This document shows positions 1 through 38,391 of a DNA stretch of 38,391 nt, piece by piece. The DNA is taken from assembly GCA_030592285.1 (NCBI GenBank), contig JAUVJU010000004.1, positions 1 through 38,391 of the forward strand, given 5' to 3'. The DNA comes from Caldifarciminota bacterium (GTDB taxonomy: Bacteria > Hydrothermota > 32-111). Position 1 is the first letter of the stretch. Every line of letters starts with the position of its first letter. Under the pieces are notes generated by a model. That model saw only the letters and a program-made list of their open reading frames with translations. It was not told where the DNA came from and made no database searches. Made by a program: the position numbers and the translations under genes.

Positions 1-249
1 AAGGAGATTTTTATCACTCAATTAAAAACACCAAGAAATAATAATATTGATATTGCAGATAATATTATTACCAATGGAATAATCAAAATTAAAAGTGATA
101 TATTCACATATCAAATAATTGATTGCTCAGGAAGAACTATTCAAATAGGTAATATTAAGAACAATGAAATAACAGTTAATAATTTAAATACAGGATTATA
201 TTTTCTTAAAGCAAATAATAATTTAATTAGGTTTATGATCATCAAATGA
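1..249 (+). CDS. C-terminal fragment of a secreted protein with a T9SS type A (Por) sorting domain; 5' end outside window
   Basis: Frame 1 is open from base 1 to TGA at 247-249: ...IKIKSDIFTYQIIDCSGRTIQIGNIKNNEITVNNLNTGLYFLKANNNLIRFMIIK*. Typical T9SS CTD pattern (D..G + 'LxxGLYFLK' + terminal basic residue). Overlaps the smpB ATG. Confidence 0.75.
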   Translation, partial: KEIFITQLKTPRNNNIDIADNIITNGIIKIKSDIFTYQIIDCSGRTIQIGNIKNNEITVNNLNTGLYFLKANNNLIRFMIIK

Positions 250-701
250 AAAAAATTGCAAAGAACAAAAAAGCATATTTCAATTATGAGATTATAGAGG
301 AAATTGAAGTGGGTATTGTACTGGAAGGAAATGAAGTTAAATCATTAAGGAATAGTGCTTGCTCATTAAACGAGTCCTATGCTAAAATTGACCGAAACAA
401 TTTTGAGATCTTTGTGATAAATATGACAATAGATAATTATAAGTATTCATCCACTACTGATTACAATCCCAAAAGAAAGAGAAAATTATTATTACATAAA
501 AGAGAGATTATTAGATTGCTAAGAAAAACAGAAGAAAAAAATCTTACAATGGTTCCTCTAAATATTTTTTTTAATAATAGAAACATTGCTAAGATCATCT
601 TAGGTATTGTTCGCGGAAAAAAGCAATATGATAAAAGAGAACAAATAAAAAGGAGGGACTTTGAAAGAGAACAAGGTAGAACTGCCAAGTATTCTCATTA
701 G
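246..701 (+). CDS. smpB: SsrA-binding protein SmpB
   Basis: 151 aa; KKAYFNYEIIEEIEVGIVLEGNEVKSLR...LNESYAKI...RKRKLLLHKREI and a basic C-terminus are characteristic of SmpB. Confidence 0.95.
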   Translation: MKKIAKNKKAYFNYEIIEEIEVGIVLEGNEVKSLRNSACSLNESYAKIDRNNFEIFVINMTIDNYKYSSTTDYNPKRKRKLLLHKREIIRLLRKTEEKNLTMVPLNIFFNNRNIAKIILGIVRGKKQYDKREQIKRRDFEREQGRTAKYSH

Positions 702-2097
702 TATTTTTATACTTGCATTGCTTTCATTCACTTTTATTAATGCAAATAACTATTACACAATAAATATCAATGAAAACATTGACTCATTGGCTTTATATAA
801 TATTGATAATATTGATTATATTGATTTAAATGTGTTTGTTTCAGCATTAAATTTAAAATCATTTTTTAAGAGAACACAGGAATCATTTAGGATTGAATCC
901 GATAATAGTTATGCCATTCTTTCTATAAATTCTCCATTCTATAGACAGGATGGTAAAATTTATAAAATGCCATTCTCCCCAATTTACTATAATGATCTAA
1001 TGCTTTTCCCAATATACTCAATAAAGCAGATATTCTCAAAACTGCTCAGTTCAAATGCATCCATTGATAATCATTCAATAACAATTAAGGAACAATGTAT
1101 TATTAAGAAAATCATTGAAAATAAAAAAAGTATTGATATTGTATTTAATCATTTGCCCAAATATGAAACAAATACAACATTAAGGGATATCATATTATTT
1201 ATCAACAAATGTGGCACAGATAATATAATTTTATCACAAAAAAAGAAAACAGGTCTTCTTCGTGCTCGTGAAATTATTACAGATAATAATGATATTACAT
1301 TTATTCTTACTTATGATCCTAAAATGAAATTGGATTATATTGATGAAAAGGGTGATACATTAAAATTATTTTTTAAGGAAAGACAAACTCAACCATCAGG
1401 CAATAATACAATGGAAATTAAAACCATTATTATTGATGCAGGTCATGGTGGAAAGGACCCAGGTGCAATTGGTCCTACAGGACTGAAAGAGAAAATAGTT
1501 GTTTTGGATATTTCCTTTCGTCTTAAAGAACTTATTACTGCAAATTTTAAAAACATCAAGGTTATTATGACTCGCACAACCGATAAATATGTATCATTAA
1601 AAGATAGAACAATGTTGGCAAATAAATATCCCAATGCAATTTTTATTTCCATTCATTGTAATGCTTCGCATAATAAAAATGCAAAGGGTGCCGAAATGTA
1701 TTTTCTTTCAACTGCCAAAACAGACTGGGCAAGGGCAGTAGAGGAAAGAGAGAATGCATCCTTGGCATTTGATATTAGTACAGAAGATAAAAAGGGCTTG
1801 GATTTTATATTATGGGATCTTGCCCAAAATGAATTCTTAAAAGAATCAAGTCACTTAGCGGAATTAATTCAGGGGAATTTTGAAATTAATACAAAAAATC
1901 CAAGAGGGCTTAATCAAGCAGGATTCTATGTTTTAAAGGGGAATTATATGCCTGCTGTACTTGTAGAGGCAGCATTTCTTTCTAATAAAGAGGAAGAAAA
2001 ACTACTGAAAACAGCTGATTTCAGAAAGAAAATTGCAAAGAATATATTTAATGGTATTAAAAAGTTTTTAAGTGATTATGAAAAAAAGAATCAATAA
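661..2097 (+). CDS. N-acetylmuramoyl-L-alanine amidase (Amidase_3)
   Basis: TTG start; hydrophobic N-terminus; catalytic domain 'IIIDAGHGGKDPGAIGPTGLKEK...FISIHCNAS...VLVEAAFLSN' typical of zinc amidases AmiC/LytC. Confidence 0.93.
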   Translation: MKENKVELPSILISIFILALLSFTFINANNYYTININENIDSLALYNIDNIDYIDLNVFVSALNLKSFFKRTQESFRIESDNSYAILSINSPFYRQDGKIYKMPFSPIYYNDLMLFPIYSIKQIFSKLLSSNASIDNHSITIKEQCIIKKIIENKKSIDIVFNHLPKYETNTTLRDIILFINKCGTDNIILSQKKKTGLLRAREIITDNNDITFILTYDPKMKLDYIDEKGDTLKLFFKERQTQPSGNNTMEIKTIIIDAGHGGKDPGAIGPTGLKEKIVVLDISFRLKELITANFKNIKVIMTRTTDKYVSLKDRTMLANKYPNAIFISIHCNASHNKNAKGAEMYFLSTAKTDWARAVEERENASLAFDISTEDKKGLDFILWDLAQNEFLKESSHLAELIQGNFEINTKNPRGLNQAGFYVLKGNYMPAVLVEAAFLSNKEEEKLLKTADFRKKIAKNIFNGIKKFLSDYEKKNQ

Positions 2098-2896
2098 TTT
2101 ACCCATTGGTATTTTTGACAGCGGCGTAGGCGGACTCACTGTTGTTAAAGAAATACTTAAAAAACTTCCAAATGAAAACATCATCTATTTTGGTGATACT
2201 GCAAGGGTTCCCTATGGTCCCAAATCATCAGATACAATTAGACATTTTGCTTTGCAGGATACAGCATTCCTTATATCAAAAAAAGTAAAACTCATTGTTG
2301 TTGCCTGCAATTCCGTATCCTCTAATGCAATGCCAGTTTTAAAAAGGCATTACAAATTACCAATTATTGATGTTCTGAAACCAAATGCTGAATATGCCGC
2401 ATATTCCACAAAAAATAATGTAATTGGAATTATTGGTACACATGCAACCATAGAATCCGGTGCATATGAAAAATATATTAATAGGATCAATCCATTATCA
2501 AAGGTTATAAAAATTCCCACTCCCCTTCTTGTCCCTATTGCAGAGGAGGGCTGGGCAAATCATCAAATTGCTCATGATATACTGAAAATTTATCTTGCAC
2601 CATTAATTAGAAAAGGAATTGATACATTAATACTTGGATGTACACATTACCCTTTATTTGAAAAATCATTAAAAAATATTGCTGGTAAGAATATTAAAAT
2701 AATCAATTCAGCAAGATACACGGCTAAAACAGTTAAGGATATTTTGATTAATGAAAATATATTAAATAATGATAAAAAGAAAGGGGATATTCGCTTCTAT
2801 CTTAGCGATATCCCCAGAAATTTTAAATATGTTGCAAAACAGTTTTTAAAAATGCCTGTTTCAAATGTTAAAAAGATCAATATTGAAAAGTATTAA
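2072..2896 (+). CDS. murI: Glutamate racemase
   Basis: 'IGIFDSGVGGLTVVKEI', 'YFGDTARVPYGPKS', 'VACNSVSS', 'LGCTHYPL' motifs. Confidence 0.96.
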   Translation: MIMKKRINNLPIGIFDSGVGGLTVVKEILKKLPNENIIYFGDTARVPYGPKSSDTIRHFALQDTAFLISKKVKLIVVACNSVSSNAMPVLKRHYKLPIIDVLKPNAEYAAYSTKNNVIGIIGTHATIESGAYEKYINRINPLSKVIKIPTPLLVPIAEEGWANHQIAHDILKIYLAPLIRKGIDTLILGCTHYPLFEKSLKNIAGKNIKIINSARYTAKTVKDILINENILNNDKKKGDIRFYLSDIPRNFKYVAKQFLKMPVSNVKKINIEKY

Positions 2897-3486
2897 TCAA
2901 TTGATGTATTGAATCCCTTAATAAAGTAAACCTCAATTTTCTTTGATGTCTTGTCTTCAATTATTACTGGCATAGAATCATAATCAAAGCCAATAATTGT
3001 ATATTTTGTAACATCCATATTAAGCTTTTCAATTACTTTCTTTTCTTTTTTTGTTAAATCCTCTCTCTCTATTAATTCAGTATATGTTGATCTATCCGGC
3101 TGAAAAATCCCTATTGCAAATGTACCCGGTTCACCTCTCTGTGCTCCGTGTTTTCCGGAAAGCATATTATCCGCAATTTCAAGTGGATTCAATAATTCAT
3201 AGAATTGAATATCATTTTCATTATATGGACATTTTGTGAATGGATTTAATATATCAAATTCATTTATATATTGTATGATCTTTGGATCTTGCTCTTTGGG
3301 TAATAATCCAATATTGTCAAGGGATGCAACCTTTTCATAAGCAGCTCTGCAGGCATGAACATTTGATATAACATGATACTTATTATTTCTCCTTATGTTC
3401 TCAATATAACCGGGATATATTAGAATATATAGAAGACCTGCTAATGCTATTATTATACCAATTTCAAGAAATGGAAATTTTTTCAT
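2893..3486 (-). CDS. Type IV pilin/pseudopilin-like protein (degenerate prepilin N-terminus)
   Basis: MKKFPFLEIGIIIALAGLLYILIYPGYIENIRRNNKY resembles the prepilin N-terminal helix (Phe...Glu followed by a hydrophobic stretch), then a globular C-terminal domain. Confidence 0.5.
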   Translation of the reverse strand: MKKFPFLEIGIIIALAGLLYILIYPGYIENIRRNNKYHVISNVHACRAAYEKVASLDNIGLLPKEQDPKIIQYINEFDILNPFTKCPYNENDIQFYELLNPLEIADNMLSGKHGAQRGEPGTFAIGIFQPDRSTYTELIEREDLTKKEKKVIEKLNMDVTKYTIIGFDYDSMPVIIEDKTSKKIEVYFIKGFNTSID

Positions 3487-3900
3487 AATTTAACTCCTTA
3501 TAACTGTATTTCAATATTTGATTATAATAAATATATAAATAGTGTCAATATCAAAATGAAATATTGTGATTACCAAAAAAATTGTCCACTTATAAATCCT
3601 GAGCCTGCCGATGCAGGAATGACGCGGAAAAAATAAGAGAAGAAGAAAAGAAAATACTGGATGCGGCATTTCACCTCGGCGAACTTTCAGCAGTACGGCA
3701 TGCCGTGCGGGTTTTCTGCCCAATGACACCGCAGTCTTTTTCACTTCCTTCCCATACTTTTAGTACCTTTAACTTTTAATAATAACATCATTATTTTATT
3801 CTTCAATGGATATTATACGACACACGATGACAAACCCTTCGGCCATTCGTGTAGGCTTATGGCGGGAAATCTCAGAATGAAACAGGGATCGGAGAAAACA

Positions 3901-4272
3901 TTAGTTTATTTGACTGATAAATTCATGTATTCTTTCACTATCTTCTTTTTCCTTTTTCCCTTTATAATATATTTCAATGAAACATATCTCGTTCTTATCT
4001 TTAAAAAGTGCATATATAATCCTTATCCCTGATCTTACTCCTTTTCCTTTCATTGATTTGCATGCGAATTTTTTTAATTTGTAAATATCAACAATTTTAT
4101 TTTTATACCCTTTTAATTGAAAGCAAGATTTATTATCGGTACATTTAATATGTAATAATTCTATTGCATTTTTCTTTGCATTTTCAAAATCCTCATCTAG
4201 AGTTCTGTACTTTTTGAAAAGCATTTTAAATTCCTTTGTGAATTTCTCTGTCTCAACATATTTAATCTCCAT
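3901..4272 (-). CDS. RelE/ParE-superfamily-like toxin of a TA pair
   Basis: 123 aa; 'KFTKEFKMLFKKYRTL...KGKGVRSGIRIIYALFKDKNEICFIEIYYKGKKE' fits RelE-fold toxins; overlaps the preceding Panacea-type gene by 11 bp. Confidence 0.72.
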   Translation of the reverse strand: MEIKYVETEKFTKEFKMLFKKYRTLDEDFENAKKNAIELLHIKCTDNKSCFQLKGYKNKIVDIYKLKKFACKSMKGKGVRSGIRIIYALFKDKNEICFIEIYYKGKKEKEDSERIHEFISQIN

Positions 4273-5029
4273 ATTCCCTTACGGATGTTTCATTTGTTCT
4301 ATAGAAAACAGATTCATATTCAATTCTTTTGCCCTCATCTGCTGTAATCCATGGTACATCCCTGTGAGAATATACTGACAATTCATCTGCATTTTTGTCG
4401 GATAAACGGTTCAATATCTCATTTATATGCTCTAATTCCCTTGCATTAATTATGGAGAGATTGGGTTCTTTCGTTGGAAGGTACTTTTTTTGATCATAGG
4501 AAAAATGCTTGTTTTCTACAATGCAAATCTCATCATCACTCTCCATTTGTTCAATAACCTTCATAAATTCAATAGGCGTGGGTCCATAGAGATTTTTAAT
4601 GTAAGTTAAACCCATAATCTGTTCTTCATATTTTTCATAATAATCAAAATCAATGAAATATAATAATTTATAAATAACTGTTTCTCCAACATTCGGTTTC
4701 CCACCTACTTTTTTTAATATATACAATAATATTTGTTTGAACTTATCTATTTTTTTCTGAGGGATACTAATACGCATTTCATTCTTTTTATAATTTACAT
4801 TATTTTTGGAATTAATCTCAATTTCATATTTCTCAATCTTTCCATGAAGAAATGATTCTACCAGAATGTTATAATAATTAGCAAGGTTTTTTGCCTGTTC
4901 AATGGTTAAACTCTTTTTCCCATTTTCAATGTTTCTATATGAAGGCCGTGATATTCCAAGATAATCACTTATTTCTTTTTGAGAAGAATTCTTCTTTTCT
5001 CTCAATAATTTTATAATACTGTTATCCAT
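4262..5029 (-). CDS. XRE-type HTH + Panacea (SocA-like/DUF4065) antitoxin
   Basis: N-terminal HTH 'LREKKNSSQKEISDYLGISRPSYRNIENGKKSLT'; C-terminal 'ILLYILKKVGGKPNVGETVIYKLLYFIDFDYYEKYEEQIMGLTYIKNLYGPTP' is the Panacea/DUF4065 signature. Confidence 0.85.
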   Translation of the reverse strand: MDNSIIKLLREKKNSSQKEISDYLGISRPSYRNIENGKKSLTIEQAKNLANYYNILVESFLHGKIEKYEIEINSKNNVNYKKNEMRISIPQKKIDKFKQILLYILKKVGGKPNVGETVIYKLLYFIDFDYYEKYEEQIMGLTYIKNLYGPTPIEFMKVIEQMESDDEICIVENKHFSYDQKKYLPTKEPNLSIINARELEHINEILNRLSDKNADELSVYSHRDVPWITADEGKRIEYESVFYRTNETSVREYGD

Positions 5030-5052
5030 ACAATCTCCTGTTTATTACTAAT

Positions 5053-5080
5053 AATATAGCATTGTTAATTTTTTTGTCAA
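5053..5080 (-). promoter_or_regulatory. Candidate sigma70-like promoter of the TA operon
   Basis: On the minus strand: TTGACA - 16 nt - TATATT, 24 nt upstream of the ATG at 5029. Confidence 0.6.
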
Positions 5081-5164
5081 TAGCTGTGTGAATTATTTTT
5101 CCAGTCATTTTGATATTTATGGTAATTACGGAAGCATAAGTACAGAAAGATGGCAGTTCACGAA

Positions 5165-5195
5165 ACATATTCCTCAAATTATTCAGAATATATCC
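5165..5195. repeat. Copy of dispersed motif 'acatattcctcaaattattcagaata'
   Basis: Near-identical strings at about 21722-21748 and 21898-21976, and in reverse complement at about 22040-22060. Confidence 0.7.
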
Positions 5196-5203
5196 TCAGA
5201 TTA

Positions 5204-5223
5204 GGGCGGTTCGCGAACCGCCC
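5204..5223. repeat. Perfect 20-bp GC-rich palindrome GGGCGGTTCGCGAACCGCCC (REP-like)
   Basis: Read directly; self-reverse-complementary; sits in AT-rich intergenic DNA. Confidence 0.85.
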
Positions 5224-5346
5224 CTACAAATGGACAAATATAGAGGGGACGGAGGATGCAAATATGCAATTATATCTGTAAGCTATGTTATATCCAAATA
5301 CTTATAGAGATTTCTTAAAAAATGAGATTTTACAATTATATGTTTT

Positions 5347-5823
5347 TCAATCTATCTTTTTGCTGCTTAACTGTATTACTTCCACCCCTGCCTCTTTCAG
5401 AATTTCAGTAGATAATTCATCCGGATAACCCTGATCAATGAATATTCGTTTAATACCGGCATTGATCATCATTTTTGCACAAATAAAACATGGCTGTGTT
5501 GTTACAAACATATCAGAGCCCTCAATGTTTATGCCTGTTTTTGCCGCCTGTATTATTGCATTCTGCTCAGCATGCACAGCTCTACATATTTCATGTCTTT
5601 CCCCTGATGGAATGTTCATCTTTTCTCTTAGGCATCCACCAATTTCATCACAATGCGGCACTCCCTTTGGAGGTCCATTGTAGCCTGTTGCTACAATATG
5701 TCTATCCTTAACTATTATTGCTCCCACTTCCCTTCTCAAACATGTTGATCGTTTTGCAACAAGTTTCGTAATGCCCATAAAATATGTTTCCCATGAAGGT
5801 CTTTTTCCTTTATTATTTTCCAT
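5347..5823 (-). CDS. dCMP/cytidine deaminase family protein (ComEB-like)
   Basis: Zn-binding 'HAEQNAI' and 'PCFICAKMM'; '[27 protein letters not shown]' typical of deoxycytidylate deaminase. Confidence 0.93.
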
Positions 5824-6589
5824 TTTTATTCCTTTTTAAATAATTTTGCAGTATATTAACATTCTCTTTTAACTGTCCTCTATTATCCACTATTTCATTA
5901 TCATACTTTTCAAATAATGCAATAATTCTTATACCCTGTAATATGGAATAATGGTCATCCATAATTAATTCATCAGCATATTCCATTGCTCTAATTGGAT
6001 AGTACTTCATTAGTTTCAATGATTGTTCTTTTCCATATATACCTGATCTTTCATATAGCGATATTACTGTGTCAAAAGGTAATTCTTCAATAAAACTATG
6101 ATTCTTTTCAATAAAATAAATGACTGCATTTATTGCTGATACCTTAACCGATTTATTTTCATTTGCAGCAAATATTAATAATTTACCAAAATCATTTTTA
6201 TTAAAGCGGTTTTTAAGAAATGATATATATGAAATAATTGTTTTACTATTGCCATTAATAGCCAATTCCTCCATCTCACTGTCTTCAAACAATGAATCCG
6301 CTACTTTAAAAACATGCTTTATTTCAATATTATTGCTTTTCATTGATTCAATTATTAGTTTGTTATTATTAAATATTTTTAGTATACGCATTGCAATATA
6401 CTGTTTCCCATAATCATTTGTTTTCAGATAGTCAAGCATTGTTTCCATAGTGCTGTCAGGATACTGCTTAACAAGTAAAGTGTCAATTTCTGATGGATAT
6501 AAATTTAGCCCTTCCAAATATTCATTAAAATCATTTGCGTAAATTATTGATATAAAAATAAATAAAAGTATTATTATTTTACTTTTCAT
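5813..6589 (-). CDS. Secreted alpha-helical hypothetical protein (HEAT-like?)
   Basis: The ORF track gives 5813-6760, but the likely start is the internal Met ([20 protein letters not shown]..., signal peptide) at 6589. The longer ORF would overlap the upstream gene heavily with low-complexity antiframe sequence. Confidence 0.65.
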
Positions 6590-8201
6590 TAATAATGATC
6601 CCCCATAGTGAATTAATCCTTGTTTCAGCAGAAACACCATTAATAATAGCATCTCCATTAATATCATAAAGAATTCCGGTAGAATGATATTCATTTGTTG
6701 TATCTGCATAACCGCAGGATGTTTCTTTATATGAATATGTATCATTCCCATTAAAATCATTCAAAATACCCATGCCGCACACATTGCCAGCACCCATTGA
6801 TAACCATGAAGATATATATGTATCATCACCATTATAATCATTTAATATACCAATTGCCCAGTCATGTCCGCATCCCTGTGACATACCCCATGAATTATAT
6901 ATATCATCTCCATTTAGATCAGAAAGCATTCCAAATGTGAAATGTGTACCTGCACCCTGTGAATATCTTCTTGCAAAGTATTTATCATTCCCATCATCAT
7001 CACATAGAAATCCCATAGAATACCAATAGGAAGAACCCTGAACAAAATATTCACCTGAATACACATCATTACCATTATTATCATATAAAACACCAACTCC
7101 ACCAGATGCAATATCCCTTATGCCATATCCAAAACCCTGTGATAAATGTGCATGATAATCATTTTCCCTATGATCAGCAATTCCATTTTTCACAGTATAA
7201 TTATCATATCCAGACCTGTCATGAATAATCCCTGTTCCCTGGTAAGTGCCAAATCCTTGTGAAAATCCTTCTGATAAATACACATCATTACCATTGTCAT
7301 CTAAGATTAATGAAAATCCATTGATTGATGCAGCCAATGTAAATGTCTTTCCAATATATATATCATCACCATTTCTATCATTTATTATTCCAATCCCATT
7401 TATTGCACAAGCAGTAGAATAATTCTTGCCTTCATAATAGTCATTCCCATCCAAATCAATGATCATTGATAAACCGCCATTGCCGCATGCAATTGTATAA
7501 TCATTTGTTGCAATGTATTTATCATTACCACTTATATCAATGATTAGGGTATTGGGTTTACTAAGAAAATATATATCATCTCCCCCCTTATCAATAATAA
7601 TATTCACAGTATCATAGATCATATCATCCGTATCTTTGCACTCTATTATTTCAATATCTGCTTCTATGATAAATTCACATAATTTTATTATATCATCATT
7701 ATTCATTTTCAAAATGTATTCAGCAATTCTTATCATTCCATTTATTCCATCAATATTGGAATTATCTAAAAAGAATGTAAGATCATTATAGAATGAATCA
7801 TTATTATCAATAAAAAAATCAAAATCACTGATCTTTCTATATTTATTGAACTCTTTTATAATTTCAGAATCATTAGGATTATTCGGATCAATAAAATCCC
7901 TTAATGTTTCATAAATACCCTTTGTTGGTTTCTCTCCATTAGATATATAGAATTGCAATTTCATATAATCACCATTATTAAGATATTTGAGAATATTATT
8001 TTTAATCCTTTCCGATTCATAAGGTTTATTCAAAATATAATATGGTAATTCATATCCCTTATATTTCTGATGATCTACATAAAGCATTCCTGTTCCGTAA
8101 ATATCTAATCCAAATCTAGAAAAGGCATCTATCATTGCCTTTTCATTGGCAACTACATTTATACTTAATAGAATAATTATAATTACAATTAATTTCTTCA
8201 T
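6579..8201 (-). CDS. Secreted repeat protein with ~11 'G(N/D)DxY' repeats (26-27 aa period), probable beta-solenoid
   Basis: Signal peptide MKKLIVIIIILLSINVVAN; recurring NGNDVY/NGDDIY/SGNDKY + ~20 aa ending G-(I/M/F)-(I/L)-x-D. Confidence 0.8.
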   Translation of the reverse strand: MKKLIVIIIILLSINVVANEKAMIDAFSRFGLDIYGTGMLYVDHQKYKGYELPYYILNKPYESERIKNNILKYLNNGDYMKLQFYISNGEKPTKGIYETLRDFIDPNNPNDSEIIKEFNKYRKISDFDFFIDNNDSFYNDLTFFLDNSNIDGINGMIRIAEYILKMNNDDIIKLCEFIIEADIEIIECKDTDDMIYDTVNIIIDKGGDDIYFLSKPNTLIIDISGNDKYIATNDYTIACGNGGLSMIIDLDGNDYYEGKNYSTACAINGIGIINDRNGDDIYIGKTFTLAASINGFSLILDDNGNDVYLSEGFSQGFGTYQGTGIIHDRSGYDNYTVKNGIADHRENDYHAHLSQGFGYGIRDIASGGVGVLYDNNGNDVYSGEYFVQGSSYWYSMGFLCDDDGNDKYFARRYSQGAGTHFTFGMLSDLNGDDIYNSWGMSQGCGHDWAIGILNDYNGDDTYISSWLSMGAGNVCGMGILNDFNGNDTYSYKETSCGYADTTNEYHSTGILYDINGDAIINGVSAETRINSLWGIIINEK

Positions 8202-9223
8202 AAACTATCAAGTGTTAGTGAATAGATCACTGAACTTGTTTCCATTAATTTAAAGTATTTTCTTTTACCCGGATTATAGATATGACCATCTGCAAATATA
8301 TAATGTGTTCCATTATCAATTAAATATGATAAAAATGGTCCACCATAATTTTCTTTCTCATTACCCCAAACACCCAATATCTTTATTGCATTATGCCCTT
8401 TAAAATCAATTGTATCAATTATCAATTTAACAAATTGAGTATCAACAGTATCTCCATCCCAATATTTGTCAGATATTTTTCTTCTCCAATCAAGTATTGT
8501 TTTATATGTAAAATCGGTTTTCTCTAAAATACTAATAGTAACAACCCTTTCCGGATAGTGTGAAATTACAGAAAAGGTTTTCAATTCTTTATTAAAGAAT
8601 GATTTCTTGTAATCAGATGGTATTTTTATATCAATGTCAAATTCGTTTTTTATTGATTTTTCCAATTCACGATTTTCTCCTGTAAAGTAAACCATTCTTT
8701 CAAGTGCTCTTGATGCAGATTTTTTAAAGAAATCCACAATATTATTTTTATTGATCTCTATCATTTTCTTCAATGCCTCTTCATCAGTACCGGCAATTAT
8801 CATAATTGACTGCCCCTTTGCAAAACCATCATAGATCTGGAACATCATTGCCCGATTATCTTTAACCTCCTGAAGATTCTCTTCATTAAGGAAATTATTA
8901 ATTATTTTTGAATATGGATCCTTTCTCTCAATATTTGTAATAAATAATATATTCTTGCTCTTCTTAAATAATGGCAATTTCTCATAAGGTACATAGAATA
9001 TTTTAAAAACAGATTCCCTTACCGGCAAAAATACTTCATCATAAAGTATATCAAGCAGCATGGGTTCCATTTCACCATAAACAGCCTTTGATGCACATAT
9101 AACTATTTCTGACATTTCACCTGTTGCTGTTTCCTTTAATTTACTCTGTGTACATGAAGATAGTACAAGAATAATTACAAAAAACAGTTTTATGATATTA
9201 TGTTTCTTTAAGAGTATCATCAA
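8198..9223 (-). CDS. DUF4837-like lipoprotein
   Basis: Lipobox-like 'VLSSC'; C-terminal 'WGNEKENYGGPFLSYLIDNGTHYIFADGHIYNPGKRKYFKLMETSSVIYSL' resembles the DUF4837 family of FCB bacteria. Confidence 0.7.
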   Translation of the reverse strand: MMILLKKHNIIKLFFVIILVLSSCTQSKLKETATGEMSEIVICASKAVYGEMEPMLLDILYDEVFLPVRESVFKIFYVPYEKLPLFKKSKNILFITNIERKDPYSKIINNFLNEENLQEVKDNRAMMFQIYDGFAKGQSIMIIAGTDEEALKKMIEINKNNIVDFFKKSASRALERMVYFTGENRELEKSIKNEFDIDIKIPSDYKKSFFNKELKTFSVISHYPERVVTISILEKTDFTYKTILDWRRKISDKYWDGDTVDTQFVKLIIDTIDFKGHNAIKILGVWGNEKENYGGPFLSYLIDNGTHYIFADGHIYNPGKRKYFKLMETSSVIYSLTLDSL

Positions 9224-11288
9224 GTCTCCTTTTTAGGCGTAGTTTAACATATTTATTATCATGTTGCAATAAATTAGGATCTTCATTAATTAAATAAGCA
9301 GCATCCTTAAAAGCCAATTTTAATACAGAGTAATCATCCGGGATTAAAGCAAATTTAAATTTTGGCATACCATGCTGTTTCTTTCCCCATAATTCACCAG
9401 CACCACGCATTTTCAGATCCATTTCAGCAATATCAAATCCATTTGAATTGTTAGCAATAATCTTCAATCGTTCTATTCCCTTTTCAGATATCTCACTGCT
9501 GCTTAAAAGGAAACAGTAAGACTGCAGATCAGCTCTTCCCACTCTTCCTCTTAATTGATGTAATTGTGATAAACCAAATCGTTCTGCATTAATAATAATT
9601 ACTGCTGTTGCATCCTTTATATCAATGCCTACTTCAATAACAGTTGTCCCAACTAATATATGTGTTTTTCCTGTTTTGAGATTATGCATTGCAAGTTCTT
9701 TTTCATCCTGTTTCAATTTTGAGTATATTTTCCCAATCTTGTATGAATTAAAATGTCCCTCTTTCAATTCATTATAAACACGGTTAACAGATTTTAGTTC
9801 ATCAAGCTTACCATCTTCAATTAGTGGACATACAACAAAACACTTCTGACCATCATCCAAAAGCTTTTTTACAAATTCATACATTTTATTTCTATCTTTT
9901 GAAGCAATCCATTTTGTTTTAATGGACTTCTGCATTGAGGGCTTTTCTTTTATACGACTTATATCCAAATCACCATATATCATCATTGACATTGAACGAG
10001 GTATTGGTGTTGCACTCATTATTAGATAATCCGGATGCACACCTTTTCCTCTCATTAGGTTTCTCTGAATAACACCAAAACGATGTTGTTCATCAATAAT
10101 TATCATTTTCAAATTATTAAAAATTACACTATTTTCAATAAGAGCATGTGTACCAATTATTATTTTTGTTTTACCCTCTTCAATTGATTTCATATCTCTT
10201 TCTGATTTTTTAATTGATGATGTTAAAATAGCAACTTTTATATTCATACCCTTAAGCATTTTTGAGATTTTACTATAATGCTGCTGTGCCAACACCTCTG
10301 TTGGAACCATTATTGCAGCCTGATACCCGCTATCTACCGCAAGTAGCATTGCCATTAACCCAACAATTGTTTTCCCAACACCAACATCTCCCATGAGCAT
10401 TCTATTCATAGGGTATATTGAATGCATATCTTTTTTAATATCATTAACTGCATTTTCCTGATGAGTAGTTAATGTAAATCCAATTGATTTAAGAAGCTTA
10501 TGACTTGAAGGTGACTTATCTGTATATGAATGATGTTTTGCTACCATATTCCTTTTTCTTCTTACTGCCATAACTAAACCAGAATAGAATAATTCTGAAA
10601 ATTTCAATCTTTTAATTGCATTTGAGAGAATTTCCTCATTTTCAGGAAAATGAAGATTCTTTATAGTTGTCTTTATATCAATAAAATCATATTTTTTAAT
10701 AATACTATTTGGTATATCCTCTTCAAGCATCTCAGAGCAATCTTTAATAGTAGAATGTATTATCCTTCTTAAATATTTTTGTGACAAGCCGCTTGTTAAT
10801 GAGTAAATAGGTACAATTCTCCCTGTATGCAGTAAATCATCTACACTCTTATCCAAGATTTCATAAACAGGATATAACATTTCATATATACCCCTGCCTC
10901 TATTTACCTTACCACTTAAAATTACTTTCTCCCCTGTAATAATTGTATTTTTTACATATTTATTATTAAACCATTTTGCATACATATACTGATTCCCTGA
11001 TTTAACAAGTGCACTGAATATATACATTCGCTTTCTTGTATAGGTCTCACCTGTTTCAACAATATCAGCAAGGATTGTATTAAATTTATCAGGAATGATC
11101 TCATCATTATTTATTTCTCTATTTAAATATTTGAAAGGTGGATAAAAAAGCAAGTCCTCTATTGTTTCAATACCAAGCTTTTTAAAAAGATTATATCTTT
11201 GGGGACCTACACCTCTTAGATACCTTACATTATCATCAATACTCTTCATAAGGTATGAATTCCAATTTGTTATTTTTAAACCCGACAA
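9198..11288 (-). CDS. recG: ATP-dependent DNA helicase RecG (translation start may be 11249)
   Basis: 'LRGVGPQRYNLFKKLGI', Walker A 'MGDVGVGKTIV', 'DEQHRFG', 'SATPIPRS', 'HQLRGRVGRA'. Confidence 0.96.
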   Translation of the reverse strand: MSGLKITNWNSYLMKSIDDNVRYLRGVGPQRYNLFKKLGIETIEDLLFYPPFKYLNREINNDEIIPDKFNTILADIVETGETYTRKRMYIFSALVKSGNQYMYAKWFNNKYVKNTIITGEKVILSGKVNRGRGIYEMLYPVYEILDKSVDDLLHTGRIVPIYSLTSGLSQKYLRRIIHSTIKDCSEMLEEDIPNSIIKKYDFIDIKTTIKNLHFPENEEILSNAIKRLKFSELFYSGLVMAVRRKRNMVAKHHSYTDKSPSSHKLLKSIGFTLTTHQENAVNDIKKDMHSIYPMNRMLMGDVGVGKTIVGLMAMLLAVDSGYQAAIMVPTEVLAQQHYSKISKMLKGMNIKVAILTSSIKKSERDMKSIEEGKTKIIIGTHALIENSVIFNNLKMIIIDEQHRFGVIQRNLMRGKGVHPDYLIMSATPIPRSMSMMIYGDLDISRIKEKPSMQKSIKTKWIASKDRNKMYEFVKKLLDDGQKCFVVCPLIEDGKLDELKSVNRVYNELKEGHFNSYKIGKIYSKLKQDEKELAMHNLKTGKTHILVGTTVIEVGIDIKDATAVIIINAERFGLSQLHQLRGRVGRADLQSYCFLLSSSEISEKGIERLKIIANNSNGFDIAEMDLKMRGAGELWGKKQHGMPKFKFALIPDDYSVLKLAFKDAAYLINEDPNLLQHDNKYVKLRLKRRLDDTLKET

Positions 11289-11796
11289 ATTTATAGAAGA
11301 AAGAAAATATAGGTAATTCCATTACAATGTATTTAATAAAGCCGGTAGAATCAATATGAATTTCATATTCATCTGTCTCTTCACCTCTTATAGTAATATT
11401 TTTAATAATACTGTTATCATTACTATCACTTATTGAAAACACATATGATTCAACTTTTCTTTTTAGACCGGTTATACTTTCTATTCCATTATAATGTAAA
11501 GTATCCTGATTAATTACAGGAAAAATAATTCTTGGTCTTGGAGGGTCATAAAGAGCAGAAGCAGAAAACATTCCATATCCTATCTTGCGATTCATCATAA
11601 ATAGTGTATCGCCTTTTTTTACAAGATTTTCCGTATAAATAAATTTACCTGATTTGATACTTATTTCAATTTCATCTAAGTTATAGTTTGTTTCTACTGT
11701 AAAAATTCTTTCAGATCCTTTCTCAATATATAGATTATTACCTGTATGCATTTCTGTAAAAGATAATGTTATAAATATTAGAAAAATAATATTCAT
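11236..11796 (-). CDS. Secreted hypothetical protein
   Basis: 186 aa ORF with hydrophobic N-terminus, tightly packed between mutS and recG; no recognised domain. Confidence 0.55.
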   Translation of the reverse strand: MNIIFLIFITLSFTEMHTGNNLYIEKGSERIFTVETNYNLDEIEISIKSGKFIYTENLVKKGDTLFMMNRKIGYGMFSASALYDPPRPRIIFPVINQDTLHYNGIESITGLKRKVESYVFSISDSNDNSIIKNITIRGEETDEYEIHIDSTGFIKYIVMELPIFSFFYKFVGFKNNKLEFIPYEEY

Positions 11797-11797
11797 T

Positions 11798-14347
11798 TCA
11801 CTTCTCCTCTACCTTGTTTTTTAATGTTTCAAGGATCAATAATGCCTCTACAGGCGAAGTTCTATTTATATCTATTTCATTTAATGATTTGATGATCTCA
11901 GATTTCCAGTTATTCTTTAATTCGCTGTTATTAAATAGTTTTAGCTGCTCAATATCCCTAATCTTTTCTCTAATATTTTCTTCATTTTCCTTTAAAAGAG
12001 CCAATATTGAGTAACCATTATTAATGATTGATTCAGGAAAACCTGCCATTCGTGCTACTTCCAGACCATAGCTGTCATCACTTTTACCTTCAATGATCCT
12101 TTTTAAATAAATAACCCTGTTTTTAACCCTTTTTACCCTTGTTGTATAATTTTTCAAACGCTTCAATTTCAATGATAATTCTGTTAATTCATGATAATGT
12201 GTTGCAAAAAGTATATTGGGCATTTCGGGACAATCATGAAGATACTCTACAATAGCCCATGCAATGGATAATCCGTCAAATGTGGATGTTCCTCTACCGA
12301 TCTCATCAAGTATAATAAAACTTCTATTGGTCATATTATTAATAATATTCGCACTTTCAAGCATTTCAGCCATAAATGTTGAAACACCCCTTGAAAGATC
12401 ATCAGATGCACCTATGCGCGTAAATATTCTATCCGTAAGCGGTATATTGGCATATTCAGCAGGCACATACATTCCAAGATGGGTCATATAAATTATTAAG
12501 GCATTTTGTCTTAGATATGTTGATTTTCCTGACATATTTGGTCCTGTTAATAGAATAATCTGTGTCTCTAAATCCGTTTTCAATGAATTGGGAATAAATT
12601 TACCTCTACCTTCAACTGCTTCAACAACAGGATGTCGTCCCTTTTCAATATGAATATCTTTTCCTTCATTAACAATCGGTCTAATGTAATTATATTGAGA
12701 TGCCATTTCTCCATAGCTTAATGATAGATCTATTGATGAAATAGCAAATGCATTATCTTTTAGTTCATCAAAATTTTCCGCAATTCTTTCAAGTATCTTA
12801 GTAAATAACTCATTCTCCAATTTATTCAGATTCTCATCTGAGTGTAATACTGCCTCTTCATATTCTCTCAATTCAGCAGTTGTATATCTTGTGGAATTTT
12901 TTAATGATTGCTTCCATATATATTCCGGCGGTACCTTATCCTTCTTCAGATTACTAATCTCAATATAGTAGCCTGCAATATTATTAAAACTGATCCTCAG
13001 AGTGCTAATTCCTGTTTTGGTTTTTTCTTCATTTTCCATTTCCCTTATTCTTGAAACAGCATTTTTTGATATATCAATTATATTATCATAATCATTATTA
13101 TATCCACTTTTTATAATCCTTTCCTTTTTTCCATTAAGAATTTTATTCTTATCCAATGCACTATTTATCAGTTTTGATATATCAGGTAGATCATTAAGTT
13201 TTTCATTATATGATTCTATTTTGATATTTTTAAGATGATTTCTTATTAATGGTATCCGTGATAATGCCTGTTCTAAAAGTATCACATCCCGATAACTTGC
13301 TTTACCTGTTTTTATTCTTATTGCAATTCGTTCAATATCTCCAATACTGCGTATCTCATTTTTTAAATATCTGAATATATTGGAATTATTTAATAGCATC
13401 TCTACTTCATTTAAACGACTATTTATTTTTTGTGTTTCTATATATGGATGATAGAGCATATATCTTAAATAACGGGCTCCCATAGGTGTAGATGTCTTAT
13501 CAATAATATCAAGAAATGAATTCTCCTGCTCACCATTTATTCTGCTGAATATCTCCAAATTTCTTAATGTTTGTTCATCTATATACATATAATCAGCATT
13601 ATTTTCAAATTTTATACAGGTGATCTGTACTGCACTGTTTTTTAAATTCTCATTAATATAATTTAGAAGAACACCAGCAACAATAACTGATTCATTATCA
13701 ATAAGACCAATACCATCAAGGGCGGTAATATTGAAATGTCTTTTCACTGTTCTTTCATTATCATTAAATGAATAATTGAAATCATTCATTAGATGTACAT
13801 TGCTTGATTCAGTAATGGGAGATGATTCTTTTTCAAGAATTTCACTTACTTTTGTTTTTCTTAAAAAATCCTTCAGATTTTCTTTTGTATCAAATTTAAT
13901 AACCCTGAATTCCCCTGTTGTAATATCACTTAAAGCAATATAATGATTTTCACTACTTATACATGCTGCAATATAATTATTTTCTTTATCATTTAAAAGG
14001 GATTCCCTCATTAATGTTCCGGGTGTTAAAACCTCTACCACACCCCTTTTCACAAGTTTAATATTTTTATTTGGTGCTTCTAATTGTTCACAAACTGCAA
14101 TTTTTCTTCCGCTTGATACAAGTCGCGAAATATACATATCTGCACTTTTTACAGGAAATCCCGCCATTGGTATTGTTTCATCTTTATAATGCCTTGCAGT
14201 AAGAGTAATTCCTAAATAGGCAGATACAATTTTAGCATCATCATAAAATGTTTCATAAAAATCACCCATTCTAAAAAGCAATAATGCGTCAGTATAATCA
14301 TTTTTTATTTCACTATACTGTTTCATTAACGGGGTTTTGTGAGACAT
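11798..14347 (-). CDS. mutS: DNA mismatch repair protein MutS
   Basis: 'TPLMKQYSEIKNDYTDALLLFRMGDFYETFYDDA', 'LTGPNMSGKSTYLRQNALI', 'DEIGRGTSTFDGLSIAWAIVEYL', 'FATHYHELTEL'. Confidence 0.98.
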   Translation of the reverse strand: MSHKTPLMKQYSEIKNDYTDALLLFRMGDFYETFYDDAKIVSAYLGITLTARHYKDETIPMAGFPVKSADMYISRLVSSGRKIAVCEQLEAPNKNIKLVKRGVVEVLTPGTLMRESLLNDKENNYIAACISSENHYIALSDITTGEFRVIKFDTKENLKDFLRKTKVSEILEKESSPITESSNVHLMNDFNYSFNDNERTVKRHFNITALDGIGLIDNESVIVAGVLLNYINENLKNSAVQITCIKFENNADYMYIDEQTLRNLEIFSRINGEQENSFLDIIDKTSTPMGARYLRYMLYHPYIETQKINSRLNEVEMLLNNSNIFRYLKNEIRSIGDIERIAIRIKTGKASYRDVILLEQALSRIPLIRNHLKNIKIESYNEKLNDLPDISKLINSALDKNKILNGKKERIIKSGYNNDYDNIIDISKNAVSRIREMENEEKTKTGISTLRISFNNIAGYYIEISNLKKDKVPPEYIWKQSLKNSTRYTTAELREYEEAVLHSDENLNKLENELFTKILERIAENFDELKDNAFAISSIDLSLSYGEMASQYNYIRPIVNEGKDIHIEKGRHPVVEAVEGRGKFIPNSLKTDLETQIILLTGPNMSGKSTYLRQNALIIYMTHLGMYVPAEYANIPLTDRIFTRIGASDDLSRGVSTFMAEMLESANIINNMTNRSFIILDEIGRGTSTFDGLSIAWAIVEYLHDCPEMPNILFATHYHELTELSLKLKRLKNYTTRVKRVKNRVIYLKRIIEGKSDDSYGLEVARMAGFPESIINNGYSILALLKENEENIREKIRDIEQLKLFNNSELKNNWKSEIIKSLNEIDINRTSPVEALLILETLKNKVEEK

Positions 14348-15090
14348 TACTCCACCTTAACAGTCCAAACGCTTATTCCTTCTGATTTTTGGAGTACAGA
14401 TGAATATGATGCTGCTTTAATTGCATCCTCAAATTTCCCTACCATTACTTTATACATATTGTCTTTTGTAATTACAAATGCTTCATATCCTTTCTTAATA
14501 AATTCATCTCTCATTTTATCAGCATTATCCTTTTTCATAAATGCTCCTATTTGAACAGAATAGAATGATGCATCAATAATTGTATGTTCCTGATTTTCAA
14601 TCTTATAATATTTTAAAAATGGATACTGTGAATATTTTTCCGCAAATTCAGCAATTAATTTCTTTGTTAATTCAAAATTACCATTTCTCTCATAAAATGC
14701 AATAAATGTAATATATCCAAATGGTGAGTAAGTGCCGTCATTAGCATAAATAAGCCGCTTAACAATATCTTTTGCCTTTATTGTATCATTAATTATAAAA
14801 TAGTATTTGGATAAACGGTATAATGATTTAGAGTAAAAAGGTGAAGACGAGTATGAATTAATAATTTTTGTATATAGAGTAATTGAATTGAGAATATCAT
14901 GAGATAATTCTGCAGTATAGAATAGCAATGAATCATTTATCTTTTTATTATTTACTGCTTCATTATATTTATTTCTAAAATACTCAAAATCATTTTCTTT
15001 ATATTTTTTATTATAATCACCAAAAATTGCTAATACTGAAATAATTAAAATTAAAATTGTTAAATATTTACTTGATAAATAGTTGTACAT
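14347..15090 (-). CDS. SPOR domain-containing protein
   Basis: C-terminal 'FYSVQIGAFMKKDNADKMRDEFIKKGYEAFVITKDNMYKVMVGKFEDAIKA' is a SPOR repeat; N-terminal TM/signal; TPR-like middle. Confidence 0.82.
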   Translation of the reverse strand: MYNYLSSKYLTILILIISVLAIFGDYNKKYKENDFEYFRNKYNEAVNNKKINDSLLFYTAELSHDILNSITLYTKIINSYSSSPFYSKSLYRLSKYYFIINDTIKAKDIVKRLIYANDGTYSPFGYITFIAFYERNGNFELTKKLIAEFAEKYSQYPFLKYYKIENQEHTIIDASFYSVQIGAFMKKDNADKMRDEFIKKGYEAFVITKDNMYKVMVGKFEDAIKAASYSSVLQKSEGISVWTVKVE

Positions 15091-16030
15091 ACTTGTAATA
15101 TCCTGTTTCTAAAAGTACTTGAATAATTATTTGAGGGTTTTCCTTAACAAGTTCATTATCATTTTTTCTTATATCTTCAATTAAAACCTTAATATTTATT
15201 TCATCCTCACCTGATATATTTATTGTAAATATTTTTAATGCTTTTTTAATATAATTATTGAGATTTGATTTATCAATCATTGTCAGTATTTTTTCTGGTT
15301 CTTCACACTGCTTTATCCATTTAATAATCGTTTTTATATGTTTTTCATTAAAGTTAGGATTTTTTACTTTTTTGAAAATAATTTCTTCTACTCTTTCCTG
15401 TTTATACTCCAAGCATTTTTTTAGTAAAACAGTTAAAAGCTTTTCATCATCCAGACCCTTCCCAAGTGCCGCAATTATAATATCCTCATTATCTGATTCC
15501 TTATATGCTCTTTTCATTATTTCTACTGCACGTAAAGGTGGTCTATTATCAATAATATCTTTCACAGCATTGATATTACCTGCATATACCTCAATTTCCG
15601 ATTTTAGTGTTCTTATATGAACAGGTTCAATTGAAAAATAATTCATTTTTACAGATGAAATATGCTTTTTTGCATCACTGTATTTTTTCATTTTCTGATA
15701 ACATAATGCAGTAAGAAAATGTACTGTATTTATATATGCTCTCTTTATATTTTTCTTTGCTAATAATGTTAATAATAGATTGATGCATTTCTGGTATTCT
15801 CCCTGATTATGAAATGCAAATGATTTAACAATATAAATAAATGTATTATCATCATCTCCAGTTATTTTTTTATCAACATCATTAGGATTAATTTTCTCAT
15901 TTGCAAGAATTTTGATAACATAATCATCAATGGTCTTATTAAGTCGCCTTTCCTTTTTTATTAATAGTATAATAATAAATATTAATTCAATTAATGCTAC
16001 TGCAAAAAGAATATATGACATTATATTCAT
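15068..16030 (-). CDS. Membrane-anchored TPR protein, LapB (YciM)-like
   Basis: N-terminal TM then TPR-like helices; lies directly downstream of a LapA-like gene. Confidence 0.5.
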   Translation of the reverse strand: MNIMSYILFAVALIELIFIIILLIKKERRLNKTIDDYVIKILANEKINPNDVDKKITGDDDNTFIYIVKSFAFHNQGEYQKCINLLLTLLAKKNIKRAYINTVHFLTALCYQKMKKYSDAKKHISSVKMNYFSIEPVHIRTLKSEIEVYAGNINAVKDIIDNRPPLRAVEIMKRAYKESDNEDIIIAALGKGLDDEKLLTVLLKKCLEYKQERVEEIIFKKVKNPNFNEKHIKTIIKWIKQCEEPEKILTMIDKSNLNNYIKKALKIFTINISGEDEINIKVLIEDIRKNDNELVKENPQIIIQVLLETGYYKYVQLFIK

Positions 16031-16044
16031 TTTCTACTCCATAA

Positions 16045-16392
16045 TTACTTTGAATCTTCTTCTTCAACAGATTCCGGTTTTTCATCTTCAATACTATTAT
16101 CAACATTATCAGCAATCAGTTTTCTCACTTCTTTCAATTCAGTTTCTAATCTCTGTATGTGTTTTTGTAATTTATATATTTTTGCTCTCTGCTTAATTTC
16201 ATAGAAAATCGCAATTAGCATTATTACAATCATTCCAACTAATATGCATTCAAGCATAAGTAAACTAAGTGACATATTCTCAAATGTCCACCCAAGTAAT
16301 CTTACATCAATAATAGTACCACCATTCTGTGTTCCAACAACAATTCCTAATATTATAATAATTGCGGAAATAAGAATATTAACAAGATACAT
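16045..16392 (-). CDS. LapA domain (DUF1049)-like membrane protein
   Basis: Two TM helices around 'VGTQNGGTIIDVRLLGWTFENMSLSLLMLECILVGMIVIML' followed by a coiled-coil, typical of LapA/YciS. Confidence 0.72.
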   Translation of the reverse strand: MYLVNILISAIIIILGIVVGTQNGGTIIDVRLLGWTFENMSLSLLMLECILVGMIVIMLIAIFYEIKQRAKIYKLQKHIQRLETELKEVRKLIADNVDNSIEDEKPESVEEEDSK

Positions 16393-17654
16393 TATTCCTC
16401 CTTTTTTATAGCAATAGGTGTATTGCCTTTTATTTCAATCACCTCTGCTTTTATAACAGTGCCTATATCAAAAAGTCCTTTTATAACTATCATTCTATCA
16501 CCTTCATCCCGACCAATACAATCATTCTCTGATTTCTTACTCTTTCTCTCAATAAGAACTTTTACTGTTTTTCCTTTTAATGTTGCCATTTTCTCTATTT
16601 TAATGGAATTTTGAATTTTAATCAAGTGTTTTAATCGTCTTAATTTTATATTCTCATCAGCATCATTCATAAATCCGGCAAGTGAATAATTTCGCTTTGA
16701 AAATTTATACATAAATGCATCATCAAATCTTACTTCCAAAATTACCTTCATTGTTTCATTAAAGTCATGCTCCGTTTCAAAAGGAAATCCTGTCATAACA
16801 TCTGTTGTTATTGCTACATCTTTAATTATTTGTTTAAGCATATTGATCTTCTTCAGATAATCTGTTTGTAAGTAACCTCTATGCATCATTTTAAGGATCT
16901 TATCCGAACCACTCTGAAATGGTAAATGTACACTATTCATAATGTTTTCTTTATCAGCAATTATCCTGATCAGTAATTCATTGAAATCCTTTGGATGTGA
17001 TGTAAGAAATCTTATACGATAATTTTTGAATATATTTGCTATTTCTATTAACAATTCAGGAAATCTCTTTCCTCTGTAATTATAGGAATTAACATTCTGT
17101 CCCAAGAGAAGTATCTCCCCTGTTTTTGTATTTATACTACTTTCAATCTGTTTAAATATGCTATCAGGTGAAAATGAGATTTCTTTTCCCCTAAGATAAG
17201 GGACTATACAATAAGAACAAAAATTGTTACATCCCTTCATTATAGAAATAAATAAACTAACATTATTTCTTATTCGTGCATTTGTGTAATTCCCTTCACC
17301 CTCAGTATCACGCATATCAACAAATCCATTCATATTTATAATGTCTGATATCCTATCATAATGTGTAGTACCAATAAGCCCATTAATATGCTTAGGATAC
17401 TCCTTTAATGCAGTAGCAAGACAACCAATTATATATATACGGGCATTTTTCTTTATCTGGGATTTCATTGAATTAACAAATCCAATTGCCCTTTTTTCTG
17501 CATGTTCTCTTACAGAACATCCATTGACAAAAATGATATCTGCATCATCAATTGTATATGATTCAGTGTGATCTCTCATACCCATATAATCCCTTATCAC
17601 ATTTGAATCATATTTGTTCATCTGACATCCATATGTAGCAATAAAAAACTTCAT
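16392..17654 (-). CDS. miaB: tRNA-2-methylthio-N6-dimethylallyladenosine synthase MiaB (MTTase family)
   Basis: 'ATYGCQMNKYDS', 'VNGCSVREHAEKRA', radical SAM 'GCNNFCSYCIVPYLRGKE', 'LLGQNVNSY', C-terminal TRAM-like region. Confidence 0.92.
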   Translation of the reverse strand: MKFFIATYGCQMNKYDSNVIRDYMGMRDHTESYTIDDADIIFVNGCSVREHAEKRAIGFVNSMKSQIKKNARIYIIGCLATALKEYPKHINGLIGTTHYDRISDIINMNGFVDMRDTEGEGNYTNARIRNNVSLFISIMKGCNNFCSYCIVPYLRGKEISFSPDSIFKQIESSINTKTGEILLLGQNVNSYNYRGKRFPELLIEIANIFKNYRIRFLTSHPKDFNELLIRIIADKENIMNSVHLPFQSGSDKILKMMHRGYLQTDYLKKINMLKQIIKDVAITTDVMTGFPFETEHDFNETMKVILEVRFDDAFMYKFSKRNYSLAGFMNDADENIKLRRLKHLIKIQNSIKIEKMATLKGKTVKVLIERKSKKSENDCIGRDEGDRMIVIKGLFDIGTVIKAEVIEIKGNTPIAIKKEE

Positions 17655-17817
17655 AAATCTCCATTATTGATTTGATTGAATTTCATTATAAACAATTAGA
17701 ACCATAAATCAATATAGTATAATCATGATGAATCATATATACACCCTCTTACCACTCCTCACCCAGCAATACATTTATTCAAACATCATCCTCCCAATAC
17801 ACACTTATATCACCACT

Positions 17818-18043
17818 TACTGGGGACGGGGTGTGTTTTTATGTTTTTTTTTCTTGCAATTCAAAAAATATTGAATTATATATGAATTCTAAATTCTAAG
17901 ATTTCAAAAAATCAAACTCTTTATTCATGCAGGTTTCAGCTGTTACAATTTTTTAAATACTATTTCCATACAATTCTTAATTTCCAAATTTACAGCAAGA
18001 TATTACTTTTAAAAAAACATAAAAACACACCCCGTCCCCAGTA
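17818..18043. mobile_element. MITE/BIME-like element with perfect 33-bp terminal inverted repeats
   Basis: Left 17818-17850 tactggggacggggtgtgtttttatgttttttt; right 18011-18043 is its exact reverse complement; 160-bp noncoding spacer. Confidence 0.75.
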
Positions 18044-18098
18044 TGTAACGCTATTTATTTACTTGTGGGTATTTTCTTTTCAAGTTTTTCCACTTCTA

Positions 18099-19532
18099 TT
18101 AGCCACGTTGTTGCACCATTTTTTTTGAAAATAATTTTTCTATCCTTTCAAGCCATACTATTGACCCACTTTTTTTAAATATTTTCCTTGCCTGTTTCAA
18201 ATGACTTTTTCCTTCCATTAATTCATTTTCATGCAAAAGAATGTTTGCAAGTTCATAAAGTGATTTTGCAAGTTCAATATTTCTTCCTGTTTTTTTAGCA
18301 ATAGAAGCTGATCTTTTTAAATATGATATTGCCTTCCTTATATTCTTCATATCTTTCTTCATACTTGTAACTGTATTCTTATACAATGCTTTTCCCATTG
18401 CTCTCAAAGTGCGAATTTCATCCTCTTTCTCATTAGTTTTTTTCACAAAAGAATATGCCTGTTTAGCAAATATTAATGATTTTTTGTAATTTTTCTGAAC
18501 ATAATTCAGTTCAGATAGATTTGTATAAACCCCAGTTAAAATTATTTTATTGTCATTTTCTGTTAGGATAAGTTTTGCTCTTTCAAGATACATATTTGCT
18601 TTATGATATTTACCAAGATAAATATAGAGTTCTCCAATATTACTACATGCTAATCCAATTCCAAGCTTATAATCCATTTCTTCAGCTATAAGTAGATATT
18701 TTTTAATATAATTCAAAGCAATCTCAAATTCATCCTTACTATAATATGCAACTCCAATATTAGCAGATGCCATACCAATCCCCTGCCTATCCCCTAATTC
18801 CTCTGATATAGAAAGATGCTTTTTATAATATTTAAGGGCAATGTCAATCTCCCCTCTATCATCATAAACAATACCAATATTTCCTGAGGCTATTCCAATT
18901 CCCCTTTTATATCCCAATTCCTTTGCTATTGAAAGTTGTTTATTATGATATTTTAATGCCTTTTTCAATTCACCCTTATTTCTATAAATTACTCCCATAT
19001 TAGAATATACAATTCCAACATCATTTTTTTGACCCAATTTTTCTGATATTTTAAGGGATTTCTTCAAATTTATTAATGCTCTATCCAATTCACCCTTATG
19101 CCAATATGTAGTTCCAATATTATTTAATGTCATACTAATACCATGCTCATTTTTTATTTTTTTGTATATACTCATTGTTCTTCTAAAATATTTTAATGCA
19201 ATCTCATAATCACCTTTTTGAGATGAAAGCTGCCCAAGATTTCCAAGACCATCAGCAAAAAATTCCGGATTCCTTTTCTCATTAATTTTTTTAAGGGCTT
19301 TTTCAATTATTTCTTTGCATGTTTTATAATCCCTTTCTGCCATTAAAATTGTATTAGCCATCAATATCATCATTTCTGCAATCATGAATTGATTATGATT
19401 TTCATTTTTTTTACATAATGTTATTATTTTTTTATAATCATCTATTGAATTATCATATTTTCCTATAAATCTATATATATCTGCTCGGTGTTTCAATGCG
19501 TTAATAAAATATTTTTTCTTTTCTTTTATCAT
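18099..19532 (-). CDS. Tetratricopeptide repeat protein (TPR_12-like)
   Basis: Multiple ~40 aa repeats of the type 'GIGIASGNIGIVYDDRGEIDIALKYYKKHLSISEELGDRQ'. Confidence 0.93.
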   Translation of the reverse strand: MIKEKKKYFINALKHRADIYRFIGKYDNSIDDYKKIITLCKKNENHNQFMIAEMMILMANTILMAERDYKTCKEIIEKALKKINEKRNPEFFADGLGNLGQLSSQKGDYEIALKYFRRTMSIYKKIKNEHGISMTLNNIGTTYWHKGELDRALINLKKSLKISEKLGQKNDVGIVYSNMGVIYRNKGELKKALKYHNKQLSIAKELGYKRGIGIASGNIGIVYDDRGEIDIALKYYKKHLSISEELGDRQGIGMASANIGVAYYSKDEFEIALNYIKKYLLIAEEMDYKLGIGLACSNIGELYIYLGKYHKANMYLERAKLILTENDNKIILTGVYTNLSELNYVQKNYKKSLIFAKQAYSFVKKTNEKEDEIRTLRAMGKALYKNTVTSMKKDMKNIRKAISYLKRSASIAKKTGRNIELAKSLYELANILLHENELMEGKSHLKQARKIFKKSGSIVWLERIEKLFSKKMVQQRG

Positions 19533-19611
19533 TCTCCTGACTCCTTTGCTATATTAAAAATATAGTATTATTATTGTAATAATTATGTTTAATAAAGTCA
19601 ATGAATATTTC

Positions 19612-19634
19612 TAATCTCAATTTTTTTGAGATTA
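19612..19634. other. Small intergenic hairpin TAATCTCAA-N5-TTGAGATTA between the TPR gene and rmlA
   Basis: 9-bp perfect stem immediately 3' of rmlA (minus strand); weak stem, no clear minus-strand U-tract. Confidence 0.4.
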
Positions 19635-19644
19635 ATCTGATACA

Positions 19645-20505
19645 TTACATTAATAGTTTTTCTATGTAATTTTTGTATGAGCAGGTTGGGTATGATTTAA
19701 TAAGTGACTTCAAGGAATTTTTATCAATATATTTCATATTATATGCAATTTCTTCAATGCAGCCAATTTTTAATGATTGCCGTTTTTCCATTGTTTCAAT
19801 AAAGTTACTGGCATCCATAAGTGATGAAGGGGTACCTGTGTCAAGCCATGCAAATCCCCGCCCTAATTTTATTACATTTAATCTATTCTGTTTCAAATAT
19901 ACATTATTTACATCTGTAATCTCAAATTCACCCCTGTCTGAAGGTTTAAGTTCCGATGCAACCCTTGAACATGTTTCATCATAAATATATAATCCGGGAA
20001 CTGCATAATGCGATTTAGATACTTTGGGCTTTTCAATTATACTAATCGTTTTGTTATTTTCAAATTGAATAACTCCATATCTTTCCGGATTTGATACATA
20101 ATAACCAAATATTGTTGCTCCTTTATTATTTTTTATAGCATTTCTCAGAAAATCATATGAACCATAAAATATATTATCTCCTAAAATTAATACAATTTGT
20201 TCATTATCAATAAATTCACTTCCTATTATCAATGATTGAGCAATACCCTCGGGTTTATCTTGGATCTCATAGGATATTTTTATACCAAGATGTGTGCCAT
20301 CTTTTAAAAGTTTCTTTAAAAATGGTATTGTTATTGAATTAGTAATAATGAGAATATCCTTTATTCCACCAAGCATTAATGTTGATAGAGGATAATAGAT
20401 CATGGGTTTGTCATATACCATAATTAATTGTTTTGAATATATTGTTGACACCGGAAACATTCTACTTCCTGCTCCACCTGCTAGTATTATACCTTTTGTT
20501 TTCAT
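19645..20505 (-). CDS. rmlA: Glucose-1-phosphate thymidylyltransferase RmlA
   Basis: 'KGIILAGGAGSRMFPVSTIYSKQLIMVYDKPMIYYPLSTLMLGGIKDILIIT', 'ILGDNIFYG', 'RGFAWLDTGTPSSLMDAS'. Confidence 0.96.
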   Translation of the reverse strand: MKTKGIILAGGAGSRMFPVSTIYSKQLIMVYDKPMIYYPLSTLMLGGIKDILIITNSITIPFLKKLLKDGTHLGIKISYEIQDKPEGIAQSLIIGSEFIDNEQIVLILGDNIFYGSYDFLRNAIKNNKGATIFGYYVSNPERYGVIQFENNKTISIIEKPKVSKSHYAVPGLYIYDETCSRVASELKPSDRGEFEITDVNNVYLKQNRLNVIKLGRGFAWLDTGTPSSLMDASNFIETMEKRQSLKIGCIEEIAYNMKYIDKNSLKSLIKSYPTCSYKNYIEKLLM

Positions 20506-20509
20506 ACTG

Positions 20510-21526
20510 CTATTCCTTCATTTTATAATTATTATTATAATAATCCCTATAACTGCCATCAATGCATTCCTCTGCCCATTTTATATTGTCCTTATACCAC
20601 TGAATGGTTTTTTCTATTGCTATTTCAAATATATGTTTTGATTCAAAATTCAATTCCTTTCTTATTTTTGATGGGTCTATTCCATATCTTCTGTCATGTC
20701 CCTTTCTATCTTTCACATACTCTATTAAAGATTCATTTTTATTCATAATTTTCAAAATCATTTTTAATATATCAATATTCCTAATTTCATTTTCTGAACC
20801 AATATTATAGATCTCACCAATCTTCCCATTTTCAATAATACTAAATAATGCTTCAACATGATCCTCTACAAATATCCAATCCCTTATATTTAATCCATCT
20901 CCATATAGAGGTATAGATTTGTTTTTCAATGCTCTGTATATTATAAGAGGAATAAATTTCTCAGGGAATTGATATGGTCCGAAGTTATTTGAACATCTTG
21001 AAATAATTGCAGGAAACTTATGCGTTCTATAGTACGATCCTACCAGCATATCAGCTCCTGCCTTAGATGCAGCATAAGGATTAGATGGATATATCTGTGA
21101 CTTTTCAGTAAATCTTTCTGCTAATTCATTTTCAAGATCCCCATATACTTCATCAGTTGATATCTGTAAAAATCTATCAATATTATATTTTCTTGCAATA
21201 TCCATTAATATCCCTGTACCCAATATATTTGTTTTTATAAAACCATTACTTCCCATTATAGATCTATCAACATGTGACTCAGCAGCGAAGTTCACTACAA
21301 TGCTTATTTTATATTTCTTAAAAATACTTTCAACTAAACCTTCATCACAAATATCACCTTTTATAAATACATAATTCTTTTTATCCTCAATATCATTGAG
21401 ATTTTTAAGATTACCTGCATAATTAAGAATATCTAAATTAATGATCTTTAAATCCCTTTTTACAGCATTTCTTACAAAACTGCTTCCAATGAAGCCAGCT
21501 CCGCCAGTTACAAAAATATTATCCAT
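20510..21526 (-). CDS. rmlB: dTDP-glucose 4,6-dehydratase RmlB
   Basis: 'IFVTGGAGFIGSSFVRN', 'FAAESHVDRSI', 'STDEVYGDL', 'YPSNPYAASKAGADMLV', 'NNFGPYQFPEKFIPL', 'RDWIFVEDH'. Confidence 0.96.
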   Translation of the reverse strand: MDNIFVTGGAGFIGSSFVRNAVKRDLKIINLDILNYAGNLKNLNDIEDKKNYVFIKGDICDEGLVESIFKKYKISIVVNFAAESHVDRSIMGSNGFIKTNILGTGILMDIARKYNIDRFLQISTDEVYGDLENELAERFTEKSQIYPSNPYAASKAGADMLVGSYYRTHKFPAIISRCSNNFGPYQFPEKFIPLIIYRALKNKSIPLYGDGLNIRDWIFVEDHVEALFSIIENGKIGEIYNIGSENEIRNIDILKMILKIMNKNESLIEYVKDRKGHDRRYGIDPSKIRKELNFESKHIFEIAIEKTIQWYKDNIKWAEECIDGSYRDYYNNNYKMKE

Positions 21527-21620
21527 TATTCTCCTTTTTAATTTATTATATAGGAGCTTAATTAATAGTCAATGTATTAATGAATAAAAATCATTTAAAC
21601 ATTTCTAATGAATACTACTG

Positions 21621-22104
21621 TTATTACCATAAAAAAATGTCCCCTCTATTGCACATAAGAATGCTAATAGCGGAGGAGGACCCTTCGACTTACTCAAGGC
21701 AGGTCAAGAAAGAGGAGCAATATATTCTTCAAATTATTCAGAATATAAATCTGCTATTGGATTACTCTTAACAGAAGCGGACGAAGACAAACAATAAGGA
21801 GAGCATCTGTGATACAATTGAATCTACTATACTCGCAGCAGCTCCTCTTATTGTTTGTGTGAGGTAGCATGCCAGGAAGAAATAAAGGTTCTTTGTAACA
21901 TATTCCTCGAATTACTCCTGTTCAATTTATTCCTCGAATTACTCCTGTTCAATTTATTCCTCGAATTACTCAGAATAAACCTTTACTTGTGTGACGGAGC
22001 AAAGGTAGGCATTACTATATATCACCAAAAGGCATACTCCGAATAATTTGAGGAATGTGTTATTATTAATAGTAATTTAAGGGGACATTCTTTATTGGTA
22101 ACAA
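21621..22104. repeat. Composite repeat element (~485 bp) bounded by imperfect inverted repeats, with internal tandem and inverted repeats
   Basis: Left end ttattaccataaaaaaatgtcccct (21621-21645) against the reverse complement of aggggacattctttattggtaacaa (22080-22104): mostly matching. Internal 27-bp tandem repeat at 21902-21971 and internal inverted repeats. Confidence 0.6.
21902..21971. repeat. 27-bp tandem repeat, ~2.6 copies: attcctcgaattactcctgttcaattt
   Basis: Copies at 21902-21928, 21929-21955 and a partial copy from 21956. Confidence 0.9.
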
Positions 22105-22124
22105 CACATTCTTATAAATACTAC

Positions 22125-22155
22125 TTGACTTTATTGATAATTTGTATAATATAAT
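22125..22155 (+). promoter_or_regulatory. Candidate rpsT promoter (TTGACT ... TATAATATAAT)
   Basis: TTGACT 22125-22130 and overlapping TATAAT boxes at 22145 and 22150; spacers of 14 or 19 nt are not ideal. Confidence 0.4.
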
Positions 22156-22184
22156 AAACTTAATGAACACTTAAGGAGGTTTAA

Positions 22185-22430
22185 TTGCCTAATCATAAAT
22201 CATTTAAAAAAACAGTGATAAAAAATGAATTGAAAAGAAAACGCAACAAGGGACATAAAACAAAAATAAAGAATCTTTTTAAAGCAGTAGAAACAGTAGA
22301 GAACAATGATAAAAAAACTGAAATGTTGAAAAATGGTTATAAGATCATTGATAAGGCATGTGCAGCTCATGTTTTAAAGAAGAATAAAGCAGCAAGAAAG
22401 AAATCTCAGTTAGCTAAATTACTATCATAA
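22185..22430 (+). CDS. rpsT: 30S ribosomal protein S20 (TTG start, RBS aaggagg at 22173-22179)
   Basis: MPNHKSFKKTVIKNELKRKRNKGHKTKIKN...IIDKACAAHVLKKNKAARKKSQLAKLL. Confidence 0.94.
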   Translation: MPNHKSFKKTVIKNELKRKRNKGHKTKIKNLFKAVETVENNDKKTEMLKNGYKIIDKACAAHVLKKNKAARKKSQLAKLLS

Positions 22431-22451
22431 TATTTAAGCATTTTAAAATAA

Positions 22452-22484
22452 AAAAAACAGGCATTTAAAAAATGCCTGTTTTTT
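22452..22484. terminator. Rho-independent, probably bidirectional terminator between convergent rpsT and tonB-like genes
   Basis: aaaaaacaggcattt-aaa-aaatgcctgttttttt: near-perfect stem flanked by A- and T-tracts. Confidence 0.9.
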
Positions 22485-22507
22485 TTATTCTTTATTTTAA
22501 TTCTATT

Positions 22508-23116
22508 TTAGTTTCTTAGGGAAAAATTCACAGGAAATGTTACATATGCTCTTACTGCAATATCTCTTGACATTGCTGGTGTAAAAGTCATTTGATATGC
22601 GGCATTCACTGCTGACGCATCAAGCAGAGGATGTACACTTTTAATCACTTTTACAAGAGAAACGGAACCATCTTTTTCAACAACCAATTCAAGAAATACC
22701 GTTCCTTCAATTCCCAATTGTCTTGCTGCATCAGGATATTTAGGATCAAGCTTAACTAACACCTTTGGTGCATTTTCATAAATTCTATAGATCTCTCCTT
22801 TATGTTCAGTAAGAGATGGATCTTCAAAGGTTGTTTCAAATTCAATATCTTCAGTGATTTCAGAATCATCTGTTGTTTCCTTGATCTTCTTTGGTAATTT
22901 TGGTTTCTCAATGTTTTTGGGTTCCTTTGGCTGATTCAACATTTCATCTGGTAATTTCTCCATAATTGTTTCAGATGTTTTAGCTCTCATCCTATAAGGA
23001 TTAGGATTAAATCTCGGTACAACCTGAAATAGGATAATAAACAGAATTAATGTTGATAATATAGATGTTTTTAATAATGTCGGATACTTTTTCTTCACAT
23101 TATTTGTCTTTTCCAT
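22508..23116 (-). CDS. TonB family protein (energy transducer)
   Basis: N-terminal TM, Pro/Lys/Glu-rich linker, C-terminal 'KYPDAARQLGIEGTVFLELVVEKDGSVSLVKVIKSVHPLLDASAVNAAYQMTFTPA'. Confidence 0.93.
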   Translation of the reverse strand: MEKTNNVKKKYPTLLKTSILSTLILFIILFQVVPRFNPNPYRMRAKTSETIMEKLPDEMLNQPKEPKNIEKPKLPKKIKETTDDSEITEDIEFETTFEDPSLTEHKGEIYRIYENAPKVLVKLDPKYPDAARQLGIEGTVFLELVVEKDGSVSLVKVIKSVHPLLDASAVNAAYQMTFTPAMSRDIAVRAYVTFPVNFSLRN

Positions 23117-23125
23117 AATTCACCT

Positions 23126-23548
23126 CTATTTTATATCACTAATTACTCGAGCTGCCAATGAAACTCGTAAAGTATTAGCTTTAATTAATTGACCGAAAAT
23201 ATCATTGGATATCCAGTATGGCGTATCTTTATCTGCCATTATAGAAACAATTACATTAGGATTAATTCGCTTTTTAAGCTGCATAATATCCTTAACCTTT
23301 CCAATAGGAACAATCCTGTCATCAATACTAACAACACCATTATCACCTTTATATCCAACCCAGATATGTGCAATATGCTTGATTGATATTTTCTTTGCAG
23401 CCATTGCCTCAGGCAGTTCAACTTTAAGCCCCTGTTCTGCTTTAAACACAGTTGAGACCATAAAAAATATAAGAAGCAAAAATACAATATCAGATACAGA
23501 CGCTGTATTTATTTCTGCTTTTTCTTTTTCTATTCTTTCAAATTTCAT
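23126..23548 (-). CDS. ExbD/TolR family protein (second copy)
   Basis: 'AEINTASVSDIVFLLLIFFMVSTVFKAEQGLKVELPEA'. Confidence 0.93.
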   Translation of the reverse strand: MKFERIEKEKAEINTASVSDIVFLLLIFFMVSTVFKAEQGLKVELPEAMAAKKISIKHIAHIWVGYKGDNGVVSIDDRIVPIGKVKDIMQLKKRINPNVIVSIMADKDTPYWISNDIFGQLIKANTLRVSLAARVISDIK

Positions 23549-23556
23549 TGCTACTC

Positions 23557-24015
23557 CTAATCTTCATCATCTTCTGCAGGAGACAGAGATATTCTTTCTG
23601 TTCTTCCGGTTTTTTCAAAAGCAATTTTCAATTGGTCAAACACCCTTATCATGTATTCGTATTTGGCAAGTCGTGTTGGTATAATAGAGAAAATCAATTT
23701 TTCCTCAATATCCATTTCCAGTATTTCTATTGTTTTATCGGATACATTTCTCCACTCTACAGGTTCAGTAATTTCAGTGCCATCAGCAAAATATGATATT
23801 TTTACATTGCCAAATTTATCAATACGAACTTTGACTATTGTTTCACTTTTAACCTTGATCTCTTCTTTCGAATCTTCAGGCAGAACAATCTGAAGTCCCA
23901 TTTCATTGTTAAATACGGTTGTTACCATAAAAAAGATGAGAAGAAGAAATACAATATCTCCCATAGATGCAGTGGGAATGTCAACACTAAATTTTCTTTT
24001 CTTTTTAAACATCAT
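23557..24015 (-). CDS. ExbD/TolR family protein (first copy)
   Basis: 'FSVDIPTASMGDIVFLLLIFFMVTTVFNNEMGLQIVLPED'. Confidence 0.93.
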   Translation of the reverse strand: MMFKKKRKFSVDIPTASMGDIVFLLLIFFMVTTVFNNEMGLQIVLPEDSKEEIKVKSETIVKVRIDKFGNVKISYFADGTEITEPVEWRNVSDKTIEILEMDIEEKLIFSIIPTRLAKYEYMIRVFDQLKIAFEKTGRTERISLSPAEDDED

Positions 24016-24032
24016 TTTATTACTCCAAATTT

Positions 24033-24659
24033 CTATTCTTCAACAACTTCCATCTGTAAAAGTAGATCAACAATTCTATTTGATGCATCTTCCATTGCTC
24101 TGGTGTAATTATTAATCACTTCACTAAATACAACATGTGCTGCTGATGTAGGGATTGCTATTGAAAGACCTGTCATAGTAGTTATAAGTGCCTGTGATAT
24201 ACCACTTGCTACAAGTTTGGGTTCTACTGTACCAGCTAAGGCAATTGAATCAAATGCTGCTACCATTCCTGAGACTGTGCCTAGGAATCCTAACATAGGT
24301 GCAAGCTGAGTTACGGCTGCCAGTGGTGCCATTCCTCTATCAAGAAAGGCAAGTTCCTTAACTCCTGTTTTTGCAATTGCTTCTTCAAGAAGATCCTTGT
24401 TTTTCCCAATATATTGAAATTCCGTAAGCACTGCTTCCATTATTCTTCCTACAGGACTTGGGTTTTTAGAACAATATTCAACTGCATGTTCAACCCCTTC
24501 TGCTTCAATAACATTTTGAAGCTTTTCAATAAATTTTTGCGGACTTTTATTCATTATTAGGAATGTAATTATTCTCTCAATAATAAATACAACAGAAATT
24601 AGAGCTGTTGCTAGCAGGAACCACATTGTCCAGCCACCTCTTTGGAAAAAATCTAACAC
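24033..24659 (-). CDS. MotA/TolQ/ExbB proton channel family protein
   Basis: 'MAPLAAVTQLAPMLGFLGTVSGMVAAFDSIAL....VASGISQALITTMTGLSIAIPTSAAH'. Confidence 0.95.
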   Translation of the reverse strand: MLDFFQRGGWTMWFLLATALISVVFIIERIITFLIMNKSPQKFIEKLQNVIEAEGVEHAVEYCSKNPSPVGRIMEAVLTEFQYIGKNKDLLEEAIAKTGVKELAFLDRGMAPLAAVTQLAPMLGFLGTVSGMVAAFDSIALAGTVEPKLVASGISQALITTMTGLSIAIPTSAAHVVFSEVINNYTRAMEDASNRIVDLLLQMEVVEE

Positions 24660-24749
24660 ATTTTCCTCCTGTTTTAGATTATTAATGTCTTATTTTGTCA
24701 ATTTAACACTTGATATTATATTCAAATAGGACATAAATGTCAATACATA

Positions 24750-25100
24750 TTAAGTGCTTGTCCAACGGAAATAAATCAAAGATGCAACTATAGCAAAAAT
24801 TCCAGCAAGAAGGATCATACATGCTTCTAATGTACCTACCTGCATTGTTTTCGCAATTAAAGGCAATAGATCATATGGTGTACTTGCTGCAAGAGCTGGA
24901 AAATATACTGTCAATTTGATGATGTGTACTATTGATCCAATCAACATAAATAGAGTTCCAATCATTAATAGGATCCAAATACCTTTTCGTCTGATCATTT
25001 TAAGCAATCTCTTAATAATTAAACCAGAGAAAAACAATGATGCTGCAAAAAGAATAATTCCAATTGTTAAAAGAATTTCAGCTGTAAATAGAATTCTCAT
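24750..25100 (-). CDS. Small multi-pass membrane protein (about 4 TM), unknown
   Basis: 116 aa, highly hydrophobic, start overlaps the end of the neighbouring gene by 4 nt. Confidence 0.7.
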   Translation of the reverse strand: MRILFTAEILLTIGIILFAASLFFSGLIIKRLLKMIRRKGIWILLMIGTLFMLIGSIVHIIKLTVYFPALAASTPYDLLPLIAKTMQVGTLEACMILLAGIFAIVASLIYFRWTST

Positions 25101-25501
25101 TTGGAACCCCCTTTATGAGGTTTCACAACATTGTAAAATTTATATGAGCCTATTAGGGATAGCAGCCCTGATAAAACAAAGAATCCATAGCTTATCCATG
25201 TTTGCATATCTGTCATTTTCAGATTGCCGATCACCATAAGACTGTATGCCTGAATAATTGCATAGAGAAGAATCCCAGATGGTGCAATCATTATAAACTG
25301 CCAATTTGTTTTTTTCATCAGAACCTGTTCATATCTTTTCGCTATAATCCCAATAAATACAAGTGCAAGCCAAAGGATTATTGCTCCTGCAACTGTTAAC
25401 ATTGCCGATATCATTTTCCAATTAAGAACATATTGTGGAATACCGGTTTGATTAACAATTTGTGAAAGTATTATTAATTTCATCATACTTCCTCCATTCA
25501 C
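25097..25501 (-). CDS. Small multi-pass membrane protein (about 4 TM), unknown
   Basis: 134 aa, hydrophobic; overlaps both neighbours by 4 nt (translational coupling). Confidence 0.7.
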   Translation of the reverse strand: MNGGSMMKLIILSQIVNQTGIPQYVLNWKMISAMLTVAGAIILWLALVFIGIIAKRYEQVLMKKTNWQFIMIAPSGILLYAIIQAYSLMVIGNLKMTDMQTWISYGFFVLSGLLSLIGSYKFYNVVKPHKGGSK

Positions 25502-26172
25502 TCGGTTATTTTTACATTAATTTTTTCTATCATTTCTTTCGCATGCGATGGACCTATTATTAATGATGATGATTTAGATAATTTCTTAATAAATAGTTCC
25601 ACTGCTTTATTTGTTAAATTCTTAACATCTATTTTAGATTCCCTAACCATATTATTCACAATATCATCTGTGAAGTCCTCCAAATACTCTTTTGCTATTG
25701 ATTTTACTGTATCAATTATCCCTACATCCAGTTTATAATTTTTCGCGGCTTTCTCTGCTGATGGTTTTTCTTCTATTTTCTGCTCTTTTTTTATTTCATC
25801 CTTTTCCCGAACAAAACCACCCTTTACTGCAATTTTCTTTCTTTCTTTTATCTTTAACTTACCTTTATCACGTTTTCCCTGCGATTTTGCTCCTTTAATG
25901 ACAATCCCTTTTACACTGTTCTGTGTTAAAATTCCATATATATCATTATCATTAAATACAAAAGTGATCTTTTGATTTTCTGTATAAAAAGCAATATTCT
26001 CAATATCTTGTATTTCAGCTGTCTCCAAAGATTGTTTTAATACAACTACTGATTTTTTTATTGCATCATTATCTGCCTTAATATCACCGCTTTTTTCAAC
26101 TATTTCACCAGAATTACAAAAAACATAATCAGCAGAGTATTGTTCTCTCAATTTATCAAGATTTTCTCCCAT
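25498..26172 (-). CDS. Hypothetical, possible Roadblock/LC7-like N-terminal domain plus charged linker and helical C-terminus
   Basis: 'YVFCNSGEIVEKSGDIKADNDAIKKSVVVLKQSLETAEIQDIENIAFYTENQKITFVF' has Roadblock-like layout; Lys/Glu-rich linker. Confidence 0.5.
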   Translation of the reverse strand: MGENLDKLREQYSADYVFCNSGEIVEKSGDIKADNDAIKKSVVVLKQSLETAEIQDIENIAFYTENQKITFVFNDNDIYGILTQNSVKGIVIKGAKSQGKRDKGKLKIKERKKIAVKGGFVREKDEIKKEQKIEEKPSAEKAAKNYKLDVGIIDTVKSIAKEYLEDFTDDIVNNMVRESKIDVKNLTNKAVELFIKKLSKSSSLIIGPSHAKEMIEKINVKITE

Positions 26173-26179
26173 TACTAAC

Positions 26180-26938
26180 CTACCTCTTATTGAGTTTTAA
26201 AATTACATTCTGGACTTTCTGCTTTGCATCCTTTGCTCCGAATTCTTTTACTGCAAGTTTACACAATGTATCAATTATTTCTTTGGAGTCCTTTTGGATA
26301 TCTTCTTTACTTATAGCCACTGGAACTGTACTTTTCAATTTGATATCATCTGCAATATCAAGAGCAAGTGTGATCTTTTCCATATTCCTTATACCCTCTT
26401 TAACTACATTGACCCATTTTGTTTTTTCTCCGCCAATAGCAAATTCATTGATCAGAAAATTAATTTGTGCTATTTTAGCATTGAACAATTTTCTTTCTAT
26501 TTCGGATAATTTATCTTCATCTTCAATTGCATTAGCAGCATTAAGTAAGTCTCCCATGTCCGATCCGGCTGCAATCTCATCTGGTACTTCGGATGGCTCA
26601 TCCTTGGGAATAACAACCTCTTTTGTTAATTCAAGGAATTTATTATAAAAATTCTGTTCATCTTGTTCCTCAGAAAAAATAAATGCCAAAAAGTCATTTT
26701 CTCTATTAAAGATTATAATATTATCTTTTGATTTAATACTAATTAATTTCATATTAGTTAATGAAAGTTTTTTAAATATGATTTCTCCTGCTGAGCCGAG
26801 AAAAGCACCCGCATCATTAAGAAGTTGATTTTTATTTCCCCATGTTTCCATCACATCTCCATCTTCCTTATTTAGAAGAACAGCAGATTTTACTGGAAAC
26901 TCCTTTTTAAGATTTTCAGCTATTTTAACAAATTCCAT
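26180..26938 (-). CDS. Hypothetical, possible Roadblock/LC7-like N-terminal domain
   Basis: 'FPVKSAVLLNKEDGDVMETWGNKNQLLNDAGAFLGSAGEIIFKKLSLTNMKLISIKSKDNIIIFNRENDFLAFIF' has Roadblock-like layout. Confidence 0.5.
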   Translation of the reverse strand: MEFVKIAENLKKEFPVKSAVLLNKEDGDVMETWGNKNQLLNDAGAFLGSAGEIIFKKLSLTNMKLISIKSKDNIIIFNRENDFLAFIFSEEQDEQNFYNKFLELTKEVVIPKDEPSEVPDEIAAGSDMGDLLNAANAIEDEDKLSEIERKLFNAKIAQINFLINEFAIGGEKTKWVNVVKEGIRNMEKITLALDIADDIKLKSTVPVAISKEDIQKDSKEIIDTLCKLAVKEFGAKDAKQKVQNVILKLNKR

Positions 26939-26941
26939 CTA

Positions 26942-27805
26942 TTACCTCTCTTCTCTTGACAATAATTCTTTATGCTTCTTTTTTGCAAGCATTTTACCCA
27001 ATTCCTCATTTGCTCTTTCATTGGACTTTTTATAAAGCATATCTTTTGTTTTTGAATAATATTCTTCTGTTAATATTTTTGTAATTGATTCATCAGAATC
27101 AATCTTTTCATTATTTAATTTTATCATACCTGAGATTGTTTCAAAGCCCTCTAAATTAAGAGAACTAATTATATAGGAAAACCACTCATTTGTATTTGTT
27201 CCTTTAACACTATAAACATCCATTATATTATTAAGCATTTTTTCAAAATTCTGTCTTAATCTTTCTGATTTTGACTTATCAAACAGCAAACCCTTTTCAA
27301 TAAGCCACTCTAATGTCTGACAAACCACTAAAATTGGCAGATTCGAATCATGTATCAATTTATTTATATCTCGTTTACCATCTATTAAACGGATCATTGT
27401 CCAATCGGATTTTCTTAATGCCACATTATCCTGTACACCATCAGCTCGTTTTTCTAATATTGCAGTAAATGGAGGTAACTTTGTCAAAAGATCATCAAAT
27501 TCAATTCTTCTTTTTTCAATATTATGAATTAATTCTAATGTCTCATTTTTCTTAATTGTGTGTTCCTTAATTGCAATTTTGTCTTTATACTGTAAACTGC
27601 CTTTCTTTTCAATAGCAACATTATATATTGCTTCTATTCCTATAAGACCCTTAAATTCTGCATGTACAGGAATACCCTCTTCAAAATATATTTCAGAATT
27701 TTCACCTGCAATATCCAGATATAAAGCACCTGTCCTTTTAGAAGATGAAACCAAATTAATGATCTCTAAAGGACTAAATACTTCCAGATTTGCCGATAGG
27801 TCCAT
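26942..27805 (-). CDS. PATAN/DUF4388 domain protein
   Basis: 'SANLEVFSPLEIINLVSSSKRTGALYLDIAGENSEIYFEEGIPVHAEFKGLIGIEAIYNVAIEKKGSLQY' is the DUF4388 signature. Confidence 0.83.
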   Translation of the reverse strand: MDLSANLEVFSPLEIINLVSSSKRTGALYLDIAGENSEIYFEEGIPVHAEFKGLIGIEAIYNVAIEKKGSLQYKDKIAIKEHTIKKNETLELIHNIEKRRIEFDDLLTKLPPFTAILEKRADGVQDNVALRKSDWTMIRLIDGKRDINKLIHDSNLPILVVCQTLEWLIEKGLLFDKSKSERLRQNFEKMLNNIMDVYSVKGTNTNEWFSYIISSLNLEGFETISGMIKLNNEKIDSDESITKILTEEYYSKTKDMLYKKSNERANEELGKMLAKKKHKELLSREER

Positions 27806-27806
27806 G

Positions 27807-28571
27807 TTATCTCCTCTTTACCCATTGTTCATCACAATATTTATCTACCATTTTTCTATACTCAGCATTATCTAACTTAAATGACAATTCTTCCCAATCA
27901 TAACTTAGAAAGTTAAAGAATGATTTATAAAAATTTTCACTTAAGACCTTTATATTATACACTATTTTGTTAATATTTTCAATATTGCTTATATGCATTT
28001 TCGCTGAAAAAACATTATCAAGGTTTTCACTATAATTATTCACTAATATTGTTCCCTGCTGCATAAATCTGTCTTTTAGGAATGTCTGTGCACTGCCAAG
28101 TATTTTTTCTCCATTTAATGTGATCTCATATAATGATGTTGAACTAAAACAATTCTCCGTATATGGAGTATCAGTTTTATTTGAATTAACCTCAACATCT
28201 ATTCCTGCATATTTGAATCCATGTACAAATGCATCCGACAGTAATCTATACCTCTTAGTAAGATTATTACTATTATTAATTAAAATGTTCTTAAATGCAT
28301 TATATGTTGATGAAAAGGAATAGGTCAGATCACCGCTATGAAGCACTGTTCTACCACCTGTTATTCTTCTTGTAATAGGAATATTTTCATTCTCAACAAA
28401 TTCAGTATTACAGCTCCTTATATATCTTTGATTGTATCCAATTGTTATGGATGGTTCTTTAAATACATAAAATCTGAATATTGGCTCTTCAATATGAATA
28501 TATAAATATTCATCAAGAGCCATATTCTCAAAAACATTTAGATCCATAAACTTCATATAATATGCTTTCAT
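27807..28571 (-). CDS. Lipoate-protein ligase A family protein (track start 28601; Met at 28571 avoids overlap)
   Basis: 'FMDLNVFENMALDEYLY', 'FRFYVFKEPSITIGYNQ', 'PITRRITGGRTVLHSGDLTYSF', 'GEKILGSAQTFLKDRFMQQGTILVN' of the BPL/LplA/LipB fold. Confidence 0.88.
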   Translation of the reverse strand: MKAYYMKFMDLNVFENMALDEYLYIHIEEPIFRFYVFKEPSITIGYNQRYIRSCNTEFVENENIPITRRITGGRTVLHSGDLTYSFSSTYNAFKNILINNSNNLTKRYRLLSDAFVHGFKYAGIDVEVNSNKTDTPYTENCFSSTSLYEITLNGEKILGSAQTFLKDRFMQQGTILVNNYSENLDNVFSAKMHISNIENINKIVYNIKVLSENFYKSFFNFLSYDWEELSFKLDNAEYRKMVDKYCDEQWVKRR

Positions 28572-28576
28572 TAATA

Positions 28577-29194
28577 TTAACCAAATATTGGTATTATCCA
28601 ATCATAAATTAAAAAGTAGAATCTTCCAATAAGCAGCGATATTCTAGCCATTACTGTATATCCAAATGATGCTCCAAAAGCAATCATTATAAATGTTATT
28701 CCAATTCTAGATGTCCATCCAAGTATACCTTTATGCTCTTTGGAAAAATAGAAATATAGAAGTGTTGTAATAACACCAACAATAATGATTAGATTATTTA
28801 ATGATGTTATATTGAATCCTGTTATAGGCAGTATTGTTGCCTGTATCTGGGGAATCAAAAAACCCTGAATATATCCTGTAACTCCCAATCCTGCTCCTAT
28901 ACCTACCATAAAAGCAATTGACCATCTTGAAAGCCATGCAATTTTGGGAACCCATCTTGATAACATAATAAGTCCAAAAAATGCCGGAATTAACAAAACA
29001 AATTCTCCCCGATTTCGTATGGGTTCAATCAGCATTGGCTGAATAACATAAGCATAGGTATATATAAGCCAATATCCTGCCGAGATTCCAACATAAAATG
29101 ATTCTGCAAATTTATAGAATGGATTATCTTTATAAAGAAATGAATATATACACAGTGTTAATCCTGCTGCTATCCAAATACCAATAGTTATCAT
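28577..29194 (-). CDS. Cassette 2 protein D2: multi-pass membrane protein
   Basis: Paralog of the 31898-32503 product: 'YSFLYKDNPFYKF', 'IPIIVGVITTLLYFYFS.EHKGI.G..(S/T)R(I/V)GITFIMI.FGA.FG.T.MARISL.IGR' shared. Confidence 0.85.
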   Translation of the reverse strand: MITIGIWIAAGLTLCIYSFLYKDNPFYKFAESFYVGISAGYWLIYTYAYVIQPMLIEPIRNRGEFVLLIPAFFGLIMLSRWVPKIAWLSRWSIAFMVGIGAGLGVTGYIQGFLIPQIQATILPITGFNITSLNNLIIIVGVITTLLYFYFSKEHKGILGWTSRIGITFIMIAFGASFGYTVMARISLLIGRFYFLIYDWIIPIFG

Positions 29195-30033
29195 TTTATG
29201 CCTCCCTTTGCTTTGTTCTTTTTTCTCTTATCAACAAAATAGGCAATATTACCAAAAACTATAAATAGTATTATAAGCATATGTGCAAACGACTGTGCTG
29301 CCATTCCTGCAACAGCCATATCCGGTTTATCTACAAGTATTTCATATTCCGCTGCACCTTTCATACCCCCTACAAGCCCTTCAATTTGTCCTGATTGAAA
29401 AAAGAAATATGCATCGGGTGCTGAGACCGCAGTAAGAGCTAATACAATGCGCTGGTCAAATCTTGCTCCTGCATACTGAACCCATACCTGACCTGTAGCA
29501 CCTGCTTCAAGTCCTATAAGTAGATCAATATCATCATAATTATGAATATTGTTCATTACAGGATACTTTTCTATTAGATCACCTTTATAATCGGAATTAA
29601 AATATGTTCTTATCTCTCTTCCAATACCCACCATTTGTGCAACATAACCAGGTCTATATCCAAGATTTATATAATCAATACCATATTCCTTATTATATTC
29701 CGCAGCAATCTTTTCTAATGCCTGTGTACCAAGCGGAGCCCCTAATTGCCATTGAACAATTAAAATAGGATGAAAATCTTTCATAAAACAATGACTTAAT
29801 AGTGCTTCAAGATATGGCTGAAGTTCAGGCATAGATGCTGCATCATAATCAATGGATATCATCACATTGGCACCCTCTGGTAAATTATTAACTGCATCAT
29901 AAGCCTTTTGTACCGGTTCGCTAACTACAATAGGAAACTTAGGTTTAAAGATTAAAGGAATAATAACTACAATAGCAATTACTATAAATATAATTCTTCT
30001 ATCAATATTTGCTAATTTTTTTATAATATTCAT
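29191..30033 (-). CDS. Cassette 2 protein C2: N- and C-terminal TM with a large domain between
   Basis: Paralog of the 32505-33371 product: 'IDYDAASMPELQPYLEALLSHCF', 'GGMKGAAEYE', C-terminal 'AAQSFAHMLIILFIVFGNIAYF'. Confidence 0.85.
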   Translation of the reverse strand: MNIIKKLANIDRRIIFIVIAIVVIIPLIFKPKFPIVVSEPVQKAYDAVNNLPEGANVMISIDYDAASMPELQPYLEALLSHCFMKDFHPILIVQWQLGAPLGTQALEKIAAEYNKEYGIDYINLGYRPGYVAQMVGIGREIRTYFNSDYKGDLIEKYPVMNNIHNYDDIDLLIGLEAGATGQVWVQYAGARFDQRIVLALTAVSAPDAYFFFQSGQIEGLVGGMKGAAEYEILVDKPDMAVAGMAAQSFAHMLIILFIVFGNIAYFVDKRKKNKAKGGIK

Positions 30034-30042
30034 TTTGGCCCC

Positions 30043-30681
30043 TTATGAAAGATAACTTCTTTCAATACCTAAAATTATTCTCAGTGAAACACCAATTGCT
30101 CCAAGGGCAATACCAATAATAATACCTCTTTTGGCTGCCATTTGAGGAACCGACATTATCCATTCAGTAAAAATAGGAATTTTCGGTGATATCATTTCAG
30201 AAATTGGAACCCTTCCAAACATAACAATTATTGCAGTAATAAGTAATAGTGTTGCATCAAAATTCCTTGCTCTAAATGCTCTGTATGCTGCTGATGCAAT
30301 GAAAAATGCAAGAAGAGAGAACATTGTTGACTGCAGCGGTATTATCATATTGTCATACATATACATAAATCCAGAACCGGTTAAAAATGCATTGCCATAA
30401 CGAATTGTACTGATAATGCCAACAATCACAATTAGTAAAAACCCAAAAAGAAGAACAATGGAATAGGCCCAATGATTTTCTTTTCTCTTAATTTTATTTG
30501 TATGCAGCCGTAATAATGAATCAACACCAAGAAGCATTGTAAAGCCGGCAATAATAGAATACCATCTTAATGATATTTCTTCAAAACTGCCAAATGGTGC
30601 ATGTGGTATAAAGAATGCAATGATAATTATTGTTCCTGTTAAGAAACTGATTGCTAATGGAATGCCTTTACCTTTAATCAT
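30043..30681 (-). CDS. Cassette 2 protein B2: multi-pass membrane protein
   Basis: Paralog of the 33368-34045 product: 'TMFSLLAFFIASAAYRAFRARNFDATLLLITA', 'RGIIIGIALGAIGVSLRIILGIERSYL'. Confidence 0.85.
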   Translation of the reverse strand: MIKGKGIPLAISFLTGTIIIIAFFIPHAPFGSFEEISLRWYSIIAGFTMLLGVDSLLRLHTNKIKRKENHWAYSIVLLFGFLLIVIVGIISTIRYGNAFLTGSGFMYMYDNMIIPLQSTMFSLLAFFIASAAYRAFRARNFDATLLLITAIIVMFGRVPISEMISPKIPIFTEWIMSVPQMAAKRGIIIGIALGAIGVSLRIILGIERSYLS

Positions 30682-30690
30682 TGTTCCTCC

Positions 30691-31884
30691 TTAAATTATC
30701 CTTACAAGCCATTCAAACATATCAGTAAAGAATCCTATCTTAAAACCATGTCCCAATAATCCGAGAATAAATCCAATTATCAGAACAAAAACAATAATGA
30801 TCTTAATAAGATCTTCCGCAACAATAGAACCCAGCATTAATGGCTCCCTTTCAAGATAAACAGATGCAGCCATCATTTCTTCACCAATAAGTGTATAATC
30901 GCAGGCAGCTACAAAGAAAGGTAATTGAGCTGTTTCTGTTGTGCCTGCAATCTGAATAGCACCAATAGAATAGCCTGTTTCAGCCAAAATAAGTGATTCT
31001 GCAAAAAAGAGTCCCTGTAAAAATATTGCACCTGGTTTTTCTCTCATCATCATTCCATCAACACCTGCGGCATATCCAAATTGATCCTGAGTTATATACA
31101 TTGTGTCTTCCTTTCTATATGCATCGGGTCTTCCTGCTTCTGTAAATGCTTCCTTCACAACCTCCTGAGCTGTTGTCATTACAACAGGGTCATAGGAAGG
31201 CACCATTATTCTTGTATCATATTCTGCTGCTTTTTTTGCAACCCTTCCAAGGATTGTAAGACCTGCAATTGTTGGAATATCAGTAACATACCCAATTCCA
31301 AGAAGATACATAATGGGTTTACCCATTTCAGTTGACCTCCCTACTGCCTCTTCAACAGCATCAAGTCCCGCAATCTTTCTTATATAAAATGATTTACCTT
31401 TTTTTGCCAAATATATAAACCAGGCAAATGCACCTGCAATAAGAAGAAGTACAATAAATGAATCAAATCGTTCCTTATTAAACCATTGTCCAATTGCCTT
31501 TACAGGCAATGAATTATCCGTTTTCTTAACAATATCATCCTTTTTGAATAAAGCATAATACATATAATTTGTCCCGCCATGCACCATATTATCAGTATGA
31601 ATACCCTTTTCAGGATTCATATCCAATGCAATAGCAGTATCACATTCACCATGAATTCTATGAATATCCATTAAGTATCCCTTTAAGGAATCATTAATGT
31701 CCCATTTAATTGTAATTGAAGTACCATCATCATTGGGAGTATCACATACATTTAAAACAATTCCACTATGCTGCATTTCAGTAATTGCAGTATCAATTAA
31801 AGCCACATTTGTAGAATCAATTAATTCCTGTGAAAATACAGAAATAGATATCATACATAAAAATAATAATAAATGCCGTTTCAC
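30691..31884 (-). CDS. Cassette 2 protein A2: signal peptide, Fn3-like N-terminus, TM, DUF6754-like domain
   Basis: 'DTPNDDGTSITIKWD' then 'AVGRSTEMGKPIMYLLGIG....GAIQIAGTTETAQLPFFVAACDYTLIGEEMMAASVYL'; paralog of the 34054-35307 product. Confidence 0.82.
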   Translation of the reverse strand: MKRHLLLFLCMISISVFSQELIDSTNVALIDTAITEMQHSGIVLNVCDTPNDDGTSITIKWDINDSLKGYLMDIHRIHGECDTAIALDMNPEKGIHTDNMVHGGTNYMYYALFKKDDIVKKTDNSLPVKAIGQWFNKERFDSFIVLLLIAGAFAWFIYLAKKGKSFYIRKIAGLDAVEEAVGRSTEMGKPIMYLLGIGYVTDIPTIAGLTILGRVAKKAAEYDTRIMVPSYDPVVMTTAQEVVKEAFTEAGRPDAYRKEDTMYITQDQFGYAAGVDGMMMREKPGAIFLQGLFFAESLILAETGYSIGAIQIAGTTETAQLPFFVAACDYTLIGEEMMAASVYLEREPLMLGSIVAEDLIKIIIVFVLIIGFILGLLGHGFKIGFFTDMFEWLVRII

Positions 31885-31897
31885 GGCACCTCCTTAT

Positions 31898-32503
31898 TTA
31901 AGAAATTATTCCAAGCCAATCACCCAAAAGGAATTGTATCCTTCCAATAAAAAGTGATATCCTTGCCATAATTGTTGCACCAAAAGCAGCACCAAAGCCA
32001 ATCATTATAAATGTTATGCCCACTCTTGTTACTTTGCCAATAATACCCTTATGCTCAACTGAGAAAAAGAAATATATTAGGGTTGATAAAACACCTATAA
32101 GAATAATGATATTACCAATGGTAAATACCTGAGGCATTGTGCCCTGAACCTGCTTAAATAGATTTTCAAATGATGATGGAATAGACATACCACAACCTGT
32201 TCCAACAACAAATGCAATAGGAATTCTTGATAAATATGCCTTGCCCTTGAATAATCGTGAAAACATCAATAATCCAAGAATAAGTGGTACTATAACAAGA
32301 AAATTATGGTCATGAACAAGGGGATTCCATACCTTTGCAATAATTGTATTATGAAAATAAATTGACACAGTATAGCCAATTGAAATACCCACTAAGATCT
32401 TTTCAGAAAATTTATAAAAGGGATTATCCTTGTATAAAAATGAATAAATGGATAGAGTAAGAAGTGCTGCTATCCATATCCAGATACTTGTTGATATAGC
32501 CAT
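31898..32503 (-). CDS. Cassette 1 protein D1: multi-pass membrane protein
   Basis: Paralog of D2 (28577-29194); 'VEHKGIIGKVTRVGITFIMIGFGAAFGATIMARISLFIGR'. Confidence 0.85.
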   Translation of the reverse strand: MAISTSIWIWIAALLTLSIYSFLYKDNPFYKFSEKILVGISIGYTVSIYFHNTIIAKVWNPLVHDHNFLVIVPLILGLLMFSRLFKGKAYLSRIPIAFVVGTGCGMSIPSSFENLFKQVQGTMPQVFTIGNIIILIGVLSTLIYFFFSVEHKGIIGKVTRVGITFIMIGFGAAFGATIMARISLFIGRIQFLLGDWLGIIS

Positions 32504-32504
32504 A

Positions 32505-33371
32505 TTACTTCTCCTTTTTCCGTTTTATGAAATAGATTATATTTCCAACAATAATAAAAATAATGTATGTAAGATGTCCCGATGATTGTGCATCCATACC
32601 AATAGATGCCTGATTTCTGTCTTGTGATACATTATTCTTGATTAATAATGCTTCATATTCTGCTGCACCCTTTAATCCGCCCAACATACCATTTGCCTGC
32701 CCTGAATTCAAATATGCATAATATTCTGCCATGCTAACAGCAGTTGTACCAATACCCATTTTCTGATTGTATCTGCCATTTGCATAAATGATCCATGAAA
32801 GAATAACAGAACTGCCTGCAAGATCAACCATATAATCAATATCATTATATGTATTAACCCCTGCCATAATAGGCAGAGAATCAAGATCATTACCATAGGC
32901 ATCTGTATTAAATGTACCTCTAATATCTTCACCCATTTTAAGAATTACCACACTAACTCCAGGAACAAATGCAAAAAGGGATATATCATTACCTAATATT
33001 TTAATATTATCAGGGTTTGATTTATTCCATTCTTCAAGTGTATTTGATATCATATCCTGAGCAAGTCCCACACCGGGAGGATATAGACCCATTAAAAATA
33101 CCCTTATATTTTTTGAAAAGCAATGAGTTATAAGTGCCTTACCCATTGGATGCAGTTCTGCCATTGTTGAAGGATCATAATCCACACTAACAAGCATTAC
33201 GCCGCCTTCAGGAATAGAATCATTAATATAATTATACATATTTGAAACAGGCGGGGTTATTTTCATTGGACAGCCAATAGGAAATAGAAATGGAAATATC
33301 ACTGCAATTGCAAGAACAAGATATATCCATCTTTTATCAATATGGTCAAGGTAATTAATAATCTTCATCAT
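32505..33371 (-). CDS. Cassette 1 protein C1
   Basis: Paralog of C2; 'SVDYDPSTMAELHPMGKALITHCFSK', 'GGLKGAAEYEALL', 'GMDAQSSGHLTYIIFIIVGNIIYF'. Confidence 0.85.
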   Translation of the reverse strand: MMKIINYLDHIDKRWIYLVLAIAVIFPFLFPIGCPMKITPPVSNMYNYINDSIPEGGVMLVSVDYDPSTMAELHPMGKALITHCFSKNIRVFLMGLYPPGVGLAQDMISNTLEEWNKSNPDNIKILGNDISLFAFVPGVSVVILKMGEDIRGTFNTDAYGNDLDSLPIMAGVNTYNDIDYMVDLAGSSVILSWIIYANGRYNQKMGIGTTAVSMAEYYAYLNSGQANGMLGGLKGAAEYEALLIKNNVSQDRNQASIGMDAQSSGHLTYIIFIIVGNIIYFIKRKKEK

Positions 33372-34045
33372 TTGCCACCTCCTAAATATCCTCTCTCAAT
33401 ACCAAGAATGATCTTTAATGATGTTGCAATCATACCCAAATTAACACCAATAAGAATGCCTCTCTGTGCCGCCATACTGGGATAATTTAATATCCATTCA
33501 ACAACCTCCGGCATATTTGCATAAAAAAACTGTCCAATTGGCACCCTGCCAATTGTTACAATACTTGCAGTTATTAAAAGCATTGTTGCATCAAAACTTC
33601 TTGCCCTAAATGCTCTAAATGCCGCTGATGCCATATAAAATGCAAGAAGAGAGAAAATGGTTGCCTGCATTGGTGTCTGAAAATAGATATACAAATACAT
33701 TAATGGCGTATCAGAACCCGGTTGAACATTTGGAAATATCTTCATTAATATATTTGTCGGAGCATAGGCACCGCCCAATATACCTACAAATACTGTAATT
33801 CCAAGAGCAGTCAACACTATAACTGATGATTGCCAATCGGTAACCTTTCTTCTTATCTTTGTTATATGCATTTGTACTGTTGACTGCACTGCTATGAGTA
33901 ATGTAAAAGCAGTAACAATCATCAGCCAATCCAATATGGTACTATATACATTTTTGGAAAATGGATGCGGTATAAAAAATTGTATGATCATCATAGTTCC
34001 CATGAACATAGCTACTAATAATGGTAATTGTTTTTTCAGAAACAT
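33368..34045 (-). CDS. Cassette 1 protein B1: multi-pass membrane protein
   Basis: Paralog of B2; 'TIFSLLAFYMASAAFRAFRARSFDATMLLITAS', 'RGILIGVNLGMIATSLKIILGIERGYL'. Confidence 0.85.
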   Translation of the reverse strand: MFLKKQLPLLVAMFMGTMMIIQFFIPHPFSKNVYSTILDWLMIVTAFTLLIAVQSTVQMHITKIRRKVTDWQSSVIVLTALGITVFVGILGGAYAPTNILMKIFPNVQPGSDTPLMYLYIYFQTPMQATIFSLLAFYMASAAFRAFRARSFDATMLLITASIVTIGRVPIGQFFYANMPEVVEWILNYPSMAAQRGILIGVNLGMIATSLKIILGIERGYLGGGK

Positions 34046-34053
34046 ATGTTCTC

Positions 34054-35307
34054 CTATGTATTAAATACAAATCTAATTACATTCATTATGCCATCAAAAA
34101 ATCCAATATCAGCATCTGTAAATAGATTTATAATTCCATTTGTTAAAAATACAGTTAAAAATAATATCATAAAACATATTATTATTGCTTTCATATAATC
34201 CTGTGCCTTAATACTGCCCATAAGTACGGGCTCATTTGACAGGTATGCACTTGCTGCATATAATTCCTCTCCAATTAGGGTATAATCACATGATGTGATA
34301 AAGAAAGGTAATTGCGTTACTGCATCTGTGCCTGCTATTTGTATTGCTCCAATTGTATTACCCATTTCGGCAAGAAGAAGTGATTCTGCATAGAACATTC
34401 CCAAAAGCAGGTTTGTTGCTGGTTTTTCTCTTACCATTATACCATTAACCGCTGCAGCATAACCAAATTGACTATCTGTTAGGAAAAATACATCATTATC
34501 ATCATAAGCATCCGGCTTCCCTGCTTCAGTAAATGCTTCCTTTACAATCTCCTTTGCAACAGTCATTACAATAGGGTCACGGTTTGGAACAATGATCCTT
34601 GATTCATATTCTGCAACCTTTTTGGCAACGGGACCTAATATATTTAATGATGCAATTGTTGCAATATCGGACATTGTTGATATCCCGGGTATATACAGAA
34701 TGGGTTTACCCATTTCAGTTGCCCTGCCCACTGCCTCATCAAGTGCATCAATACCTGCAAGCCGCCTGAGAAATAATTTCTTTCCTTTTCTTACTGTATG
34801 AACAAGCAGTACTATCATTAAAATATAAACAATAATCATTAATAAAAGAATGATCTTATCCTTTTTAAACCAATTGGGTGTTGTAGTAATTTCTTCAGTA
34901 TATACTCTTACTGTTGATATCTGAAAATCATTATTTACAGCAACAATATAATACTTATAGGCAATATTACGATACAACCCCTGATCAGTGTACTCTGTCT
35001 CATTAGTAATGAGTTCTTTAATGCGTCTTTCTTTGCCTGTTTCAACATTAATGCGGTACAATGAGTATGTACCATCAAATTCCTCTACATCCTTAATTTT
35101 TTCCCATCTTATTAACAATGCAGTGCCATCATCATTAGGAGCATCCTTAACTTCAATACTTTCTATACCGCAGTAATTGAATTCATCAATAATTAGATCA
35201 GATGAATCAGCAATTACCGGTATTAGAGTATTGTCAGTTTCTGCAAAGACAACAGACATTGTAATAAGAAATAAAAATAAGGTAATAAGCATCTTTTTCA
35301 TACACAC
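34054..35307 (-). CDS. Cassette 1 protein A1: signal peptide, Fn3-like N-terminus, TM, DUF6754-like domain
   Basis: 'DAPNDDGTALLIRWEKI' plus 'AVGRATEMGKPILYIPGIS...GAIQIAGTDAVTQLPFFITSCDYTLIGEELYAASAYL'. Confidence 0.82.
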   Translation of the reverse strand: MCMKKMLITLFLFLITMSVVFAETDNTLIPVIADSSDLIIDEFNYCGIESIEVKDAPNDDGTALLIRWEKIKDVEEFDGTYSLYRINVETGKERRIKELITNETEYTDQGLYRNIAYKYYIVAVNNDFQISTVRVYTEEITTTPNWFKKDKIILLLMIIVYILMIVLLVHTVRKGKKLFLRRLAGIDALDEAVGRATEMGKPILYIPGISTMSDIATIASLNILGPVAKKVAEYESRIIVPNRDPIVMTVAKEIVKEAFTEAGKPDAYDDNDVFFLTDSQFGYAAAVNGIMVREKPATNLLLGMFYAESLLLAEMGNTIGAIQIAGTDAVTQLPFFITSCDYTLIGEELYAASAYLSNEPVLMGSIKAQDYMKAIIICFMILFLTVFLTNGIINLFTDADIGFFDGIMNVIRFVFNT

Positions 35308-35310
35308 TCC

Positions 35311-36444
35311 TTATTCCTCAATTAATTCTACATTTGCTCTTGGCAATAATATCTTTCTTCCATCCGGAAATTCAACTTCTAAAACCCTAACCATTGCTTC
35401 TGTTTCAATCTTCTGAAGTGGAGATGGTAAAGCAGATACCTTACCAATATTTCCAAATTCCGGTTCTCTTATAATTCTTACAACTGATCCAATTCCCATT
35501 CCTTCATGCTCTTCTTCTGATACCATTCTTTGTCCAGTACTTTTTATTTCATCATCATGGGTAACAATCAGTTCAGGTCTCAGTACCCCTGCTCTAATCT
35601 GAGTGGCTCCATTAATGGATGCTATTTTCCCTTCATTATTCTTTAATATGTTAAATGTCTTTTTTGCCATTGCCATTTCCCCAAATCCCTCTGTAATAAT
35701 CAGTGTAATACCCTTTTCTTCATTACCTGTTATTGCTACACCAATCTCTTCATTGAGAAAGTCCTTAAGGTCTTTATCATCAATGCCGCCTACAATCACT
35801 CCAATAACACCTTTTTCCACACATTTATTAAGTACATCAGCAGTAATTATTGAACCGCCAACAATGATCTTGCCTATGAGTTCATCACTTATATCATCAA
35901 TTGTCATTGTATAATCAGGTGACTGTGCAACCATCTTAACAATACCCTTTGTTTCTCCGCCTATACCGAAAATTCCCTGAATAAATGTAGCAGGACTTTC
36001 AACAATAATACCTTCATTCTCAATAACCTCAACGCATACACCATTAATATAACCATCTACCTCAACAGGTAATGGCGGTTTTCTCATTGTCATCATTCCG
36101 GTTACTTCAGATAATGCCTCAATTGTTCCATCTATTGGTGATTTTATCTGTGTTTTGAATAAACCGAAAAAGCCCTTTGATTCCGCAATTATATCATCTT
36201 TCTTAACCTCTTTTCCTATTTCAATCTTTAAATAATCAAAAACCTCTTTTCCGCTAACTCCAAGTTTACCTGCAAAATTCAATCTTTCAACATCTCCGGG
36301 TAATTCAGTTCTTGCAATAATATCATCTGCCTTGATAACATCACCCTTTTTTGCAGAAACATCTCCTTTTAATGGGAGTCGCCTTTCTTTTCTTACTATT
36401 GTATTTTCAGTAACTTTAAGTCCCGGTGTATATGAATGTGCCAT
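35311..36444 (-). CDS. Barrel-sandwich (biotinyl/lipoyl-like) + KOW-like domain protein, unknown function
   Basis: N-terminal 'RKERRLPLKGDVSAKKGDVIKADDIIARTELPG' and '...TQIKSPIDGTIEALSEVTG' resemble barrel-sandwich hybrid folds; C-terminal 'GIGSVVRIIREPEFGNIGKVSALPSPLQKIETEAMVRVLEVEFPDGRKILLPRANVELIE' is KOW-like. Confidence 0.65.
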   Translation of the reverse strand: MAHSYTPGLKVTENTIVRKERRLPLKGDVSAKKGDVIKADDIIARTELPGDVERLNFAGKLGVSGKEVFDYLKIEIGKEVKKDDIIAESKGFFGLFKTQIKSPIDGTIEALSEVTGMMTMRKPPLPVEVDGYINGVCVEVIENEGIIVESPATFIQGIFGIGGETKGIVKMVAQSPDYTMTIDDISDELIGKIIVGGSIITADVLNKCVEKGVIGVIVGGIDDKDLKDFLNEEIGVAITGNEEKGITLIITEGFGEMAMAKKTFNILKNNEGKIASINGATQIRAGVLRPELIVTHDDEIKSTGQRMVSEEEHEGMGIGSVVRIIREPEFGNIGKVSALPSPLQKIETEAMVRVLEVEFPDGRKILLPRANVELIEE

Positions 36445-36455
36445 TTATGCCTCCA

Positions 36456-38255
36456 TTAATATTCTGGGTAAAGGTTTAAGGACTTATACCATCTTTTAAG
36501 ATTGGCTATTCTCTCACTATCATTTTCCGGTAAATTAAATGGTCTTCTACCTCTTGTATCAACAATCACTCCAACAAGCCCACCTTCAAGTTCAATTTCC
36601 ATTTCCTTACCTTTACCATTTCCAATATCAAGATTCTTTGCCGGTTTAAGTATTGCCCTTACTCTTTCACTACTCTTAATATCATCTAAAAATTCTATAT
36701 CGCCATAATTAAATGTATATACCTTTTCACCAATGGTTATTTTCAATGCTTCCTGTCCTGGTTTTCCCTTACCCATAGGTGCAATACACATTCCTAATTT
36801 TAAAAGACAGTCCTTGGAAAACACCTCTGCTGCTGCTGAATCATGAACAGTTGAAAGTACTCCTAATTGCGGCATCATAAATATGGAATCCACAGCAAGC
36901 ATTGTTATTCCTTCAGGCAAGAATGCATCAATTGCCATCATTGCCGCCTGTACTCTTCTTGGAGCATGTGATAACACTCCACCTGAACCCACAACAAGAT
37001 TTAATGTTTCCATATTAACAAGTGTTTCTCCTGAGGATGTCTGTTCAAATGCATCGGATATTGTTCTTTCTGTCTGAACACCCTTAAGTCCCACTGCCAT
37101 TGCTTTATGATGTTCAAGGGCAAGTCGTAATGCCTCCCTTGCAATTGCCTGTTCAATCTGTAATTCTTCAAGTGTTGAAGGTATTGTTGTTGGTCTTATC
37201 ATCTTATTTCTTATTCTATTTCTTAGATCCTTTTCATTTGTCTCAAATGGAACCCATCTTGTAATATTCTTTAATCCGGTTGCCTTAACAACATTGGATA
37301 CCGAATAGCTCATTCCAAGATTTGCTGACACCGTTCTGTTAAACGCCAATTGAAATACTGAAAATATATCTGTTGTGGCTCCGCCAATATCAACACCAAG
37401 TACTTCAATATTATCCCTTTTTGCAATTGTTTCAATTAATAATCCCACAGCACCCGGGGTTGGCATTATGGGCACATCGGTCATTTCCATTAATTTTTTA
37501 TATCCCGGTGCCTGTGCCATAACATGTTCCATAAATAGATCATGTATCTTATCCCTTGCAGGTAATAGATTTTCTGATTCCAGCGTTGGTCTAAGATTAT
37601 CTACAATATATAGATCCGTTTTATCATCAAGTGATTCCTTTACATTTTCTCTTGCATCCTTATTCCCTGCATAAATAATAGGTAAATTATAGGTTGAACC
37701 AAATCTTGGTTTTGGGTCCGCTGCTTCAATGATCTCAGCAAGCTGAACAACATGCTTTTTGGTTCCACCATCAGTGCCTCCTGAAAGAAGCACCATATCA
37801 GGTCTTAATGTTCTTATTCTTTTAATTCTTTCATGATCCATTCTCTTATCATTGGATGCAATAACATCCATCACAATAGCACCTGCTCCAAGAGCTGCTC
37901 TTGCAGCGGATTCCGCACTCATTCTATCAACAACACCTGCAACCATCATCTGAAGTCCGCCGCCTGCTGAGGATGTTGAAATATAAACATCAACTCCATC
38001 TTTATCAGTATTATTTTCTCGTTTTAATATTTTATCCCCATCAAGTATTATAACTTCAGAAAGTTCTTCAACTTCCTTTATTGCATTAAGTACACCTTTT
38101 GTTACATCTTCATAGGGTGCCTCAACCGTTGTTGGTGCCTCTCCCCTGACTATCAGCCGATATTCCCCTTCCCGTTTTTCAATAAGAATCGCTTTAGTGG
38201 TAGTACTGCCGCAATCCGTTGCAATAATGCGCAGAATATTATTCTTATCTTTCAT
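36456..38255 (-). CDS. GlmL/MutL-family (glutamate mutase activator-like) ASKHA ATPase
   Basis: 'IIATDCGSTTTKAILIEK', 'STSSAGGGLQMMVAGVV', 'VLLSGGTDGGTKKHVVQLAE', 'VLGVDIGGATTDIFSV', 'VVGSGGVLSHAPR' are typical of PF13941-type proteins. Confidence 0.9.
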   Translation of the reverse strand: MKDKNNILRIIATDCGSTTTKAILIEKREGEYRLIVRGEAPTTVEAPYEDVTKGVLNAIKEVEELSEVIILDGDKILKRENNTDKDGVDVYISTSSAGGGLQMMVAGVVDRMSAESAARAALGAGAIVMDVIASNDKRMDHERIKRIRTLRPDMVLLSGGTDGGTKKHVVQLAEIIEAADPKPRFGSTYNLPIIYAGNKDARENVKESLDDKTDLYIVDNLRPTLESENLLPARDKIHDLFMEHVMAQAPGYKKLMEMTDVPIMPTPGAVGLLIETIAKRDNIEVLGVDIGGATTDIFSVFQLAFNRTVSANLGMSYSVSNVVKATGLKNITRWVPFETNEKDLRNRIRNKMIRPTTIPSTLEELQIEQAIAREALRLALEHHKAMAVGLKGVQTERTISDAFEQTSSGETLVNMETLNLVVGSGGVLSHAPRRVQAAMMAIDAFLPEGITMLAVDSIFMMPQLGVLSTVHDSAAAEVFSKDCLLKLGMCIAPMGKGKPGQEALKITIGEKVYTFNYGDIEFLDDIKSSERVRAILKPAKNLDIGNGKGKEMEIELEGGLVGVIVDTRGRRPFNLPENDSERIANLKRWYKSLNLYPEY

Positions 38256-38266
38256 TAATCCTCCTG

Positions 38267-38391
38267 TTATTTATCCTTCTTATTTTTTTTCTCTTTTTCT
38301 ATGCGTTTTTCTTCATTTCTTTTCGTTTTATCCTCATCATCTATTCTTTCAATTGCAATTAGTATTCTTTCGATTGAACCGCGTTCCTCAA
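38267..38391 (-). CDS. C-terminal fragment of a protein with a highly charged tail; rest outside window
   Basis: Minus-strand open frame ...EERGSIERILIAIERIDDEDKTKRNEEKRIEKEKKNKKDK*, followed by an RBS-like aggagg just before the GlmL-like start. Confidence 0.55.
   Translation of the reverse strand, partial: EERGSIERILIAIERIDDEDKTKRNEEKRIEKEKKNKKDK

Follow-up and report, generated by a model that had tools for sequence, protein, structure and literature searches.

What do eight consecutive genes, which read as two rounds of the same four membrane proteins, do for a WOR-3 bacterium, and why are both rounds kept? We analysed a window of 38,391 nucleotides (the whole stretch of DNA considered here) from contig JAUVJU010000004.1 of a Caldifarciminota genome, together with related loci in several bacterial phyla.

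Two copies of a four-gene membrane cassette

Between positions 28577 and 35307 the window contains eight ORFs, all on the minus strand, in the order A1 B1 C1 D1 A2 B2 C2 D2 and with intergenic gaps of only -4 to +13 bases. This bears out the gene order described in a first-pass annotation. The pairwise paralogy and divergence claimed there are confirmed as well: A1 and A2 share 44%, B1 and B2 45%, C1 and C2 37%, and D1 and D2 50% identity (BLASTP E values of 1e-110 to 1e-50). No similarity across the A, B, C and D families was detected by BLASTP among the eight ORFs. A1 (34054..35307) and A2 (30691..31884) match Pfam DUF6754 (PF20539) with 390 bits (E 5.5e-117) and 372 bits (E 2e-111) against a cut-off of 27, covering profile positions 2-246 and 3-249 of 257. 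Both are therefore clear members, as had been suspected for A, of a family that itself carries no assigned function. The architecture of both is DUF6754 plus fn3 (fn3 E 0.0014 in A1), and A1 (AF2 pLDDT 88) is predicted to comprise a signal peptide, a periplasmic fn3 domain, a TM segment, a cytosolic DUF6754 alpha/beta domain and a further TM segment. C1 (32505..33371; AF2 pLDDT 97, pTM 0.92), the paralogue of C2 (29191..30033), is predicted to have a periplasmic Rossmann-like alpha/beta domain between N-terminal and C-terminal TM segments, and neither a close fold in the PDB nor a sequence match was found for it. B1 (33368..34045) and D1 (31898..32503) are polytopic membrane proteins according to hydropathy, with conserved ASAAxRAFRAR and YSFLYKDNPFYKF motifs, respectively; their paralogues are B2 (30043..30681) and D2 (28577..29194). 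B, C and D had no family match in Pfam or NCBIfam. Homology between B and D was also considered, and none was detected.

The short signatures first quoted for A-D are real motifs conserved throughout their families, and conserved residues and TM cores were mapped in the A family. Both window copies keep nearly all family-invariant residues (81-82 of 85 in A, 37-38 of 39 in B, 26 of 28 in C, and 40-41 of 41 in D). With more than 90% of these residues retained in each copy, the second cassette is held under strong constraint. Furthermore, the DUF6754 and C domains carry dense, enzyme-like invariant polar residues, which suggests ligand binding or chemistry. The AF2 models of these two domains have helices and strands in the same order; however, their profile comparison scored 17.3 while column-shuffled controls reached 22.0, and common ancestry of the two domains is thus no more than a lead. 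A Foldseek query with the whole A model gave matches dominated by fn3, which carry little weight for the DUF6754 fold itself, and no useful solved relatives were found for C, the DUF6754 domain, or the two upstream proteins K and M described below.

A gene set nearly universal in four phyla

DUF6754 was present in 140 of 147 genomes of WOR-3, the phylum of the window, in 77/79 Cloacimonadota, and in all 40 Zixibacteria and all 40 Poribacteria genomes, and in 0 of 14 well-known genomes. The order A-B-C-D is kept in approximately 80 loci from several phyla, with one, two or three cassettes each (adjacency counts: A to B, 93; B to C, 87; C to D, 91; D to A, 31), and the copy numbers of A and C per genome are correlated across 147 genomes (r 0.92). 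Near-universal occurrence of ABCD thus extends to four or more bacterial phyla. Such presence would be consistent with a housekeeping role in which ABCD serves the envelope as a scaffold, whether structural or for quality control, with the fn3 and periplasmic C domains organising partners and nothing being transported. The fn3 ectodomain region, which extends over approximately 700 residues ahead of DUF6754 in some Cloacimonadota proteins, would suit this role as well, but the enzyme-like residues crowded into DUF6754 and C would not, and we regard a pure scaffold as possible but unlikely.

No paper describing DUF6754 or the cluster was found (subscription journals lay outside the search). Neither a function nor a structure was found for the system, in line with its first description as uncharacterised.

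Ancient divergence of the two cassettes

In all four gene trees, each window cassette groups with the cassette at the same position in its relatives, and a tree joining both window cassettes was rejected (AU p 2e-6). Distances within the four gene families are correlated (r 0.73-0.84, compared with at most 0.10 in shuffles). The four gene trees agree with one another, and the window cassettes are ancient paralogues; unrelated histories per gene, which would have spoken against the first-pass annotation, were not seen. A recent or local block duplication is ruled out by the trees and the AU test.

Two long-separated cassettes might be kept together because both build one hetero-oligomer, with A1/A2, B1/B2, C1/C2 and D1/D2 in pseudo-symmetric places. 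Within the family to which the window genome belongs, three genera (the window and L117-L119) indeed keep the tandem order, and three-cassette arrays in Zixibacteria retain position-specific clades in a concatenated tree, the single-gene trees there having incomplete sets. On the other hand, 38 of the 40 Poribacteria genomes carry exactly one DUF6754 gene, a single A and a single C are present in each of the 12 genomes of WOR-3 families f12 and f13, and many other cassettes are scattered singly. Given these single-copy genomes, one cassette works alone, and it is a complete unit since most Poribacteria carry just one. A two-cassette hetero-complex is not needed, and we consider it quite improbable. 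Of the two explanations originally offered for the second set, parallel machines fit the data, whereas an obligate asymmetric hetero-oligomer is unsupported because single-A genomes exist.

A partner pair upstream of the cassettes

K, M, both cassettes and the genes at 22508-28601 form one co-directional cluster on the minus strand. The boundary drawn by the first-pass annotation was hence too narrow, missing the M-K pair upstream and the genes from LplA to TonB downstream. K (35311..36444) is a barrel-sandwich (lipoyl/RnfC_N-like) protein with weak matches to Biotin_lipoyl_2, RnfC_N and CarD/TRCF-RID; it was found in 139 of 147 genomes and shows approximately 51% identity across phyla in the alignment. 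M (36456..38255) belongs to the MutL family (PF13941, E 5e-129, 431 bits, profile positions 1-450 of 450), with 64-71% identity across phyla. Its ASKHA nucleotide-binding motifs, DCGSTTTK at 14 (phosphate-1), DIGGATTD at 289 (phosphate-2) and GSGG at 423 (adenosine), are invariant or almost so across the aligned phyla.

M and/or K lie within 17 of 81 cassette loci, including those of Zixibacteria, Coatesbacteria, Eisenbacteria, Latescibacterota and Fermentibacterota. An M-K fusion is encoded immediately upstream of ABCD in one Cloacimonadota genome, and a further fusion occurs in locus L059. In addition, two genomes of genus g67 (94-95% complete) lack A, C, K and M, all four of which are retained by two sister genera. 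According to this recurrence beside ABCD in several phyla, the fusions and the co-loss, M and K belong to the ABCD system. The association has exceptions: one Poribacteria genome (G149) has ABCD and no K match, and three genomes (G012, G189 and G204) have M and K and lack A.

PF13941 is otherwise linked to B12-dependent mutases, and M could accordingly serve metabolism as a mere neighbour of ABCD. M shares PF13941 membership with the mutase accessory protein MutL/GlmL, but it reaches only 239.8 bits against the GlmL equivalog NF040745, about half of the 475-bit cut-off, is approximately 140 residues longer than that model, and is tied to a membrane cassette. K weakly resembles the barrel-sandwich domains of the RnfC and NqrA ion-pump subunits, and the fused M-K protein weakly matches NQRA_N, but A-D gave no match to any further subunit of Rnf or Nqr. 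No ABC (P-loop) ATPase family was matched by A-D, K or M. An anti-phage defence system was rejected, as the PADLOC models gave no match for A1-D1, K and M.

Metabolic neighbours and the TonB link

Immediately downstream lies an LplA-type lipoate protein ligase (27807..28601; PF21948, E 4e-30), a recurrent neighbour. Locus L118 has an unbroken run of genes for a glycine dehydrogenase subunit, the small SS protein, M, K, ABCD and LplA; SS-M-K-ABCD-LplA also occurs in L117 and L119, and parts recur in L038. These genes might together constitute a module of cofactor or amino-acid metabolism to which ABCD supplies, for example, lipoate, but with up to seven cassettes per genome, and others adjoining transketolase, dehydroquinate synthase and unrelated genes, we judge this highly improbable.

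LplA is followed by P1 (26942..27805; DUF4388, PF14332, E 2e-9), the soluble Roadblock/LC7-like P2 (26180..26938; one of seven family members matches PF03259, E 7e-4), a soluble protein with no family named, P3 (25498..26172; conserved in L106, L107 and L117-L119), and two small membrane proteins assigned by synteny, P4 (25097..25501) and P5 (24750..25100). Next come ExbB/TolQ (24033..24659; PF01618, E 7e-25), two ExbD-like ORFs (23557..24015 and 23126..23548) syntenic with the labelled ExbD pairs of L106, L107 and L158, and TonB (22508..23116; PF03544, E 1e-18). The search for MotA_ExbB genes in the window genome gave this ExbB as its one match, and in two relatives the cluster ExbB is likewise the sole one found. 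Two further WOR-3 genomes (L106 and L107) have ABCD-P1-P5-ExbB-ExbD-ExbD-TonB, and L158 has ABCD-LplA-ExbB-ExbD-ExbD-TonB-receptor. In WOR-3, the ABCD cluster is wired to ExbB-ExbD-ExbD-TonB.

The energy-transduction genes are ordinary, but known TonB systems contain nothing that corresponds to ABCD, M or K. One might nevertheless read the cassette as an inner-membrane permease that takes part in TonB-dependent uptake: a compound imported into the periplasm by a receptor would be bound by the C domain, carried inward by B and D, and received by DUF6754. TonB genes and a TonB-dependent receptor after ABCD in L106, L107 and L158, and a receptor-like protein with a Plug domain after the cassette in L039, argue for such a route. 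However, the majority of cassettes lie away from TonB genes, many of them beside unrelated metabolic genes without M, K or TonB nearby, and genus g67 keeps three to four ExbB genes without the system. We therefore think a permease unlikely.

A model for the ABCD system

Our preferred reading, to which we assign a probability of roughly 0.4, is that ABCD is an inner-membrane complex served by M-K and present in two parallel paralogous versions. Each cassette would encode one complete complex, with B and D forming the membrane core, C displaying its alpha/beta domain to the periplasm, and A placing its fn3 domain(s) in the periplasm and its DUF6754 domain in the cytosol. On the cytosolic side M, probably an ATPase, would drive or switch the complex through K. 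In Gram-negative-type cells, the complex would most likely transfer a substrate across the inner membrane and periplasm or build something there. WOR-3 cells may co-express it with their ExbB-ExbD-TonB system, and the two long-diverged cassettes would be specialised versions with one M-K pair in common.

A more specific proposal, that an ASKHA-fold ATPase (M) powers the membrane complex via a barrel-sandwich adaptor (K) and thereby defines a new class of envelope machine, we hold to be decidedly unlikely. Such a machine would carry alpha/beta domains of the same secondary-structure order on the two faces of the membrane, with DUF6754 inside and C outside. It would then be the first membrane transporter known to us to be driven by an ASKHA ATPase.

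ABCD and its ATPase-like partner pair occur in practically every sampled genome of WOR-3, Cloacimonadota, Zixibacteria and Poribacteria, and near-universal presence in four phyla suggests importance for the cell envelope. The gene set, the single-copy version in Poribacteria and the pattern of co-loss render the question of what ABCD does testable, and finding its function would account for a core part of how largely uncultured lineages live.

The cassette as a conserved unit

All eight genes of the two consecutive four-gene membrane cassettes (A1-D1 and A2-D2) were confirmed on the minus strand at 28577-35307, with intergenic gaps of -4 to +13 bases. The paralogy of the two sets proposed in the first-pass annotation was recovered by BLASTP (A 44%, B 45%, C 37%, and D 50% identity; E ≤1e-50), and BLASTP between the sets detected no cross-letter similarity among A, B, C, and D. 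As that annotation had supposed, A belongs to DUF6754, of which A1 and A2 are both strong members; an N-terminal fn3 domain was weak in single-sequence Pfam and clear in profile and fold searches. None of B, C, and D reached the cut-off of any Pfam or NCBIfam family. Both window cassettes are under purifying selection, because nearly all family-invariant residues are kept in both copies and because of the dN and dS values against a relative (locus L119): dN is 0.15-0.34, and dS is saturated in five genes and 1.9-2.9 in the remaining three.

Over 500 relatives emerged from a public-genome scan, and the 80 highest-ranking ones belong to WOR-3/Stahlbacteria, TA06, Edwardsbacteria, Zixibacteria, Latescibacterota, Cloacimonadota, Poribacteria, Fermentibacteria, Eisenbacteria, Coatesbacteria, and CSSED10-310; a few names among the relatives, e.g., Desulfuromonas, are probably binning errors. 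In whole-genome searches, DUF6754 was present in 140/147 WOR-3 (the phylum label for the window's lineage), 77/79 Cloacimonadota, 40/40 Zixibacteria, and 40/40 Poribacteria genomes, and in 0/14 control genomes. Genome G011 has a cassette identical to one on the public MAG contig JAUXAN010000036.1. C occurred in 144 of the 147 WOR-3 genomes and K, a lipoyl-like barrel-sandwich protein encoded upstream of A1, in 139. Copies of A ranged from one (38/40 Poribacteria) to seven (several WOR-3). Cloacimonadota also carry A proteins of a second type, about 900-1150 residues in length (929-1151 in L177, L178, L179, L181, and L182), with a long N-terminal region ahead of DUF6754; in L177, the single member scanned, this region had no Pfam match.

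The A-B-C-D order is near-invariant (A to B 93, B to C 87, C to D 91, and D to a further A 31 steps). Loci with complete cassettes (n = 67) carried one in 49 cases, two in 13, and three in 5. A and C copy numbers were correlated (r 0.92) and equal in 101/147 WOR-3 genomes; draft assemblies probably account for part of the inequality. Pairwise distances among the four gene families were also correlated (r 0.73-0.84; shuffles ≤0.10), which argues that the cassette evolves as a block. ABCD as a conserved functional unit is well supported, with a probability of roughly 0.85.

Ancient divergence of the two cassettes

The gene trees of A, B, C, and D, a check suggested in the first-pass annotation, gave the same grouping in all four cases: within the same family, cassette 1 grouped with the relatives' first cassette and cassette 2 with the second (support 99-100 each), and the two position groups never formed one clade. 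In the concatenated tree, cassettes of other phyla fell between them, and Zixibacteria showed the same position-specific pattern with three positions. Joining the two groups was rejected (p-AU 2e-6, a value weakened by the groups having been named after the tree was seen). A single recent block duplication giving both window cassettes is rejected by the separate clades and this test. Position-specific clades, AU rejection, and the Zixibacteria pattern together indicate that the array keeps anciently diverged paralogues. Two Zixibacteria-labelled contigs (L098 and L110) carry several cassettes with K and M, a MutL-family protein; transfer or misbinning is possible for L110, because its cassettes cluster with Coatesbacteria L093.

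M and K as likely partners

The three ASKHA nucleotide motifs are all present in M, whose sequence identity between phyla is 64-71%. M and/or K occurred in 17/81 cassette loci, mostly within 250 bases of the cassette; as each is apparently single-copy in most genomes examined, about one such locus is estimated by chance. Besides the separate genes, some genomes have a second type in which a single frame of about 920-1080 residues encodes M and K as a fusion (L059:17780-20539; L182, 1057-aa M; G204), and in L182 (Cloacimonadota) the fusion lies directly upstream of A-B-C-D. K-like matches in G057, G061, and G063 fall in MutL-family frames as long as these fusions. A, C, K, and M are jointly absent from the WOR-3 genus g67 (G126 and G127; 94-95% complete), which keeps 3-4 ExbB genes, and all four are present in its sister genera (G125 and G128). 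This absence would represent one loss event, strong but unrepeated evidence. Exceptions are G149, with A and no K match, and G012, G189, and G204, with M and K and no A. Inclusion of M-K in the conserved unit is likely, less firmly so than ABCD itself.

The window is a complete contig of 38,391 bases, and its edge falls just upstream of M. In same-family relatives a 110-113 aa protein precedes M, with a glycine dehydrogenase subunit next upstream in L118. Across several phyla, the gene immediately preceding M encodes a 110-132 aa protein with the motif TAPAxMFLExxKPL (L117:14328-14657, L118:14108-14446, L119:1120-1452, and L086:6227-6622); a Pfam scan of one member gave no match.

Association with TonB genes

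The order in the window is M, K, A1-D1, A2-D2, LplA, three soluble proteins (one with DUF4388, one Roadblock-like, and a third), a pair of small membrane proteins, ExbB, a pair of ExbD-like proteins, and TonB. The same run from ABCD through the soluble trio and the small membrane pair to ExbB-ExbD-ExbD-TonB was found in L106 and L107, and L158 has ABCD-LplA-ExbB-ExbD-ExbD-TonB-receptor. Only one ExbB gene was found in the window genome and in each of two relatives, and it lies in the cluster. Outside this lineage most cassettes are not close to TonB genes, and therefore the TonB link is true for this lineage and not a defining part of the system. The soluble trio, at 25498-27805 between cassette and TonB operon, also occurs in L106, L107, and L086. 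Elsewhere in the window (3904-5029), a small ORF overlapping an HTH-type ORF resembles a toxin-antitoxin pair.

Predicted structure and possible role

AlphaFold2 modelled A with pLDDT 88 and C with pLDDT 97 and pTM 0.92, the latter as an alpha/beta domain flanked by N- and C-terminal TM helices; a fold search with the C model gave generic Rossmann-like matches alone, at low TM-score. The DUF6754 and C alpha/beta domains have an identical element order, and their profile comparison gave no support above controls. The signal peptide, TM positions, and positive charges suggest that fn3 and the C domain are periplasmic and DUF6754 cytosolic. We tentatively propose, as a possible rather than a probable mechanism, that each cassette would form one inner-membrane complex served from the cytosol by M-K, that this complex may act in transport or envelope assembly, and that the two window cassettes may be parallel, specialised versions of it.
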